Part shown: piece after piece, positions 1 to 64,000 of the stretch
Layout: the number at the start of each line of letters is the position of its first letter
Numbering within the stretch: position 1 is the first letter of the stretch
Assembly (NCBI GenBank): GCA_947492825.1
Contig: CANLNT010000001.1
Coordinates: forward strand, 930,001 to 994,000
Length of the DNA: 64,000 bases
Source: an uncultured Paracoccaceae bacterium
Lineage (GTDB): Bacteria > Pseudomonadota > Alphaproteobacteria > Rhodobacterales > Rhodobacteraceae
Reading direction: 5' to 3'
Position numbers and translations under genes: made by a program
The notes under the pieces: model-generated
The model's input: only the letters and a program-made list of their open reading frames with translations
Databases searched by the model: none
What the model was told of the DNA's origin: nothing

Positions 1-31
1 TGGCGATAGAACGCTGCAAAAGTTGTCGTGC

Positions 32-448
32 TTAGTCGTCGCGACCAGGCTCGTCTGGGTTGCTTGAGAACAAGGCAATTTTATTCCCCTGAGGGTCGCG
101 CAGATAGCCGACATAAAACCGTGGTCCATATGCGGCACGAAATCCGGGCTGGCCTTCGTCGGAACCACCGGCGGCCAGTGCGGCTGCGTGCAGGTCGCGG
201 ACCTGTTCTTGGGTCTGCGCCTCAAAGGCCACCATCGCACCATTCCCAGCCGAAGCGGGGCGGCCATCAAAGGTTGGTTTGACGTAGTAATCAGGTAGCA
301 ATGATGTTTGATCTGCCCGAATGGGCAGCGCGCAGCTGAGACCTTCGGTGCTTTCCGTGAGGTCGTAGCCAAGGGCTGGCAGGAAGGCCGCATAGAACCG
401 CTTGGCTTTGGCCATATCGTCGGCGCCAACTGTGACATAGGCGATCAT
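32..448 (-). CDS. VOC (glyoxalase-fold) family protein
   Basis: 138-aa single-domain protein of the vicinal oxygen chelate superfamily. The N-terminal stretch with AKRFYAAFLPALGY is the usual first beta-alpha unit, and the C-terminal FYVGYLRDPQGNKIALF is the usual last strand with the DPxGN turn. The length equals one VOC module, so a dimer is expected. Substrate is unknown: such proteins include glyoxalases, antibiotic-binding proteins and dioxygenases. It stands alone on the minus strand near the window edge, so its operon context on the left is not visible. Family assignment is firm; function is not. Confidence 0.85.
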   Translation of the reverse strand: MIAYVTVGADDMAKAKRFYAAFLPALGYDLTESTEGLSCALPIRADQTSLLPDYYVKPTFDGRPASAGNGAMVAFEAQTQEQVRDLHAAALAAGGSDEGQPGFRAAYGPRFYVGYLRDPQGNKIALFSSNPDEPGRDD

Positions 449-590
449 TGTATGGAATCCTTTGGTCTATTGCGTGGTGCGATTGTATTGCGGGCAGGCG
501 AAAGCGCAATTGGTCTGATCAGTGACATTGCCTGATGGGTAGGGTCATGTCTTGCGCCCCGATGACGGCCAACGTGTTGAGAAAGTGTGG

Positions 591-1475
591 TCAGCAGAGC
601 GCGAATGTGGAGTTTTGCGACAATGGCCCGTTTGGTTGCACACGGCCCTTGCCTGTCAGATCGACTAGATGGGCAAAGACGTTGCGTGCGGCGGCGGGAT
701 GCATTGCTTTGGGCACATCGGTGTAAATCAACGTTGTCAGAGCCACAGGTGTCATTGGTCCCGATTGCAGTGCCGCGACGATCTGGTCAGAGCGGGCATT
801 GCGGTGATCAATGAGCCATTGCAGGCGTGCTTTGGGGTCCAGAACCGGATCGCCGTGGCCGGGGTGGTATGTCGTCTCTGGGCGTTGCAGCATAAGGTGG
901 CAAGAGGCCATGAAATCGGTCAGATCGCCATCTGGCGGTGAGACAAGTGAGCTGGCCCAACCCATCACGAGATCGCCGGTAAAGGCCACGTCGCGCCACG
1001 CAATGGCAATGTGATTGCCCATGTGCCCCGGCGTGTGCAGCACGCTAAAGCCACCGGGTAGCGTGTCACCGTTAGCGACGGTCTTGTCGGGGGCAAAGTC
1101 GAGGTCAACCCCTTCGCCGCCACCGGCCAGACCGCTGGCCGCAAGGGTCTGCATCACAGCACTGCGGCCTGCGTCACTGGGTCCAAAAGCCACAACGGGA
1201 CACCGCAGCACATCGGCCAGGGGACGGGCAAGAGGGGCATGGTCGAGGTGGCTGTGGGTGACGATGATCTGAGTAACGTTGCGTCCAGCGATGGCTGAGA
1301 GCAGCGCGTCCTGATGGTCGGGCAGCATTGGGCCGGGGTCGATGATGGCCAAAGCGTCCCCGGTTGCGACGACATAGCTGTTGGTGCCGGTGTAAGTCAT
1401 CGGAGACGGGTTGCCCGCCCTGATCCGCAGCACACCGGGCGACACCGTCACCGGTTGGCCAATCTCATCCGACAT
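591..1475 (-). CDS. MBL-fold metallo-hydrolase (LACTB2-like)
   Basis: 294-aa metallo-beta-lactamase fold protein. THSHLDHAPLA gives the HxHxDH metal-binding motif; further metal ligands lie in HTPGHMGNH, FTGDLVMG and YHPGHGDPV. The C-terminal ~70 residues (from LQWLIDHRNAR) look like the winged-helix domain found in LACTB2-type hydrolases. An in-frame start exists further upstream at 1541, but it would overlap the divergent kinase gene; the ATG at 1475 (MSDEIGQPVTV) is preferred. It is divergent from the histidine kinase at 1518 with a 42-bp shared promoter region. Substrate is unknown; RNA, thioester and lactone hydrolases all occur in this group. Confidence 0.88.
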   Translation of the reverse strand: MSDEIGQPVTVSPGVLRIRAGNPSPMTYTGTNSYVVATGDALAIIDPGPMLPDHQDALLSAIAGRNVTQIIVTHSHLDHAPLARPLADVLRCPVVAFGPSDAGRSAVMQTLAASGLAGGGEGVDLDFAPDKTVANGDTLPGGFSVLHTPGHMGNHIAIAWRDVAFTGDLVMGWASSLVSPPDGDLTDFMASCHLMLQRPETTYHPGHGDPVLDPKARLQWLIDHRNARSDQIVAALQSGPMTPVALTTLIYTDVPKAMHPAAARNVFAHLVDLTGKGRVQPNGPLSQNSTFALC

Positions 1476-1517
1476 ATCGCGCTTTCCGATCCTGAACTGC
1501 CCCGCTAGGTTTGGTCT

Positions 1518-2837
1518 ATGTTCTTTAGCTGGCTCAAACAATACATGCCGCGTGGGCTATATGGGCGGGCTTTGCTCATCCTGATCCTGCCTGTTGTCAC
1601 GCTCCAGCTTTTGGTGTCGGTGGTTTTTATCCAGCGACATTTTGAAGGTGTCACCCGTCAGATGACGCGGGCTGTGGCGATTGATCTGAGCTTTGTCATT
1701 GAAACGGCTAACGCAGCCGCGACTTTTGCCGAAGCCCGGCGAGCCGTGGATGCAATTGCGGGGCCCTTGCAGATGGTGGCCGATTGGCCAGAAGCGATCC
1801 CGGAGGAGGGCTTGCAGAACCCTTGGACCGATTTCACCGGCCCTAGTGTGAACCGTTATCTGCGTGCGCAGGTTCCCGCGATCGAGATGGTCTCTCTGGC
1901 GGACAGGCGGCAGGTTTCGGTGGCGGTGAAAACCATACATGGCCCGCTAACGCTGGATTTTGCGCGTTCGCGGGTATCTGCGTCAAACCCGCACCAGCTA
2001 TTGGTAATCATGGTGGTGCTAGGCGGGCTGATGACGGCGATTGCCTATCTGTTTTTGCGCAACCAGTTACGCCCGATCAAGCGGATGGCGGCGGCCGCTG
2101 CGGCCTATGGCAAGGGCCGGATTACCAATTACAGCCCTTCGGGCGCGGTCGAGGTGCGCGCGGCAGGCATGGCGTTTCTGGATATGCGCAACCGGCTGGA
2201 ACGCCAGACCCAATCGCGTACCATGATGTTGTCTGGCGTGAGCCACGACCTGCGCACGCCGCTGACCCGGTTGCGGCTGGGGCTGTCGCTGCTTGACGAG
2301 GACGATGCGGCCCCGCTGGTGCGCGACGTGGAAGACATGCAGCATCTGTTGGATGCGTTTCTTGATTTCGCGCGCGCAGATGCAGGCGATGATCTGGTGC
2401 CCACCGTGCCGCGTGCCTGCGTCGAAGAGGTGTTGGAAGACGCGGCACGGATGGGGCAGGCAGTGCGCCTCTCAGAGGCAACAGGGTCTGATGATCCCGT
2501 GCCGCTGCGCCCGCTGGCGATCCGTCGGGCGCTTGCCAATCTGGTGGGAAATGCGTTGCGCTATGGCAACCAAGCCGAGATTGGAGTGCATGTCACCGAC
2601 CGCGCGGTGCGCTTTGTGGTTGAAGACGACGGCCCCGGCATCCCGCCCGCACGGCGCGAAGAGGCGCTGCAACCTTTCACCAGGCTGGATACCGCCCGCA
2701 ATCAGGACAAGGGATCAGGAGTGGGCCTTGGCCTTGCCATCGTCGCCGACATCGCGCGCAGCCATGGCGGTGTGCTGCGCCTAGGCGACAGTGAAGCGCT
2801 GGGCGGCTTGAAGGCTGAAGTGGTCTTGGCGCGATAG
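1518..2837 (+). CDS. EnvZ-like sensor histidine kinase
   Basis: 439-aa inner-membrane sensor kinase. One membrane segment lies near residues 14-34 and another near 158-180, enclosing a periplasmic loop. A HAMP linker follows, then the phospho-acceptor H-box SHDLRTPLTRLRL (His243) and the ATPase boxes NLVGNALRYG (N), VEDDGPGIP (G1) and GSGVGLGLAI (G2). This arrangement is typical of EnvZ/OmpR-type kinases. No response regulator gene is adjacent in the window, so the partner is unknown. It diverges from the MBL-fold gene; the signal sensed cannot be read from the sequence. Confidence 0.92.
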   Translation: MFFSWLKQYMPRGLYGRALLILILPVVTLQLLVSVVFIQRHFEGVTRQMTRAVAIDLSFVIETANAAATFAEARRAVDAIAGPLQMVADWPEAIPEEGLQNPWTDFTGPSVNRYLRAQVPAIEMVSLADRRQVSVAVKTIHGPLTLDFARSRVSASNPHQLLVIMVVLGGLMTAIAYLFLRNQLRPIKRMAAAAAAYGKGRITNYSPSGAVEVRAAGMAFLDMRNRLERQTQSRTMMLSGVSHDLRTPLTRLRLGLSLLDEDDAAPLVRDVEDMQHLLDAFLDFARADAGDDLVPTVPRACVEEVLEDAARMGQAVRLSEATGSDDPVPLRPLAIRRALANLVGNALRYGNQAEIGVHVTDRAVRFVVEDDGPGIPPARREEALQPFTRLDTARNQDKGSGVGLGLAIVADIARSHGGVLRLGDSEALGGLKAEVVLAR

Positions 2838-3073
2838 TTGGGCGGTGGGACCAAGGGATCGGCTTGATTGTGCGTAGGAAGGACTGGTGGGTCAGCAGTC
2901 AGTTTGGATGGCTATTTTTGTGGTGGCACATCGAGACGCCCTTCATGTTTGCACGCCAACAACGGTTGTTGTTTCCCTGCCTATAATATCTGAGTTTTGT
3001 TGTCAGGTTGGGCAAACCGGCACCGTATTGAATAATCTCTAAGACGGGGTACTCATGATCTTTGAAGGTGAAC

Positions 3074-3931
3074 ATGAACCCAGACGTTTTCAAGCCAATT
3101 GAAATTCCAGCGGACTTGGCGCCGTATTTCAGGCGGGCAATGGTCGCGTTTTCGGACGTCCCGGTGGACCTGGAGTTTGTGGTGCGTGGTACGGGATATT
3201 GTTACCTGGGCTGGACACCAAACGGCCGATGGAGCGGCCGCGTCAACGGTATCCCAGTCATCGACACCGACATGGACGGATCGCTTCATTTATCTGGTCA
3301 GGTGTTCGATGGCGAGGTGATCTGTCGATCATCGGGTCTGTTGCAACAGATTTTTTGCGAGTTCACAGCTTTGGGGCAATTCGCGTTGCTCGGGATCCCT
3401 GGGCGTGAAACTTTTGAACGTGCAATAAATCCTGTCGGATTGGTTCCGCTACTTGGCGCGGTGCAAGAGGCACTTGATACCTCTTTGCCGTTAAAAAGTG
3501 CGGAATGCTTGTCAGAAGCTATGTTCAGAGCGCTATCCACGTTGCCCGCAGCGATGACGGTACCCCAATACCTTCAGGCGATGGTTGGTGACATCGAGAG
3601 AACGCACGGCAATATCAAGGTTACAGATCTCCTTGCAAAGGTGCCGGTTTCGGAACGCAAAGCGAGGGATAAGTTTGGCCACCTTGTTGGTCTATCTCCG
3701 AAGCGTTTCGCCAAACTTCTCCAGATCAATCATGCCTTTGGGGCAATGCTTGAATTGGGCAGCCAGAGGCTGGCCGAACTTGCTATTGAATGCGGGTTTT
3801 CGGATCAAGCACATATGACGCGGGCATTTGCCGACTTCTTGGGCAATAGCCCGGTTAGATTTTCCGAGGATATCGAGCCAACGCTCAAGCAGTTCGTTGG
3901 ATATTCACGGCAACTGAAGTCAGATCGCTAG
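3074..3931 (+). CDS. AraC-family transcriptional regulator
   Basis: 285-aa regulator. The C-terminal ~100 residues hold the double helix-turn-helix of AraC/XylS proteins. The second helix pair is recognisable as LAELAIECGFSDQAHMTRAF followed by FLGNSPVRF, equivalent to the usual GFSDQSHFxRxFKxxxGxSPxxxR signature. The N-terminal ~180 residues resemble an AraC effector-binding domain but show no specific motif. A TTG start 12 bp upstream is in frame; the ATG at 3074 is preferred, with AAGG five bases before it. There is no neighbouring operon that reveals its target; the next gene is convergent. Confidence 0.85.
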   Translation: MNPDVFKPIEIPADLAPYFRRAMVAFSDVPVDLEFVVRGTGYCYLGWTPNGRWSGRVNGIPVIDTDMDGSLHLSGQVFDGEVICRSSGLLQQIFCEFTALGQFALLGIPGRETFERAINPVGLVPLLGAVQEALDTSLPLKSAECLSEAMFRALSTLPAAMTVPQYLQAMVGDIERTHGNIKVTDLLAKVPVSERKARDKFGHLVGLSPKRFAKLLQINHAFGAMLELGSQRLAELAIECGFSDQAHMTRAFADFLGNSPVRFSEDIEPTLKQFVGYSRQLKSDR

Positions 3932-3936
3932 CCACG

Positions 3937-4686
3937 TCAGGTTTCGCGGTTGGTGTCCAATATTTCAACCCAGTCCATCAATGCGTTCAACCGATTTTCC
4001 AACGTGTAGGGATTCAAATCCTGGATTTCGATGAAGGCAAACCGCTCTGTCAGCCCCAACATTGATCCGGTTCTCATGTGCCATTTCTCACTCTTTCGGT
4101 AAAAGAGGTGAGGAGCATCCAAGAGTGACGACTGGACTTTTTCTGAAATGGCGTCCTGAGCGCCGGTAAGGCCCCGAACAGTATAGGTGTCCGAAAACGG
4201 CTTTGGCATACCAACTTTGGGAAAGTGAGGTGCTGTCCGTTTCTTAACAGTGGCAAGGGCAGAGGCATCGATGTCCAAAAGTCCATCCAACATATTGGAT
4301 TTCAGATGAATGAATAATGGTGGAAAAATAGGTGTCTTGGACAGTTTGGTGAAGATGTGAACAGAACCGCTGCCCGGGTCACGTGTTCTTGTCTTCTGTT
4401 TGCCATGAGCGACAAGGAGAAAGTCGCGCCCTCTAATTTCCCCTTTGATCGTCAACCAAACTCTAAAGGAATAATAATCCGACGGATTTCCGATGTTGTG
4501 CAAGGTTTCACCGGACAGTTGGGATGGCAGGACGTCACGTGGGGTGCGGTCGATTTCCCACCCGTTGTCCCTGGCGAGCTTGGTTATCAGGCGTGCATGG
4601 CGACGTTTGCGAAAAAGCAGCTTGGGCACGCCATAAAGAAACAGCACTAGAAGCAGGATTATGAAGAACGCGTGGAGGTATATCAT
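3937..4686 (-). CDS. Hypothetical membrane-anchored protein
   Basis: About 249 aa, not recognised. Residues 2-24 (IYLHAFFIILLLVLFLYGVP) form one strong membrane helix followed by a basic KLLFRKRRHAR stretch, giving an N-out, C-in anchor with a soluble cytoplasmic domain of ~215 residues rich in beta-type sequence. I start at the ATG at 4686 because it places the helix at the N-terminus. It is convergent with the AraC gene (5-bp gap) and followed upstream by small exported proteins. Base composition is lower in GC than the window average, suggesting recent acquisition. Confidence 0.6.
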   Translation of the reverse strand: MIYLHAFFIILLLVLFLYGVPKLLFRKRRHARLITKLARDNGWEIDRTPRDVLPSQLSGETLHNIGNPSDYYSFRVWLTIKGEIRGRDFLLVAHGKQKTRTRDPGSGSVHIFTKLSKTPIFPPLFIHLKSNMLDGLLDIDASALATVKKRTAPHFPKVGMPKPFSDTYTVRGLTGAQDAISEKVQSSLLDAPHLFYRKSEKWHMRTGSMLGLTERFAFIEIQDLNPYTLENRLNALMDWVEILDTNRET

Positions 4687-4844
4687 TCTTGTTGCTTCCA
4701 CATAGATTTCGCCGGGCCGAGAGGTTGGCGGCAGTTCAGATTGATTACGAATGTCTGCGGATCTTCTCCGGTGGATTTAGGGCGTGTTTCAGCCCTGTAG
4801 CTTAAGGTCTGCCCATTGATCGGATCACCAAGAGTGTTTGCAAA

Positions 4845-5153
4845 TTACACAAATTCCAGTCCTTTGAAGTTGTCACTCACACCAGCTGCGCCCATTGCTG
4901 CTTCGTCTTCGGACAACCCTTGCGCTTGCAGATTTTTCATCTGCTGCTGAAATACATTTGCCTGCTTTGTGCCTTCCGGAAACTGTTTGATTATCTCTTC
5001 GGGCGTACTCGATTGCCGCATCATGACGACGGCTTGGTCGATCTCATCTTGGGGCATCACTTGAGCGAATGCCGGTGGGGAGAAGAGGCAGATGAGAGAA
5101 ATCGTTTCACTAACATGATGAAATAAATCGCTTTTGCTGAGTATTGTAGACAC
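4845..5153 (-). CDS. Small hypothetical exported protein
   Basis: 102 aa, not recognised. Residues ~17-31 (TISLICLFSPPAFAQ) resemble a signal peptide with an AxA-Q cleavage site, although the stretch before it is unusually acidic and long for a signal sequence. The mature part is short, helical and acidic (SSTPEEIIKQF, QGLSEDEAAMGAAG). It ends 7 bp downstream of the next lipoprotein-like gene on the same strand, so the two may be co-transcribed. A start later in the ORF cannot be excluded. Confidence 0.45.
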   Translation of the reverse strand: MSTILSKSDLFHHVSETISLICLFSPPAFAQVMPQDEIDQAVVMMRQSSTPEEIIKQFPEGTKQANVFQQQMKNLQAQGLSEDEAAMGAAGVSDNFKGLEFV

Positions 5154-5159
5154 TTCGGC

Positions 5160-5741
5160 TTAGTTCGCTGATGGATACTCAATCGTGATCAAAGTGCCGG
5201 AGACCAGAAATTCATCACTGGTGGGCAATTGGTCGTATTTGAGCGACACGCGGACATCGCCACTCAATTTGTCGATGTAAGTACCGCGCAATTCTCCGGC
5301 CTTTGATCCTGCAAAGTGACGATGCTCCAATCCCTCTACCGTCGAGCGGCTAAGCCCAAGTGAGCGTAAATAGTCTGCGTTCATGATCACTTCTGCGGTG
5401 TAGAATTCGGTAAATTCAGGTGATTCAAGTGGTCGCAAGGTGCACTGTTCGCCACCTTCGAGTGCTGCAATGAAATACCGCTCTTCTTTCTTCTCATAAC
5501 CCTGGCCCGTGACATTGCACATGTCTTCGGTGCAATCGGCAGAGGGAAGGGCCTTCACGCCTTCCGCGCGCTCTAAGGCTTCGCGCGCAAACAGGTCGCA
5601 AGGTTCGAATTTTGGGACTTGAGCTTTCACGATATACCGCGTGATTGGACCTTCCACAGATATTTGTGGGTCTTCACGGCACGCGGCGAGAAGAAGCACT
5701 ATGGCAGGCAATTTCAGCCACAAGAGCCGACGAGACGACAT
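5160..5741 (-). CDS. Putative lipoprotein, unknown function
   Basis: 193 aa starting at the ATG at 5741 (MSSRRLLWLKLPAIVLLLAAC). The sequence LLLAAC is a good lipobox, so Cys21 is the likely lipidated residue of the mature protein. The remainder contains several cysteines (EPCDLFA, CTEDMCNV, EQCTL) that could form disulfides in the periplasm. The ORF is open further upstream to 5822, but that start would put the lipobox mid-protein. It follows the small secreted protein gene at 5816 on the same strand. No family was recognised. Confidence 0.6.
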   Translation of the reverse strand: MSSRRLLWLKLPAIVLLLAACREDPQISVEGPITRYIVKAQVPKFEPCDLFAREALERAEGVKALPSADCTEDMCNVTGQGYEKKEERYFIAALEGGEQCTLRPLESPEFTEFYTAEVIMNADYLRSLGLSRSTVEGLEHRHFAGSKAGELRGTYIDKLSGDVRVSLKYDQLPTSDEFLVSGTLITIEYPSAN

Positions 5742-5815
5742 TTTTGACTGGCACCGCGCATCGCACGTTTGGCCTGCCATTTCGGTCCGATCTTCCAGAG
5801 GGATATTTGCGTTGT

Positions 5816-6190
5816 TCAACATGAAACCGTCACATCGACTGTGTACGTTGTTCCATCACCTCTGCGAACCTCGTCAGCGGCTTCGAACCCCAATTTTGAA
5901 AATGAAACGGCGCTGAGGCCGAATTTGTATTCGTCGGCGGCGGCGTGAAAAACGACCGCAACTGTGTCTGCAAAGCCGGTGGCCTTGAAGAAGAAACCGT
6001 CACCATCCGTGTCTTTTTCAGAAAAACCCGGATCGGCGGTTCGAACGTTCAACATGCCATTGGACAGAAGCTCGCAAGAAACTTCCAACTCTGTCGCGTG
6101 ACCTTCGACGTCCAAGGTTGCAGTCCCCGCATGTCCGACAGAAGCGAGCAACACGCCCGATACCGAAATTCCACAAAGTAACCGTCTCAA
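5816..6190 (-). CDS. Small hypothetical secreted protein
   Basis: 124 aa with a classical signal peptide (MRRLLCGISVSGVLLASVGHA, cleavage after residue 21). The mature domain of ~100 aa is beta-rich, has two cysteines (VSCELLS and the C-terminal Cys) that could pair, and an acidic DTDGDGFFF stretch that could bind calcium. It is the first gene of an apparent minus-strand trio with the lipoprotein and the 102-aa protein. No family was recognised. Confidence 0.6.
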   Translation of the reverse strand: MRRLLCGISVSGVLLASVGHAGTATLDVEGHATELEVSCELLSNGMLNVRTADPGFSEKDTDGDGFFFKATGFADTVAVVFHAAADEYKFGLSAVSFSKLGFEAADEVRRGDGTTYTVDVTVSC

Positions 6191-6381
6191 TCATCTCTCC
6201 TTTTTCCCAAGACTATTCGGTGCCCCCGGTTGAGAGATTGAATATTTCGGCAAAGTTGAATGTGACGCTGGGCTTTCCAGATTTCCTGTGCAGCAGAGCA
6301 TGTTCATGTGTCGGCCAATCGGCTCGTCACTTGCGACGCAAGACCTCCACCTGGCTGGGGGGGTTGCGTGCCACCTTTGTG

Positions 6382-7719
6382 TCAGCCGAGGAAGACCTTG
6401 CCTTCCGGATAACCGACTTTGGGTTTGCTTTGAGTGGCAAGAAGAAACGCGAGCGTGAGTGGTCCAAGACGACCGACAAACATTATCAAGATAATCATGG
6501 CGCGCCCGAATTCATCGAGCTCTCCGGTGGCACCTCTTGATAGGCCGACTGTGCCAAACGCCGAGCAAACCTCGAAAAGAAGGTCAAGAAAATCGCCCTT
6601 GTAGGTTATTGACGCCAGGAAAAGACCGATTGCCACCAAAAAGATCGAAAGAGCGGTCAAGGCCAGCACTTTCATGGTTTCCGACATGCCAAGGCTGCGG
6701 CCAAAGATTTGAAGCCGTTCCTGTCTGCGGAAGAATGCCAGCGTCGCCAGACCCAGTACAATCAGTGTGGTCACTTTGATGCCGCCAGCTGTGGACGATG
6801 GCCCGCCGCCAACCAGCATCAGCGCAAGCGTCATCACGGTCGTGCTGTTTTCCATTTCGGCATAGTCAAGTGTGTTGAACCCTGCCGTGCGCGGTGTCAC
6901 CGCCTGAAACCAGCTGGCCAGAACGCGCGCGCCGTCGCTGTCCAGCACGCCGAGTGTGGCAGGGTTATTCCATTCCAGGAGCGCGAACATGATCCAGGCA
7001 AATAAGATCAATGCCAGCGTGCCCGACAGCATCAGCTTGCTATGAAGCGTCAGTTTGCGCCAACTGCGCTGCTTGTTCAAATCTGCGAGAACGACAAAGC
7101 CTAGCCCGCTCAGGATGAAAAGCGCCGTGATGGTGATATTCACCACCGGGTCCGCCACATAGCCTGACAGACTATCCGAAAACAACGAGAAACCGGCATT
7201 GTTAAACGCAGATATGGCGTGGAAGAGCGCCTGCCAGAACCCGAGTGCCCAGCCAAACTCAGGCACAAATACAAACATCAGAATTGCTGTCGCGATGGCT
7301 TCGGCCGCGAAGGCCACCAAAATCACCGCCTTCACCAAAACGAACAGCTCGCTTACCCCAGCCTGGCCCAGTTCGTCACGCAGTACCAGCCGCTGAGGCA
7401 TCCCGATGGTCAGCCCAAGCATCATCAACAGAAGGGCTGCGAATGTCATCAGACCCAACCCGCCAATCTGGATGAGCACCGCAATGATGATCTGACCAAT
7501 CAGCGTGAAGCCGGAACCGGTATCCACGACCACCAGACCCGTGACCGTGACGGCCGATGCGGCTGTAAAAAGGGCATCGCTGAAGCTGACATCGCCTGAA
7601 TTGCTGAAGGGCAATCGCAACGCGACCGCTCCGGCGAGGATGAAGGCGGCGTAGATGCTTGCAAGGATTGCAGGTGGACTAAGGCGCTTTTGACGGATTG
7701 TAAGCTGAAGGCGGGACAT
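6382..7719 (-). CDS. TrkH/KtrB-family potassium uptake permease
   Basis: 445-aa integral membrane protein, the size of KtrB. It shows the repeated membrane-pore-membrane organisation of the TrkH/HKT superfamily: pore-loop sequences such as AVTVTGLVVVDTG near residue 60, TPRTAGFNTLD near residue 275, and EVCSAFGTVGLSRGATG near residue 380, which carry the conserved selectivity-filter glycines. It moves K+ (often Na+-coupled) across the inner membrane. The gene starts 8 bp after the end of the RCK-domain gene upstream, so both are one operon; the cytoplasmic partner gates this channel-like transporter. Confidence 0.93.
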   Translation of the reverse strand: MSRLQLTIRQKRLSPPAILASIYAAFILAGAVALRLPFSNSGDVSFSDALFTAASAVTVTGLVVVDTGSGFTLIGQIIIAVLIQIGGLGLMTFAALLLMMLGLTIGMPQRLVLRDELGQAGVSELFVLVKAVILVAFAAEAIATAILMFVFVPEFGWALGFWQALFHAISAFNNAGFSLFSDSLSGYVADPVVNITITALFILSGLGFVVLADLNKQRSWRKLTLHSKLMLSGTLALILFAWIMFALLEWNNPATLGVLDSDGARVLASWFQAVTPRTAGFNTLDYAEMENSTTVMTLALMLVGGGPSSTAGGIKVTTLIVLGLATLAFFRRQERLQIFGRSLGMSETMKVLALTALSIFLVAIGLFLASITYKGDFLDLLFEVCSAFGTVGLSRGATGELDEFGRAMIILIMFVGRLGPLTLAFLLATQSKPKVGYPEGKVFLG

Positions 7720-7727
7720 CCGGTGCC

Positions 7728-8390
7728 CTATAACCCGCGGGCAAATTCGCGAAGGTCCTGACGTCCGCCCAGCAGAAGCAAGAGATCGCCTTTTTCAAGA
7801 GTACAGCTATCGGCATCGCAACCAATGAAATCGGTCCCGCGCAAAACGCCGATGCAGCGGAGGCTGTGGTCCTGGCGGTAGCTGAGTTCAGACAGGGACT
7901 TGCCCTCCAAGCTTTCCGGGACCCGGAAATTGACAACATGTTGCCCGTTTCCGAGGCTCACGTAATCCCGCACCAAAGGGTTGTTCAGGACCTGTGCGAT
8001 ATGTTGGCCGACTTCACGCTCTGGGTGGATGACTCGGTCAACGCCCAGTTTTGAGAGAATGCGATGATGATTTTTCGATGTGGCCTTTGCCCAAATCGAG
8101 TCCACACCCAAGGTCTTGAGGTTCATCGTCGTCAGTACGCTTGCCTCGATTTTGGTCCCAATCGCGACAACGCCGACATCGACCGTATCGACCCCCGCCT
8201 CTCTGAGTGCCGCGTCGTCCCGAGCGTCGAGGATCAGGGCTTGCGACAAATGCTCAGCATGCGCGTTGACAAGGCGTTCGTTCTTGTCGATGCCGATGAC
8301 GTCATTCCCAAAGCGTTGCAAATCGCGGGCGAGGGTCGCCCCGAAAGTTCCCAAACCAATGACTGCAAAGGACCTGCGCTTGACCGACAT
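7728..8390 (-). CDS. KtrA/TrkA-type regulatory subunit (RCK domain)
   Basis: 220-aa cytoplasmic regulator of the adjacent K+ permease. The N-terminus SFAVIGLGTFGATLARDL is the Rossmann GxGxFG nucleotide-binding motif of an RCK_N domain, with the acidic ribose-binding IGIDKNE at the end of the second strand. An RCK_C/TrkA_C domain occupies roughly residues 140-218 (SLSELSYRQDHSLRCIGVLR). One RCK_N plus one RCK_C is the KtrA architecture rather than the duplicated TrkA. The ORF runs upstream to 8498, but the ATG at 8390 (MSVKRRSFAV) gives the family's normal N-terminus. Confidence 0.92.
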   Translation of the reverse strand: MSVKRRSFAVIGLGTFGATLARDLQRFGNDVIGIDKNERLVNAHAEHLSQALILDARDDAALREAGVDTVDVGVVAIGTKIEASVLTTMNLKTLGVDSIWAKATSKNHHRILSKLGVDRVIHPEREVGQHIAQVLNNPLVRDYVSLGNGQHVVNFRVPESLEGKSLSELSYRQDHSLRCIGVLRGTDFIGCDADSCTLEKGDLLLLLGGRQDLREFARGL

Positions 8391-8682
8391 ATGACACCTT
8401 ATGAGTGCGTGCTTTGTGATGAATGTATTCCGGAACGACGCTTTGCCAAGCCGTTGAGCGCGTTGAGATAATTTTCTGCCGAGTCGACGCCGGACCATTC
8501 AGCGGCAATTGGTGGGCGTGGTCAGACACGTGCTAATCGCTACTTCAGCGCAAAATTTCTGGGGGAAACTGACCTCTGGAAGGCCTCGCTCTACGGCTCG
8601 AACCTCCGAAGAAAGGCACAGGATGCCGCCGAAAACAGGACAAAGCGACGGAAAGCGCGATTTACTCAAAAGGGTGGCCGTG

Positions 8683-8772
8683 TGGCGGAGAGACAGGGAT
8701 TCGAACCCTGGGTAGGCTTGCACCCACAACGGTTTTCGAGACCGCCCCGTTCGACCACTCCGGCACCTCTCC
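8683..8772 (-). tRNA. tRNA-Ser (anticodon CGA)
   Basis: 90-nt gene read on the minus strand. The acceptor stem GGAGAGG pairs with TCTCTCC, followed by discriminator G and an encoded CCA. The anticodon stem is GCGGT/ACCGT with loop CTCGAAA, giving anticodon CGA (serine, UCG codons). A long variable arm (TTGTGGGTGCAAGCCTACCCA region) is as expected for a class II tRNA, and the T-loop GGTTCGAATCC is present. The 290 bp between it and the KtrA gene hold no gene that I can support. Confidence 0.95.
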
Positions 8773-8920
8773 GCGAAGGGTCAACGGGGTGCCGTTTAAT
8801 CGGGCCGCGCGGCCTTCGCAAGCCCGATCTGACTGCAGTGCTGACAATCCCGTGGGGCGGCCTTGGAAAACGGGCGCGCGGGGCATATCACTGAGTGAGA
8901 GCAGCAAAGGACTGTCCGAT

Positions 8921-9754
8921 ATGATCCACTTTCGAATGATTGCACCGCTGGCGCTGGCCGTGTCGGTCACGACCGCGCAGGCGCAGACGGTTGAGCCAGC
9001 AAAGGTCGAGGCCCTGTTTGATGCGTTGGGCCTGCCCGAGATGATGCAGATCATGCGTGAGGAGGGGGTCAATTATGGTGCCGAGATTGGTGAGGACCTG
9101 TTTGATGGACGCGCCTCGGTCGAGTGGACCAATATTGTGTCGGGTATATATGACGCGGATGCCATGCAAACAGTTGTGCTAGAGGGGCTGACAACGGCGC
9201 TGGAAGGTGACGATGTCGATGCGATGATCGCGTTTTTCAGTGGCGAGCCGGGGCAGACCATCATCGGTCTGGAGCTGTCAGCACGGCGGGCGTTGCTGGA
9301 TGAGACCGTGGAAGAAGCGGCCAAGGAGGTCGCGACAGAGGCGATGCTGGACAACACGGATCGCTACCAAAAGGTCAAATCTTTTATTGAAATCAATGAT
9401 TTGGTGGAAACCAATGTTGTTGGTGCGATGAATTCGAATTATGCATTTTACACAGGTTTGATGGACGGTGGTGCCTTGCCGCAAGAGCTGACCGAGGATC
9501 AGGTTCTAAACGACGTCTGGAGCCAAGAGCCAGAAATTCGCGTGAACACGACTGAGTGGGTCTATTCGTTTTTGATGTTGGCCTATCAGCCGCTGTCAGA
9601 CGCGGATCTGGATGCCTATATCGCGTTTTCCGAGACTGAAGCCGGTCAGGACCTGAATGCGGCGATGTTCGCGGCATTTGATGGGATGTTTGAAGATATC
9701 AGCCGTGCCTTGGGTCTGGGATCGGCGCAGTTCATGACCGGGCAGGACATCTAG
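8921..9754 (+). CDS. DUF2059 domain exported protein
   Basis: 277-aa periplasmic protein. The ATG at 8921 gives a signal peptide (MIHFRMIAPLALAVSVTTAQAQ) with cleavage near residue 20. The rest is helical and acidic with repeated phrases typical of DUF2059 proteins (DDVDAMIAFFSGEPGQ near the middle and LDAYIAFSETEAGQDL near the C-terminus), i.e. two related modules. Function is unknown in the family. An upstream in-frame ATG at 8789 would overlap the tRNA flank and hide the signal peptide, so it was rejected. Confidence 0.8.
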   Translation: MIHFRMIAPLALAVSVTTAQAQTVEPAKVEALFDALGLPEMMQIMREEGVNYGAEIGEDLFDGRASVEWTNIVSGIYDADAMQTVVLEGLTTALEGDDVDAMIAFFSGEPGQTIIGLELSARRALLDETVEEAAKEVATEAMLDNTDRYQKVKSFIEINDLVETNVVGAMNSNYAFYTGLMDGGALPQELTEDQVLNDVWSQEPEIRVNTTEWVYSFLMLAYQPLSDADLDAYIAFSETEAGQDLNAAMFAAFDGMFEDISRALGLGSAQFMTGQDI

Positions 9755-9766
9755 GCTGGCCTGCGC

Positions 9767-10210
9767 CTATTGCACGACAACCACGTTCTGCGCATGGGTC
9801 TGGAAGGACCCCAAAACCAGATCAAAGCCACGCAGATAGCTGGTTGAAACGGCGTCTGCCAATGGGCCCAGTATCGCCTCGGCCCCGTGGATCAGCTCGA
9901 CCCGGCAGCCTGTGTCAGTTGCGGTGAAAGCGACAGTCACGATGGTCGCGGCCTGAGGAAATTCCGCCGGGTGCCAGGAAAAGGCGAGAAAGCCGTCGGG
10001 ATCAAAGGCGATGATTGTGCCACGAGTGATAGGCTTCCCATCTTTGTCTAGTTCGGTGATCTTGCCACCCTTACGCGGATCAAGCCGCAGCTGCGGGCCC
10101 GCTTTGGGCCACCATGTGGCAAGGCCGTTGGTAAATAGCGCAAACGCCTCTGCCACGGTCAGTGGGATATCAACGGTCTTGCGGGTCAGCACATCGGGCA
10201 GATCGGTCAT
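9767..10210 (-). CDS. SRPBCC (AHSA1/START-like) domain protein
   Basis: 147-aa helix-grip fold protein of the AHSA1 group: VDIPLTVAEAFALFTNG at the N-terminus, then WWPKAGP, the beta-rich centre (FSWHPAEFPQAATIVTVAFT) and a long C-terminal helix. Such proteins bind a hydrophobic ligand in a deep cavity. Its start overlaps the end of the ArsR-family gene by 4 bp, a pairing seen very often in proteobacteria, so they are one operon and the regulator probably controls both. Ligand is unknown. Confidence 0.86.
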   Translation of the reverse strand: MTDLPDVLTRKTVDIPLTVAEAFALFTNGLATWWPKAGPQLRLDPRKGGKITELDKDGKPITRGTIIAFDPDGFLAFSWHPAEFPQAATIVTVAFTATDTGCRVELIHGAEAILGPLADAVSTSYLRGFDLVLGSFQTHAQNVVVVQ

Positions 10211-10542
10211 TTGCGAGGCTCTTTCTGTTGGGCATTGCGGCGGGCGAGGGCTTCGGCCTCGCGCTGGAACGCGGCAAGCGCATCGTCCCAGAGGCTATCA
10301 AGATAGGTGCGCAGGCTTTCGATGCCAGTGGGGGCAAGGCTGTAAAGCCGACGGTTGCCTTGAGGCGTGACCGTCACCAAACCCGCATCAGATAACACGC
10401 GCAGGTGCTGGCTGACCGCCGGGCGGGATACCGGCAGGCCCTCTGCCACGGTTCCAACGGGGCAGGGTCCGGCACGCAGGCGTTCCACAATCGCGCGGCG
10501 GGTGGGATCGGCCAGTGCGGTTATTGCATCTTCGTAAGTCAT
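10207..10542 (-). CDS. ArsR-family transcriptional repressor
   Basis: 111-aa winged-helix protein: ALADPTRRAIVERLRAGPCPVGTVAEGLPVSRPAVSQHLRVL spans helices 2-4 (quoted only by landmark residues: DPTRR near 13, SRPAVSQHL near 43), followed by the wing TPQGNRRLYSLA. No metal-binding cysteine cluster of the ArsR/SmtB type is evident, consistent with the subgroup linked to SRPBCC partners. The stop overlaps the SRPBCC start by 4 bp. Likely self-regulating at its own promoter just upstream of 10542. Confidence 0.88.
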   Translation of the reverse strand: MTYEDAITALADPTRRAIVERLRAGPCPVGTVAEGLPVSRPAVSQHLRVLSDAGLVTVTPQGNRRLYSLAPTGIESLRTYLDSLWDDALAAFQREAEALARRNAQQKEPRK

Positions 10543-10701
10543 GGCTTACGTAAAGCATCGGGCCATCGTTCTGTCAACGGTTTACCGTTTCGCAAGGCAA
10601 CGCGCGGTGCTGCCCTTGAAGCCCCTGACGGGTGTGAATAAGACTCTGTCAGGAAAATGAGAGTATGGACAAAATTGTCCCCGAAATTGAGGCGAGCCCT
10701 G

Positions 10702-11322
10702 ATGCACGATCCTGTTGAGACCTACATGAACCTTGTGCCGATGGTGGTCGAACAGACCGCACGCGGCGAACGCGCCTATGATATTTTCAGCCGCCTGCTG
10801 AAAGAGCGGATTATCTTCCTCAACGGTCCCGTGCATGACGGGATGAGCCAGCTGGTTGTCGCCCAGTTGCTGCACCTTGAAGCTGAGAATCCCAAGAAAG
10901 AAATCAGCATGTACATCAACAGCCCCGGCGGCGTGGTGACATCGGGCCTGAGCATTTACGATACGATGCAATATATCCGCCCCAAGGTTAGCACATTGGT
11001 GATCGGGCAGGCGGCGTCTATGGGATCGCTGCTGCTGACGGCAGGTGAGGCGGGCATGCGGTTTTCGTTGCCAAACAGCCGCGTGATGGTTCACCAGCCC
11101 AGCGGCGGGTATCAGGGGCAGGCGACGGATATCATGATCCATGCCCAGGAAACCCAAAAGCTGAAAGACCGGTTGAACCAGATCTATGTCCAGCACACCG
11201 GCCAGACATTGAAAAAGGTTGAGGCGGCGCTGGAACGTGACAATTTCATGAGCCCCGAAGAGGCCAAGGACTGGGGTTTGATCGACGAAATCGTCGCCAA
11301 CCGCGAGAAGTTGGAAGACTAG
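10702..11322 (+). CDS. clpP: ClpP, ATP-dependent protease proteolytic subunit
   Basis: 206-aa serine protease subunit that forms tetradecameric barrels fed by ClpX or ClpA. The catalytic triad is visible: Ser106 in [10 protein letters not shown], His131 in MVHQPSGG, Asp180 in LERDNFM. The ATG at 10702 with GAGG eight bases upstream gives the usual N-terminus ([10 protein letters not shown]); an ATG at 10657 in the same frame would add 15 unusual residues. It is followed by a strong hairpin and then clpX, the standard gene order. Confidence 0.97.
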
Positions 11323-11366
11323 GTCACGATGACCTGACGTGCGCCATTTTGGCGTTGTGGACATGC

Positions 11367-11413
11367 GCGCGCTGGCCTAGTCTTTGGATAAAGGCCAGCG
11401 CGCAAAGATTTTT
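11367..11413 (+). terminator. Terminator-like hairpin between clpP and clpX
   Basis: A perfect 11-bp inverted repeat (GCGCGCTGGCC at 11367-11377, GGCCAGCGCGC at 11393-11403, 15-nt loop) followed by AAAGATTTTT. The T-run starts about six bases after the stem, so termination may be partial; this would set the clpP:clpX ratio or separate the two units. Confidence 0.55.
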
Positions 11414-11448
11414 CCGGGTCCAATGGGCCCATGCCAAAGGACCGAATG

Positions 11449-12711
11449 ATGGCGACGACATCCGGGAACGACAGCAAAAATACGCTCTATTGCAGCTTTT
11501 GCGGCAAGAGCCAGCACGAGGTTCGCAAGCTGATTGCGGGGCCAACGGTGTTCATCTGTGATGAATGTGTTGAGCTGTGCATGGACATCATTCGCGAAGA
11601 GACAAAAACAGCCGGACTGAAAGCCGGTGAAGGTGTGCCGACCCCAACAGAGATTTGTGGCGTTCTGGACGATTATGTGATTGGCCAGATGCATGCCAAG
11701 CGCGTGCTGTCTGTCGCGGTACACAATCACTACAAACGTCTGAACCACGCGGATAAATCCGACATCGAACTGGCGAAATCTAACATCATGCTGATTGGTC
11801 CGACGGGCTGTGGCAAGACTTTGCTGGCCCAGACATTGGCCCGCATTCTGGATGTGCCTTTCACCATGGCCGATGCGACCACGCTGACCGAAGCCGGTTA
11901 TGTGGGCGAGGATGTTGAAAATATCATCCTGAAACTGCTGCAGGCCAGCGAATACAACGTCGAACGCGCCCAGCGTGGCATCGTCTATATCGACGAGGTC
12001 GACAAGATCACGCGCAAGTCTGACAATCCTTCGATCACCCGTGATGTGTCGGGCGAGGGTGTGCAGCAAGCCTTGCTGAAGATCATGGAAGGCACGGTTG
12101 CCTCTGTTCCGCCCCAGGGCGGGCGCAAGCATCCGCAACAGGAATTCCTGCAAGTGGATACCACGAACATTCTGTTCATCTGTGGTGGTGCTTTTGCGGG
12201 ACTCGACAAGATCATCGCGCAGCGTGGCAAAGGCTCTGCCATGGGTTTTGGTGCAGACGTCAAGGATGTGGATGACCGCGGTGTGGGCGAAGTCTTTATG
12301 GATCTCGAGCCGGAAGATTTGTTGAAATATGGGCTGATCCCAGAATTTGTCGGGCGTCTGCCGGTGATTGCGACCTTGCAGGACCTGGACGAGGACGCGT
12401 TGATCACCATTTTGACCGCGCCCAAGAATGCCTTGGTCAAGCAGTATCAGCGGTTGTTCGAGCTGGAAGACACCAAGCTGACATTCACTGAGGATGCACT
12501 GCAAGCGATTGCCAAGCGCGCGATTGAGCGTAAGACAGGCGCGCGAGGATTGCGGTCGATCATGGAAGACATCTTGTTGGACACAATGTTCGATCTGCCG
12601 GGTCAGGACACCGTGGCCGAGGTTGTTGTGAACGAAGAGGCGGTCAATTCAGATGCTGCCCCGCTGATGATCCACGACGACAAGAAGAAGAAAGAAACCG
12701 CGAGCGCCTGA
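11449..12711 (+). CDS. clpX: ClpX, ATP-dependent unfoldase
   Basis: 420-aa AAA+ unfoldase partner of ClpP. The N-terminal zinc-binding domain has CSFCGKS and ICDECVELC (four cysteines). AAA+ motifs follow: Walker [11 protein letters not shown], Walker [11 protein letters not shown], and the pore-region landmark YVGEDVENI. The sensor-2 region is [11 protein letters not shown]. Two adjacent ATGs (11446 and 11449) are possible; AAGGA at 11437-11441 is better spaced for 11449. The hairpin upstream separates it from clpP. The C-terminus ends in a lysine-rich tail (DDKKKKETA). Confidence 0.97.
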
Positions 12712-12712
12712 G

Positions 12713-13096
12713 ATGGGTAAAGGGGCGGCACAGGTCGGACCCTTTACACCAATTCTGCGCATCTTTGATGAAGCCAAGGCGCGTGCTTTCTATGTCGAAT
12801 GGCTTGGCTTTGAGGTTCTGTTCACCCATCGATTCGGGCCTGACATGCCGCTTTACCTTGGGGTCATCCGCGATGGTGCAGAGCTTCACCTAAGCGAGCA
12901 CCATGGCGACACCACACCGGGGACGCGGGTCAGGTGCAAAGTTAAGGATATTGACGCGCTTACGGCAGAGCTGGCCAACCGACCATATCCTTATCTGAAC
13001 CCCGGCGCGCCGCAGACTCAGGATTGGGGCGAACGCGATTTGACACTGACAGATCCGTTCGGGAACAAGATCACATTTTATCAGGATGCAGGTTGA
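12713..13096 (+). CDS. VOC family protein (bleomycin-resistance type)
   Basis: 127-aa glyoxalase-fold protein. Landmarks are PILRIFDEAKARAFYVEWLGF at the N-terminus, the ELHLSEHHGD strand and the C-terminal LTLTDPFGNKITF. It resembles the bleomycin-resistance/glyoxalase subgroup that sequesters or converts small toxic compounds. It starts one base after the clpX stop, and its own stop shares a base with the next start (TGATG), so it is translationally linked to the RidA-type gene. Substrate is unknown. Confidence 0.85.
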   Translation: MGKGAAQVGPFTPILRIFDEAKARAFYVEWLGFEVLFTHRFGPDMPLYLGVIRDGAELHLSEHHGDTTPGTRVRCKVKDIDALTAELANRPYPYLNPGAPQTQDWGERDLTLTDPFGNKITFYQDAG

Positions 13097-13473
13097 TGGT
13101 CCGCCATATCTCTACCGGTTCACCCTTTGAAGAGCAGATTGGCTACAGCCGGGCAGTTGTAACCGATGGCTGGGTTTTTGTAGCGGGAACAACAGGTTAC
13201 AACTATTCCACGATGGCGATGCCGCCCGATGTTACGGACCAGTGCCGCAATGCCATCGCTACGATTGCCGCGGCATTGCAGGAGGCGGGCAGCGGTTTGG
13301 ATCACGTTGTGCGCGTCAACTATATTCTGCCAAATGCGGCCGATTGGCCTGCATGCTGGCCGGTTGTTTCGACAGCCTTTGCCAAGGCACGCCCCGCAGC
13401 AACGATGATTTCGGCATCCTTGCAAAATCCCGAGATGAAAATTGAAATTGAAGTGACCGCCCGTGTCCCGTGA
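13096..13473 (+). CDS. RidA/YjgF family protein
   Basis: 125-aa member of the RidA (reactive intermediate deaminase) superfamily. It has the characteristic YSRAVVTDGWVFVAGTTG opening, the NYILPNAADW segment, and the C-terminal ARPAATMISASL...EIEVTA with the family arginine that binds the carboxylate of imine substrates. The start ATG overlaps the stop of the VOC gene in TGATG; a longer in-frame ORF from 13024 would read through the VOC gene and was rejected. Probably removes reactive enamine/imine metabolites. Confidence 0.88.
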   Translation: MVRHISTGSPFEEQIGYSRAVVTDGWVFVAGTTGYNYSTMAMPPDVTDQCRNAIATIAAALQEAGSGLDHVVRVNYILPNAADWPACWPVVSTAFAKARPAATMISASLQNPEMKIEIEVTARVP

Positions 13474-13638
13474 AGAGGGCTGATTGATGCAATTGCCGCA
13501 ACAATGAATGCTGCATTGAAACATTAACTTCTTTTGGTTGCGAGGATGGCTGTATTTTCGCCAAATTCCCACCAATCGTTTGCCTTTATTGGGATTTTCA
13601 GGAATAACGGCGTTGGGACGAAGACGAGTGAATTGACA

Positions 13639-14295
13639 ATGTACCTCAAGAATATTTTGGCGATGCTGACCGTGGCCTGCGCTGGTCAAATGGCGTCTGC
13701 CGCGACAGTGTCTGTTTTCAGTGGTTCGGCCACTGAATTGTCCGGCGTGACAGACGCAGCTGATGACGCGCTGAAGGCCGATGGCATCCAGTATTTCACT
13801 GAAGTCGAAAACTTCGTCTTGCCGGTGACGCAGGTCGTCAACTACGTCGTTGGCGTCCCGGTCCCAAAAGGGACCGAAGTGAACGTTTACATGGTGTTCC
13901 TGAATTCCCTATCCAGCGGGTTCAACCGTGCGACAGCCGGGTTGGAGTTTGAGGGCGACATTCTGGGTCTCATCTATCACTCTGGTGGCCTCAACAAGTT
14001 TAATCCACGGTATGGCGGCGCAGGATACGGTCAGCTAAGCGGGATTGAAACCGGTCGTGGTGATACTGTTGGTGTCGCGGGCAACCGTTTGGTTGTGGAC
14101 CTCAACAACCGTGGCGGAACGGGGGACTGGGTACGCGTTCTGACATCGTCCACACCGAGCACCGGGCAAGACAATCCGCAGCCGGGCGGATTTGGGGATA
14201 ATGTTGCGTCGATCCCTCTGCCGGCCAGCGGCTTTTTGTTTGGGTTTGGGGTCGCAGGATTTGCTGCGATGCGCCGGATCAAGAACAAGCGCTAG
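13639..14295 (+). CDS. VPLPA-CTERM-like sorted surface protein
   Basis: 218 aa with three parts: a signal peptide (MYLKNILAMLTVACAGQMASA), a beta-rich, glycine- and asparagine-containing domain of ~170 residues of unknown fold, and a C-terminal sorting tag made of IPLPASGFLF, a hydrophobic segment and the basic end RRIKNKR. This tripartite end is the VPLPA/PEP-CTERM type, handled by an exosortase-like system and linked to surface or exopolysaccharide export. The start at 13639 was chosen because it exposes the signal peptide. It stands alone and is followed by a clear terminator. Confidence 0.8.
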   Translation: MYLKNILAMLTVACAGQMASAATVSVFSGSATELSGVTDAADDALKADGIQYFTEVENFVLPVTQVVNYVVGVPVPKGTEVNVYMVFLNSLSSGFNRATAGLEFEGDILGLIYHSGGLNKFNPRYGGAGYGQLSGIETGRGDTVGVAGNRLVVDLNNRGGTGDWVRVLTSSTPSTGQDNPQPGGFGDNVASIPLPASGFLFGFGVAGFAAMRRIKNKR

Positions 14296-14320
14296 ATCGC
14301 ATAAAATCTATGACGGATAG

Positions 14321-14348
14321 GCCCGGGCGAATTCGCGCCGGGCTTTTT
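14321..14348 (+). terminator. Rho-independent terminator after the CTERM gene
   Basis: Stem GCCCGG/CCGGGC with an inner GCG/CGC extension and AATT loop, directly followed by TTTTT. It lies 25 bp after the stop at 14295 and before the next gene's ATG at 14409. Confidence 0.85.
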
Positions 14349-14408
14349 CTTGCTCTGGACCTTTCAGGCGTGATCGGGCATCAAAGCGGCAACGATCGGA
14401 GAGCTACC

Positions 14409-14792
14409 ATGGGCCTTTTTTCTGGAATCAAACGCATCTTTACTTGGTGGGACGGGCAGACCTACGGCACGCAATTGTGGACGTGGCGCAAGGGCCAGCG
14501 CGTGGGTGAAGACGCACAGGGCAACGTGTTTTATCGCAATGCCGATGACAGCCGCCGTTGGGTGATCTTCAATGGTGAGGCAGAGGCGAGCAAGGTGTCC
14601 CCTGACTGGCATGGCTGGTTGCACCGTACATGGGATGAGCCGCCGACCGACAAACCGCTGGTTCGCAAGGATTGGGAACAGCCGCATCAGGAAAATCTGA
14701 CCGGTACGGCACTGGCATATGCGCCCGAAGGGTCGATCCGGCGTGCAACACCGGCGCCGCGTCGGGACTACGAGGCATGGACCCCTGAATAA
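14409..14792 (+). CDS. NDUFA12-type NADH dehydrogenase accessory subunit
   Basis: 127-aa soluble protein of the NDUFA12/B17.2 family. Landmarks: FTWWDGQTYGTQLWTW, GEDAQGNVFYRN, RRWVIFNGEAEASKV, and the WHGWLHRTWDEPP core in which the tryptophans are conserved. In alphaproteobacteria this is one of the supernumerary subunits of respiratory complex I shared with mitochondria. The start is the ATG at 14409; an upstream in-frame start at 14310 would cross the terminator. The stop overlaps the DUF2155 start (TAATG), so the two are coupled, the usual arrangement in Rhodobacteraceae. Confidence 0.92.
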   Translation: MGLFSGIKRIFTWWDGQTYGTQLWTWRKGQRVGEDAQGNVFYRNADDSRRWVIFNGEAEASKVSPDWHGWLHRTWDEPPTDKPLVRKDWEQPHQENLTGTALAYAPEGSIRRATPAPRRDYEAWTPE

Positions 14793-15148
14793 TGCGCGCG
14801 TGCGTTGCGATCTTGTTAGGGTTGGCGCTGGCAGGTCCAGTTGCGGCGCAGAACGCAGCCTCTGCCAGTGGCGGGGAAATCCGGGTTCTGGATAAGCTGA
14901 ACGGTGTCACCACTGATGTCAGCCTGCAAAACGGAGTGCCGCAACAGGTTGGCCTGTTGCTGATCCGCATGAACGATTGTCGCTATCCAGCGCGCAATCC
15001 GTCGGGCGATGCTTATGCTGCGCTGACTGTGACTTACCGAAACGAGACCACGCCCGCATTTGACGGTTGGATGATTGCATCGTCACCAGCGTTGAATGCC
15101 ATGGACCACCCACGCTATGACGTTTGGGTGCTGCGCTGTTCCACCTAA
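14792..15148 (+). CDS. DUF2155 periplasmic protein
   Basis: 118-aa exported protein with signal peptide MRACVAILLGLALAGPVAAQ. The mature part contains IRVLDKLNGVTTDVSL, the conserved Cys-Arg in MNDCRYP and the end PRYDVWVLRCST, the hallmark arrangement of DUF2155; the two cysteines probably form a disulfide. Function is unknown in the family. It is coupled to the NDUFA12-type gene by a one-base overlap and is convergent with aat (4-bp overlap of the coding ends). Confidence 0.88.
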   Translation: MRACVAILLGLALAGPVAAQNAASASGGEIRVLDKLNGVTTDVSLQNGVPQQVGLLLIRMNDCRYPARNPSGDAYAALTVTYRNETTPAFDGWMIASSPALNAMDHPRYDVWVLRCST

Positions 15149-15759
15149 GGCACCGGCAAAGGGCCGGGTGGCCCGATCTCGACTTTCAGATCCAGTGCAA
15201 TATCCAGCAGCGCGTGATAGCGCGCGCGTGGAATTTCGAGCGCGCCGAGGCTGCGTAAGTGCGGTGTCATGAATTGTGTATCAAAAAGTGTAAAGCCACG
15301 CCCGTGCAAGTGGTGGGTCAACGCGGCCAGCGCGGTTTTTGAGGCATCGGTCGCTGTGGAGAACATGCTTTCGCCAAAGAATGCGCCGCCGATGGCAACA
15401 CCATAGACCCCACCGACCAGCGTGCCATTCTGCCAGACCTCAGCCGCATGGGCGTTGCCGCGCATATGCAGCGACATATAAAGTTCAAAGATAGTGTCAT
15501 TGATCCACGTTTCAGGTCGGGCAGCGCATCCTTGCAAAACGCCACGAAAATCCGCGTTTAGCGTGACGGAAAAACGATCTGAGTTCAGTATCTTACGCAG
15601 GCTGCGCGAGATGTGGAACCCCGGCAAAGGCAGGATGCCGCGTTGGCGCGGGTCAACCCAGAAGACATCCGGGTTGTCCCGCGATTCCGACATTGGAAAG
15701 ACGCCCACCCGGTACGCCTGCAACAAAAGCTCTGGCGAGAGGGGGGGATCGTCACGCAT
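15145..15759 (-). CDS. aat: Leucyl/phenylalanyl-tRNA-protein transferase
   Basis: 204-aa enzyme that adds Leu or Phe from aminoacyl-tRNA to N-terminal Arg/Lys of proteins, making them N-degron substrates for ClpS-ClpAP. Signature sequences: LLLQAYRVGVFPMSE, the WVDPRQRGILPL segment, YGVAIGGAFFGESMFS and HLHGRGFTLFDTQF. The start at 15759 lies 3 bp after the accC stop, so it is the last gene of accB-accC-aat. Finding this beside clpP/clpX in one window is fitting but the genes are not co-transcribed. Confidence 0.95.
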   Translation of the reverse strand: MRDDPPLSPELLLQAYRVGVFPMSESRDNPDVFWVDPRQRGILPLPGFHISRSLRKILNSDRFSVTLNADFRGVLQGCAARPETWINDTIFELYMSLHMRGNAHAAEVWQNGTLVGGVYGVAIGGAFFGESMFSTATDASKTALAALTHHLHGRGFTLFDTQFMTPHLRSLGALEIPRARYHALLDIALDLKVEIGPPGPLPVP

Positions 15760-15761
15760 AG

Positions 15762-17105
15762 CTAAAGGTTCTGGTCGAGCCAGTGTTCCAGCCAATGGAT
15801 ATTGTAGTCACCGGTCTGCACGGCCTCTTCCTGCAGGAGAGCGTGGAAAAGCGGGATTGTGGTATCGACGCCGTCGACGATCAATTCTCCCAATGCGCGG
15901 GCAAGGCGGGCCAAAGCCTCTGGCCGGTCCCGGCCTTTGACGATGAGCTTACCAATCAGGCTGTCGTAGTAGGGCGGAATCGAATAACCGTCATACAGAG
16001 CGCTGTCCATGCGGACCCCGAGGCCGCCGGGTGCGTGGTACTGTGTGATCCGACCCGGGCAAGGGCGGAAGTCTGGCAGCTTCTCTGCGTTAATCCGCAC
16101 CTCGATGCTGTGGCCGTCGATGTGCAGATCGTCTTGGCTAAAGGACATCGGGAGGCCCGATGCGACGCGGATCTGTTCGCGCACGAGATCAACGTCAAAG
16201 ATGTTTTCGGTTACAGGGTGTTCGACCTGAAGACGGGTGTTCATTTCGATGAAATAGAATTCATCATTCTCGAACAGGAATTCAATGGTGCCAGCGCCGA
16301 TGTAATTGATCTTGGCCACTGCGTCCGCGCAAACCTTGCCGATGCGGGCGCGCAATTCGGGGGTGATCGCGGGGCCGGGCGCCTCTTCAAACACCTTCTG
16401 GTGGCGGCGCTGGAGCGAGCAATCACGTTCACCCAGATGCACAGCGTTGCCCTTACCATCGCCAAAGACCTGAATTTCGATATGGCGCGGCGTGGTCAGG
16501 TATTTTTCGATGTAGACTTCGTCATTGCCAAAGGCGGCTTTGCCTTCTTGGCGGGCGCCAAGGTAAGCCTTTTCCATATCGGCGGGTGTTTCTGCAACTT
16601 TCATACCGCGACCGCCGCCGCCGGCTGTCGCCTTGATGATAACGGGGTAGCCGATCTCGGCGCCGATTTTCTTGGCATCTTCAAGTGACGCTACACCACC
16701 ATCAGAACCGGGCACGCATGGGACGCCAAGCGCCTTCATCGTGTCCTTGGCGGTGATCTTGTCACCCATGATGCGGATATGTTCGGCCGTGGGGCCAATG
16801 AACGTCAGGTCATGGTCTTCAACCACCTGAACAAAGGCAGCGTTCTCCGACAGGAAGCCATAGCCAGGGTGGATGGCTTGCGCGCCAGTGATCTCACAAG
16901 CCGAGATGATGGCCGGGAAAGACAGGTAACTTTGCGCCGATGAAGGTGGGCCGATGCAAATCGCCTCGTCCGCCATGCGCACATGCATCGCGTCACTGTC
17001 GGCAGTGGAATGCACGGCCACGGATTTAATACCCATTTCGCGTGCTGCGCGCACGACGCGGAGCGCGATTTCACCACGGTTTGCAATCAAAATTTTGTCG
17101 AACAT
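15762..17105 (-). CDS. accC: Acetyl-CoA carboxylase biotin carboxylase subunit
   Basis: 447-aa ATP-grasp enzyme that carboxylates biotin on AccB in the first step of fatty acid synthesis. It shows [17 protein letters not shown] at the N-terminus, the glycine-rich ATP loop [12 protein letters not shown], the CSLQRRHQK motif, and the active-site [16 protein letters not shown]. Length is standard. It lies 11 bp after accB, forming the usual bicistronic unit, with aat attached downstream. No truncation or oddity. Confidence 0.97.
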
Positions 17106-17116
17106 TGGCCGCGCCC

Positions 17117-17614
17117 CTATTCGATGATCATCAAGGGTGCGCCAAATTCAACTGGCCCGCCGTCTTCAACCAGGATGCGCTTGACGGTGCCAGCGCGGGG
17201 GGCGGGGATGTGGTTCATCGTTTTCATGGCTTCGATGATCAGCAGCGTTTCGCCTTCCTTAACTGTCTTACCAACGGTCGAGAAAGGGGCGGCGCCGGGT
17301 TCTGCGGCCATGTAGACAGTGCCGACCATCGGCGATGTCACCGCGCCGGGATGCGATGCCGGGTCTGCCGCGGGTTCGGCGGCAGGTGCGGCTTCCGTCG
17401 CGGAGGCTGCAGGAGCTGGCGCCGCTGGGGCCGCCGCAGGAACAGCCATCGCCACGGGGGCCTGCGCCGTTTGCCGGCTGACCCTTACATTGAGGCTGTC
17501 GTTTTCACCGTAGTCGCGTTTGACCTGCAATTCGGTCAGATCGTTCTGCCGCAGCAGTTCGGCCAACGCCTGAATGAAACTGACGTCGCTGTCATGAGAA
17601 GTCTTGTTGCTCAT
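17117..17614 (-). CDS. accB: Biotin carboxyl carrier protein of acetyl-CoA carboxylase
   Basis: 165 aa. The biotinyl domain at the C-terminus carries the canonical EAMKTMN with Lys131 as the biotin attachment site. The N-terminal ~45 residues ([21 protein letters not shown]) are the AccC-binding helix region, joined by a proline/alanine linker at residues ~50-90. The ATG at 17614 is preferred over 17656 as it gives the typical short N-terminus. First gene of accB-accC-aat. Confidence 0.95.
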
Positions 17615-17716
17615 CTGTTTTTGCCCATTGCCCGTTTGCTGCGTTAGAGCAGCCATTCCTGCCGCTTATAGTTGAAGCAAAGCAAGGTGGAAAGGCACGA
17701 CAGAGCCAAATCGCGA

Positions 17717-18076
17717 TCAGGCTTCTTCGGTGTTATCAACCTCTGACGTTGCGGCATTGGCGGCATCCACTGAGGATGCGTCGTCTGCCTCTGGTGCGCT
17801 GGTGTCGGTTGGACCCTCTGGCAGCATAGCGACCCCGTATGGTTTCAGCACACGTTCTGGCGCGCGGGAGGCTGTAGGGCCAGCCTGTCCGTCACTGTCT
17901 GACAAGCTGGATTTCGTCACGGCACCTTGTTGCGCAAGGCTGGACGGTGTTGGGGCAGGCGTGTCGGGGCGCACGGCAAGCACGCCGCCCGTTTCAACCA
18001 CCCGAGATTGATCGGGGCGCAAAACGGCAGCCGGTGTCGGTTGGCTGGGTGAATTGATTGATGGCACAGCATCCAT
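17717..18076 (-). CDS. Hypothetical low-complexity protein
   Basis: 119 aa, not recognised. The sequence is rich in Pro, Ala, Ser and acidic residues, with no predicted membrane segment and little helix potential, so it is probably disordered. The phrases SRVVETGGVLAVRPDTP and VLKPYGVAMLPEG look non-random and could be short binding motifs. It starts at the ATG at 18076 (a 7-codon longer start at 18097 is possible); a GGAGG motif lies just upstream at 18081-18085 read on the minus strand. It sits between the accB and liv units. Confidence 0.5.
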   Translation of the reverse strand: MDAVPSINSPSQPTPAAVLRPDQSRVVETGGVLAVRPDTPAPTPSSLAQQGAVTKSSLSDSDGQAGPTASRAPERVLKPYGVAMLPEGPTDTSAPEADDASSVDAANAATSEVDNTEEA

Positions 18077-18196
18077 GTTTAGCCTCCTTTCATGCATTCA
18101 TGGCTGGTCGATTGAAAGGAGTGTCTCTTGGTGTGCTTACCATCTCGTAAACACACATAGTTTTCTGAAGTTGTGGTTAATGCCTGGTTCGCCGCG

Positions 18197-18946
18197 TCAG
18201 ATCGCCAGATATTTGGCGCGAAGCGCCTCGTCTTCCAGGACTTCCTTGGCGGAACCATCATAGACGACTGTGCCGGTATCCAGGATCACAGCGCGGTCAG
18301 CGAGTTTGAGTGCCGCAACCGCATTCTGTTCCACGATGACGGTCGTAATCCCTTGATCGCGAATGATATTCAGTGTTTTTGCGATTTCCTGCACGATCAC
18401 AGGTGCAAGACCTTCGTAGGGTTCATCAAGCAGCAGGACTTTGATGTCGCGGGCAAGCGCGCGGGCAATGGCGAGCATTTGTTGTTCGCCACCCGACAGG
18501 GTCACGCCCTCTTGCTTGCGACGTTCGCCCAGACGCGGAAAAAGTTCATAGATACGTTCGAGCGACCAGCCTTTGGGCGGCGCAATCTGAGCGAGTTGCA
18601 GGTTCTCTTCGACTGTCAGCCCCGCAATGATACGGCGGTCTTCGGGGACAAGAGCGATGCCTTCGCCTGCGGCTTGGTGGCTTTTCATTTCGTGAAGGGG
18701 CTTATGGTCGAGCCAGATTTCACCGTGCTTCAAGGCCGGGTCGTCAAGCCGGGCAATGGTGCGCAAGGTCGAGGTTTTACCCGCACCATTGCGGCCCAGC
18801 AGGGCCAGAATTTCGCCTTCGTGGATGTTAAAGCTGACATTCTGGACGATGTAGCTTTCGCCGTAGTAGGCCTCAATCTCCCATACGGACAGAAAGGCGG
18901 GGGTGGTGGCGGCGTTGTTGACGCGTTTGTCAAAGGGTACGTTCAT
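18197..18946 (-). CDS. livF: HAAT-type ABC transporter ATP-binding protein (LivF-like)
   Basis: 249-aa ATPase. Walker A GRNGAGKTST, Q-loop, signature LSGGEQQMLAIARAL, Walker B VLLLDEPYEGLAP and H-loop VIVEQN are all present. The GVTLSGGEQQ and DEPYEGLAP phrases are LivF-type. A ~20-residue N-terminal extension (MNVPFDKRVNNAATTPAF) precedes the usual start. Last gene of a minus-strand operon SBP-livH-livM-livG-livF; separated from livG by 91 bp containing three tandem hairpins. Confidence 0.92.
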   Translation of the reverse strand: MNVPFDKRVNNAATTPAFLSVWEIEAYYGESYIVQNVSFNIHEGEILALLGRNGAGKTSTLRTIARLDDPALKHGEIWLDHKPLHEMKSHQAAGEGIALVPEDRRIIAGLTVEENLQLAQIAPPKGWSLERIYELFPRLGERRKQEGVTLSGGEQQMLAIARALARDIKVLLLDEPYEGLAPVIVQEIAKTLNIIRDQGITTVIVEQNAVAALKLADRAVILDTGTVVYDGSAKEVLEDEALRAKYLAI

Positions 18947-18961
18947 TTCTTCTCTCCGAGG

Positions 18962-19032
18962 CAAACCTTTTCAAAAAAGTTTGGGGCAAATCCTCGTAGA
19001 GGATTTGGAGCCAATTTATTTGCAATAAATTG
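18962..19032 (-). repeat. Three tandem hairpins between livG and livF
   Basis: Three consecutive inverted repeats occupy almost the whole intergenic gap. (A) 18962-18983, CAAAC.../...GTTTG with a T/A-rich stem (one bulge); (B) 18987-19007, perfect 9-bp stem CAAATCCTC/GAGGATTTG with a 3-nt loop; (C) 19012-19032, perfect 9-bp stem CAATTTATT/AATAAATTG with a 3-nt loop. None is followed by a clean T-run in the coding direction, so mRNA processing or stability control is more likely than simple termination. Confidence 0.8.
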
Positions 19033-19037
19033 CACGA

Positions 19038-19796
19038 TTAAACCTGCGCTTCGCCAAGGTAGGCTTCGCGGACTTTCGGATGGCCTTTGATCTTCTCGGG
19101 CACATCTTCGACCAGTGGCGTTCCTTGGGCCAGTACGGTGATCCGTTCGGCCAAGCTGAACACCACATTCATGTCGTGTTCAATGATCGCCATTGTGATG
19201 CCGCGTTTGGTGCGGATGTCCTTTAACAGCTGGATGGTGTTCTCGGTGTCAGCCCGCGCCATGCCAGCGGTGGGTTCGTCCAGCAGCAGCAGACGGGGGT
19301 CCTGCACGAGGCACATCGCCATTTCCAGGCGACGTTTGTCACCACGCGACATGGACGAGGCGATCATATCGCGTTTGTCGGCCATGTTGACGTCTTCGAG
19401 AATGGCCATGGCCTGTTCGGCGATGTCCTTTTCGTGGTGGGTGCTTTCGATGGCGTGCATCCGAAAGGCCCCGTCACGCTTGGCAAAGCAGGGGATCATC
19501 ACGTTTTCAAAGACCGAGAGATCGGCAAAGATCTCGGGCGTTTGGAACACGCGAGAAATACCCATCTGGTTGATCTCATGCGGTTTCCGGCCCAGTACGG
19601 ATTGCCCGTCAAACATGACTGATCCGCTGTCTGGGATCAGCTTGCCGACCAACACATTCAGCAGCGTCGATTTGCCGGCCCCATTTGGTCCGATAATCGC
19701 GTGCACTGTGTTTTCCGTCACTGACAGATTGACGTCGCCCAGTGCCTGCAAACCGCCGAAACGCTTGTTGATGCCTTTGACTTCAAGGATACCCAT
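19038..19796 (-). CDS. livG: HAAT-type ABC transporter ATP-binding protein (LivG-like)
   Basis: 252-aa ATPase of the same transporter. N-terminal VKGINKRFGGLQALGDVNLSV and Walker [13 protein letters not shown]; signature MSRGDKRRLEMAM in the place of LSGGQ; Walker B LLLLDEPTAGMARAD; H-loop IIEHDM. The DEPTAGM phrase and C-terminal VREAYLGE are LivG-type. The signature serine-arginine replacement (SRGDK) is seen in this subfamily. Located 11 bp downstream of livM. Confidence 0.93.
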   Translation of the reverse strand: MGILEVKGINKRFGGLQALGDVNLSVTENTVHAIIGPNGAGKSTLLNVLVGKLIPDSGSVMFDGQSVLGRKPHEINQMGISRVFQTPEIFADLSVFENVMIPCFAKRDGAFRMHAIESTHHEKDIAEQAMAILEDVNMADKRDMIASSMSRGDKRRLEMAMCLVQDPRLLLLDEPTAGMARADTENTIQLLKDIRTKRGITMAIIEHDMNVVFSLAERITVLAQGTPLVEDVPEKIKGHPKVREAYLGEAQV

Positions 19797-19807
19797 TGGT
19801 CGTTCTC

Positions 19808-21019
19808 CTATTCGGCAGGTTTGGTGGCGCCGGACTTGGCGTCGTCGGATTTCTTTTTGCGGCCGAAGAGGGCGGCAATTTTCTCTCCCAATTGCATCAA
19901 GCCACCGGGCAGGAAGATGACAACCGCCATGAAGAGCACCCCAAGCGTCAAATGCCAGCCTTTGCCGATGAAGGGATGGATGATGGTCACCAGCAGGTTA
20001 TCAAGCCAGTCGGGCATAAAGGCGAACCAGTTGTGCAGGATCGTGTCGTTGATCTTAGAAACGATGTTTTCCAGATATTTGATCACACCCGCACCCAGCA
20101 CTGGCCCCACAAGTGTGCCGACGCCACCGAGGATGGCCATGACCACAATCTCGCCCGATGCGGTCCAGAACATCCGCTCTGCCCCCGTAAGCGGGTCCAT
20201 TGCTGCCAAGAGGCCACCGGCCAGACCAGCATACATGCCAGAGATCACGAAGGCTGCCAGCATATAGGGTTTCGTGTCGAGGCCAGTATAGCTCATCCGG
20301 GTCTGGTTTGATTTGATCGCACGCAACATCATGCCAAAGGGCGAACGGAAGATGCGGATCGACAAATAGAAACCCAAGATCATGAAAATCGCAGAAAGGT
20401 AGTAGCCGTTCTGGAACACAAATTCCCAGCCGCCGACCTCCCATGTAAATGCCGCGTTCATCTCAAGCCCGAAAAGGTGCGGCACCGTCGGTGATCCCTC
20501 GCTCATCAGGATTTGCGGGTCATCGTTATAGACCTGAAGGCCGGTTTCGCCGTTCGTGATGATGGTGCCGAAGAGTTTGCCGACCAGATCGGAAAACGCG
20601 ATCGAATACATCATCTGCGCAAATGCCAGCGTCAGGATCGAAAAGTAGATGCCAGAGCGGCGCAAGGCCACATAGCCGATCACCACCGAGAAGAGCCCGG
20701 CGACGATCACAGAGAGTATGATCGCAGGCACCACGTTGTAGCTGAGTAGCTTGAACATCCAGACGGCGGCAAACGAACCCACACCCAGAAAGGCTGCGTG
20801 GCCAAAGGACAGGTAGCCTGTCAGGCCAAAGAGGATGTTGAAGCCAATCACCAGTAGTCCAAAGATCACGAAGCGCTGCATCAGGGCCGGATAGCCTGCA
20901 TTAAAGCTTTCGCCCAGCGAACTGGCGACGGGGAAGGGGTTCAGCAGGATCGGTGCGAAGAGGCACAATGCGCAAACGATCAGGAAGAGGCGGAAATCGC
21001 GGGAGTTGAGGCCAAGCAT
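19808..21019 (-). CDS. livM: HAAT-type ABC transporter permease (LivM-like)
   Basis: 403-aa inner-membrane permease with about ten hydrophobic segments. LivM-type landmarks are the [18 protein letters not shown] region near residue 70, and [14 protein letters not shown] near residue 300, which contacts the ATPases. The last ~35 residues ([19 protein letters not shown]) are a charged cytoplasmic tail. It starts 4 bp downstream of livH. Substrate specificity is set by the binding protein, which is not a canonical leucine-binding type. Confidence 0.93.
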
Positions 21020-21023
21020 GTTC

Positions 21024-22055
21024 TTATTCCTCCATCACACCCTTGCGACCCATCAGCCCGCGCGGCCTGGTCAGCAAGATGATGATTGCAACGAGATAGA
21101 TGATGATTTGGTCGATGCCGGGGATGATTGCCTTGACCTCATTCATGGACGACAGGCTTTGCACGATGCCCAACACGAACCCGGCCAGAACGGCGCCAGG
21201 CAAAGAGCCCATGCCGCCGACGACGACCACAACGAAGCTGAGCACAAGGAAGTCCATGCCAAGGTTGTAGTGGGGTGAGAGGATCGGCGCGTACATCATA
21301 CCAGCGAGGCCGGCGACGCAGGCAGCAATGCCAAACATCACGGTAAAACGTTTGTCGATGTCGATCCCCAGCATGCCCACCGTTTCACGGTCAGCCATGC
21401 CTGCACGCACGACCATCCCGAATGTGGTGAATTGCAGGAAGGCGAAGACACCCGCGATAATCAGGGCTGCAAAGAAGAAATAGACGATCCGCCAGACCGA
21501 ATAGATGATCGTGTTGGGTTCAAATCCAATTGCGACACCCAGATCGACAGAGCCGGTCAGCGCCGCGGGCGAGGGGGTCTGGATCGGGTTTGCGCCATAG
21601 AAAGCCTTGATAATTTCGCCAATCACAATGGCCAGACCGAATGTCACAAGGATCTGGTCGGCATGGGGGCGCTTGTAGAAGTGCTTGATCAACCCGCGCT
21701 CCATCACCCAGGCCACCAGCAACATCACAGGAATGACAAGCAGGATCGAGATTGGCACGGCCCAGTCTTGGATCGCTGCACCTGTCGCCTCTCCGAACCA
21801 GCTTTGGACATATGGGACCTCAACCTTGAGCGGGTTGCCCAGAAAATCCTTCTGCGTTTCATCCACGATAGTCGAAGACAGGCTGAGGATGCGTTGCATG
21901 GTGACGGCGCAGAACGCGCCGATCATGAAAAGCGCGCCGTGGGCGAAGTTCACCACACCCAGCGTTCCGAAGATAAGTGTCAGGCCCAAGGCGATCAGCG
22001 CATAGGCCGCCCCTTTGTCCATGCCATTGAGTAGTTGAAGGATGAGTGCGTCCAT
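21024..22055 (-). CDS. livH: HAAT-type ABC transporter permease (LivH-like)
   Basis: 343-aa permease. LivH landmarks are [34 protein letters not shown] at the N-terminus (quoted by landmark: VVNFAHG near residue 36) and [14 protein letters not shown] near residue 290. An insertion of ~50 residues after the third segment ([20 protein letters not shown] region) makes it longer than E. coli LivH. It follows the binding-protein gene after a 112-bp gap with a hairpin, the usual way such operons keep the binding protein in excess. Confidence 0.92.
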
Positions 22056-22128
22056 TTGACCGCTCCTGCCCCCTGGGGCGCGATTGGGTTCTTGTCAGGT
22101 CCCGGATCAACGCCGGGGCGGGGTTGGG

Positions 22129-22145
22129 CAGGCGCGAGGCGCCTG
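22129..22145 (-). other. Hairpin between binding-protein gene and livH
   Basis: Perfect 7-bp stem CAGGCGC/GCGCCTG with a 3-nt loop in the 112-bp gap. There is no T-run after it, so it probably acts as a 3' RNA-stability structure that raises binding-protein levels relative to the permeases. That role is an inference from similar transporter operons. Confidence 0.6.
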
Positions 22146-22167
22146 TCCGGATTTCAAACCGCTGCGC

Positions 22168-23517
22168 TTAAGCGCCGGGGTTGCACTCTCCCAGGTCGCC
22201 ACCGGCGAACATGGGGTGGTCGGGGTCGTACTCGACCTGTGCACGTGGTGTGACCTCGACGATTTCCAGTGTGTCATACTGGTTCGTCGGGTTTTCGGTG
22301 CCCTTCATGACCAGCACGTCTTTGAAGCACTGGTGATCCGCGCCACGGTATGTGGTTGGACCGTTGCCCATGCCGTCGAAATCGAAGTCTTCGAGAGCTT
22401 CGACCACGCCACAGGGGTTGAAGGTGCCTGCGCGTGTCACGGCATCTGCATAAAGCAGCGTCTGCACATAGCAGGTGTGCGCCGAACCGGATGGCGGGAA
22501 GCCATACTTTTCGCCGAACGACTTCACGAATGCGGCGGTGCCTGCATCCTGCAGCTGCCAGTTCCAGTTCATCGAGCCGAAGACGCCTTCGATGTTGGAG
22601 CCCGCACCAGCGGCCATCAGTTCCGAGTAGAGTGGAACGATGATCTTGAAGTCTTTGCCGTTGACCTGCTTGTCCTTGAGGCCGAACTGCGTGACGGCCT
22701 GCGTCAGCGAGTTCACCATGTCCCCACCGTAGTGGTTCAGGACCAGCGTATCGGCACCAGAGTTGATGACAGGTGTCAGGTAGGACGCAAAGTCGCCTGC
22801 ACCAACAGGTGTCAGCACGTTCTGGACAGTTTCCCAGCCGATCGCCTCGGTCGACGCCTGCATGGATTCCTGCTGTGTCCAGCCCCATGTGTAGTCAGCG
22901 GTCAGGTGGTAAGCGCGACGCTCATTGCCGTACTCGTTTTCGAGCACCGGACCCAGAGCCGCACCGGACATGTAGCCGTTGAAGAAGTGACGGAAGCCAT
23001 TGGCTTTCTTATCTTTCCCGGTCGTGTCATTGGAGTGGGTCAGACCGGCCATGAAGATGATGCCAGCCTCTTGGCAGAGGCCCTGCACAGCAATCGCCAC
23101 ACCGGACGAAGAGCCACCGTTGACCATGATGACGCCGTCTTTCTGGATCATCGACTGTGCAGATGCACGGGCCACGTCAGATTTTGTCTGCGTGTCGCCC
23201 GTGACGAACTCGACCTTTTTGCCAAGGATGCCGGTGCCGTCGAGGTTCTTTTCAGAGAACGTGTTCAGCATGCCGCCGTCACCCATACCGTTGAGGTGCT
23301 CAACAGCGAGTTCCTGCGCGCGCAATTCGTCAAGGCCCTCTTCGGCGTAGGGGCCGGTTTGCGGTACGTTGAAACCGATTTTCACGGTGTCGCCGGTTGG
23401 CGCATTGGTAAAGCCCGAATGGGCATCAGCGCGCAGATAAGTAGGCAGCATCAGACCGCCGGCGGTGACCGCCCCGGTCTTCAGTACGCCACGGCGCGAG
23501 AAGTTGGATTTGGACAT
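22168..23517 (-). CDS. Periplasmic substrate-binding protein (HAAT family, Tat-type signal)
   Basis: 449-aa binding protein, first gene of the liv-like operon. The N-terminus KSNFSRRGVLKTGAVTAGG has a twin-arginine motif (SRRGVLK), so export as a folded protein by Tat is likely. The type I periplasmic fold is indicated by VKIGFNVPQTGPYAEEG, VMVNGGSSSGVAIAV and HLTADYTWGW. The C-terminal segment with CNPGA and other cysteines is atypical for LivJ. The ligand may be an amino acid, amide or related compound; I cannot tell which. The gene is divergent from the ScfR-like regulator across 226 bp. Confidence 0.88.
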   Translation of the reverse strand: MSKSNFSRRGVLKTGAVTAGGLMLPTYLRADAHSGFTNAPTGDTVKIGFNVPQTGPYAEEGLDELRAQELAVEHLNGMGDGGMLNTFSEKNLDGTGILGKKVEFVTGDTQTKSDVARASAQSMIQKDGVIMVNGGSSSGVAIAVQGLCQEAGIIFMAGLTHSNDTTGKDKKANGFRHFFNGYMSGAALGPVLENEYGNERRAYHLTADYTWGWTQQESMQASTEAIGWETVQNVLTPVGAGDFASYLTPVINSGADTLVLNHYGGDMVNSLTQAVTQFGLKDKQVNGKDFKIIVPLYSELMAAGAGSNIEGVFGSMNWNWQLQDAGTAAFVKSFGEKYGFPPSGSAHTCYVQTLLYADAVTRAGTFNPCGVVEALEDFDFDGMGNGPTTYRGADHQCFKDVLVMKGTENPTNQYDTLEIVEVTPRAQVEYDPDHPMFAGGDLGECNPGA

Positions 23518-23743
23518 TGATATCCTCCCTGTGGATTTTTATCGCCCTGCGCGGCCTCCATTCCCCGCACGGCAGACGCTTTACAGCGCTGACCTGAGGA
23601 TCGTCGGGAGAAGGCTCATAAGATAGCAGGGTGTTCTGAATGCTGGACTTTTTTGTAAATATCTGAACAGAGTGCGGTCAAGTTCTGTAAATGTGTTTTC
23701 GCGCAAGTGCAGAAAGGTGATGAAAAGGCTCAAAGAATTGGCA

Positions 23744-25033
23744 ATGCAAAGCAGCACGCGAACGGGGGCGCGCATCCGGGCTAGACGGCTTGATTTGGGG
23801 CTGCGGCAGTCTGATCTGGCGGAGCGGGCCGGGATTTCGGCGTCTTATCTGAACCTGATCGAACACGATAAACGCAGAATCGCCGGCAAGCTGCTGACCG
23901 AGATTGCGGCCGCACTCGACATCGCGCCGGGGCTATTGACCGATGGCGCAGAGCGCGGGGTTCTCGACGCGATGCGGGAAGCAGCCAGCGCATGGGATGG
24001 TGGTTCGGTCGAGGCGGCGCGCGCAGATGAATTGGCGGCGCGCTACCCCGGCTGGGCAGGTTTGATCGTTGCACAGGCCGCAAGGATCACAGCGGTCGAG
24101 GCACGCGCACAGATGTTGGCCGACAGGATCACCTATGACCCCGACTTGGCGACAGCGCTGCATGGGGTCATTTCAGCGGCAACAGCGATCCGGTCAACGG
24201 CGGCGATCCTGACAAGTGATGAGGCGATTGATGCCGAATGGCAAACCCGCTTTCACCGCAATATCCATGACGATGCCGTGCGCCTTGCTGCGGAAAGCGA
24301 TGCGCTTGTGACCTATTTTGATCCGCCTGATCATGGTGAGGCCGTGCCAAACTCACCATTACAAGAGGTCGAGGCCTTTCTAGACACCCTGAATTGGCAA
24401 TTTGACCCGTCTGAAGGCGGTGGGACGCCAGACACAGCTCAACTTCGGAAGCCTGCGCGTGAGATTTTCGACAATTGGGCTGCGGTCTGTCTCGAAGACC
24501 AAAAGGCGTTGCCGCGAAGCGCATTGGATCAGGCGATTGCCGCACATAGGGGCGATGTCTGGTCGATTGTTGAAGCCAGCGGACAACCCGTTTCGCGTGT
24601 TTTGCGCCAGCTTGCCTTTGGAGGACCTCTATCTGGGTTACCCCCGCTAGGTTTGGTGATCTGTGATGCGGGTGGTTTTCCGACCTTGCTGAAAGAGGTT
24701 GCGGGCTTTGCCTTTCCGCGCGGGACTGCCTGTCCGCTTTGGCCGGTCTACACTGCGTTGGGTCAGGTTGGACGTCCGTTAGAAGCCGATGTTGTTCTGC
24801 CCGGTCAGCCAGAAACGCGGTTGCGATGTTGGTCCATTGCCGAACAGGTTGGACCGATGCTGCCGGATCGCCCGCCGCAAGTGCAGGCCACCATGTTGGT
24901 GATGCCTGACCCGACACCGGGCCCGTCGACACCGATCCCCGTGGGCGTGTCCTGCCGCATTTGCCCGCGTGACGGCTGCAAGGCGCGGCGCGAACCCTCG
25001 GCCCTAGGGGCGTCACAAAGCGATCGACTTTGA
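23744..25033 (+). CDS. ScfR/RamB-type short-chain fatty acyl transcriptional regulator
   Basis: About 429 aa. It has an N-terminal XRE helix-turn-helix (RARRLDLGLRQSDLAERAGISASYLNLIEHDKRRI, landmark LRQSDLAERAG near residue 20), a long helical middle, and a C-terminal domain ending in the cysteine cluster GVSCRICPRDGC typical of DUF2083 regulators such as RamB and ScfR. These respond to acyl-CoA status and govern acetate or propionate metabolism. The start is uncertain: ATGs at 23720 and 23744 and a GTG at 23672 are in frame. The divergent liv-like operon and the downstream two-component genes are candidate targets. Confidence 0.8.
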   Translation: MQSSTRTGARIRARRLDLGLRQSDLAERAGISASYLNLIEHDKRRIAGKLLTEIAAALDIAPGLLTDGAERGVLDAMREAASAWDGGSVEAARADELAARYPGWAGLIVAQAARITAVEARAQMLADRITYDPDLATALHGVISAATAIRSTAAILTSDEAIDAEWQTRFHRNIHDDAVRLAAESDALVTYFDPPDHGEAVPNSPLQEVEAFLDTLNWQFDPSEGGGTPDTAQLRKPAREIFDNWAAVCLEDQKALPRSALDQAIAAHRGDVWSIVEASGQPVSRVLRQLAFGGPLSGLPPLGLVICDAGGFPTLLKEVAGFAFPRGTACPLWPVYTALGQVGRPLEADVVLPGQPETRLRCWSIAEQVGPMLPDRPPQVQATMLVMPDPTPGPSTPIPVGVSCRICPRDGCKARREPSALGASQSDRL

Positions 25034-25111
25034 CAGTGCCCGCCTGACGAAGGATAGTTGCCAGGCAGTGCGACGGGAGACGCCTGCACGGGAGGACAGG
25101 GGGGACAGCAC

Positions 25112-25480
25112 ATGGGCAAACGTGTCTTGCTGATCGAGGATGAACCGAACATCATTGAGGCGATCAGTTTTATCTTGTCGCGCGACGGGTTCACTGTGCA
25201 TACGCATGAAGACGGCACCACAGCGATGGAGAAGCTGGTACGGCAAACGCCTGACATGATCATACTGGACGTTATGCTACCGGGCCGGTCTGGTTATGAC
25301 ATTCTGCGCGACGTGCGCGCCACCGCGGAAACCAAAGACCTTCCAGTGATGATGCTGACCGCACGCGGCCAGACCAAGGATCGTGAGTTGGCAGAGCGGT
25401 TGGGTGCGACGTTGTTCCTGACCAAGCCCTTTTCAAATGCAGAAGTTCTGTCCCATGTGCGTCATCTGATCGGGTCATGA
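25112..25480 (+). CDS. Single-domain response regulator
   Basis: 122-aa CheY-like receiver without an output domain. The acidic pocket is LIEDEPN; the phospho-acceptor is Asp53 in IILDVMLPG; the Thr switch is in MMLTARG; the Lys is in LTKPFS. The stop overlaps the next start (ATGA), and the following gene overlaps the kinase fusion (TGATG), so all three are translationally coupled. It is therefore the probable phosphorylation target of the CbrA-like kinase; without a DNA-binding domain it must act on a protein partner. Confidence 0.92.
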   Translation: MGKRVLLIEDEPNIIEAISFILSRDGFTVHTHEDGTTAMEKLVRQTPDMIILDVMLPGRSGYDILRDVRATAETKDLPVMMLTARGQTKDRELAERLGATLFLTKPFSNAEVLSHVRHLIGS

Positions 25481-25737
25481 GCGGGAAATCTGAAAGATCG
25501 GTCTTTCTTGCGCGTGAGACTTATCGCCAGCGCCGTTTGCGTGACGTACTGCGCATGGTTCCGGTTTTGGGTGTTGTCTTGTGGCTGCTTCCACTGCTTT
25601 GGCCGGGGCAGGATGCCACAGGCGACGCATTGCAGTACGTATTCGGGGTCTGGATCGTGCTGATCGTTTTGGCTGCCCTGCTGTCGCGGCGGTTGCGGCC
25701 TGATGCCGTCAGCGAAAGCCCCGAGGATCGCGACTGA
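25477..25737 (+). CDS. Small two-helix membrane protein
   Basis: 86 aa, no named family recognised. After a basic N-terminus (ARETYRQRRLRDVLR) come two hydrophobic helices, roughly residues 28-44 and 55-70, then a basic/acidic tail (SRRLRPDAVSESPEDRD). It overlaps the response-regulator stop by 4 bp and the kinase-fusion start by 1 bp. That tight coupling suggests it is a subunit or assembly partner of the transporter-kinase protein. Confidence 0.8.
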   Translation: MSGKSERSVFLARETYRQRRLRDVLRMVPVLGVVLWLLPLLWPGQDATGDALQYVFGVWIVLIVLAALLSRRLRPDAVSESPEDRD

Positions 25738-28421
25738 TGGTGTCCTTTAACCTTCTGATCTTTGTGGCACTTGGGTATGTGGCGTTGTTGTTTATCGTGG
25801 CCTTTGCCGCAGAACGGCGCGCGAAGGCTGGGCGCGGCGGCTGGCTTCGGTCACCGCTCATCTACACGCTGTCCCTATCCATCTATTGTACCGCCTGGAC
25901 GTTCTATGGCGCAGTTGGGTATGCCGCGCGGTCGGGGTTGGAGTTCGTTACGATTTATCTTGGACCAACGTTGGTCATGGTCGGCTGGTGGCTCATAATC
26001 AGACGGTTGGTGCGGATTGGACGGGCGCAACGGATCACGTCCATCGCTGACCTGATCTCCTCCAGGTTCGGCAAATCGACCCAATTGGGAATGATCGCCA
26101 CGTTGATCGCCGTGGTCGCCGCAACGCCATACATTGCACTGCAATTGCAGTCGGTCACACTGTCGTTTGCCGTTTTTGCCGAAGCTGGCGGACAGGGCTG
26201 GGGCGGCGCAGAATTGAACCGGGCCGCAGTGTGGGTGGCAGTGGGGCTGGCGATCTTTACCGTTCTCTTCGGCACGCGGAACCTTGATGCCAACGAACGC
26301 CACCACGGTATTGTCATGGCCATCGCAGTTGAGGCTGTAGTCAAGTTGGTGGCTTTGCTGGCGGTTGGGATTTTTGTGGTCTGGGGCATTGGTGGCGGCC
26401 CGGCTGCGGTTCTGAACCAGATTGACGCGTCGCCTATCGCGACGTGGGATCAGAACAGCGGCCGCTGGGCTGGCCTGATTTTTCTGTCGGCGGCGGCCTT
26501 CATCTGTTTGCCGCGGATGTTTCAGGTGCTTGTGGTCGAGAATGCGGATGAGGCGCATCTGCAGACCGCAAGCTGGGCCTTTCCGCTTTATCTGATGTTG
26601 ATGAGCCTCTTCGTGATCCCTATCGCGGTTGTCGGGCTGAACATCATGCCCGAAGGCGCCAACCCGGACCTGTTTGTACTGACTGTGCCGCTTGCAACGG
26701 GGCAGGATGGCCTGGCCATGCTGTCATTCCTAGGAGGGTTTTCTTCGGCCACATCCATGGTGATCGTTTCGACGATTGCGCTGGCGACAATGGTCAGCAA
26801 TCATATTGTGCTGCCATTATGGTTGAACGCCGGACGCGGTGATGGGGCGAGCATTTCAGGTGATGTGCGGCGGTTGATCGTGACGTCGCGGCGGTTGTCG
26901 ATCGCCGGTGTTCTGGCGCTGGGGTATCTCTACTACCGCGTGTCAGGCGGTGGCACGGCATTGGCGGCAATTGGCTTGGTTTCGTTTTCGGGGGCTGTCC
27001 AGGTTTTGCCGGTTCTTTTGGGGGGCATTTTCTGGCGGGGGGCCACGCGCGTTGGTGCCGTTCTCGGATTGGTGACGGGGCTGACGGTCTGGATGTGGAC
27101 GCAGTTTCTGCCAAGCTTTGGCGATGCAGTGCTAAGCGCGCAGGTGCTTGCCAACGGTCCGTTTGGTTTGTCTTGGTTTCGGCCAGAAGCATTGTTCGGG
27201 ATCACCGGTCTTGATCCGCTGGTGCACGGCATCTTGTGGTCCATGTTGCTGAACACGGCGATGTTTTTCCTGGGTTCGGTCCTAAGTTTTCCGACCCCGC
27301 TGGAACGATTGCAGGGGGCGCAGTTTGTCAATGTCTTTGCAAATACCGCCGGCGCGCGCGCGTGGTCACGCAGTGGTGCAGGGGCTGAGGATTTGTTGAT
27401 TATGGCGCAGCGCATTATCGGCGGAAGCGAGGCGCAGGCGCTGTTTCAACGCGCGGCAGAGCGGCAGGGCAAGGATGGTTATCTGCCTGATGTGACCCCC
27501 GATTTTATTGAGCGTTTGGAGCGTGAACTTGCCGGTTCGGTAGGCGCAGCAACGGCGCACGCGATGATCGGGCAGCTCACCGAAGGGGCAAGCGTGTCGG
27601 TCGAGGACTTGATTGCAGTGGCCGATGAAGCCGCCCAGATCATGGAGTATTCCAATCAGCTCGAGGCGAAATCAGCCGAGCAGGATCGCACTGCACGCGC
27701 CTTGCGGGCGGCGAATGAAAAGTTGACGGCATTGTCGGTGCAGAAAGACGCATTTCTTAGCCAGATCAGTCACGAGTTACGGACGCCGATGACTTCGATC
27801 CGGTCATTTTCCGAAATCGTGCGAGATATGGAGATGAATCCGGACGAAAAGACCCGGTACGCAGGCATCATCCATGACGAGGCGGTGCGGTTGACCCGCT
27901 TGCTGGATGATCTTTTGGACCTTTCGGTATTGGAGAACGGTCAGGTGACCTTGAATCGGGAGATTGGTGATTTGTCCGCGCTGATTACACGCGCGGTGGA
28001 TGCGGCAGGGGCCAAAGGGCAGCGCATTCGGATTTTGCGAAAACCTGCGCGTGAGAACGTTACGCTGGAAACTGATCTGGACAGATTGGTGCAAGTGTTC
28101 ATCAACCTGATCGCCAATGCGGCCAAGTATTGCGATGCCGAAGAGCCGGAACTGAAAATCATCGTGCGTACCAATGATGGGCGGACAACGGTTGACTTTG
28201 TGGACAACGGCAGCGGGATTGCCGACAAAGATCAGACAATGATCTTTGAAAAATTCGCGCGGCTCGCGGATGAGCAACGCGCGGGCGGGGCGGGCCTTGG
28301 CCTTGCGATCTGCCGCGAGATCATGGAGCGGCTGGACGGCCGCATTGCCTATATGCCGGGGCAGGGAGGCGCGGCTTTTCGAGTGACCCTGCCCAAGACC
28401 CAAGCGATGGCTGCTGCCTGA
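25737..28421 (+). CDS. Sodium/solute symporter-histidine kinase fusion (CbrA-like)
   Basis: 894-aa sensor. The first ~520 residues are a sodium:solute symporter (SLC5/SSS) domain with about 13 membrane helices; landmarks include SIYCTAWTFYGAVGYAAR and ISSRFGKSTQLG. A linker of ~130 residues with a coiled-coil (YSNQLEAKSAEQDRTARALR) leads to a kinase: H-box SQISHELRTPMTS with His ~678, N-box NLIANAAKYCDAEE, G1 DNGSGIADKD and G2 GAGLGLAICRE. Family members such as CbrA sense nutrient uptake or carbon/nitrogen balance. The adjacent single-domain regulator and ScfR-like gene point to control of short-chain carbon use. Confidence 0.92.
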   Translation: MVSFNLLIFVALGYVALLFIVAFAAERRAKAGRGGWLRSPLIYTLSLSIYCTAWTFYGAVGYAARSGLEFVTIYLGPTLVMVGWWLIIRRLVRIGRAQRITSIADLISSRFGKSTQLGMIATLIAVVAATPYIALQLQSVTLSFAVFAEAGGQGWGGAELNRAAVWVAVGLAIFTVLFGTRNLDANERHHGIVMAIAVEAVVKLVALLAVGIFVVWGIGGGPAAVLNQIDASPIATWDQNSGRWAGLIFLSAAAFICLPRMFQVLVVENADEAHLQTASWAFPLYLMLMSLFVIPIAVVGLNIMPEGANPDLFVLTVPLATGQDGLAMLSFLGGFSSATSMVIVSTIALATMVSNHIVLPLWLNAGRGDGASISGDVRRLIVTSRRLSIAGVLALGYLYYRVSGGGTALAAIGLVSFSGAVQVLPVLLGGIFWRGATRVGAVLGLVTGLTVWMWTQFLPSFGDAVLSAQVLANGPFGLSWFRPEALFGITGLDPLVHGILWSMLLNTAMFFLGSVLSFPTPLERLQGAQFVNVFANTAGARAWSRSGAGAEDLLIMAQRIIGGSEAQALFQRAAERQGKDGYLPDVTPDFIERLERELAGSVGAATAHAMIGQLTEGASVSVEDLIAVADEAAQIMEYSNQLEAKSAEQDRTARALRAANEKLTALSVQKDAFLSQISHELRTPMTSIRSFSEIVRDMEMNPDEKTRYAGIIHDEAVRLTRLLDDLLDLSVLENGQVTLNREIGDLSALITRAVDAAGAKGQRIRILRKPARENVTLETDLDRLVQVFINLIANAAKYCDAEEPELKIIVRTNDGRTTVDFVDNGSGIADKDQTMIFEKFARLADEQRAGGAGLGLAICREIMERLDGRIAYMPGQGGAAFRVTLPKTQAMAAA

Positions 28422-28493
28422 GTTCTGTTCACCGGCTGTAAACCAATTTGCGGTTAACAGAGAACACGACGAACCGTGGGCCAGGCAGGTGAC

Positions 28494-29456
28494 ATGAACG
28501 ACAACGCCCCGCAAACAGTGCTGGAAAAGATGACACATCGGGTCGCGACAGCGGTGCCGGATGTGCCTTTGACGGCCACACGTGCGGTCACATTGGCCGT
28601 GACGCGTGCGGCGCAGAATAGTGTTGCACTGACGTTGAACGTGGCGCGTGTCAGTGAAGACCTGGTCGAACTGGACGATCTACTTTCAGAACTCTCACTG
28701 GATGTGCTGATCCGTGGCTTGGGCACAGGCAATGCGGTTCGCGGGGTGATCGCATGTGATGCGGCGATGTGCAGTGCTGCAGTAGAGGTTCAGACAACGG
28801 GGCGGGTTGCGTCCCGCGACAATGAACAGCGACCCGTGACCCGCACCGACGCCGCCTTGATTGAACCCTTTCTGAAAAATTTGGTTCAGGAACTGGACAA
28901 CACGACAGCGCAGACGGCGTTGGACGGTTGGGTGGCTGGGGCTGGGCTGATGTCGCGGTTGGGTGGACCACGGGCCACGGGGTTTGTCCTTCCCGATCAG
29001 GTCTATCGCTTGATCCGGATCTCAGTTGAAATGCTGGACGGTGCCCGCAAGGCAGAGGTGCTGCTGGCCCTGCCACCGCAAACCGCGATCCCGCTGCCTA
29101 AGAAAACCGAACACCGACCACAAAACGACTGGGCGACCGCATTTCCCGAGGCCGTGCTGGCGGCACCGGCGCGTCTGGACGCAGTGCTGCATCAATTCAA
29201 GGTGCCATTGCTGACCGCCACGCAACTGGAAGTCGGACAATTGCTCCCCTTAAGCGGGTGTACCGTTGATACCGTGCGATTGCTTGCCCCTGACGGGCGA
29301 TTGGTCGCAAAAGCGCGGCTGGGTCAAGTTGCCGGGCAAATCGCGGTGCGCGTGGAAGACGGACCAAAACTTGATCTGCGTGCGCTGCCGCCACAATCTG
29401 CTGCCGTGCCGGATGTTGCTGAGGTTGCGCCGGCGATGGCTGGAAATGCCGTATAG
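28494..29456 (+). CDS. FliM/FliN C-terminal (SpoA) domain protein
   Basis: 320 aa. The C-terminal ~75 residues (TATQLEVGQLLPLSGCTVDTVRLLAPDG...ARLGQVAGQIAVRV, landmark LEVGQLLPL near residue 240) match the SpoA surface-presentation/FliM-FliN fold. The N-terminal part (SEDLVELDDLLSELSLDVLIRGL) resembles the FliM middle region. No flagellar genes are nearby, so it may be a stray flagellar-switch paralogue or a protein recruited to the signalling cluster. It starts 72 bp after the kinase fusion, with CAGGTG upstream of the ATG. Confidence 0.68.
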   Translation: MNDNAPQTVLEKMTHRVATAVPDVPLTATRAVTLAVTRAAQNSVALTLNVARVSEDLVELDDLLSELSLDVLIRGLGTGNAVRGVIACDAAMCSAAVEVQTTGRVASRDNEQRPVTRTDAALIEPFLKNLVQELDNTTAQTALDGWVAGAGLMSRLGGPRATGFVLPDQVYRLIRISVEMLDGARKAEVLLALPPQTAIPLPKKTEHRPQNDWATAFPEAVLAAPARLDAVLHQFKVPLLTATQLEVGQLLPLSGCTVDTVRLLAPDGRLVAKARLGQVAGQIAVRVEDGPKLDLRALPPQSAAVPDVAEVAPAMAGNAV

Positions 29457-29553
29457 CCAGCTTCATCGGCGCAGGTCTAGAGGACTTGAAAGGATGGGAT
29501 GCTGGTGTCTTTGGTAGCTTGCTGAGCGTGTCGAACTTGCCGGAATTCGGCCA

Positions 29554-29973
29554 TTACCGCAGCGCGTCAAGCTGACGGCGCATACCGCCAATATCATAGC
29601 CTTGTTCTGCCGCGGCGGCCAGAATATCGTCGGTCGACATTCGCTCTGCCTGACCCAAAGCCCAGACGATGGTGCAACGTGTGCCCGAGGCGCAATAGGC
29701 AAAGACCGGACCATCGGCGGCGTCCATGACATCACGTTGGGCTGTCACCATTTCCATATTGAGCCCTTGATGGGTTACAGGGTTGTCGACAAATCCCAAC
29801 CCTGCCTCTTCGGCAAGCGCGCGCATCGCAGCACTTTGGTGACTGGGCGGGATTTCTGCATCGGGCCGGTTATTGATGATGGTGACATAGCCCGCAGCTT
29901 TGATCGCTGGAATGTCAGCGGGGTCAATTTGCGGAGAGACTGTGTAGGTCGGTGTGATCGGGCGAATTTCCAT
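29554..29973 (-). CDS. TIGR01244 family sulfur transferase/phosphatase-like protein
   Basis: 139-aa protein of the beta-lactamase-hydrolase-associated (BLH, DUF442) type. Its cysteine loop FAYCASGTRCTIVWAL contains the C-x3-G-x-R signature of dual-specificity phosphatase-like and rhodanese-like folds. In BigR-type operons this domain acts on reactive sulfur species with the persulfide dioxygenase, either fused or separate. The ATG at 29973 (MEIRPITPT) is preferred over the longer ORF to 30135, which enters the YeeE/YedE gene. Last gene of the sulfur operon. Confidence 0.88.
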   Translation of the reverse strand: MEIRPITPTYTVSPQIDPADIPAIKAAGYVTIINNRPDAEIPPSHQSAAMRALAEEAGLGFVDNPVTHQGLNMEMVTAQRDVMDAADGPVFAYCASGTRCTIVWALGQAERMSTDDILAAAAEQGYDIGGMRRQLDALR

Positions 29974-29981
29974 GTCGTTAC

Positions 29982-30413
29982 CTAGCCCGCCGCAGCAACA
30001 GCGTCCAGACGGTTCCGCAGGGCAGGGGCCGCCAACATACCAAGGATCATCGCCACAAAGAACACAGCGCCGCCAAAACCGCCAAAGCCGAGTGAGGCAG
30101 CAGCGGGTCCCGGACACAGACCGGACAGACCCCAACCGACACCAAACAGCACCGAGCCGACAATCAAGTTGCGGCCGAGCGCGGGGGAAGGGGGTGCGGG
30201 GAAGCTACCGCCCATGATCGGCGCGCGTCCCGGCACAAACCGCCAGGCCAGTGCCATCGGTACGATCGCGCCACCCATCACAAAGGCCAGCGTCGGATCC
30301 CAGTCGCCAAAGAGATCAAGCCAGCCGCGCACCTTGCGCGTGTCGGTCATACCTGAGAGCAGCAGCCCCGTGCCAAAAAGGCCGCCCACAAGAAATGCAA
30401 AGATATTGCGCAT
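29982..30413 (-). CDS. YeeE/YedE family membrane protein (PmpB-like)
   Basis: 143-aa inner-membrane protein with four predicted helices. The GVGWGLSGLCPGPA motif, with a conserved cysteine lining the channel, marks the thiosulfate/sulfur transporter superfamily of YeeE/YedE. Together with the next gene it forms a split two-subunit version (PmpA-PmpB type). The ATG at 30413 overlaps the partner's stop; a TTG codon 3 bp upstream is also in frame. It probably moves a reduced sulfur compound across the membrane. Confidence 0.9.
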   Translation of the reverse strand: MRNIFAFLVGGLFGTGLLLSGMTDTRKVRGWLDLFGDWDPTLAFVMGGAIVPMALAWRFVPGRAPIMGGSFPAPPSPALGRNLIVGSVLFGVGWGLSGLCPGPAAASLGFGGFGGAVFFVAMILGMLAAPALRNRLDAVAAAG

Positions 30414-30838
30414 CAAACGACCCCAAGTAGGTTCTTGAAGAACGCCACGGTGACGGCGCCAGCACCAATATAGAACAGCGTAGCGACGATGCCGCGTCGC
30501 GAGAGGCGACTGATACCACAGACCCCGTGGCCAGAGGTGCAGCCGTTTGCAATCCGAGTGCCGACACCGACGAGCAGGCCGCTGGAGATCACCAAAAACA
30601 GGTTAGGCGTCAGGTGCGTCTCCGCACCTCCGATCAAGAGCGCCAGGACGAACGGCACACCGATCAGACCCGCCAGCAAAGACAGCCGTTCACGCGCAGT
30701 ATCACGACCGGATCCATCGACCAGTCCGCCAAGAATGCCGGATGCGCCCATGATCCGGCCGTTCACTAAAAGAAAGATGGCAGCAGCCGTTCCAATCAGG
30801 CCCCCGCCGAGGAGCCCCCAAATCCAGTCTGTTGGCAT
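30413..30838 (-). CDS. YeeE/YedE family membrane protein (PmpA-like)
   Basis: 141-aa membrane protein with four helices. The signature IANGCTSGHGVCGISRLS with its two cysteines is the other conserved half of the YeeE/YedE sulfur channel. It begins 8 bp after the persulfide-dioxygenase-like gene and overlaps its partner's start, so MBL-pmpA-pmpB-TIGR01244 is one operon. Confidence 0.92.
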   Translation of the reverse strand: MPTDWIWGLLGGGLIGTAAAIFLLVNGRIMGASGILGGLVDGSGRDTARERLSLLAGLIGVPFVLALLIGGAETHLTPNLFLVISSGLLVGVGTRIANGCTSGHGVCGISRLSRRGIVATLFYIGAGAVTVAFFKNLLGVV

Positions 30839-30846
30839 GTTAATTC

Positions 30847-31710
30847 CTAGAGCGTGTTGATCGGAACTTTGAAGTACCGTGTGCCGTTGTCATCCGGTTC
30901 CGGCATATGTCCCGCGCGCATGTTGGTTTGCAGGCTTGGCAGAATAAGCCGAGGCATGCCCAACTTGGCGTCGCGTTCAGTGCGCATGGCGACAAAATCC
31001 GCGAGCGGTTTGCCTGCGCCCACGTGAACGTTCATCGCCTTTTGTTCGCCAACTGTGGTTTCCCACGCGAACTCTTCGCGGCCCGGTGCTTTGTAGTCGT
31101 GGCCGACAAAGATGCGAGTCTCACCCGGCAGGGAAAGTATGCGCTGGATCGAGTGATAGAGGTCATCAGCAGAGCCGCCGGGAAAGTCGCAGCGCGCCGT
31201 GCCGAAATCGGGCATGAAAAGCGTATCACCGACAAAGGCCGCGTCGCCGATAACATAGGTCAGGCATGCGGGCGTGTGCCCGGGCGTGTGCATCACATCA
31301 CAGCGCATTTGCCCGATATGGATACTGTCACCGTCTGCGAACAATCCGTCAAACTGTGACCCGTCACGCTGAAACTGCGTGCCTTCGTTGAAGATTTTGC
31401 CAAAGGTGTCCTGCACGACGGTGATCTGGTTGCCGATCCCAATTTTGCCGCCCAAAGCGTCTTGCAGGTAAGGCGCTGCCGAAAGATGGTCGGCATGCAC
31501 GTGGCTTTCCAGGATCCAAGCCACTGTTAGATCATTGTCTTTTATATGAGCGATCATTTTGTCAGCTGAGCTGGTGTCCGTGCGCCCGGCAGCCTGATCG
31601 TAGTCAAGAACTGAGTCGACGATCGCACATTGTGTGCCATTGGGTTCTTTGACGACGTAAGATACTGTATTTGTGGCAGAATCAAAGAAGGCGGTTACAT
31701 CGGGTGTCAT
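30847..31710 (-). CDS. blh: Persulfide dioxygenase-like MBL-fold protein (Blh/ETHE1 type)
   Basis: 287-aa metallo-beta-lactamase fold protein with the ETHE1-type metal site: SHVHADHLS, HTPGHTPACL, FVGDTLFMPDFGTARCDF and FVGHDYK. The DFGTARCDFPGG sequence is characteristic of persulfide dioxygenases, which oxidise glutathione persulfide to sulfite in the cytoplasm. It is first in the operon and divergent from the SqrR/BigR-type repressor gene, with a near-perfect 20-bp palindrome in the shared promoter. Gene name follows the BigR-linked homologue (Blh). Confidence 0.9.
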   Translation of the reverse strand: MTPDVTAFFDSATNTVSYVVKEPNGTQCAIVDSVLDYDQAAGRTDTSSADKMIAHIKDNDLTVAWILESHVHADHLSAAPYLQDALGGKIGIGNQITVVQDTFGKIFNEGTQFQRDGSQFDGLFADGDSIHIGQMRCDVMHTPGHTPACLTYVIGDAAFVGDTLFMPDFGTARCDFPGGSADDLYHSIQRILSLPGETRIFVGHDYKAPGREEFAWETTVGEQKAMNVHVGAGKPLADFVAMRTERDAKLGMPRLILPSLQTNMRAGHMPEPDDNGTRYFKVPINTL

Positions 31711-31755
31711 GGCGATCTCCGGTTTTCAATGAGTTCAGGATAGGGCAAACCAAAA

Positions 31756-31775
31756 ACATTGCAATATTGAAATGT
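31756..31775. promoter_or_regulatory. Operator palindrome for the sulfur-responsive regulator
   Basis: ACATTGCAATATTGAAATGT is a 20-bp palindrome that matches its own reverse complement at 18 of 20 positions. It lies in the 91-bp divergent promoter between the persulfide-dioxygenase-like gene and the ArsR-type regulator, 27 bp upstream of the regulator's ATG. Position and symmetry suit a winged-helix dimer that represses both directions. Confidence 0.75.
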
Positions 31776-31801
31776 ATCGCTTCAGTCGTTAGCTTCGTCA
31801 C

Positions 31802-32119
31802 ATGACCATGGACATTAAAGTTAGCGTTGATCCAATGACCGCTGCTGCTGATGAAGCCGCAGAGCTGATGAAATCTCTATCCAATCCTGCGCGGTTGCGA
31901 TTGCTGTGCGCGCTTGTCCCGCAGGACAGAGGAGTTAGTGAATTGGTCGCGCTGCTTGGCGCCAGCCAGTCCTATGTTTCGGGGCAATTGCTGCGACTAC
32001 GTGCCGAAGGACTGGTCACCTGCCACAAGAACGGGCGCAGCGTGCGCTATCAGCTTTCTGATCCGCGGGTCCGTCCCGTGCTTGAGCGTTTGTACGAGGT
32101 GTTTTGCCCGGCCGATTAG
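31802..32119 (+). CDS. SqrR/BigR-type sulfide-responsive repressor
   Basis: 105-aa ArsR-family winged helix: SLSNPARLRLLCALVPQDRG, LLGASQSYVSGQLLRLRAEG (recognition helix) and KNGRSVRYQL (wing). Cys36 in helix 2 and Cys102 near the C-terminus sit where SqrR and BigR have the pair that forms a disulfide or tetrasulfide bridge under reactive sulfur; a third, Cys74, is in the wing-adjacent region. Oxidation should release DNA and switch on the divergent sulfur-detoxification operon. ATG at 31802; in-frame ATGs a few codons later are possible. Confidence 0.9.
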   Translation: MTMDIKVSVDPMTAAADEAAELMKSLSNPARLRLLCALVPQDRGVSELVALLGASQSYVSGQLLRLRAEGLVTCHKNGRSVRYQLSDPRVRPVLERLYEVFCPAD

Positions 32120-32331
32120 GTCAGAAGCACACCCAGAACCACCATCATCAATCCGATGACGGACAAGAACAGAGCGCCCAAGTTCAGCGGCAAGACGCGG
32201 TTCAGCTTTGCCCGTAGCGCGTCATCATCCGACTCTGCTCGCCGCGCGCGGATGACCAGCACAACGCTCAGGACGATCCCGACAAGACCCAGAACCGAAA
32301 CCATTGCGCCTATCCAGACCAGCCATTCCAT
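32116..32331 (-). CDS. Small two-helix membrane protein
   Basis: 71 aa, no family recognised. Two hydrophobic helices (residues ~4-27, WLVWIGAMVSVLGLVGIVLS; and ~48-70, PLNLGALFLSVIGLMMVVL) are joined by a charged cytoplasmic loop (RARRAESDDDALRAKLNR). A longer frame to 32589 runs antisense through the gapR-like gene, so the start at 32331 is preferred. Convergent with the SqrR-type gene (coding ends overlap by 4 bp). Confidence 0.7.
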   Translation of the reverse strand: MEWLVWIGAMVSVLGLVGIVLSVVLVIRARRAESDDDALRAKLNRVLPLNLGALFLSVIGLMMVVLGVLLT

Positions 32332-32440
32332 CCGCGCGCTCCTTTTTTGCGACGCGCAGTCGCTACTACCTGCGTGAACGGCTTGCAAGGCCCTGACCAC
32401 CAAGCTAGTCAGGGGGCCGGCCAACACAGGAGAGCACATC

Positions 32441-32710
32441 ATGACCGATACCACCGCGACCACAGGGAGTGATACAGTCACATCTGTTGCAGGCCAGGAG
32501 TTGCGCCAGTTCATCGAACGGTTTGAGCGTCTGGAGGCCGAAAAGAAGGACATCGCAGATGCCCAGAAGGAAGTTATGGCAGAGGCCAAGGGCCGGGGCT
32601 ATGACACCAAGGTCATGCGCAAGGTCATCGCGATCCGAAAGCGTGACGCCAATGATCTGGCAGAAGAAGAGGCCGTGCTGGATATGTATAAATCCGCGTT
32701 GGGCATGTAG
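32441..32710 (+). CDS. gapR: GapR/DUF2312 nucleoid-associated protein
   Basis: 89-aa protein of the DUF2312 family (GapR in Caulobacter). The coiled-coil core [20 protein letters not shown] leads into the conserved [20 protein letters not shown] and the [18 protein letters not shown] tail. GapR forms a tetrameric clamp on overtwisted, AT-rich DNA ahead of replication forks and stimulates topoisomerases. Essential or near-essential in some alphaproteobacteria. Monocistronic here; ATG at 32441 with AGGAGA upstream. Confidence 0.92.
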
Positions 32711-32738
32711 CACTGGCCTGACCGCTGTGGCTTGGAAC

Positions 32739-33614
32739 CTAGGGTGCGATAAAGGTGACGTCAGTCATGGCAGCGATCAGATTCACATCGGCGTCGTATG
32801 CGGCTGACAAGGCATCTACGATTTCAGCGTCGAGGCCCGGAAGGTCGATGACCTCTTCCAGCGCCTCTGGCAGCGCGTATTTGTCGAGGAACGCCATGAC
32901 GATTTTGCGTTCCTGGGCTTGTGACTTGGGCGGATGTTTTTGCAGATAGGCGGTTAGCCGCGACATCCCGTCGGGTGTCATGATCGTTGCCAAAAGGTCA
33001 TGCGCCCCGTCAACCGGGTCGTCGGCGGCCAGCCCACAAATCCGGCGCATTACCTCGCCCCAAATCAGCGGCGTATCTTCATTGCACCAAACTGTCAGCT
33101 TTGCGGACGGGGCCGTATCGCGGATGCGGCGGATCACATCTGACCACCGAATATCCCCAAGCGGTGTGTCTTGAAGGAAATCGGCCAGCGTGTCGGACTT
33201 CGCTTCTGCAAAGGTTGCGGGCAGAAAGGTGGCGGGATCACGCAGGCCCAGAAAAAGTTCAATCTCATCATCTGGAAACAGGCTGATGAGCCCGCGCAAT
33301 TTGAAAGCGATTTGCTCGTAAAATACGCCGTGATCAAAGATGCGGTTGGGAATGCAGATGAAATTTGCATTGCTCATCACAAGGCGTTTCGCATCTTCAG
33401 CGTCGACAATGGCATCCAAAAGGACTTGTCGTGCGTCCGGATCGGGTGTGGCGCCATCGAGCTGTTGGATCGTTTCACGGATCAAGGCACGATATCTACC
33501 GGGGCCGGGAGCTTTGATTCCCCGTTCTGACAATTGCGCGTTGTTCTTGAGGATCGATTTGAGCAGCCGGTCTTCGTCCGTGCAATTTGCACCCATGTGA
33601 TATGCGATCTGCAT
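32739..33614 (-). CDS. Conserved hypothetical protein (sulfotransferase-like)
   Basis: 291 aa starting MQIAYHMGANCTDEDRLL; an earlier in-frame start at 33644 adds ten residues. I recognise it as a Rhodobacteraceae conserved hypothetical. The layout (IAYHMGANCTDEDRLLKSIL near the N-terminus, later ELFLGLRDPATFLPATF and LTVWCNEDTPLIW) recalls a sulfotransferase or glycosyltransferase-like fold, but a clear PAPS-binding P-loop is not visible. No operon partner. The function is unknown. Confidence 0.8.
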   Translation of the reverse strand: MQIAYHMGANCTDEDRLLKSILKNNAQLSERGIKAPGPGRYRALIRETIQQLDGATPDPDARQVLLDAIVDAEDAKRLVMSNANFICIPNRIFDHGVFYEQIAFKLRGLISLFPDDEIELFLGLRDPATFLPATFAEAKSDTLADFLQDTPLGDIRWSDVIRRIRDTAPSAKLTVWCNEDTPLIWGEVMRRICGLAADDPVDGAHDLLATIMTPDGMSRLTAYLQKHPPKSQAQERKIVMAFLDKYALPEALEEVIDLPGLDAEIVDALSAAYDADVNLIAAMTDVTFIAP

Positions 33615-33829
33615 GCCTGCCACTTTCGTTCTTGTTGCCGGCACTCTAGCGGTAAATGTGGCCGGATGGAACGCTGTTGCGGGGTAGGGGTGATGCGTGT
33701 TTTGTCGTCATCAAGCACCGAGCATCGCATGGACGACTGGCGTTCTAAGGGGCACCGGTTTCATTGTAGCGATCATTGCAAAGCAAAGGCTTGTCACCGG
33801 CAAAAAGGGACGCTAAAGACCGACGCAGT

Positions 33830-33905
33830 GCCCCTATAGCTCAGCTGGTAGAGCAACTGATTTGTAATCAGTAGGTCCGCGGTTCGAGTCCGTGTGGGGG
33901 CACCA
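33830..33905 (+). tRNA. tRNA-Thr (anticodon TGT)
   Basis: 76-nt gene with encoded CCA. Acceptor stem GCCCCTA/TGGGGGC, D-arm GCTCAGCTGGTAGAGC, anticodon stem CTGAT/ATCAG with loop TTTGTAA giving anticodon TGT (reads ACA and related threonine codons), and T-arm GGTTCGAGTCC. Its 3' 47 bases are repeated at 41706-41752, so it is the integration site of the island that follows; the functional tRNA is the complete left copy. Confidence 0.96.
33859..33905 (+). repeat. attL: 47-bp direct repeat (3' end of tRNA-Thr)
   Basis: The last 47 bases of the tRNA gene, from within the anticodon arm through CCA, are identical to 41706-41752. The bases flanking the match differ on both sides, so this is the exact attachment core. 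Confidence 0.92.
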
Positions 33906-33964
33906 TTTTATCAACAATATCATATACTTGCTCGATTTTTCACCTCGGCCAAAAGTTGACTAGA

Positions 33965-33988
33965 AAATCCGGAAGCTTATCGGAAGCC
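33965..33988. repeat. Left-arm 24-bp repeat with tandem CGGAAGC
   Basis: A 24-bp sequence (AAATCCGGAAGCTTAT followed by CGGAAGCC) lies 60 bp inside the left end and is repeated exactly at 41554-41577 inside the right end. It contains two CGGAAGC units spaced 11 bp, one helical turn, as expected of an integrase arm-type site. Confidence 0.8.
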
Positions 33989-34139
33989 GGTTTGGTGGGT
34001 GTGGCGTGGGAATCACGGGTCTACTAAATTCTTCCGGGACTGTATTACGCCCGCGACCTCAGACTCTTTTGGCATGGATCGCCAATCTGAGTTCATTTCG
34101 GACTGCCTAGGCCTTCAGGGTTGATCATATCCTTGAGTC

Positions 34140-34403
34140 ATGAACATTTGGCCTGACGGCTCCTCTATCAAAGGTCAGATTGTGTTTGTCCGAATTTGCT
34201 ACTTTCTAGGTATTCTCATATTTTTCGGGTCAGTACTGATGCTTGCAGTAAGTGTCGGCTTTGCCATCTGGGGGGAACCGGGCGCGTTTCAGTCCTTTTT
34301 TCCGGGCCGCAGTATGGGCAAATTGATCGACCAAAATTTGTATGGCATCTTGGTCGGATCAGCATTGGGCGCCATTGGCGAAATCGGTAGGAAACTGGAC
34401 TGA
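34140..34403 (+). CDS. Hypothetical small membrane protein (island)
   Basis: 87 aa, not recognised. One strong membrane helix (VRICYFLGILIFFGSVLMLA, residues ~17-36) is extended by further hydrophobic sequence (VSVGFAIWG), and a weaker second helix lies near residues 69-80 (YGILVGSALGAIG). Shine-Dalgarno signal before the ATG is weak and the region is AT-rich, so the gene call is tentative. First ORF inside the left end of the island. Confidence 0.45.
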   Translation: MNIWPDGSSIKGQIVFVRICYFLGILIFFGSVLMLAVSVGFAIWGEPGAFQSFFPGRSMGKLIDQNLYGILVGSALGAIGEIGRKLD

Positions 34404-34492
34404 TCGCGATCAGAGATCGAGCATCTATTTCGAGCGTCAAAGGCAATCAGGTAAGTCTTGCCGCTACATCGTTGTAACGTGACTTTGCGACC

Positions 34493-35011
34493 ATGAGATC
34501 AGATAACCAATCTCCCGTTACTTTAGACCAGATGAAAGGGGCCGTAGGATCTTTGCTGTTCTTATGGTCTCAAATTGAGCGTGAGTTAGGTGCCTCGATC
34601 GACAAATTGGTGGACGGCAGAACGACTAAACGACCTCACGGCATCGCCCAAAATCTCGACCTTTGGCGCACCGAAATTCAAAATAGGACGAGCCGATCTG
34701 GTTTGGCAGATGAACTATGCATTCGATTGACTGACCATCTTCGTGAAGCTCTTGCAGTCCGAAATTTGGTTTGTCACGGGTTGATTGGATATTCCGCTAG
34801 ATTGACCCCTTTACATGAAGAAGCTTGCCTAACGGTTGAGTTGAATGGACTTGAACGCTCGCTAAGTTGGGCGGAACTGCAAGAGATGTTTGATTGGATG
34901 TCTCGAGCAAGTTGTTTGATTGGCGAACTGACGATTGCAGTGCTTGAAACCGATCAGTCTAGAAGCAGTGCATTGCTTCAAGGATTGAAAGACTTTCCTA
35001 GACGGGTCTAG
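34493..35011 (+). CDS. HEPN-like hypothetical protein (island)
   Basis: 172 aa, all-helical in appearance. Residues 90-95 read RNLVCH inside the phrase LAVRNLVCHGLIG, matching the R-x4-6-H active-site motif of HEPN-fold ribonucleases and the usual 'xxRNxxxHG' context. The N-terminal MKGAVGSLLFLWSQIERELG is typical of HEPN helix 1. No neighbouring antitoxin of the MNT type is present; the nearest gene is the convergent RloC-like gene. Could be an RNase toxin, a non-catalytic HEPN scaffold, or an unrelated helical protein. Confidence 0.6.
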   Translation: MRSDNQSPVTLDQMKGAVGSLLFLWSQIERELGASIDKLVDGRTTKRPHGIAQNLDLWRTEIQNRTSRSGLADELCIRLTDHLREALAVRNLVCHGLIGYSARLTPLHEEACLTVELNGLERSLSWAELQEMFDWMSRASCLIGELTIAVLETDQSRSSALLQGLKDFPRRV

Positions 35012-35133
35012 CGGCCCAGAGCCGACTTTCGTTTCAAGCACAGCGGATGACCACTCGCAGCCCATTGATGCACGCCGCTCTAGGCGAAGCGATCCACCAC
35101 ATCCAGCCTCGAATTACAGAGTAAGGCGGACTT

Positions 35134-37440
35134 TCAGTCGGCGCCCGGTTTTTTTATGATCCGCAGCATCGCATCGTAGTGTTTTTTGTCGCGCTCCCGA
35201 ATATATTTCATTGCGCCATTTGCTGCGCGGTGGCTCTCTTCGACAGTAAGCGCGGGAAGCGAATTCACAGCCTCAATGTCACCATGCGACTCAATTTGGC
35301 ATACTCGCTCAAGCTGGTTCATTTCAGCCTGATCTAACCCTTTGATCTTCCCGGAGTCGTCGAATAACGCTTCAGCGAAACTGGCTTTGTCCGGTGCAGC
35401 AAATGCTGTGAATATCTCTAGAAGCTTTCGGATCGCGTTGGGCAACATATACAGATAGTCGGTGCTCTGCTTGTCCGAAGCCTCGAACACGACGGAGAAA
35501 AGGTATTGGTATTCTGAGTCGTATTTCGCCAAGTGCGAGGGCATCTTAACCAGTGCTGATTCTCGACTGCCTTTTTTATCGCCGCGGCAATCCACGAACA
35601 GCAGCCCTTGAGGTACCGTATCCGCGAAGTTGACCCCTCGGAAGAAGGCTCGCTTCGCCATGTGCATGAGCTTGAGGTTATGGGTCAACAGGACGACCTG
35701 CGCGACACGTTTGGTATGCTTCTTTATCAGGCCAAACGCGTAGGTCTGGGCATTGCTGTCGAGGCTCGACACTGGGTCGTCGATTACAACAACGAGCCTT
35801 TTCTTGTCCCTACCTTCGGCCCCAAATTGAGTTAAGAAGAAGCAGAAGGTTAGCGCGGTTTTCTCACCCTCGCTGAGGTTCTGCGCGATGGAGCCGTCCG
35901 CGCGAACCAATTGGTACCCTTCGTCCTTGGCCTCCAAACGGATGGAGTTGTGACCGAGGTACTCGTGAAGCAGTTTGTTGAGCTCGATGGCCGCAATACC
36001 GTGTTTGCGAATTTCATTGCGCAACGTTTCAGCTTTCCGTCTCAGGCCTTTCGCCGTGCTTTCTGCTTTTTGGGCCTCTTCTTCCGCCTCCGCCGCTTTT
36101 CGTTTCAACTGACGGTAGGAAGCTTGCTCGGCGAAGAGAACATGGGCCTTGAGTGCATTGGCGGCGGCGTCTTTGAGTTGTCTAAACCGGTCATTGATGG
36201 AATTGTGCTCGCCGATAACAGCCAGCAAACGGTTCTTGGCATCAATAAACTCGGCTAACCCGTCACCGTCCAAGAGCTTGGTCACGTTGTCGGGAGCCGT
36301 TTGAATTGTCATAGGGTTCCGTTGACGTTCGCCAAGCGCTTCTTGCAGCTCCTTGATCGCCGTGCCAGTAGAAATGACCTCAGCCCGGAACCTTTTTTCG
36401 GCCTCGCCGAAGTGTTTGGCTAGAGTGGGTTGAACAGCTGACTGCGATGGAAATCCCTCAAGCCATCCTCTCAGCAGCGAGCGTGACCGCCCGCACCATG
36501 CAATGGCCGCTGTCACTGCGTTTGCTTGCTCTTGCCAGCTCTCGCTGAACAGGGCCGCCAAGGTCTTTCGGCGTTGGTCTGATATCTTATTTCCACAATG
36601 AAGGCATGACGCGAGCTGGTTTTCTTCATGGTAATGGTGGCCTTCAGCTACCCATGCCAACATGTTGGGGTGGGTGCTGAGGTCAGACGAAAGCTGCGCA
36701 GAGTAGTCCTGCTGAGCTAGGTCACATGCAGTTTTCAACTCGTCCAGAAATTCCTTGGGCAGTTTGAATGCTAGGTTAATTTTCGGGAGTGGGTCGGACT
36801 GACGAATGATCGCGCGGTACCCGTCAATATTTTCCTCCGCGAGGTTATCTTGTTCCGTGAACTCTTTTTCGGAGTACTCGCGATCGACATTGCCTCTGTT
36901 GAATTGCTGAGTGTAGCCAGTACCTCTCGCGTCGCGCACGCGTCCGCCTATCTCTGTGCCTTTTTCCTTGTAGCCCTTTTCTGCCGCTTCCTGCCTTGTC
37001 TTGGCTGCGCGAGTCTCGGCTGATGCAGCTTCGAGATCGGCTACTAGCTGGCGTAGCTCGTTCACCTTTTCGATGTTCTCTTCGTCGATATGGAAGATGG
37101 GCAGCGCCGAACCTTCGTCCCATTGGAAGTTGCGGGAAATAAAGTCTGAGTTGAAGACCAGGAGGTGGTTTCCAAGGGGATGCACCAAACTGGCATCGGT
37201 AGCTGTAGTTCCGTCGGAGAACTTGGCTTGAAATTTCGTGCGATCATCAAGCCCATTGGCCAGCGAATTTGCTTCGAGCGAAGAAAAGATGCGGGATAGG
37301 CTAGTCTTCCCTGATCCATTGAATCCATAAACAATTGTTTTTCGTGTGAAGTCAGCATCGGGGCTTTGCGGATTGTGGTCGCGCCAGATACCAACGCCCG
37401 TGATCTGAACAAGCTTCTCTACAAAAATGGTTTCTGGCAT
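35134..37440 (-). CDS. RloC/PrrC-like AAA_13 ATPase, putative anticodon nuclease
   Basis: 768 aa. An ABC-type ATPase head is split across the protein: Walker A YGFNGSGKTS (K45), signature NLSEGEKTA (521-529), Walker B VVVIDDPVSSLD (D554/D555), H-loop LLTHN (H587). Between lies a long coiled-coil with a CxxC, CLHCGN (C279, C282), like the zinc hook of RloC and Rad50. The C-terminal ~120 residues carry R671-x3-E675 (AIRKLLEIF) and H719 (IESHGD), matching the R-x3-E...H nuclease triad of PrrC and RloC. Those enzymes cleave host tRNA at the anticodon loop after phage or DNA-damage signals, controlled by ATP hydrolysis. No type I restriction genes accompany it, as for RloC. Confidence 0.85.
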   Translation of the reverse strand: MPETIFVEKLVQITGVGIWRDHNPQSPDADFTRKTIVYGFNGSGKTSLSRIFSSLEANSLANGLDDRTKFQAKFSDGTTATDASLVHPLGNHLLVFNSDFISRNFQWDEGSALPIFHIDEENIEKVNELRQLVADLEAASAETRAAKTRQEAAEKGYKEKGTEIGGRVRDARGTGYTQQFNRGNVDREYSEKEFTEQDNLAEENIDGYRAIIRQSDPLPKINLAFKLPKEFLDELKTACDLAQQDYSAQLSSDLSTHPNMLAWVAEGHHYHEENQLASCLHCGNKISDQRRKTLAALFSESWQEQANAVTAAIAWCGRSRSLLRGWLEGFPSQSAVQPTLAKHFGEAEKRFRAEVISTGTAIKELQEALGERQRNPMTIQTAPDNVTKLLDGDGLAEFIDAKNRLLAVIGEHNSINDRFRQLKDAAANALKAHVLFAEQASYRQLKRKAAEAEEEAQKAESTAKGLRRKAETLRNEIRKHGIAAIELNKLLHEYLGHNSIRLEAKDEGYQLVRADGSIAQNLSEGEKTALTFCFFLTQFGAEGRDKKRLVVVIDDPVSSLDSNAQTYAFGLIKKHTKRVAQVVLLTHNLKLMHMAKRAFFRGVNFADTVPQGLLFVDCRGDKKGSRESALVKMPSHLAKYDSEYQYLFSVVFEASDKQSTDYLYMLPNAIRKLLEIFTAFAAPDKASFAEALFDDSGKIKGLDQAEMNQLERVCQIESHGDIEAVNSLPALTVEESHRAANGAMKYIRERDKKHYDAMLRIIKKPGAD

Positions 37441-37578
37441 CTTTCAACCGCAATAGTTTCTTGTGATCATAAAACAGAAAGATGCTTGCACGTATTGCGA
37501 TGGGTTGCCAACACATCCATGTCAGCGAGCTGCGCATAGCTGCCATCCGTCAAAGATGCAGCGAATGACCGCTTCCCG

Positions 37579-37612
37579 CCCGCCGTGCCAGATGTTTTTC
37601 AGGCACGGCGGG
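37579..37612. repeat. Perfect 11-bp inverted repeat beside the rep gene
   Basis: CCCGCCGTGCC (37579-37589) and GGCACGGCGGG (37602-37612) form a perfect stem with a 12-nt loop in the 188-bp gap between the Rep_trans gene and the RloC-like gene. No T-run follows in the direction of the minus-strand genes. It may be the nick-site hairpin of a rolling-circle origin for the adjacent initiator, or an mRNA 3' structure. Confidence 0.7.
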
Positions 37613-37628
37613 GTCAGAAAAACCTGTC

Positions 37629-39020
37629 CTACGAGGCAAGTTCACTATGGTGAGATCTGAACACATATCGGTCTTTCGCGTCCTGTAACTGCTTTGCAGC
37701 GCGAAGCGGATCTGCGCGGACCTGATCTTTCATGTCTTGCGCGATACGATCCAGCGCAGCGGGTAGGTCGTCGGCCTTGGATTGTCGGAGGGCCGCAAGT
37801 GTGATGCTGGACCCGGTGACTTGCCGCAAAAGCATGGCGATGTGTTCTTCTTGGTGCACCTTTTTCAGCGGGTTGGGGTCAACGCCGCTGCGCATTTCAA
37901 ATAGGTCGTCATTGATCTCCGACATCGCGATTTCCCAAAGCAAGTGGTTGGGCCAGCGGGCGCGGTTGGTGTCGTCGGGGGCGGGGGCGGTGTAGCGGAC
38001 GACTTCGCCGGTTTGACGGCAGAGATCGCCAAAACGGTCAAACAAGTCAGACCATGTTCGGATGTCCCATGTGTCTTTTAGAAGGTCTTTGCCTGCCCGC
38101 AGTTCGACACGCCAAACGCGGCTTTGGGCGAGGTCGTTGGGGTCCAGTTCCTTTATGTAGGGATACCTAGGGGCAAGGCCGTTCCTATGTAAGGTAACAT
38201 TGGCGGGTTTTGCATCATTCAACTTGCGTAACGTATCGTTCCAGATCGCCCACCATTGGGTCTTACCGCTGGCGACCACTTGTTCACGCTTGTCGTAGAT
38301 AATCACTTGTCGGTTCTTGATCTTGCCCACGGTCACCGATGTGACCCGGCCGGACTTGCCATGCACCGAAAGGTCTTCACCAGTGATGTAGTCCCGACGC
38401 CCCGTGTTGCTGTGCATCACGAAGTTTTCCGGGTTCAGCACAAAATCTGGTGCCAAAATGTCGGTGCAAAAATCAACGCGGCTGATGCTGATGTCGTCGG
38501 GACGATAACGTATGCCCAGACGTTCCGTGACGTGTTCCACATGCGCTTTCGCCGCGCCAAGCCCATGGAATGCCATGAAGTCCGAACCAAAGATAATCCG
38601 GATGCCCCAAGCGTCCTTTGCATTGGGCTTCTTGAAGGACCATTGCGCCCCATCAGGACCGCCGGAGAGCAAAAAACGATACCCGCCGCCACCATGAGGG
38701 CTAAGGTGGAATTGCAGCCCATTGTAGGTCATCAGAACGCTGCGACGTTCTTCCTCGGCGACTTCCTTTTCGGCATCTAAGACAGCCTGTAATGCTTCAG
38801 GGATGTTCGCCCGGATTGCCAACGTTAGATAGTCAAAGCCGCGATGCAATACGATCATGGGGCTTAGTGTATTTCCAGAGGGGGGTGCTACTACCACCCC
38901 CCTCGGCGGTCGGTCGTCATTCGCAGGTCGCGCGGCTTGCGGGTTTGGGGAGCCTCCGGCGGGGCAGCTTTTGTTTTGGGGCCGAATGGGTTTTTGTGGG
39001 CGGGCTTTAGTTGTTTTCAT
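37629..39020 (-). CDS. Rep_trans/RstA-type replication initiator (island)
   Basis: 463 aa. Landmarks of the replication initiation factor family (PF02486; RstA of CTX-type phages, plasmid Rep and MobT relatives): DYLTLAIR near residue 63, SRVDFCTD (180-187), IIYDKRE (241-247) and RVWRVELRAGK near residue 305. Such proteins nick one strand for rolling-circle replication or mobilisation. The first ~60 residues are proline-rich and contain a segment whose DNA (38949-38964) matches a chromosomal dispersed repeat. The start overlaps the end of the 73-aa gene by 14 bp. Confidence 0.85.
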   Translation of the reverse strand: MKTTKARPQKPIRPQNKSCPAGGSPNPQAARPANDDRPPRGVVVAPPSGNTLSPMIVLHRGFDYLTLAIRANIPEALQAVLDAEKEVAEEERRSVLMTYNGLQFHLSPHGGGGYRFLLSGGPDGAQWSFKKPNAKDAWGIRIIFGSDFMAFHGLGAAKAHVEHVTERLGIRYRPDDISISRVDFCTDILAPDFVLNPENFVMHSNTGRRDYITGEDLSVHGKSGRVTSVTVGKIKNRQVIIYDKREQVVASGKTQWWAIWNDTLRKLNDAKPANVTLHRNGLAPRYPYIKELDPNDLAQSRVWRVELRAGKDLLKDTWDIRTWSDLFDRFGDLCRQTGEVVRYTAPAPDDTNRARWPNHLLWEIAMSEINDDLFEMRSGVDPNPLKKVHQEEHIAMLLRQVTGSSITLAALRQSKADDLPAALDRIAQDMKDQVRADPLRAAKQLQDAKDRYVFRSHHSELAS

Positions 39021-39228
39021 TGGACTGCCTCGCGATCCAGTTTTCGGCGCGATCTGCGCACTTTGAGATGTTGAGTAGGTCGGCATGTGCGTAGCTCTCG
39101 GTATTCTTCCAGTTGCCATCGGCATCCTTGTAAGAACGTTTGAAATCAACGGAATAGAAGCCATCGTTCTTCCAGATTGTTGCCGTGATGAGTCCTATTC
39201 GGAACTTGAAGGTAGGTTGATTTGTCAT
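39007..39228 (-). CDS. Small island protein upstream of the initiator
   Basis: 73 aa. KFRIGLITATIWKN followed by FYSVDFKRSYKDADGNWKNTESY is the pattern of a small family common beside Rep or mobilisation genes in integrative elements; it looks like an OB-type strand-rich fold and may bind single-stranded DNA. Coding end overlaps the rep start by 14 bp, so the pair is co-expressed. Role is inferred from context. Confidence 0.75.
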   Translation of the reverse strand: MTNQPTFKFRIGLITATIWKNDGFYSVDFKRSYKDADGNWKNTESYAHADLLNISKCADRAENWIARQSNENN

Positions 39229-39262
39229 GGAGTATCCTTTCGACCGTTAGGTAGTTGGCAGA

Positions 39263-39297
39263 CATAGAAAGGGCGCGAAGTGCGAAACCTCGCGCCC
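39263..39297 (-). terminator. Terminator of the excisionase-like gene
   Basis: Perfect 8-bp stem GGGCGCGA (39271-39278)/TCGCGCCC (39290-39297) with an 11-nt loop; on the minus strand it is followed directly by TTTCTATG. It lies between the HTH gene (39366-39581) and the 73-aa gene. Confidence 0.65.
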
Positions 39298-39365
39298 CCT
39301 TTGAAAGCCTCTCGGCCCCAAAATCCTCAAAGGTGCTGCCAAGCCCCTTGAGGCAAAACTGAATG

Positions 39366-39581
39366 TCAGACGGTTTGTGAGGTGTTGCTCACGGTGCGGT
39401 CAGCAATCCACTTGTCCAGATCGGCGCGACGGTAGCGGATCGAGCGGGATGAGACCTTGACAAAGTCCGGCCCGCCGCCACGGTGCCGCCAGTTCTGTAA
39501 GGCGCGGACGGAGTAGCAGAGGATCGACGCGGCTTCGCGTTCGTCTACCAATGTGCCATTTTGAGGTTGTGTTGCGTGCAT
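39366..39581 (-). CDS. Excisionase/AlpA-like helix-turn-helix protein
   Basis: 71-aa MerR/AlpA-type DNA-binding protein: LVDEREAASILCYSVRALQNWRHRG followed by PDFVKVSSRSIRYRRADLDKWI (landmarks EREAASIL near 12 and RYRRADLDKW near 52). This winged-helix layout is that of excisionases and AlpA regulators, which steer the integrase toward excision and often repress or activate island genes. The ATG at 39581 is preferred; the longer ORF to 39650 lacks a good ribosome site. Confidence 0.85.
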   Translation of the reverse strand: MHATQPQNGTLVDEREAASILCYSVRALQNWRHRGGGPDFVKVSSRSIRYRRADLDKWIADRTVSNTSQTV

Positions 39582-39684
39582 TGTGTCACTCTCCGATGTT
39601 TGTGTCTGAGTGACAAATTCGGCGAAGAACGGCGGAGAAGATAATGGCAATAATCCGAGAGATTTTCTCTTTTAATGCCACCAT

Positions 39685-40347
39685 CTACTTTCGGACTTTG
39701 AGGACACGTCTCGCAGCATCGCCAATGGACCCACCGGCTGGCACATCTTTGCCATTGTGGGACCAAATCACATCATAAACAAAATCTAGGAATGGCCCCT
39801 TATAAGGGCGTTCAGGATCGAGGGAGTCGAAGTAATAACCCTTAGAAGGCTCATGCTCTGTAGTCTGAGCGAAAATCCTCGCGAGCCTTTGAATAACGAT
39901 CTCAAGTTCTGAGTTTTGTTTGGGTCGCCCACGTTTGCCGCTGTTTTCGCCTCGTGCTTGCGCGACTATTTCACTTAGTTCCGACAGTTCATCTAGAATG
40001 CGGTGTCGTTTTACGTCGCTCCAATCTAAGCCTTCATATTCTCCCATGTCGATGAGTGTCCGATCTCCAAAATTGGGTGGCTCAAAATCCATACTCGCCT
40101 CTGCAAGCTCAATTGTCAGCCAATCTGCCGGGTCAGACAATTGTTTAACAATCCTTTCGATGGCATTTTCAAGCGGATCGTATGCCGCTTTTCTCACATT
40201 TGCTGAAACCTTCGGTGGCCAACTTTGATTATGCGCATATCCCTCTAAAGCAGCTTCTATTGCTTGCTCAAATTCAATAGAAGCAGCGCCGCACTGACCA
40301 AGTGACAACCAGAAACGATCAAAATCATCCTTCTTAAGCGCTTGCAA
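39685..40347 (-). CDS. Hypothetical island protein
   Basis: 220 aa, not recognised. Mostly helical with several tryptophans and an interior basic patch (SGKRGRPKQNSELE). The first ~90 residues (LSLGQCGAASIEFEQAIEAALEGY) are helix-rich, followed by an acidic stretch (LIDMGEYEGLDWSD). It sits between the integrase and the excisionase-like gene, 25 bp downstream of the integrase stop, a common position for accessory or immunity genes of small islands. Confidence 0.6.
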   Translation of the reverse strand: MQALKKDDFDRFWLSLGQCGAASIEFEQAIEAALEGYAHNQSWPPKVSANVRKAAYDPLENAIERIVKQLSDPADWLTIELAEASMDFEPPNFGDRTLIDMGEYEGLDWSDVKRHRILDELSELSEIVAQARGENSGKRGRPKQNSELEIVIQRLARIFAQTTEHEPSKGYYFDSLDPERPYKGPFLDFVYDVIWSHNGKDVPAGGSIGDAARRVLKVRK

Positions 40348-40372
40348 AGCCTATGAACCTCTCTGGGACCAT

Positions 40373-41542
40373 TCAGAATGGTTTCTCTGATGTATTGCCC
40401 AGAGTATGTGCCAAACGGTTGGCGATCCTGCCAGCAGCTTTCTGCACCGCGTCGTCGGACAGATGTGCATAGCGCAACGTGGTGGACAGGTTCTTGTGAC
40501 CTAAAATCTCTTTCAGCATAAAGGGATCAATCCCGTTCATCACAGCAACCGATGCATAGGTGTGGCGCAAATCATGGACGCGAACGTCGTTTAGGCCAGC
40601 TTTGGCCCTGATCTTGCGCCAAGGTTTCTGCAGGTCGTTGTAGTGGCTAGAGCCGTGGTCGCCTAAGATCACGAACGGGTTTCCTTCGCGCCGGTCTAGC
40701 GTGTCCAGCAGGGCGCGGGCTTCACGGGGCAGGGGGATGCGACGTCGGCCTGTCTTACTGTCCGGCAGTTCCAAGTGAGTGCGGGTGACATATTCCCATT
40801 TCAGCTTTTGGATTTCGTTCAGGCGGCATCCCGTCAGCAGCAACAGGTAGAACGCGGCAAAGACGTAGCGACTGATTTCGCCGCGTCTCAGCATCTGGGC
40901 CAACACATTGCCAAGTCGTTCTTGTTCGTCCTCGTCCAAATAGCGCTTCTTTTCTTCTTCAGGATATTTCTTGATCCGGCGCGACGGGTTTGTGTTCATG
41001 GGGCGCAGGCCCCAATCCTCGGCCAAGTTCAACATCTTCGACAACATCATCACGCCGCGATTTGCTTGATAGGGGGTGTCCTTGAGTTTGATGTGAAACG
41101 TCTGAATGTCGAGGAAAGTGATTTCAGACACCTTGATCCCACCAAGAACCGGCACGACGACTTTGCGCAATAGGTTGCTGTAGTCGTATTGGGTGGTCGG
41201 CTTACAATGCAGTGCGACGTGATCCCTGAGAAACCTTTCGCCCAATTCGGCGACTGTGGGGCTGCGCAGACGGGCTTTGCGGTCAATTGAAGGGTCGGTG
41301 CCTCTGGCGACGTCGGCTTGCGTCAGCTTGGCCTCTTTGCGGGCCTCATCGGCGGTTACGACTCCGTGCATGCCAAGGTTCTTGCGGCGGGTCCGACCGT
41401 GCATCTTGTATTGCACGACATAGACCTTGCGACCGGATGGGTAGAGGCGCAGGCCAAAGCCGCTCAACTCATCGTCCCAAAGGATGCGCTCCTTGTCTTC
41501 GGGCGCTATGCTTTCGACGTATCGTTTTGTCAGTTTCGCCAT
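40373..41542 (-). CDS. int: Tyrosine integrase of the island
   Basis: 389-aa tyrosine recombinase of the P4 type. The N-terminal DUF4102 arm-binding domain covers residues 1-90 (LWDDELSGFGLRLYPSGRKVY), followed by the core-binding domain. Catalytic residues are all visible: R240 (LTGCRLNEI), K263 (SKTGRRRI), H323 and R326 (HDLRHTYAS), H349 (LGHKNL) and the nucleophile Y358 (TTLRYAH). It inserts into tRNA 3' ends. The gene starts just inside the right att site with a 24-bp arm repeat 12 bp before its ATG. Confidence 0.96.
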   Translation of the reverse strand: MAKLTKRYVESIAPEDKERILWDDELSGFGLRLYPSGRKVYVVQYKMHGRTRRKNLGMHGVVTADEARKEAKLTQADVARGTDPSIDRKARLRSPTVAELGERFLRDHVALHCKPTTQYDYSNLLRKVVVPVLGGIKVSEITFLDIQTFHIKLKDTPYQANRGVMMLSKMLNLAEDWGLRPMNTNPSRRIKKYPEEEKKRYLDEDEQERLGNVLAQMLRRGEISRYVFAAFYLLLLTGCRLNEIQKLKWEYVTRTHLELPDSKTGRRRIPLPREARALLDTLDRREGNPFVILGDHGSSHYNDLQKPWRKIRAKAGLNDVRVHDLRHTYASVAVMNGIDPFMLKEILGHKNLSTTLRYAHLSDDAVQKAAGRIANRLAHTLGNTSEKPF

Positions 41543-41553
41543 CGTTGCTCACC

Positions 41554-41577
41554 AAATCCGGAAGCTTATCGGAAGCC
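41554..41577. repeat. Right-arm 24-bp repeat upstream of int
   Basis: Exact copy of 33965-33988, same orientation, containing tandem CGGAAGC units 11 bp apart. It lies 12 bp upstream of the integrase ATG, so integrase binding could also repress int transcription. The 382-bp stretch 41543-41924 otherwise holds the dyad at 41593, the att copy and a terminator-like hairpin, with no gene. Confidence 0.8.
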
Positions 41578-41592
41578 TCGTGCAGCGTTTCG

Positions 41593-41614
41593 TGGCGTTA
41601 GTGATGAAACGCCA
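41593..41614. repeat. Inverted repeat near the right att site
   Basis: TGGCGTT (41593-41599) and AACGCCA (41608-41614) form a perfect 7-bp dyad with an 8-nt spacer between the arm repeat and the att core. Possible excisionase or host-factor site, or the int promoter operator. Confidence 0.6.
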
Positions 41615-41705
41615 GCGTGTAGAGCGTCAATAATAAATAAGCAAAAACAGCTATTTATGGCTGATAGGCGTGGTGCAGCGAAAAACGGAGAAACAACCCT
41701 GAGGC

Positions 41706-41752
41706 GATTTGTAATCAGTAGGTCCGCGGTTCGAGTCCGTGTGGGGGCACCA
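41706..41752 (+). repeat. attR: 47-bp direct repeat of tRNA-Thr 3' end
   Basis: Identical to 33859-33905. It lacks the acceptor 5' strand and D-arm and is not a functional tRNA; it marks the right border of the island. Chromosomal sequence resumes at 41753. Confidence 0.92.
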
Positions 41753-41882
41753 CAAGAACACCGATCTTCTTTTCAGACCAAAATGACAATCGGCGATTGT
41801 CAATGCGATACGCGTCGCAAATCTTGAGCCATTCGCCGGTCAAACAGGCGGTCTTGATCCTGGCGCAATGCGGGGAATAAGG

Positions 41883-41908
41883 GGCCCCACGCCTCGCGGC
41901 GGGGGGCC
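41883..41908 (-). terminator. Terminator-like hairpin after the secreted nuclease gene
   Basis: GC-rich stem GGCCCC/GGGGCC with inner CGCC/GGCG pairs, 17 bp past the stop of the ExeM-like gene on the minus strand, followed by CCTTATT rather than a clean T-run. Confidence 0.5.
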
Positions 41909-41924
41909 AAAAAGATCATGCAGG

Positions 41925-44900
41925 TCAGGCAACCGCCAAGGGATCTGGCGTAAACAATGTCAGTCCGACCAAAAGCGGATCGTGGTCAGATGCTGCAAAC
42001 ACATCGTCACCATTGTAGAACGACGGATCATTGAACTGGCTGTTGTAGTTCAAAAGATCAGGTTCCTGTGCATTGATGTGCCATTCGGCGACGCCGGTAA
42101 TCTGATCGGTAAGTGAGTCAGACGACAAGGCATGATCCAGCGCGCCTTGCTGCCCATCAAAGATAAAGCTGAAGGCATCTTCGGCGCCCACGAAGTCTTC
42201 CAGCAGGTTGTTGTAACCTGCGGCTTCGATCGCTTGAACCGGGTCCTCCTGCAGATAGGCATTCAGGTCACCGATGATCAGAACGTCAGGGTCCGTTGTG
42301 CCAGTCGGCCCGGTTTCAAGCCATGCTGTCAGTTGCTCTGCCGCTGCCGTGCGCACCGCATTGAAGTTGCCCTGACCATCGCCCTGATCGGCGTCATCGC
42401 CGCTGCCGCTCCCACCTTTGGACTTGAAGTGATTGACGGCGACGGTGACCTCTTCTCCGTTTTCGTCGACGAAGGTAGCGGCCACAGCCGGGCGGTTGCG
42501 TTGTTGGCCGCCATCGTCAAATACCAAGAAATCAGAACCCGTCACGTCAACACTGTCGAGCTTGTAGATGAACCCTGTCGTGATCGCGTCAGTGCCGAGC
42601 ATCCCGCCAACACCGCCGGTAGGATCCACGTAGCCATAGACCTCGCTTCCCAATTCGCTATTCAGCGCCGCGACCAGGGTGGCAATGGCGCTGTCATCGT
42701 CAAAGCCGTTGTTTTCGATTTCTTGCAGGCCAACGATATCGCCGTCCAATGCAATCAATGCGTTCACCAGCTTTTCGGTCTGGCGGGCAAGATCTTCGGG
42801 TGTGGCTGCGCCGCGTGGATCATAGCCGTAGAGGGCTACTTTCTCTGCGGTCGAAAGGGCCGGGTCATCCAGCGAGGTGAAGTAGTTCAGCGCGTTGAAG
42901 CTGACCACTTTCAAGTCACCACCGACATCGGGCGGTGTTTCTTCGCGCGCACCTTCGTTGGTGATGGGGTCAATTGACAGCGTCTCTGTCGGGATGATCT
43001 TGTATTCCCCAAAGTTGAAGGACAGCACACCGTTGACCGGTGCATCCAGTTCGGCCCCAAGCCGCAGGGTGGGGCCGTCAGCTGTAAAGACATCACCCGC
43101 GCTCAGAATCCCATCACCATTGTCGCCTGCCGACGTGTTCGCGATATAGGTAAATGAATCAGGGTTTTGTCCGCCTGCGCCATCGTCAATGGTTATCCGG
43201 TTCGCCGCATTTTGTTCCTGCAATGCGGTGATTTCGGTCAATTGGGTCTGGGCATCATAAATCTGGGTTGGCTGGATCTGTGCGCCTTCGCTTATGACAA
43301 TTTCGCCAAAGCGATCAAAGTTGAACGTTTCTATGATTGTCAACGGCGCGCCGTCCGAAGCAAGGCTGACTTGCATACCCTCAAAACTTTCAAGGCTGCT
43401 GATGCTGTCCGGCAGGGTCAATGTCGCGGCGGTCGGCAAAGTGGCGGTGCCGATGTTGGACACGGTGGCATTGGTCAATTGCGTGAAGTCAAAGAATTCA
43501 TCAACCGTGCCCGTGACATAGACAACATCGGTCACGGTTACACCCGGTGTGTCGCCGGTGAAGACAAAGATCCCTTCGGACGTCGCAGCGTCAGCATCGG
43601 CGTCTGCGTCTTCCTCTTGCAAATAGAACCCATTGGACATCACGGCGGTCACAACCGCCTCGACGTTCACAACTTGCCCGTCAAGTGCGGAGGCATCGCC
43701 GCTGCCCTGCACGGTCGAGATCAACGTTGTGCCGGTTGGCGGCGGCGGTGGGGGCGGTGGGCCGTCATCGTTTGCCGCATCACGCGTGCTGGCGGCAGGC
43801 CCTTGCCAGTTGCCATCGCTATCCTTTTGCAGGCTGTCGCCGATTGCGGTGCTGCTGGTCTCAGATACACCGATGTCGAGCGCTGTCATACCAGCCGCAG
43901 GGCCGTCAGTTGCGGTCAGGTCGCCTTCGTAGGCAATGAATTCCGCAACGGTCCCATCTGGCGCGACAAGTGCGATGCCATCAGGCGCACCGTTTTGAAT
44001 GCCCGGAACATCAACAGAGGCATAGCCGTCGGCGTTCAACGTGCCGGTCAGGGCCACGGTATTGTAGACCGCCCCGCCATTCCCGTTGTAAAGTGCGATG
44101 GTCCAGCCAGTCAGATCACCACCCGGAGTGCCAGACACCTCGACGAATTCGCCAACGTCGCCGCCAGCGTTGTCATAGTGGAATTCTGACAGGATGACGT
44201 CATCGGCCGGGGGTGTTACCGGCTCGGTATTGGCGTCACCCTTGGTGCTGGCTTTTGGGCCGTCCCATGTGCCGTCTTCGAGACGCTGCAAGCTGTCACC
44301 GATGGCGGTGCTGCCGGATTCAGAAACGCCAATGTCGGTTGAGGTCATGCCATCGGCAGGGCCACCAACGGCATCAAACGTGCCTTCGTAGGACAGAAAT
44401 TCGACAACCTCGCCTTGGTCATTCACCAGTGCGATCCCGTCCGGGCCACCGTTCTGAATCCCATTGGTGGGCAGGTCGGTGACGTCAAAACCGATGCCGT
44501 TCGCGGTGTCCGCCAAGACACCATCCAGCGCGATGGTGTTATAAGGCGTGCCGTTGGAGCCATTGTAGAGCACCAGCGACCAACCGCTTAGGTCTGTGCC
44601 CGCGTCACCGGCGACTTCGATAAATTCACCGACATCGCCACCGGCGTTGTCATAGTGAAATTCGTTGATGAAGACGTTGGGCGGCACATCACCCAACGTC
44701 TGGCCGTCATTGGTGGCACCAGATGTGTTGGTATCCGTGACCGTCCAGGTGAATTCATCCTCGATCCCGCTGCGCTGGATCGACCCACCAATCGGTTGGC
44801 CGCTGGTTTCAGCCACGCCCACATCCTGAGAGGTCAGGCCAGTGGCTGGCCCGTCAGCGGCCGTCATGGCCCCTTCGTAGGAGATGAATTCGACCACTGC

Positions 44901-46169
44901 ACCTGTATCATCAACCAGTGCGATGCCATCGGGCGCGCCGTTTTGCAGGCCGTTGCTGGGTAGGTTGGTGACATTGAACCCAAAACCGCCAGCGGTGTCG
45001 TCTAGTGCATCAGCAAGCGCAATGGTGTTATAGGCCGTGCCGTTTGACCCGTTATAAAGCACAAGGCTCCACCCATTGAGGTTGACGCCTGCGGTTCCTG
45101 CCACTTCGATAAATTCACCGACATCGCCCCCGGCGTTGTCATAATGGAATTCGTTGATCCAGACCTTTGGGGCAGGGCCCTCGTCCACGTCAGTGACGGT
45201 GACGGCGATATCGGCGCTGTCGGACAATGTGCCATCGGACGCGGTCACTGTGACATCATAGACGTTGTTACCATCCGCGTCTGCCGGGGCTTCAAAATCC
45301 GTGGCGTCCTTGAAGGTCAGCACACCGTTTGCGTCGATATCAAATAGCACCGCATCATTCCCTGACAGGGAGTAGGTGATCGTATCTCCATCGACATCAA
45401 AGGCACTGGCTGCTGCCACAGCGGTCGTATTTTCTGCGACTTCGGCAGTGTCGGCCAGCGTTAGTTCGGGCGCGTCATTCTCTCCAGTGATTGTGATAGT
45501 AACAGTTGCGGTGTCAGTGGCGCCGTTGCCGTCACTCACAGTGTAGGTCAGCGTGGTCTGCGCCGTCTCACCTTCTTTGAGCGCGTCAAATGCCCCGTCG
45601 GTCGTATAGCTGATCGTGCCGTCATCGTTCAGCGTTGCCGATCCGGTCAGCCCGGTCGTATCAATGTCGATGATGGTCAGCGCGTCCCCGTCAAAGTCAA
45701 AGTCATTGCCGGTCAGGCCGGAAATCGTGGCGCCAGTGGCGTCTGCATCTGCTGCGTCATCGCGGGCGAGAACGGCGTTGTTCCGGCCATCCAGAAAGGC
45801 CGTGTAATCATCACTTGTAAAATAGAGTGCCTCGACACTGTTCAGGCGGTCCGTGTCACCACCTGCGTCTGTGACCTTTGCCTTGATCGGCCCGCGTCCG
45901 TTGGCGCGGACACTGTGAACGGTGTAGTCGTCCACGCCACCTTCGAAGACGGCGGTGTCAAAACCGAAGCCACCAAAAAGCTTGTCAGCCCCGGCACCCC
46001 CGATCAGTGTGTCATCGCCAAAGCCGCCAAACAAAAGGTCGCGACCCGCGCCACCGTCGAGTGTGTCGTTGCCCCATAGCCCGAACAACAAATCCTTACG
46101 GGCATCGCCCACAAGCGTATCAGGCCCAAATCCACCAAACTGAATACCAATTTTGAAGCGTCCAAACAT
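41925..46169 (-). CDS. Giant RTX/lamin-tail ExeM-NucH-type extracellular nuclease
   Basis: About 1414 aa. Order of domains: glycine-rich calcium-binding repeats (GGAGRDLLFGG, GGAGADKLFGG; residues ~15-75), VCBS and cadherin-like modules (~120-330), three lamin-tail domains each opening with NEFHYDNAGGDVGEF or a close variant (~345-800), a proline run, an OB-like ExeM region (~830-1010), and a C-terminal endonuclease/exonuclease/phosphatase domain (KVVSFNALNYF, VGLQEIENN, VNHFKSK, IIGDLNAY, SDHDPLLVG). It has no Sec signal peptide; RTX repeats suggest type I secretion. Probably degrades extracellular DNA for phosphate or biofilm turnover. Start at 46169 is set by GGGGGA seven bases upstream. 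Confidence 0.9.
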   Translation of the reverse strand: MFGRFKIGIQFGGFGPDTLVGDARKDLLFGLWGNDTLDGGAGRDLLFGGFGDDTLIGGAGADKLFGGFGFDTAVFEGGVDDYTVHSVRANGRGPIKAKVTDAGGDTDRLNSVEALYFTSDDYTAFLDGRNNAVLARDDAADADATGATISGLTGNDFDFDGDALTIIDIDTTGLTGSATLNDDGTISYTTDGAFDALKEGETAQTTLTYTVSDGNGATDTATVTITITGENDAPELTLADTAEVAENTTAVAAASAFDVDGDTITYSLSGNDAVLFDIDANGVLTFKDATDFEAPADADGNNVYDVTVTASDGTLSDSADIAVTVTDVDEGPAPKVWINEFHYDNAGGDVGEFIEVAGTAGVNLNGWSLVLYNGSNGTAYNTIALADALDDTAGGFGFNVTNLPSNGLQNGAPDGIALVDDTGAVVEFISYEGAMTAADGPATGLTSQDVGVAETSGQPIGGSIQRSGIEDEFTWTVTDTNTSGATNDGQTLGDVPPNVFINEFHYDNAGGDVGEFIEVAGDAGTDLSGWSLVLYNGSNGTPYNTIALDGVLADTANGIGFDVTDLPTNGIQNGGPDGIALVNDQGEVVEFLSYEGTFDAVGGPADGMTSTDIGVSESGSTAIGDSLQRLEDGTWDGPKASTKGDANTEPVTPPADDVILSEFHYDNAGGDVGEFVEVSGTPGGDLTGWTIALYNGNGGAVYNTVALTGTLNADGYASVDVPGIQNGAPDGIALVAPDGTVAEFIAYEGDLTATDGPAAGMTALDIGVSETSSTAIGDSLQKDSDGNWQGPAASTRDAANDDGPPPPPPPPTGTTLISTVQGSGDASALDGQVVNVEAVVTAVMSNGFYLQEEDADADADAATSEGIFVFTGDTPGVTVTDVVYVTGTVDEFFDFTQLTNATVSNIGTATLPTAATLTLPDSISSLESFEGMQVSLASDGAPLTIIETFNFDRFGEIVISEGAQIQPTQIYDAQTQLTEITALQEQNAANRITIDDGAGGQNPDSFTYIANTSAGDNGDGILSAGDVFTADGPTLRLGAELDAPVNGVLSFNFGEYKIIPTETLSIDPITNEGAREETPPDVGGDLKVVSFNALNYFTSLDDPALSTAEKVALYGYDPRGAATPEDLARQTEKLVNALIALDGDIVGLQEIENNGFDDDSAIATLVAALNSELGSEVYGYVDPTGGVGGMLGTDAITTGFIYKLDSVDVTGSDFLVFDDGGQQRNRPAVAATFVDENGEEVTVAVNHFKSKGGSGSGDDADQGDGQGNFNAVRTAAAEQLTAWLETGPTGTTDPDVLIIGDLNAYLQEDPVQAIEAAGYNNLLEDFVGAEDAFSFIFDGQQGALDHALSSDSLTDQITGVAEWHINAQEPDLLNYNSQFNDPSFYNGDDVFAASDHDPLLVGLTLFTPDPLAVA
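44150..45165. repeat. Three diverged DNA repeats encoding lamin-tail domains
   Basis: Segments beginning near 45116, 44629 and 44153 repeat almost the same bases (a shared CGACATCGCC...CCGGCGTTGTCATAGTG core), encoding the opening of each lamin-tail domain. Spacing is ~480 bp, indicating tandem internal duplication. Confidence 0.8.
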
Positions 46170-46288
46170 CCGATAGTCCCCCATAAATAATGTCACTGAT
46201 GGTGGCGATTTGACGTCATTTTGCAAAGGTTAGATGACAACCACAGCGTGTTCCGTGGCGGAACCTTGCCGATCTGCCTGACTTTTGT

Positions 46289-49200
46289 TCAGTGAAAGTC
46301 CCGGCTTTTGGGAATGATGCGCACGTCGCGTGGATGGCGGCTGCTGGGGGCGGGCAGGGGCTTACGCACCTCATCAGCATGCGCCAGTGGCGGTGCAAGA
46401 TCATCCGGTGCTAACCTTTGCAGCGCTTCGGATTTGTCGGTCAGCGACTGGGCGATCACATGGATGATCTCCACGTCGCGCTGTACGTAGCCTTCGATCT
46501 GCAACAACCGGGATTGCATCACGGTCTTGCGGAACTGTTCCATCACCTTGGGCCAGACCACGATGTTGGCAACGCCAACCTCATCCTCGATCGTGATAAA
46601 GCAGACCCCCTTGGCGGTGCCGGGTTTTTGCCGGATCAGCACCAGACCGGCCATCTTGACTTTTTGCCAGGGGCGGCTGTCTTTCAACTGGGCTGTGTCT
46701 ATAAATCGTTGTTTACGCATGGATTTTCGCATGAATGCCATCGGGTGCGCTTTCAGTGACAGGCGCATCGTCTGGTAATCCGACACCACTTGTTCGCAGA
46801 CCGGCATCACCGGCAAAGGCACTGTGCGCTCGACACCTTCGTCCGTGCCACCTTGAAACAATGGCAGATCAGGGGCATCGCGCAGGCCCTTAGCCTCCCA
46901 CAGGGCCTGCCTGCGATCAACAAACATGGACCGCATGGCATCCGCTTCTGCCAGCCTGCGGATATGAGCCGCCCCGATGCCAGTACGTGCCTTGAGGTCT
47001 GCAATATCCTGATATGGCGCGTCACGCGCGTCCATGATCCGGGCCGCGATATCCTCGCGCAGGCCAGTGATCTGGCGCATCCCCAGCCGCACCGCAAAAC
47101 CGCCCTGACCCAAAGGTTCCAGCGTGCTGTCCCAGTCCGAGTAATTCACATCCGCAGGCAGTACCGTTTCCCCATGTTCCTGCGCATCGCGCACCAGTTG
47201 TGCGGGGGCATAAAACCCCATCGGCTGCGAATTCAGCAGGGCGGCACAAAAGGCACCGGGGAAATGGCACTTCAGCCAACTTGAGACATAGACAAGCTGG
47301 GCAAAGCTGGCGGCATGACTTTCAGGAAAGCCATATTCGCCAAAGCCCTTGATCTGGTCAAAGCACCGGGTGGCAAAATCAGGATCATAACCGCGTTCGA
47401 CCATACGCCCGACCATCTTTTCCTCAAGCAGCTCGATATTGCCCTTGCTGCGGAATGTCGCCATCGCCTTGCGCAGCTGGTTCGCCTCTTTGGACGAAAA
47501 CTTGGCCGCATCAATCGCGATCTTCATCGCCTGTTCCTGAAAGATCGGCACGCCCAATGTGCGGCCCAGAATGTTCTTGAGCTCGGAAGGGTCATGCGGT
47601 GCTGCAGGGGCAGGGTATTCCACTGGTTCCTGCCCAGAGCGGCGGCGCAGATAGGGATGCACCATGTCGCCCTGAATGGGCCCGGGCCGCACAATTGCCA
47701 CCTCGATCACCAGATCATAAAAGGTGCGCGGCCGCAGCCGTGGCAGCATGTTGATCTGTGCGCGGCTTTCGACCTGAAAAACACCGATACTGTCCCCCTT
47801 GCACAGCATGTCATAGACACGCGTGTCCTCTTTGGGCACGGTCGCGAGCGTCCAAGTCTCGCCGTGGTGGGCTGCGATCAGGTCAAAGCACTTGCGGATG
47901 CAGGTCAGCATCCCCAAGGCCAGAATGTCGACCTTGAAGATGCCAAGCGCTTCGATGTCGTCCTTGTCCCATTCGATGAATGTCCGGTCCGGCATCGCGC
48001 CATTACCGATGGGCACGGTATGGGTCAGCGCGTCTTCGGTGAGGATGAACCCGCCCACGTGCTGGCCCAGATGGCGCGGCATGCCGATCATCTGTTGCGC
48101 CACGATCAAGGTGCGCCGCATCAGCGGGTCGGTTAAGTCAACACCCGCCTCATCGGCATGGCCTTCAGCGATAGCCTTGCCCCAACTGCCCCAGACCGTC
48201 TTGGCCAGCGCACCGGTCACATCCTCGGACAATCCCATGACCTTGCCCACCTCGCGGATGGCCGAGCGTGGACGGTAATGGATCACCGTCGCACACAGTC
48301 CTGCGCGGTGGCGGCCATAGGTATCATAGATGTGCTGGATCACCTCTTCGCGCCGCTCATGTTCAAAATCCACGTCGATATCGGGCGGTTCAACCCGATC
48401 TTCGCTGATGAAGCGTTCAAACAGCAAATCATGCTGCGCGGGGTCCACGGCGGTGATGCCAAGGCAATAGCATACGGCAGAATTCGCCGCCGACCCGCGC
48501 CCCTGACACAGGATGTCTTTGGAACGTGCGAATTTCACGATGCTTTCAATCGTCAGAATGTAATTGGCGATCTCCTTGTCTGCGATCATCGCCAATTCCT
48601 TGTCGAGGGCCGCTTGCACCGGTAACGGCACACCGCCGGGGTAACGTGTGGCGGCCCCCGCGGCGGTATTGATACGCAGTTGGGCGATCGCGCTGCGCCC
48701 CTTTGGTAAAATCTCATGTGGGTATGCGTATTTCAGCTCTGACAGGCTGAACTGGCAGCGTTTGGCGATGGCAAGGCTGGCCTGAATGGCATGGGGCCAT
48801 TGGGCAAACAGGCGCTGCATCTCAGAGGCGGATTTCAGATGCCGTTCGGCATTGGGTTCCAGCAGGTGCCCGGCTTTTTGGATCGTGGTCTTTTCGCGGA
48901 TGCAGGTCATCACATCCTGCAAGGCCCGCCGCGCGGGCGCGTGATAAAGCACATCGTTTGTGGCCAGTAGCCCCAGCCTGTGCTGGCCGGCGAGCCGGTC
49001 CAGCTGATTGATCCGCGCCACGTCGTCAGAGCGAAAGCGATAGCTGGCCGCGATGTGGGTCAGGCCGGGCAATCGGCGGGCCAGTTGCGGCAGACGGCGG
49101 GCAAAGTCGCGCAGATCATCCGGGGGCAGGGCAATCAGAATAACCTCGGGTCCCAGCGGGTCCAGATCATCCAGTGCAATCTCGCAGATACCCTTGTCCT

Positions 49201-49585
49201 GCCACGCCCCGTCAGGGCGGCGGTTCTTGCCCTTGGACAGCAGCGCACAAAGCCGCCCATAGGCCGCGCGATCTGTAGGATAGGCCAAGAATGCCTCTCC
49301 GGTTGTCAGGATGATCCGCGCGCCGATGATCGGGTGCAGACCGGTCTTTTGGGCCTCTGTATGAATACGCACCACCCCAGCCATCGAGTTCCAGTCGGCC
49401 ACACCGATCTGATCATAGCCCAGTGACCAGGCGGTGGTGACCAGATCGACAGCATCCGAGGCGCCGCGCAGAAACGAAAAGCAGGTGGCAAGCCCCAGTT
49501 CCACAAACGGCGCAGGCGGATTTGGCGGGAACGCTCCGTCCTCGGGGATCGTCCGGCGGGGATGGGCATGATCGTTTTCAGGCAT
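46289..49585 (-). CDS. dnaE2: Error-prone DNA polymerase III alpha subunit (DnaE2)
   Basis: 1098-aa C-family polymerase, the catalytic member of the ImuA-ImuB-DnaE2 mutasome that copies past damage. The PHP domain opens with FVELGLATCFSFLRGASDAVDLV. Polymerase landmarks include GRGSAANSAVCYCLGIT, EPPDIDVDFEHERREEV and GIFQ-type VFQVESRAQINMLPRL; a C-terminal OB fold lies near residue 1000 (VCFITIEDEVGVANIVVW). Length is as expected. The ATG at 49585 (MPENDHAHP) is preferred to 49612. It is separated from imuB by 153 bp with a dispersed repeat and a terminator-like hairpin. Confidence 0.96.
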   Translation of the reverse strand: MPENDHAHPRRTIPEDGAFPPNPPAPFVELGLATCFSFLRGASDAVDLVTTAWSLGYDQIGVADWNSMAGVVRIHTEAQKTGLHPIIGARIILTTGEAFLAYPTDRAAYGRLCALLSKGKNRRPDGAWQDKGICEIALDDLDPLGPEVILIALPPDDLRDFARRLPQLARRLPGLTHIAASYRFRSDDVARINQLDRLAGQHRLGLLATNDVLYHAPARRALQDVMTCIREKTTIQKAGHLLEPNAERHLKSASEMQRLFAQWPHAIQASLAIAKRCQFSLSELKYAYPHEILPKGRSAIAQLRINTAAGAATRYPGGVPLPVQAALDKELAMIADKEIANYILTIESIVKFARSKDILCQGRGSAANSAVCYCLGITAVDPAQHDLLFERFISEDRVEPPDIDVDFEHERREEVIQHIYDTYGRHRAGLCATVIHYRPRSAIREVGKVMGLSEDVTGALAKTVWGSWGKAIAEGHADEAGVDLTDPLMRRTLIVAQQMIGMPRHLGQHVGGFILTEDALTHTVPIGNGAMPDRTFIEWDKDDIEALGIFKVDILALGMLTCIRKCFDLIAAHHGETWTLATVPKEDTRVYDMLCKGDSIGVFQVESRAQINMLPRLRPRTFYDLVIEVAIVRPGPIQGDMVHPYLRRRSGQEPVEYPAPAAPHDPSELKNILGRTLGVPIFQEQAMKIAIDAAKFSSKEANQLRKAMATFRSKGNIELLEEKMVGRMVERGYDPDFATRCFDQIKGFGEYGFPESHAASFAQLVYVSSWLKCHFPGAFCAALLNSQPMGFYAPAQLVRDAQEHGETVLPADVNYSDWDSTLEPLGQGGFAVRLGMRQITGLREDIAARIMDARDAPYQDIADLKARTGIGAAHIRRLAEADAMRSMFVDRRQALWEAKGLRDAPDLPLFQGGTDEGVERTVPLPVMPVCEQVVSDYQTMRLSLKAHPMAFMRKSMRKQRFIDTAQLKDSRPWQKVKMAGLVLIRQKPGTAKGVCFITIEDEVGVANIVVWPKVMEQFRKTVMQSRLLQIEGYVQRDVEIIHVIAQSLTDKSEALQRLAPDDLAPPLAHADEVRKPLPAPSSRHPRDVRIIPKSRDFH

Positions 49586-49626
49586 TGCCGCCCCCAGAGG
49601 CGGTGATGCCAAAATCGTGGGTGGGT

Positions 49627-49650
49627 CTTCTTCTGGCTAAAAATATCCCG
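49627..49650 (+). repeat. Dispersed intergenic repeat, copy 1
   Basis: CTTCTTCTGGCTAAAAATAT followed by CCCG and a GC-rich hairpin, in the imuB-dnaE2 gap. Related copies are at 51601-51629 and 62644-62668 on the opposite strand. Confidence 0.7.
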
Positions 49651-49692
49651 GGGGGGCAGGCCTTTGGCCTGCGGGGGCAGCGCCCCCAAACC

Positions 49693-49721
49693 CAATAAAA
49701 AGGCGTGCGCCGCAGGCGCGC
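49693..49721 (-). terminator. Terminator-like hairpin after imuB
   Basis: On the minus strand GCGCGCC-TGC-GGCGCACGC (one mismatch) is followed by CTTTTTATT. It lies 18 bp past the imuB stop and before dnaE2, so only part of the imuA-imuB transcript may continue into dnaE2, unless dnaE2 has its own promoter. Confidence 0.6.
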
Positions 49722-49738
49722 ATTTGGGTCACAGCGGG

Positions 49739-51562
49739 TCACGCGAATACCCCGTGGATAAACCAGCGCGGCGTCTCTCCCCGGCCATCATCCAGAACAC
49801 CATCACGGTAAAGCCAGATGCGGCGGCCGCGATCATCCTCAATCCGGTAATAGTCGCGCAGTCGGGTGCCGGGCATATCGCGCCACCATTCGGGCGCGAT
49901 CCGTTCCGGTCCGGCGAAACGGACCGCGCGGTGGGTCTGTTTGCGCCAGACGAATTGTGCCGGTGGCCCTTCAGGCACGGCATAAAGTACACGCACCTCT
50001 TCGGGGTGATCGAACAGGCGCAAGGGGCGATCAGGCAGCGGCTGTGGCGGGCGTGGCGGGCCGGCCAGGGCCGGGCGCCAGTCTTCGGCCCGTTCGGGCA
50101 CGTGGCTTGCCACCGGACTGGGGCAGCGCACAGTACCCGGGCCCAGCCGGGCGGACAGACGGTCCACCAGGCGGGCCAGTTCTGCCCCGTTGTCGGCCTG
50201 GCCATCCAGCCGGGTTTGCTGCGCGCTCAATGCCTCGATCTGGGCCGCACCCAGTGTGATCAGATCAAAACCAAAGCCGGGATCGATCCGGTCCAGCTTG
50301 TCATCAAACAGCCTTTGGATGTGGTCGGCATCACGTGTGGCATGGGCGGTGGTAACGGTGATGTCGCGCACCTCACCATCGGTGCGAAAGACCGTGACCG
50401 TGACCCGCCGCGCGCCAAAACCTGCCGCATCAAGCCCGTCACAAAGCTCGGCGCAAAGCGCGGGCAGATGTGGGGTGGGATCCTGCACCGGTTCCGCCAG
50501 CCGCGCCTGCACGGCGAACCGGGGGGGATCTTCGGGCGCGTTCACCGGCTCGGCCAGTCGCCCCATCATCTGGTCCAGCCGTAACAACGGGTTTTGCGGT
50601 AACGCAGCCCGGTTGAAACGGCGCGCGAGGCTCAGCCGGGGGACAGCGGCCAGATCGCCCACGCTTTTCAGGCCCAGTCGCTTCAGCAGTAATTGTGTAT
50701 CAGCATCCAGCCGCAGGGCGCGGGCGGGCAATTGTGCGATGTCTTGCGCCAACCGGTCTGCTGTTACAACCTGCCTGACCCGGCCCAGCCGTGCCAGTGC
50801 CCAGGCCGCGCCATGGGTGGGCGCGCAGGCAAGGTTGGCGGAAAAACCGATCAGGCTGAGTTTTTCTTCGATCTCGCGCAGCATCGCGGCCTCGCCCCCC
50901 CAGAGGTGATCCGACCCGGTGGTGTCCAGCACCAGACCATCGGCGCCATCGGTGGCGGTCCAGGGGCACCAGCGCCGCGCCCAGAGCGCCAGCCGCGCGA
51001 GAGCGGCCGCATCGCCGCCGGTATCGGCATAGGCCACCTGTGCCTCGGGGCAGAGCGCGCGCATGTCCACGACCCGCGCGCCGACATGGATGCCTGCCAG
51101 GCAGGCGGCACGGGTGCAGGCATGCACGATTGGGCCATGCGGCCCTTCGGTTGCAAGGATCACGGGCAGATCATCGGGCGGTGCCTCATTTCGGGCCGCG
51201 GCCCACCGCAGCCAGCGTTCCATTGCAAAATCAGGCAAGTGGATGCTGGTGATACGGCGTGTGAGCGGGTCACGGTCGGTGTCCAGTCCGGTCGGGGCGA
51301 CTGCGTCTGCGACGACACCCGCCCGCCCGGCCCCCTGATCTGTCGCACGGGGGCCTGCGCGCCAGCACGGTGCACCGACAGTGCCAAAGCTGTCGGTCTG
51401 TGGTGGCGCAGGATCGGGTGCTGGGGCGCGCGGTTGCCAGGTCTCGGCCTGGCGCAGCGCCTTGAGCGCGCGCGCCAGATCGTCAGGCGGGGCCTGCACG
51501 GGGTCCTTGGCAGCAGGGGGGGTGGGAAACGCAAGGACGGGCAGCTGGTCCATGCGTTTCAT
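49739..51562 (-). CDS. imuB: ImuB, Y-family polymerase-like mutasome protein
   Basis: 607-aa protein with the Y-polymerase fold but without the full catalytic acid set, as known for ImuB, which serves as a clamp-binding bridge to DnaE2. Landmarks: GADGLVLDTTGSDHLWGGE in the palm and LARLGRVRQVVTADRLAQDIAQLP in the finger/thumb region. The C-terminus has the conserved WRKQTHRAVRFAGPERIAPEWW and IWLYRDGVL. N-terminal ~100 residues are a variable proline-rich extension. Follows imuA by 75 bp. Confidence 0.93.
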   Translation of the reverse strand: MKRMDQLPVLAFPTPPAAKDPVQAPPDDLARALKALRQAETWQPRAPAPDPAPPQTDSFGTVGAPCWRAGPRATDQGAGRAGVVADAVAPTGLDTDRDPLTRRITSIHLPDFAMERWLRWAAARNEAPPDDLPVILATEGPHGPIVHACTRAACLAGIHVGARVVDMRALCPEAQVAYADTGGDAAALARLALWARRWCPWTATDGADGLVLDTTGSDHLWGGEAAMLREIEEKLSLIGFSANLACAPTHGAAWALARLGRVRQVVTADRLAQDIAQLPARALRLDADTQLLLKRLGLKSVGDLAAVPRLSLARRFNRAALPQNPLLRLDQMMGRLAEPVNAPEDPPRFAVQARLAEPVQDPTPHLPALCAELCDGLDAAGFGARRVTVTVFRTDGEVRDITVTTAHATRDADHIQRLFDDKLDRIDPGFGFDLITLGAAQIEALSAQQTRLDGQADNGAELARLVDRLSARLGPGTVRCPSPVASHVPERAEDWRPALAGPPRPPQPLPDRPLRLFDHPEEVRVLYAVPEGPPAQFVWRKQTHRAVRFAGPERIAPEWWRDMPGTRLRDYYRIEDDRGRRIWLYRDGVLDDGRGETPRWFIHGVFA

Positions 51563-51600
51563 CGCGGCAGGCGTCCGGGGGGTGGCTGCGGCGGGAGCCT

Positions 51601-51629
51601 CCGGCGGGGATACTTTTGGCCAGAAGAAG
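51601..51629 (-). repeat. Dispersed intergenic repeat, copy 2
   Basis: Minus-strand CTTCTTCTGGCCAAAAGTAT followed by CCCCGCCGG, occupying most of the imuA-imuB gap. GGAGCCTCCGGCGGGG at 51594-51609 is also found at 38949-38964 inside the island's rep gene. Confidence 0.7.
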
Positions 51630-51637
51630 ACATCAGG

Positions 51638-52294
51638 TCATGCCATGGCTTGCAGCGCGGGTGTTGTTGCAGGCCGGGCATGGTCAAGCGTCAGCCCATC
51701 GGCACCATGATGCGCGACCCATGCACCGGGTGTGCGCCAGCGGGCGCGAAACAGCTCTGCCCGCCACAGGGGCTGTCCGGGCGCGCGGATATCATCCGGG
51801 GCAGGTGCAGAGGGCAGGCTGCTGACGCGCCAGCGCAGGCGCGCGGCAGACAGGTTCGGGCTGGCCGCCCTGCGCAGCAGAATCGCGGGACGCGCCTGCG
51901 CCTCGGCGCGCAGGGCCAGCCGTTTGGTGGCGGTGAAATCCAGCGCCGCGGGATCGCCCCAGACCTCGCCCAGTACCGCGGACAGGCCATTGCATTGCAG
52001 GCCCTGTTCCATCGCCCAAAGCACATCAACAGGTTTTGAGACATCCACATGGATGATCCGCAAAGGCACCGGCAGGCCAGCCAGGCAGGGCCTGCCGGTT
52101 TCGCGCCGCGAGATGCGGTCCTGAACCCACAACACGGGCCGGTCCACATCCGTTAGCTGCGCACAGACAAAGCCGGTGACGGCCCCGTCGATCACAGTGT
52201 CGGCAAACACCTCTGACAGGGTGGGCAGGTCACTGCGGTCAGGCGCGTTTCGGTCGCGCAAAAGGGCGGCGGGACGGCGAAGATCGTGTGTCAT
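51638..52294 (-). CDS. imuA: ImuA, RecA-fold mutasome protein
   Basis: 218-aa RecA/SulA-like accessory protein of the translesion mutasome. The N-terminal two-thirds resemble a degenerate RecA ATPase (GAVTGFVCAQLTD, VLWVQDRISRRETG, LRIIHVDVSKPVDVLWAMEQGL), lacking a full Walker A. The C-terminus is the ImuA-type RWRVSSLPSAPAPDD...ARPATTPALQA. First gene of imuA-imuB-dnaE2; an SOS box lies 18 bp upstream of the ATG. Confidence 0.93.
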   Translation of the reverse strand: MTHDLRRPAALLRDRNAPDRSDLPTLSEVFADTVIDGAVTGFVCAQLTDVDRPVLWVQDRISRRETGRPCLAGLPVPLRIIHVDVSKPVDVLWAMEQGLQCNGLSAVLGEVWGDPAALDFTATKRLALRAEAQARPAILLRRAASPNLSAARLRWRVSSLPSAPAPDDIRAPGQPLWRAELFRARWRTPGAWVAHHGADGLTLDHARPATTPALQAMA

Positions 52295-52311
52295 GAAGTA
52301 ACCAGCTAAAT

Positions 52312-52326
52312 GTTCCTATTTTGTTC
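52312..52326. promoter_or_regulatory. SOS (LexA) box upstream of imuA
   Basis: GTTC-N7-GTTC, the alphaproteobacterial LexA operator, with spacer CTATTTT. It lies 18 bp upstream of the imuA start and 92 bp upstream of the divergent di-haem peroxidase gene. Tandem GTTC half-sites are exact. Confidence 0.88.
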
Positions 52327-52417
52327 TATTCGCTTTCATGCCGCAGGTCAAACCCAGGATCGCCGTTGCAGCCCCAGTCACAATAGGTCACCTTGGCCCG
52401 GCAAAAGGGGGGCACAC

Positions 52418-53734
52418 ATGCGCAAGACGGCAATCGGGATCATGGTATTCTTGGCACAGCCTGCACTGGCAAACCCCGTGCCGGAGCCCGTCACGGATGC
52501 CGCCTATGCCCCGATCAACATGGATGAAGCGCTGCTGGGGCAACTGCTGTTCTACGATCCCATTTTGTCTGGAAATCAAGAGGTTGCTTGCGCAACCTGC
52601 CATCATCCAAAACATGGCACGGCAGACGGGCTATCGCTAGGTCTCGGTGATGGTGGCATTGGTCTGGGACCTGACCGGATCGCAGACCCTGACAATATGC
52701 CCGAACAACGGATCCCCCGAAACGCACCGGGACTGTTCAATCTTGGTGCGCATGAATTCACCGTGCTTTTTCATGATGGGCGGATTGCGGTCGACCCAAC
52801 GAAACCCGGCGGGCTGAGAACGCCGTTGGATGCGGATATGGCAGAGGGATTTGCCAGCTTGCTGTCCGCCCAAACGATGTTCCCGGTGTTGAGCCCGGAC
52901 GAAATGGCGGGGCACTATACCGAAAATGACGTCTCAACCGCCGTGCGGCAGGGGGTGATCACCGGACCGGGTGGTGCATGGGATATCATTGCGCGCCGGG
53001 TCGCCGGAATTCCCGAATATGCTGCTGATTTCATTGAGGTCTATCCTGACGTCACAACGCCTGATGACATCGCGTTCACACATATCTCTGACGCGATTGC
53101 AATGTTCATGACAGTCGAGTGGCGCTCAGATACGTCCCCCTTTGATGCTGCCCTGCGTGAGGAACGCGCGCTACCAGAAGCGGCGCAACGGGGGCAGGAT
53201 TTGTTTTACGGATCAGCGGGTTGCGCGGATTGTCATAGCGGGCCGTTCCAGACCGATCATCAGTTCCACGCGATGGCTGTGCCTCAGATTGGGCCGGGAA
53301 AGGCTGCGCGGTTTGAGACCCATGCCCGGGATGAGGGGCGGTTTCGGGTGACGGGTAATCCGGCCGACCTATACGCCTTTCGCACACCGTCGCTGAGAAA
53401 TGTAAGCGTGACAGGGCCTTACGGGCATGCAGGGGCGCATGCGACTCTGCAGGGGTTTCTGCGAGACCATGTTGATCCTGTTTCGGCGCTGCAAAACTAT
53501 GATCCCGCGCAGGCAATCTTGCCAGAGTTGAGCGTTGAAGACACCCAGATCATGGATCAACCGCTTGAAATAGAAGCGATTTCTGACGCGGCTGAAAGCT
53601 ACGCCGTGGCCTTGTCAGAAGAAGAGATCATGGCGCTAGTGGCCTTTCTCGACGCGCTGACCGATCCGGCGGCGATCACCGGGCGATTGGGTATCCCAGA
53701 GGCGGTGCCAAGTGGCCTCAAGATCGACCGATAA
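52418..53734 (+). CDS. MauG/CcpA-like di-haem cytochrome c peroxidase 1
   Basis: 438-aa periplasmic enzyme. Signal peptide MRKTAIGIMVFLAQPALA; two c-type haem motifs, CATCH (C58-C61-H62) and CADCH (C269-C272-H273). FRTPSLRNVSVTGPYGHAG near residue 330 is the conserved region around the second haem. MauG-like proteins oxidise protein tryptophans or remove peroxide. The upstream in-frame start at 52310 would read through the SOS box; the ATG at 52418 with an AAAAGGGGGG ribosome site is preferred. A paralogue lies at 62.7-63.9 kb. Confidence 0.9.
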   Translation: MRKTAIGIMVFLAQPALANPVPEPVTDAAYAPINMDEALLGQLLFYDPILSGNQEVACATCHHPKHGTADGLSLGLGDGGIGLGPDRIADPDNMPEQRIPRNAPGLFNLGAHEFTVLFHDGRIAVDPTKPGGLRTPLDADMAEGFASLLSAQTMFPVLSPDEMAGHYTENDVSTAVRQGVITGPGGAWDIIARRVAGIPEYAADFIEVYPDVTTPDDIAFTHISDAIAMFMTVEWRSDTSPFDAALREERALPEAAQRGQDLFYGSAGCADCHSGPFQTDHQFHAMAVPQIGPGKAARFETHARDEGRFRVTGNPADLYAFRTPSLRNVSVTGPYGHAGAHATLQGFLRDHVDPVSALQNYDPAQAILPELSVEDTQIMDQPLEIEAISDAAESYAVALSEEEIMALVAFLDALTDPAAITGRLGIPEAVPSGLKIDR

Positions 53735-53744
53735 GTCATTGTCA

Positions 53745-55274
53745 TTAAGGCTTTTTGACCGTTATGAATTGGTTGACATCCACCTGCTTAATTGTCGTTT
53801 GTCCGTCAGGCCAGGTGATTGAAATGGTGGCGCTTTTTGCCTGCCCGAGACCGAAGTGCAGAGGGGTCGCCTGACCGCTTGCATGGCCGCCGCCAATCCG
53901 GGTGTATTGCATTTGTCCATTGATTGTAATCTGGCTGCCAACCGCCGCGGGATTGCCGCCATCCTGCTGTAATTGCAGTGAAATCCAGTTGCCCGACGTC
54001 GTTTCATTTCGATAAAGGCGCATGGGGGCGCGGCGGTTGACGACGATCAAGTCGAGGCGGCCATCAAGGTCAAAATCAGCGAGAGCAGCGCCGCGAGAGC
54101 GAGCGGTATCGGCAACGCCTGCGGCGGCAGCAAACTCATCGAATGTATTTTTTTCGTTTTGAATCAGTAGGTTATTGGGATCATTCATCGCGTTTCCGGG
54201 CATCTGATCGACGTTTCCCTTTGCGATGAAGAGATCAGGGCGGGTGTCGTTGTTGATGTCGCCGAACTGCGCGTGCCAGCCTGTTGAGGGACGGCCATCG
54301 TCGCCGATGTGGGGGCGGTGCGCGTAGGTTCCGATCTCGTAAGGTGCTGAAATATAGGCACCTTCTGGGGTGGGTAGTTGCAATAGCTGATCGCCCATCG
54401 AGGTGAGCATCACTTCATCAACACCGTCGCCGGTCAGATCAGTACTGGCGATGCCCATTCCCCAAAGCGAGACGCGGGGCCAGCCATCTTCTTCAGTCAT
54501 AAAACGCTTTTGTTCAATGTTCCAAAGCTGTTCTGCGCCGTTCCTGACGTAGTAATGCCGGTCGTTTGAAAGTCTTAACGCCAGATCGCCGCGGGCGTCA
54601 GGGCCTGCCAGAATTGACAAGGCGCAATATCCGGGTGCGAGCGCCTCGGCAGCGTAACCTGTTGATGTGGGACGCAAAATCGTGTTGGTATCACAGGCCT
54701 CGAACGGGCCGTCAGGATTGCTGCGGTCAACATAATTGCCCACGGCCATAACGGGGCGATCATCGTCTTCCCACCATGCGGAGAAAGCAGTGGACCACTG
54801 GTCGGTTTGTGGGATGCCCCAGTCCGCTGTGGCATCGGTAAAGCTGCAATCAGGGCCACCACGCAGCGCGATATTGGGGCCGACGCGCAGCACAAAAAGG
54901 TCTATCCAGGCGTCGCCGTCAATATTGATGGGATAGGCGCCCGTGACGCCAAGAATGTGGGCTAAATCCATGTTACTGAATGAAAAACCACCATCGTTGC
55001 GCAGTAGAATTGCCGGAATTTCACCACCCGCGGCAAAGATATCTGGCAAGTTGTCAGCGTTACAATCAAAGACCGCCACACCACCGCCGACAAAATGTTC
55101 CCAACCACCGTCATAGACGTGTTCAGGCAGGCGATCTGTCATGTCAGCGAACCGGATTTCGGCAGCGAGCGGTGAGGCACCGAACGCCATCAAGGTTAAC
55201 GGCAACATGCCATGCACAAAGTATGCACATTGCATTCGCATCACTTTCCTAATTTTCGGTAACACATTGATCAT
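53745..55274 (-). CDS. CRTAC1/UnbV-type FG-GAP repeat secreted protein
   Basis: 509-aa exported protein. After an N-terminal signal (hydrophobic stretch near residues 20-38, ending ASPLAA), a beta-propeller of FG-GAP/VCBS repeats follows, with calcium-type loops (FDCNADNLPDIFAAGG, NIDGDAWIDLFVL, GDINNDTRPDLFIAKG, DFDLDGRLDLIVVN). The C-terminal ASPIC/UnbV domain (GNWISLQLQQDGGNPAAVGSQI...ITWPDGQTT) completes the CRTAC1 architecture. Function is unclear; often a surface adhesin or sugar-binding protein. The start overlaps the ROK stop (ATGA), so expression is coupled to the repressor. Confidence 0.85.
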   Translation of the reverse strand: MINVLPKIRKVMRMQCAYFVHGMLPLTLMAFGASPLAAEIRFADMTDRLPEHVYDGGWEHFVGGGVAVFDCNADNLPDIFAAGGEIPAILLRNDGGFSFSNMDLAHILGVTGAYPINIDGDAWIDLFVLRVGPNIALRGGPDCSFTDATADWGIPQTDQWSTAFSAWWEDDDRPVMAVGNYVDRSNPDGPFEACDTNTILRPTSTGYAAEALAPGYCALSILAGPDARGDLALRLSNDRHYYVRNGAEQLWNIEQKRFMTEEDGWPRVSLWGMGIASTDLTGDGVDEVMLTSMGDQLLQLPTPEGAYISAPYEIGTYAHRPHIGDDGRPSTGWHAQFGDINNDTRPDLFIAKGNVDQMPGNAMNDPNNLLIQNEKNTFDEFAAAAGVADTARSRGAALADFDLDGRLDLIVVNRRAPMRLYRNETTSGNWISLQLQQDGGNPAAVGSQITINGQMQYTRIGGGHASGQATPLHFGLGQAKSATISITWPDGQTTIKQVDVNQFITVKKP

Positions 55275-56530
55275 GGGGCCGCGGCCCCGATCATGTCGGC
55301 GGTAATGGCAGAGAGGGCAAGCGCGGTCGCGCCACGTGCCCAGACCAGATCGCCCCAAGCGTGCTGGGCCACCTCGCATCGCGGGCGGCCGGTGTCGAGG
55401 GTGAGGCGGTGCATCTCTTTGAGGACGTCATCAGCATAAAGGTAATCATATCGCATCCGTTCGCCCGCCAAGATGATCAAGGCCGGGTCAAATAGCTGGA
55501 TCACATTGGCAAGGCCGAGCGAAAGATATTTTCCCGCACGGTGAAAGATCGTGCGCGCGGCCTGATTGCCGGCCTTTGCTTCGGCGAACAGTGATTCGAG
55601 TGCGGCAGCAGCCGTTTGGGTGCCGACCTGATCAAGCGCTGTCGCGGCCTCGCGGGCGAGGGCGTAGTCGGCCAGATAAGCCTCGAGGCATCCGCGCTGG
55701 CCGCAACGACACAGCGCGCCATCCAATTGCACCTTAATGTGGCCCAGTTCGAGTCCCATGCCGCGCGCGCCGCGAAACAATCGGTTCCCGAGCACAAGCC
55801 CCATGCCAACACCATGTTCGACGGTGACCACTGCAAAGTCAGTCATCGTGCGGCCACGGCCAAACCAAAGCTCTGCCAGTGTCAGGATGTTGGCGTCATT
55901 GTCGACGAAGACCCGGCAGCCAAGACGTTCGGCAAAAAGACGCCCCAGATCGGCATCGGGTTCGGTCAGCAAGGGCGACCACGGCACGGCCCCGGTTTGA
56001 TGATCAACGATGCCCGAGATGCCGACGCCAATGGCGCTGACGGCAGTGATGTCCATGTCCGTCTGAGACATGAGCGTGTCGATGAGCGGGCTGACCTCTT
56101 CCAGCAGGGCCGCAACGGATTTGCGGGGCAGGGTGGTTGAAAGAGTGGCGTCTGCCACGGTGTTCCCGGCGAAATCGGTCAACACGGCTGAATGGCGTTC
56201 ATCGCTGAGCTTGATGCCAATCACGTGACCCGCACCGGGCACGACGCTGAGGGCGACCGGCGGGCGGCCGCGTCCGGTTTCGCGCGGCTTTTCCACGACC
56301 TCTTGCAGGAAACCGGCAGTGATCAGTTCCGCAGTCAGCGCAGTCACAGAACCTGCGCTGATCCCCAGTGCGCGGGCGATATCGGTGCGGGCCACCTGGC
56401 CCATTGCACGAATGTGTTCAAAGACCTGTTGACGCAGGGGGCTTGTGTCGTGATCCTGTGTTGGCAGCACGGGTCCACACCCCGGCAACAGCGGATCATC
56501 GGCATTCGACTGGCGCAAGACGTCATACAT
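55271..56530 (-). CDS. ROK-family repressor (XylR/NagC type)
   Basis: 419-aa regulator. The N-terminal winged HTH (VARTDIARALGISAGSVTALTAELITAGFL) is followed by a ROK sugar-kinase-like domain: VIGIKLSDERHSAVLTDF, the sugar-site GVGISGIVDHQTG, and the zinc motif CRCGQRGCLEAY near residue 280. ROK repressors bind an operator until a sugar binds the kinase-like domain. It is divergent from the xylF-xylH-xylG-xylB operon with CTAAA/TTTAG dyads between, so xylose or a related sugar is the expected inducer. Confidence 0.9.
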   Translation of the reverse strand: MYDVLRQSNADDPLLPGCGPVLPTQDHDTSPLRQQVFEHIRAMGQVARTDIARALGISAGSVTALTAELITAGFLQEVVEKPRETGRGRPPVALSVVPGAGHVIGIKLSDERHSAVLTDFAGNTVADATLSTTLPRKSVAALLEEVSPLIDTLMSQTDMDITAVSAIGVGISGIVDHQTGAVPWSPLLTEPDADLGRLFAERLGCRVFVDNDANILTLAELWFGRGRTMTDFAVVTVEHGVGMGLVLGNRLFRGARGMGLELGHIKVQLDGALCRCGQRGCLEAYLADYALAREAATALDQVGTQTAAAALESLFAEAKAGNQAARTIFHRAGKYLSLGLANVIQLFDPALIILAGERMRYDYLYADDVLKEMHRLTLDTGRPRCEVAQHAWGDLVWARGATALALSAITADMIGAAAP

Positions 56531-56614
56531 AATTCAATTGCTGAAATATAAAGGCCCAACCGCACGGGTCATTCCGGTTATTTCATCCTCCCACCCCAAT
56601 AGAAGGGGCAATTT

Positions 56615-56637
56615 CTAAATTATTGCAAGTAATTTAG
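56615..56637. promoter_or_regulatory. Operator dyad 1 for the ROK repressor
   Basis: CTAAATTA (56615-56622) and TAATTTAG (56630-56637) form a perfect 8-bp inverted repeat with a 7-nt spacer, in the ROK-xylF divergent region. AT-rich dyads of this size are typical of ROK/NagC operators. ATTTAG (56632-56637) also pairs with CTAAAT at 56646-56651. Confidence 0.7.
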
Positions 56638-56663
56638 TTCAGAGGCTAAATTTAATTTGACAC

Positions 56664-56687
56664 CTAAACATTGATCGGCTTGTTTAG
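56664..56687. promoter_or_regulatory. Operator dyad 2 overlapping the xylF promoter
   Basis: CTAAACA (56664-56670) and TGTTTAG (56681-56687) form a perfect 7-bp inverted repeat with a 10-nt spacer and share the CTAAA/TTTAG half-site with dyad 1. A TTGACA -35-like hexamer at 56657-56662 immediately precedes it, so occupancy would block RNA polymerase. Confidence 0.65.
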
Positions 56688-56745
56688 AAGCATCGGGTCA
56701 AAGCCCGAATCCCCCTTGTCGGGGGTTCATATCTGGGAGGATACA

Positions 56746-57771
56746 ATGAAGAAGATGATTACAGCCGCCGTTATTGCGACGGTGGGTTTTAGCTCTGCTG
56801 CGCTGGCAGAGGGCAAGCTGATCGGTGTCTCTTGGGGCAGCTTTCAGGAAGAGCGTTGGAAGATTGACGAAGCCGCTGTGGTGGCCGCGATCGAGGCCGA
56901 CGGCAACAGCTATACTTCGGCCGACGCGGAATCGTCTTCGGCAAAGCAGCTGACCGACATTGAAGCGCTGATTTCGCAGGGTGTTGATGTCCTGATCATC
57001 AACGCTTGGGACAAAGATGCGATTGGCCCGGCGATTGAATCGGCTGCCAACGAAGGCATTCCAGTGATCGGCTATGACCGCCTGATCGAAGATGACCGCA
57101 CGTTCTATCTGACGTTTGACAACGTTGGCGTGGGCCGGATCATCGCCGAAAACGTCAAGGCCGCGCAGCCCGAAGGCAACTATGCCATCATCAAGGGTGA
57201 CCCCGGTGATCCCAATGCAGGGTTCCTGTTGCAAGGCATGATGGAAGTTATCGGTGACGATGTCGAAGCGGGCACAATCAAGATTGTGGGCGAGGCATCA
57301 TCGGACGGCTGGAAGCCTGAGAATGCACAGAAAAACATGGAGCAGATCCTGACCGCCAACAACAACGAAGTTGACGCGGTTCTGTCCCAGAACGATGGCA
57401 TGGCATCGGGCGTTGTCGCCGCACTTGGCGCGCAGGGTCTTGTGATCCCTGTTGGTGGCCAAGACGGCGATCTGGCTGCGATCAACCGCGTGGCACGTGG
57501 CACACAGACTGTGTCTGTCTGGAAGGACGCACGTCAGCTGGGCAAGGCCGCAGGCGAGATTGCGGGTCAGTTGGCCGAAGGTGCGTCGCTTGACAGCATC
57601 GAAGGTGCGACGATCTTTGACGGCGGCGAGAAGGGCATTGCGATGAACGCGATCCTGCTCGATCCGACACCGATCACACGCGAAAACATCGGCGTTGCCA
57701 TTGACGCGGGCCACATCAGCCAGGAAATGGCCTGTGCTGGCGCCATCGACGGCGTTGACGGCTGCGAATAA
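56746..57771 (+). CDS. xylF: Xylose-type periplasmic sugar-binding protein (XylF-like)
   Basis: 341-aa binding protein. Signal peptide MKKMITAAVIATVGFSSAALA; mature part with IGVSWGSFQEERWKIDE, DVLIINAWDKDAIGPAI and GYDRLIEDDRTFYLTFDN, the XylF-like pattern for D-xylose. GGGAGGA precedes the ATG at 56746. First gene of the operon, with xylH after 100 bp and then xylG, xylB. Confidence 0.92.
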   Translation: MKKMITAAVIATVGFSSAALAEGKLIGVSWGSFQEERWKIDEAAVVAAIEADGNSYTSADAESSSAKQLTDIEALISQGVDVLIINAWDKDAIGPAIESAANEGIPVIGYDRLIEDDRTFYLTFDNVGVGRIIAENVKAAQPEGNYAIIKGDPGDPNAGFLLQGMMEVIGDDVEAGTIKIVGEASSDGWKPENAQKNMEQILTANNNEVDAVLSQNDGMASGVVAALGAQGLVIPVGGQDGDLAAINRVARGTQTVSVWKDARQLGKAAGEIAGQLAEGASLDSIEGATIFDGGEKGIAMNAILLDPTPITRENIGVAIDAGHISQEMACAGAIDGVDGCE

Positions 57772-57871
57772 GCTGTAACAACGGTCCGGCGCAGGGTTCC
57801 CTGATCCTGCGCCGGGTCACATGATGCACATCGCGGATGCGCGATGATCTCCAATAAATTTGGATTGACCC

Positions 57872-59182
57872 ATGACTGATACGTCACAAGACACCGCGTC
57901 GTCCGCCGGATCGACGCCGGACACGCGTAGCGGCTTGTCCCGCTTTCTGGCCGAGACCGAGATCGACACACGCCTGCTGGGCATGTTGGGGGCCCTATTG
58001 CTGATCTGGGGCGGGTTTCATGTTTACGGTATGGTCTTCAATGGGTTTGGCGCGTTTCTGACGCCCCGGAACTTGTGGAACCTGAGTGTGCAAACCTCGA
58101 GCATCGGGATCATGGCCACGGGCATGGTGCTGGTGATCGTGACGCGCAACATCGATTTGTCCGTCGGCTCGATGATCGGGGTGACAGGTATGGCGATGGG
58201 CCTGATCCAGGTGAATGTGCTGCCGCCCATGCTGGGGCTAGGCCACCCTTTGATCTGGGTGATCACGGTCATTTGCGGCATTTGTCTGGGCGCGGCGATT
58301 GGTGCGCTGCACGGCTGGCTGATTTCTTACCGGGGCATTCCATCGTTCATCGTCACCCTCGGCGGGCTGATGGTCTGGCGCGGCATGGCGTTTTTGGCTG
58401 CAGGCGGGCGGACGATCTCGCCCGTGGACCCCACATTCGCGCTGCTGGGCGGTGGCCCGCGCGGAGCGGTGGGCGCGATGGGCAGTTGGATCGTGGGCGG
58501 GCTGGCCTGCATCGGGGTCCTTTGGCTGATCCGGTCAGGCCGCAAGTCGCGGGTTCAACATGGGTTCAAACTGCGCCCCGTTTGGGCCGAGACGTTTCTG
58601 GCTGTGGTGGGTTGTGCTGCGATTGTGGGCGCTGTGCTGTTGGTCAACGCCTATCCAATCCCGAAGGGGATTATCCGTCAGATGGAATTGCCCGAAGGCA
58701 CAATCATCAGCCACGGCTTTGCTATCCCGGTGCTGATCCTGATCGCGGTCGGGATCGCCATGACCGTCTTGATGACGCGCACACGCTTTGGCCGTTATGT
58801 TTTTGCCATTGGTGGCAACCCGGAGGCGGCATCGCTGGCGGGGATCAACACAAAGTGGGTCACGCTTCAGGTCTTTGCACTGATGGGCGCACTCACGGGG
58901 ATCGCAGCGGTGATCGCCAGCGCCCGTTTGAACAGTGCGACAAACGCGCTTGGCACGCTTGACGAGCTTTACGTGATCGCCGCCGCTGTGATCGGAGGCA
59001 CGTCGCTGGCGGGCGGTGTCGGCAAGATTTACGGAGCGATCCTTGGCGCGCTGGTGATGCAGTCGTTGCAATCGGGCATGGTGTTGATCGGATTTGATGC
59101 GGCCGTCCAACGGATCGTGGTTGGTCTGGTGCTGGTGCTCGCTGTCTATCTCGACAACCTTTACAACAAAACAGTGAAATAG
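57872..59182 (+). CDS. xylH: Xylose-type ABC permease (XylH-like)
   Basis: 436-aa inner-membrane permease of the sugar (CUT2) class. About ten hydrophobic helices; motifs GMVLVIVTRNIDLSVGSMIG and IVTLGGLMVWRGMAFL are typical, and the EAASLAGINTKWV loop contacts the ATPase. N-terminal ~35 residues are hydrophilic (TSQDTASSAGSTPDTRSG). Ends 12 bp before xylG. Confidence 0.93.
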   Translation: MTDTSQDTASSAGSTPDTRSGLSRFLAETEIDTRLLGMLGALLLIWGGFHVYGMVFNGFGAFLTPRNLWNLSVQTSSIGIMATGMVLVIVTRNIDLSVGSMIGVTGMAMGLIQVNVLPPMLGLGHPLIWVITVICGICLGAAIGALHGWLISYRGIPSFIVTLGGLMVWRGMAFLAAGGRTISPVDPTFALLGGGPRGAVGAMGSWIVGGLACIGVLWLIRSGRKSRVQHGFKLRPVWAETFLAVVGCAAIVGAVLLVNAYPIPKGIIRQMELPEGTIISHGFAIPVLILIAVGIAMTVLMTRTRFGRYVFAIGGNPEAASLAGINTKWVTLQVFALMGALTGIAAVIASARLNSATNALGTLDELYVIAAAVIGGTSLAGGVGKIYGAILGALVMQSLQSGMVLIGFDAAVQRIVVGLVLVLAVYLDNLYNKTVK

Positions 59183-59194
59183 GGGGGCGTGGAC

Positions 59195-59956
59195 ATGGCA
59201 GACCGTGGAACACCCTTAGTCGAACTCAAAGACATTTCCATCGCGTTTGGCGGGATCAAGGCGGTGGACAAGGTGTCCATCGACCTGCATCCGGGCGAAG
59301 TCGTGGGCCTGTTGGGGCACAACGGGGCAGGGAAATCGACGCTGATCAAATGTGTATCGGGCGCCTATAAGGCGGATTCGGGCGAGGTTTACGTGAACGG
59401 CCAGAAGGTCGAGATCAACAACCCACGTGATGCGCGCGATCTGAATATCGAGACGATTTATCAGACGCTGGCCCTGGCCGACAATCTGGACGCCGCAAGT
59501 AACCTGTTTTTGGGGCGCGAGATCATCGGCCCCGGCGGGATGCTGGACGACAGCAAGATGGAGGCCGAGACCCGCAAGATCATGGCGCGGCTGAACCCGA
59601 ATTTCAAAAAATTCAACGTGCCGGTTTCGGCTTTGTCAGGTGGTCAACGGCAATCGGTGGCGATTGCCAGGGCGGTCTATTTCGACGCGAAAATCCTGAT
59701 CATGGACGAACCCACAGCGGCGCTTGGCCCGCATGAAACGCAGATGGTGGCAGAGCTGATCGAAGAGTTGAAAGCGCAGGGTCTGGGCATCTTCCTGATC
59801 GAACATGACGTGCACAACGTCATGAAGCTGTGCGACCGGGCATCGGTGATGAAGAACGGCGAACTTGTCGGCACTGTCAATGTGGATGAGGTCACCGACG
59901 ATGACATCCTTTCGATGATCATTCTGGGCAAGAACCCAAAGGATGCGGCAGCCTGA
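59195..59956 (+). CDS. xylG: Sugar ABC ATPase, single nucleotide-binding domain (XylG-like)
   Basis: 253-aa ATPase: Walker [13 protein letters not shown], signature [16 protein letters not shown], Walker [15 protein letters not shown]-loop LIEHDV. It has only one ABC domain, unlike the two-domain, ~500-aa XylG of enteric bacteria, so it must function as a homodimer, as for FrcA-type systems. ATG at 59195 has GGGGGG seven bases upstream; GTG at 59189 is too close. Confidence 0.92.
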
Positions 59957-61392
59957 TGTTCATCGGGCTTGATCTGGGGACATCGTCGCTGAAAGGGATT
60001 GTGCTGGATGAGGCGCAAACCGTTGTTGCGGAAGCTGCACTGCCTTTGCAGGTGCAGCGGCCGCATGATGGCTGGTCAGAGCAAAACCCGCGTGACTGGA
60101 TTGATGCCTGCACCGGCGTGATGCGCGCCCTTGGTGCGCAGGTTGATCTGGAGGCCGTCAAAGGGATTGGCCTGTCGGGACATATGCATGGGGCGACCCT
60201 GCTGGATGGGTCAGATCAGGTGCTGCGGCCTTGCATCCTTTGGAATGATACGCGGTCAGCTGAAGAGGCGGCGGTGTTGGATGACAACCCGGATTTTCGC
60301 AGGCTGACAGGAAATATTGTGTTTCCGGGCTTTACCGCGCCCAAAGTGGCCTGGGTGCGCAACCATGAGCCTGACATCTTTGCGAAGATTGCCAAGGTGT
60401 TGTTGCCCAAGGACTATTTGCGGCTTTGGCTGACCGGGGAGCATATGGCAGAGATGTCGGATGCGGCGGGGACGTCCTGGCTGGATGTGGGTGCGCGCGA
60501 TTGGTCAAATGACCTGTTGGCCGCGACGGGGCTGGACCGTGACGCAATGCCACGGCTGGTCGAAGGGTCAGAGGTTTCGGGTGTGTTGCGGGGCGCGCTG
60601 GCGCAGGACTGGGGCCTGCCGAAAGGTGTCGTTGTGGCCGGTGGCGGCGGCGATAATGCGGCCAGCGCCGTAGGCGTTGGGGTGACGCAACCCGGCGAGG
60701 CTTTTGTGTCGCTGGGCACCTCAGGGGTGCTGTTTGCAGCCTCTGGCGCGTATCAGCCGGACGCGGCATCAGCTGTCCACACGTTTTGCCACGCTTTGCC
60801 GGACACGTGGCACCAGATGGGGGTCATTCTGGCCGCAGCAGATGCGTTGAACTGGTGGGCGGGCATTGCGGGTGAGGATGCCGCGGCGCTGACCGGGCGT
60901 TTAGGGGTCTTGCAGGCACCGGGAAAGCCGCTGTTTCTGCCCTATCTGGGGGGCGAGCGGACGCCGCATAATGACGCGCAGGTGCGTGGCCAATTCCTGC
61001 ATCTGGGGCATGAGAGCAATCGCGAAGCGCTGACGCGTGCGGTGTTGGAGGGGGTGACCCACGCGTTTCGCGACAGCTTTGACGCGCTGACCGGGACCGG
61101 TACCAAGATTGAGCGGTTGATTGGTGTGGGTGGTGGCACAAAGTCCGATTATTGGGTGCAGGCGATTGCCACGGCACTGGATATGCCGGTGGAATTGCCC
61201 GTCGCCGGGGACTTTGGCGGCGCGTTTGGTGCCGCAAGGTTGGGCATGATGGCGGCCGGTGCGGGGGCTGACGTCGCTGGGACGCCGCAGATCGCCCGCG
61301 TGGTCATGCCTGACCCCGCATTGGTCGATGCCTTTGGCGCAGCACACGCGCGCTACAAGGAAGGCTACGCGGCAATCAAGGGCTTGTCGTAA
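59956..61392 (+). CDS. xylB: Xylulokinase
   Basis: 478-aa FGGY kinase that phosphorylates D-xylulose. [19 protein letters not shown] is the N-terminal phosphate loop, GHMHGATLLD and CILWNDTRSAEEA are sugar-site motifs, and VGGGTKSDYWVQAIATAL is the ATP-site motif. The start overlaps the xylG stop (TGATG). No xylose isomerase gene (xylA) is within the window, so entry of xylose into this pathway requires a gene elsewhere. Confidence 0.95.
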   Translation: MFIGLDLGTSSLKGIVLDEAQTVVAEAALPLQVQRPHDGWSEQNPRDWIDACTGVMRALGAQVDLEAVKGIGLSGHMHGATLLDGSDQVLRPCILWNDTRSAEEAAVLDDNPDFRRLTGNIVFPGFTAPKVAWVRNHEPDIFAKIAKVLLPKDYLRLWLTGEHMAEMSDAAGTSWLDVGARDWSNDLLAATGLDRDAMPRLVEGSEVSGVLRGALAQDWGLPKGVVVAGGGGDNAASAVGVGVTQPGEAFVSLGTSGVLFAASGAYQPDAASAVHTFCHALPDTWHQMGVILAAADALNWWAGIAGEDAAALTGRLGVLQAPGKPLFLPYLGGERTPHNDAQVRGQFLHLGHESNREALTRAVLEGVTHAFRDSFDALTGTGTKIERLIGVGGGTKSDYWVQAIATALDMPVELPVAGDFGGAFGAARLGMMAAGAGADVAGTPQIARVVMPDPALVDAFGAAHARYKEGYAAIKGLS

Positions 61393-61410
61393 CCGGTTTC
61401 GGCGGGCTTG

Positions 61411-62595
61411 ATGCGCGGCATGGATAAACGACAACTGGCATTGAAGATATTTGAGGCTGGGGTGGCCGCGGCGGACCCTGCCGTGGCAGTCGCACGACAT
61501 CTGGACAAAGTTGATCCGCCTACGCTGATCTTGGCCGTGGGCAAGGCTGCTTGCGCGATGGCCGGGCCAGCGGTGACGCGGTTTGCAGGCGTGCCAGCAC
61601 TGGCAGTGACCAACTATGAAAACGCAAGGCCATTGGACGGGGCCGAGGTGCTGGCGGCGGGACATCCGGTGCCGGACGAAAATGGTTTGGCGGCTGGCGC
61701 GCGGGTGCTGGCGGCGTTGCGTGCGGCGACCGGGCCGGTGTTGGTGTTGATGTCGGGTGGCGGCTCGGCGCTGTTGCCCGCGCCGGTGGACGGTGTGTCG
61801 CTGGCAGACAAACAGGCGGTGAACGCGGCGCTTTTGGGCGCAGGCCTCGACATTCGGGCGATGAACCTTGTGCGGCAGCAATTGTCGCAGCTGAAGGGTG
61901 GCGGGATGCTGCGCGCGTCAGGCGGGCCGGTGACGGCGCTGATCCTGTCGGATGTGGTAGGGGATGACCTTTCCGTCATTGCCAGCGGGCCGACGGTAGG
62001 GCCGATCGGCACGGCAGCGGAGGCTGTGACCGTCTTGCGGGGCGCGGGCATTTGGAATGGTTTGCCGGCTTCGGTTCGGGCGCATTTGGAGGCGGGACAT
62101 GCGGCAACTGCCTTGCCCGAGGCGCGCAATGTTCTGGTGGGGTCAAACGCACTGAGCGTGGCGGCGATGGCCCGTGCCGCAGGGGAATGCCGGGTGCTGG
62201 AACCGGTTGAGGGCGATGTAGCGGATGCGGCCCGGGCGATTTGTGATCAGGCGGAACCGGGGGTCACGGTCTGGGGGGGTGAGACAACTGTGGTGCTGAA
62301 AGGCACAGGCAAGGGGGGCCGCAATCAGGAGCTGGCCCTGCGGATCGCGCAGGAGGCGCGTGCGCGGGGCTGGGCTGACTGGGTCTGCCTGCAAGGCGGT
62401 TCGGATGGGCGCGATGGGCCGACGGATACGGTAGGCGGTCTTGTCGATCAAGGGACCTTGGGGCGAATTGCGGACGCGGCGGGGCTTTTGGCGAACAATG
62501 ACAGCTATGCCGCATTGCAAGAGGCGGGTGATCTTTTGATGACGGGTGCGACCGGAACCAATGTTGCTGATTTGGGTGTCTTGATCCGGGGGTGA
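61411..62595 (+). CDS. gckA: Glycerate 2-kinase (GckA, MOFRL family)
   Basis: 394-aa enzyme of the type-II glycerate kinase family (DUF4147 plus MOFRL). LILAVGKAACAMAGPAV and VLMSGGGSALLPAPVDG in the N-terminal domain, and the MOFRL end TVWGGETTVVLKGTGKGGRNQELAL, QGGSDGRDGPTDTVGG, are characteristic. It makes 2-phosphoglycerate, so its place in the xylose operon suggests a link with a pathway yielding glycerate. ATG at 61411 preferred over 61420 and a TTG at 61408. Confidence 0.92.
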   Translation: MRGMDKRQLALKIFEAGVAAADPAVAVARHLDKVDPPTLILAVGKAACAMAGPAVTRFAGVPALAVTNYENARPLDGAEVLAAGHPVPDENGLAAGARVLAALRAATGPVLVLMSGGGSALLPAPVDGVSLADKQAVNAALLGAGLDIRAMNLVRQQLSQLKGGGMLRASGGPVTALILSDVVGDDLSVIASGPTVGPIGTAAEAVTVLRGAGIWNGLPASVRAHLEAGHAATALPEARNVLVGSNALSVAAMARAAGECRVLEPVEGDVADAARAICDQAEPGVTVWGGETTVVLKGTGKGGRNQELALRIAQEARARGWADWVCLQGGSDGRDGPTDTVGGLVDQGTLGRIADAAGLLANNDSYAALQEAGDLLMTGATGTNVADLGVLIRG

Positions 62596-62643
62596 GGGGC
62601 GGTACCCGCCCACCCACCCTTTTTCGGGGCTTTGCCCCGGACC

Positions 62644-62668
62644 CCAGGATTATTTTAGCCAGAAGAAG
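62644..62668 (-). repeat. Dispersed intergenic repeat, copy 3
   Basis: Minus-strand CTTCTTCTGGCTAAAATAAT followed by CCTGG and the hairpin CGGGGC-AAA-GCCCCG, between the converging glycerate kinase and peroxidase genes. Confidence 0.7.
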
Positions 62669-62671
62669 GGC

Positions 62672-63946
62672 TTAGTCGACCGGCAGACCCGAGGGGACGC
62701 TGTCCGGGCGACCAAGAGGGCGGGTTTCCGCAGTTGCGCCGGTGAGCGCGTGCAGGAACGCCTTGAGATCCGAGATCTCGGCATCGGTGACGGTGAAAGG
62801 GCGCAGGTCACGCGCGGCGGCGACGCGCGCCATCTCTCTGGTGTCGGAACGGATCGCGAAGTCAGCGGCGGCGAGCCATGGGACGACGGGCAGTTGCGCC
62901 ATGTCAGGGGTCCAGATGTCCTGGCCTGCGTGGTGGCGGATCATGGCATCCAGCGTCGGGAACGCGCCGTTGTGGCCATAGGGTGCCGTCAGCGCCACGT
63001 TGCGCAGGCTGGGGGTGCGGAACCGGTAAGCGTCGTCCAGCAGGTCGGTTTCGCCCATGCGGCCGACGTCGCGGGGCATTGGGTCAAACCGGCGGGTGCG
63101 GCCGGGGCCAAAGGCAGGGATGGCGAGGGCGTGAAAGCTTTGATCGGTGAAAAGCGGGCCTGCGTGGCAGGCAGCACAGCGCAATTGGGTAAAGAGCTGC
63201 CGCCCGCGTTCAGCGTCGTCGGGCAGGGGCATGCCTGCGAGCCATGCGTCATAAGCGCTGTCTGCACTGCGCCATTCGGTGGTGATGAACGCACCCAGCG
63301 CATTGCCGATCTCGACAATTGTCACCTCGGACGGGTGGTTGATGTGGTCAAAGGCGTCGACAAACATCGCGCCATATTCCGGTATTGTGCGGACCCTTTT
63401 GGCGATGATTGGCCAGCCGCGATCAATGCGGGTGCGCAGGGCGCCGATCACCTCATTTTCGCCGGGGTTGCCTGCCATCTCGAATTGCGCGGTCAGCGGG
63501 AACAGGGCCTGGGCTGCGACGATGTTGTCAAGGCCGGGGGGCAGCCATTCCTCTGCCGGTGAATCAAAGCCGTTGCCGTAGATGTCCGAGACCGAGAGCC
63601 GGCCGTCATGAAACAGAACCTCGACCGACTTGTGGCCCAGGTTCCACAGCGCGGGGGCGTTCCGAGGGATACGTTTGCGGATGCGGTCAGCGCCAATCCC
63701 CGGCGTGCGGTCGGGACCGACCCCTTCACCGCCTTCGCCGATGCCCAGTGACAGCCCATCACCACCGGCGTGGTCATGGTGGTGGCAGGTGCCACAGGCA
63801 ATATTACGGTTCCCTGACAGCAGCTTGTCATAGAACAAAAGTTGACCGAGGCGGGCTTGTGCCGGATCAGCCGGGATGTAATCGTCAGGGCTGATTTGGG
63901 CCGCGGCAGGGGCCGCGAGGAGACAAAAGAGATGCGCAAGATAGCG
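62672..63946 (-). CDS. MauG/CcpA-like di-haem cytochrome c peroxidase 2
   Basis: At least 415 residues, paralogue of the enzyme at 52.4 kb. Haem motifs CGTCH (after NRNIA) and CAACH (after QLR), and the FRTPSLRNVALTAPYGHNG region, are all visible. An in-frame TTG at 63838 would delete the part before LLFYDK; reading on gives the expected QARLGQLLFYDK and a signal peptide-like LAHLFCLLAAPAAAQ near 63900-63940. No ATG, GTG or TTG start is seen in that part and the frame stays open to the right edge, so the exact start is unresolved. Confidence 0.82.
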   Translation of the reverse strand, partial: RYLAHLFCLLAAPAAAQISPDDYIPADPAQARLGQLLFYDKLLSGNRNIACGTCHHHDHAGGDGLSLGIGEGGEGVGPDRTPGIGADRIRKRIPRNAPALWNLGHKSVEVLFHDGRLSVSDIYGNGFDSPAEEWLPPGLDNIVAAQALFPLTAQFEMAGNPGENEVIGALRTRIDRGWPIIAKRVRTIPEYGAMFVDAFDHINHPSEVTIVEIGNALGAFITTEWRSADSAYDAWLAGMPLPDDAERGRQLFTQLRCAACHAGPLFTDQSFHALAIPAFGPGRTRRFDPMPRDVGRMGETDLLDDAYRFRTPSLRNVALTAPYGHNGAFPTLDAMIRHHAGQDIWTPDMAQLPVVPWLAAADFAIRSDTREMARVAAARDLRPFTVTDAEISDLKAFLHALTGATAETRPLGRPDSVPSGLPVD

Positions 63947-64000
63947 GTGGTTTTGTGCCTTTGGGCGAGCGCGGCGCAGGCCAACATGGAAGAAGCGCGC
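63932..64000 (+). CDS. Start of an exported protein, cut by the window edge
   Basis: 23 codons of an ORF running off the window: MRKIAVVLCLWASAAQANMEEAR, a complete-looking signal peptide with cleavage after AQA (quoted by its parts: MRKIAVV, LCLWASAAQA). A strong GAGGAGA ribosome site lies nine bases upstream. It is divergent from, and appears to overlap, the 5' end of the second peroxidase gene. Identity cannot be read. Confidence 0.6.
   Translation, partial: MRKIAVVLCLWASAAQANMEEAR

Follow-up and report, generated by a model that had tools for sequence, protein, structure and literature searches.

RloC proteins were defined by Davidov and Kaufmann (PMC2610378) as polypeptides of 658-897 aa in which an ABC ATPase is split by a coiled coil bearing a CxxC zinc hook. 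Their C-terminus carries the triad Arg-X3-Glu-X36-52-His, often with Ser before the His, and each of the three residues (R692, E696, H737) is essential in the Geobacillus kaustophilus enzyme (PMC2610378). The latter (GkaRloC) and its Acinetobacter baylyi counterpart (AbaRloC) are only 33% identical, yet both cleave tRNA-Glu (PMC3874168). PrrC likewise joins an ABC ATPase to a C-terminal R-x3-E...H active site, but at 341-416 aa it is the shorter protein, it lacks the zinc hook, and its gene is linked to a type Ic hsd locus (PMC2610378, PMC3874168). RloC has already been listed in Rhodobacterales bacterium HTCC2150, and in possible transposons and prophages (PMC2610378, PMC3710099). Exchangeable defence genes that share a single slot on a small integrated element are also known, from P4-like satellites and from P2-like prophages that have anti-phage hotspots; the P4 hotspots belong to helper-dependent satellites of the tailed phages of E. 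coli (PMC9122126).

The window analysed here, 64,000 nucleotides from an uncultured Paracoccaceae bacterium, encodes on its minus strand an RloC-type protein of 768 aa with an ATG start (35134-37440), recognised from its ORF, profile matches and motifs; the plus strand over the same interval is full of stops. Its Walker A motif, GFNGSGKT, occupies residues 39-46 and includes K45 (37303..37326, minus strand), while the ABC signature LSEGEK (522-527) through Walker B VVVIDDP (550-556) is encoded at 35773..35877 on the same strand. In the middle of the coiled-coil insert lies the zinc hook C279-L-H-C282 (36595..36606, minus), assigned from the conservation of the cysteines and from a Rad50 hook match. 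The codons of R671-x3-E675 (35416..35430, minus), conserved among homologues, and of H719 (35284..35286, minus), invariant in 19 of 19 sequences, complete a C-terminal arrangement of R671-x3-E675-x43-S718-H719. An earlier reading, made from the sequence alone, had placed the split ATPase motifs (K45, signature and Walker B), the CxxC at 279-282 and the residues R671, E675 and H719 exactly where they are found, and had proposed an HMM search as a check. The top profiles in that search are AAA_13 of Pfam (386 bits, E 4e-115, residues 29-735) and PDC-S06, the best PADLOC model at 448 bits and itself only a candidate class; the PADLOC model for PrrC also matches, at 1.5e-11. Against solved structures the RloC profile leads to Rad50, AriA and SMC heads, and across the zinc-hook region it matches the Rad50 hook chain 6zff (E 0.006); phmmer with the single RloC sequence against solved structures returned nothing significant.

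Homologues were drawn from bacterial genomes, one contig (Pseudooceanicola sp. HF7), plasmids and one phage, and 28 full-length sequences, 17-84% identical to the window protein but mostly 17-37%, were aligned. Columns that are invariant or at least 90% conserved include the ATPase motifs, W263/G267, C279 and C282; R671 is invariant, and E643, N668, E675, S718 and H719 are conserved in at least 90%. Outside the ATPase, conserved residues are almost limited to the hook cysteines, R671, E675, S718 and H719, and in the C-terminal domain only E643, N668, R671, E675, S718 and H719 are near-invariant. The two hook cysteines are present in every one of 31 sequences. When the C-terminal 165 residues of 19 sequences (21-95% identity to the window) are compared, only R671, S718 and H719 are invariant; position 712, seven residues before H719, is basic in 18 of the 19 and resembles the HEPN Rx4-6H motif. 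That the listed residues are present by chance is ruled out by the AAA_13 score together with this conservation. The nuclease domain encoded at L025 9813-10307 shares 95% identity with the C-terminal domain of the window protein, against 84% for the proteins as wholes, and by this comparison the nuclease half appears to be the more constrained part.

The AlphaFold2 model of the full protein (mean pLDDT 82.6) shows long helices at residues 120-172, 300-374 and 393-477, and a Rad50/SMC-like ATPase head (5da9, Z 17.9). Since Foldseek and VIA-align searches with the full model covered the ATPase only, the C-terminal domain was folded alone (pLDDT 81.8); AlphaFold2 and VIA-align delimit a HEPN-like domain at residues 644-763 (35152..35511, minus). 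Foldseek with this domain alone found no significant match. In VIA-align the best 24 rows have Z values of 4.5-6.5, low in absolute terms, and are HEPN proteins (Csm6, HepT toxins, AbiV, Las1, sacsin) or the HEPN-like C-domains of nucleotidyltransferases, with the exception of a few structural-genomics entries that name no family in the title; clearly different helical bundles rank lower, at Z 4.3 or less. The sequence-only reading would have been refuted by top profile matches to an unrelated SMC-like family without a HEPN domain; the top profiles are AAA_13 and PDC-S06, with PrrC at 1.5e-11. It would also have been refuted by a model with R671, E675 and H719 far apart; at the level of helices, though not of interatomic distances, the model has R671 and E675 on one helix (666-681) and H719 directly after helix 704-715 of the same bundle.

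Compared by published definition, the window protein resembles the RloC of G. kaustophilus and A. baylyi (PMC2610378, PMC3874168) in size (768 aa, within 658-897), in having a coiled coil with a central CxxC hook inserted in its ABC ATPase, and in its triad, where x43 falls within x(36-52) and Ser precedes His. The C-terminus has the HEPN fold according to the domain model, Foldseek alone not being significant. RloC genes usually have no linked R-M locus, and here PADLOC R-M models matched none of the scanned island proteins and there are no hsd genes on the island. The window gene differs from the two characterised ones in belonging to a different bacterial group and in lying on a defined tRNA-integrated element. 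Size, hook, R-x3-E-x43-SH triad, C-terminal fold and the lack of linked R-M all uphold the earlier assignment to the RloC type and not to PrrC, an identity that we reject on the length of 768 aa, the presence of the hook and the lack of hsd genes on the island. Very probably the gene codes for an anticodon nuclease of the RloC type, carried as cargo by a 7.85-kb element that is integrated at tRNA-Thr and belongs to an exchangeable-cargo family. The protein by itself is one more RloC, a member of a known family.

By analogy with characterised RloC, the window protein would be expected to cleave tRNA anticodons, to hydrolyse ATP in a DNA-dependent manner and to arrest translation, and it may act in phage defence by abortive infection. 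The Rad50-like ABC ATPase with its zinc-hook coiled coil would sense DNA ends or breaks; ATP hydrolysis would release the C-terminal HEPN RNase (R671, E675, H719), which would cut tRNA anticodon loops, so that translation stops in phage attack or DNA damage. Such a nuclease would require no restriction partner. HEPN enzymes cut RNAs of many kinds (PMC3710099), and tRNA cleavage is here presumed for a protein that is mostly 17-37% identical to other members of the family; a HEPN activity other than anticodon cleavage is nevertheless improbable, as the protein retains the triad spacing of RloC together with the Ser-His pair and a zinc hook, and as GkaRloC and AbaRloC still share their tRNA-Glu target at 33% identity (PMC3874168). 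Rad50/SbcC proteins have the ATPase head fold and the zinc-hook coiled coil in common with the window protein, but they lack a C-terminal nuclease domain and have Mre11/SbcD as partners. Although Rad50 is the best match of the ATPase head, a DNA-repair or chromosome protein of this type with a non-catalytic C-terminus is so improbable that we reject it: there is an extra conserved C-terminal domain, HEPN-like in the model, with R671, S718 and H719 invariant though outside the ATPase, no SbcD/Mre11 partner gene was found beside the gene, the gene sits on a mobile element, and its distribution is sporadic.

RloC matches at E 1e-20 occur in 3 of 394 other genomes of the family, in 6 of 384 genomes of the class and in 10 of 397 genomes of the phylum; a scan of viral contigs with the RloC protein found no relatives. 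The nearest relative of the window gene, 84% identical, is that of Pseudooceanicola sp. HF7, whose neighbours look like housekeeping genes. DNA similarity to HF7 is confined to window positions 35089-37528 plus a short upstream stretch. Because it is limited to the gene and its upstream part, we regard rloC as a stand-alone unit that includes its upstream region, and to judge from this comparison the gene appears to move by itself, apart from the carrier.

The carrier in the window is a 7.85-kb element between 47-bp repeats of tRNA-Thr. Its integration target is the tRNA-Thr(TGT) gene found by ARAGORN at 33830..33905 (plus strand); the first att core copy (33859..33905, plus) is the 3' half of this gene, and the second is its exact direct repeat at 41706..41752 (plus). 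Inside these, a 24-bp arm-type repeat, AAATCCGGAAGCTTATCGGAAGCC, occurs near the left end (33965..33988, plus) and recurs exactly near the right end (41554..41577, plus). The empty site is present in a genome of the same species (G147), where the 47 bp is present in a single copy at which the two flanks meet, and in which no RloC match was found. The integrase, duplicated tRNA 3' end and empty site in another genome that mark an integrative element are therefore all present, and the tRNA-Thr-integrated island claimed from the sequence alone is confirmed by the exact repeats and the same-species empty site. An ExeM/NucH-type extracellular nuclease of 1433 aa with VCBS-like repeats (41925-46226, minus) is encoded just beyond the right end of the island.

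Read from that end, the minus strand of the island encodes a tyrosine integrase (40373..41542; Phage_integrase 5e-21), a 220-aa protein at a variable position between integrase and HTH genes (39685..40347), an HTH_17 excisionase-like protein (39366..39650; Pfam, and PHROG excisionase at 8e-10), a 73-aa chassis protein conserved across islands (39007..39228) and a Rep_trans-like replication initiator, 409 aa from a conserved Met (37629..38858). The mechanical ORF of this Rep is 511 aa long and begins at 39164, the conserved part starting at Met 103. The stretch upstream of the Rep start, 38859-39164, aligns with relatives, contains stops in many of them and partly overlaps the 73-aa gene; this reading frame probably does not code for Rep. 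The initiator noted in the sequence-only reading is real, with its start probably at 38858 and not at 39164. The alignment of the Rep family shows conserved R-x-D-x3-D and YDK motifs, and PF02486 (Rep_trans) matches 5 of 23 aligned relatives, at best with 3e-5, the window protein itself being unmatched. On the plus strand of the cargo side are an 87-aa probable small membrane protein of no family (34140..34403) and, convergent with rloC, a 172-aa protein with the motif VRNLVCHG (34493..35011). Such an R-N-x3-H motif is typical of HEPN RNases. The 172-aa protein matched no family in profile searches; a relative on a Sphingobium plasmid, 30% identical, retains VRNGLCHG, and the protein is possibly a second HEPN-like protein on the island.

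Rep relatives were found in 26 of 345 other genomes of the family, and 20 Rep-bearing regions were compared, together with plasmid loci. The recurring gene order of the chassis is integrase, a variable gene, HTH, the 73-aa protein and Rep, followed by the cargo and the tRNA. Eighteen islands, including that of the window, are bounded by exact tRNA 3'-end repeats of 37-67 bp and span 5.9-9.9 kb (mean 7.7). There are five targets, tRNA-Thr, -Lys, -Met, -Arg and -Asn, and the target largely tracks the integrase tree (5 label changes against 9.4 when shuffled). The islands share arm sites with the hexanucleotide GGAAGC, whose density in the terminal 250 bp of 17 islands is 8.0 per kb, 13-fold the 0.61 per kb of their interior. 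Two islands (L088, L092) are without an intact integrase, and locus L084 (1817-16079) holds a tandem pair at one tRNA-Thr, with PARIS-like (AriA/AriB) and type I R-M cargo. A chassis island with SIR2-HerA cargo also lies near the end of a contig catalogued as viral (L102, IMGVR_UViG_2788500404_000001). No description of this island family was found in the open-access literature on Rhodobacterales. The setting is less novel than the sequence-only reading supposed, RloC having already been listed in a Rhodobacterales bacterium and in possible transposons and prophages. Newer than the protein is the recurrent carrier with exchangeable defence cargo, of which we found no description.

The cargo slot lies between rep and the tRNA, and its contents are exchangeable and, judged by the genes found in it, mostly anti-phage. 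PADLOC recognises type IIG R-M (L082, L088, L089), type I methylase and specificity genes (L084), AriA/AriB-like genes (first island of L084), Dsr1 (L087), dCTPase (L090), type III R-M (L092), type I R-M genes with a PtuA-like ATPase (L094), AbiU/AIPR (L098), an NsnB-like gene (L049), beta protein (L086), Gabija (L050), TIR with PDC-M50A (L085) and, on the IMG/VR contig L102, SIR2-HerA. Recognised or candidate defence genes are present in 13 of the 18 att-bounded islands, from which it follows that RloC is one of several interchangeable loads of this carrier. PADLOC recognised no defence gene in the other five (L091, L097, L099, L100, L101). L091 carries a Stealth/glycosyltransferase gene; the remaining four each have a single large cargo gene with no or a weak PADLOC match, encoding 749 aa in L099 (5814-8063), an MBL fold of 479 aa in L100 (9879-11318), a DUF4238 protein of 846 aa in L101 (5651-8191) and 543 aa in L097 (9555-11186). 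By their place in the defence slot these four proteins are candidate new defence systems. At about 1e-20 or better, PADLOC models match 16 of 25 cargo ORFs versus 1 of 52 flanking proteins; the Fisher P of 2e-9 is a guide only, the ORFs having been picked by position from non-independent genomes, and certain of the ATPase models in PADLOC are unspecific. Direct evidence of exchange comes from L049 and L097, which share one site and a near-identical chassis but have unlike cargo: their DNA is 95.7% identical over att and integrase and 89% between the start of the HTH region and the stop codon of Rep, has no identity in the cargo, and is alike again from the tRNA att.

Any transfer or replication of the element is presumptive. 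Relaxases of the Rep_trans superfamily serve ICEs and IMEs in Firmicutes (PMC6499999, PMC7563843), and the Rep family has Rep_trans homology. The islands, small and with integrase and excisionase but without transfer genes of their own, could be integrative mobilizable elements, with the Rep_trans-like protein serving as a MobT-like relaxase and transfer being supplied by a resident conjugative element. The Firmicutes IMEs (PMC7563843) are alike in combining an integrase with a Rep_trans-superfamily protein in a few kb without a transfer apparatus; the islands differ in being alphaproteobacterial, in sitting at tRNA genes and in carrying mostly defence cargo, and the relaxase role would be putative. 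Rep_trans mobilizable elements have been described mostly in Firmicutes, however, and the nearest non-island relatives of the Rep are located in PM2-like viruses and plasmids, so that we hold this reading only tentatively.

Among viral contigs the Rep alignment found seven relatives; a scan of the same contigs with the window Rep alone found none. L051 is a Thalassospira plasmid with a provirus-like element annotated with a major capsid protein P2, and L103 a metagenomic contig with relatives of a P2-like capsid protein and of the packaging ATPase; both have an island-related Rep, and the capsid proteins of both match PM2 P2 (2vvf). The genome of PM2 is about 10 kb, and the islands, at 5.9-9.9 kb, fall below that size. 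Jorvik-like phages, moreover, are common in Alphaproteobacteria (PMC10589892). The islands might then be capsid-packaged satellites of PM2-like (corticovirus-type) tailless phages, with a cargo that fends off other phages. We find this doubtful: the L051 Rep is 29% identical to that of the window, the two viral Reps lie on a branch of their own beyond the main groups of the islands, no packaging or helper-interference genes were recognised on the island, the Rep family has no match among 50,697 phage records, and the cultured Jorvik phage has a different replicase. The IMG/VR contigs L103-L108 have no convincing terminal repeats, and neither excision nor a free circular form was seen. The islands stand apart from the P4 hotspots (PMC9122126) in their chassis, which includes a Rep_trans-like initiator, and in having no known helper. 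Under a further proposal, tRNA-integrated elements of 6-10 kb, forming a family not yet described, would spread among marine-type alphaproteobacteria in PM2-like tailless-phage capsids, each delivering one exchangeable anti-phage system (here RloC) to its host; this is rather unlikely.

Whichever way it travels, the exchangeable-cargo carrier matters more than the RloC protein alone. Restriction, TIR, SIR2, PARIS-like, abortive-infection and RloC systems all occupy the defined slot of a single conserved chassis, which makes the swapping and movement of single defence systems testable in an abundant aquatic lineage.
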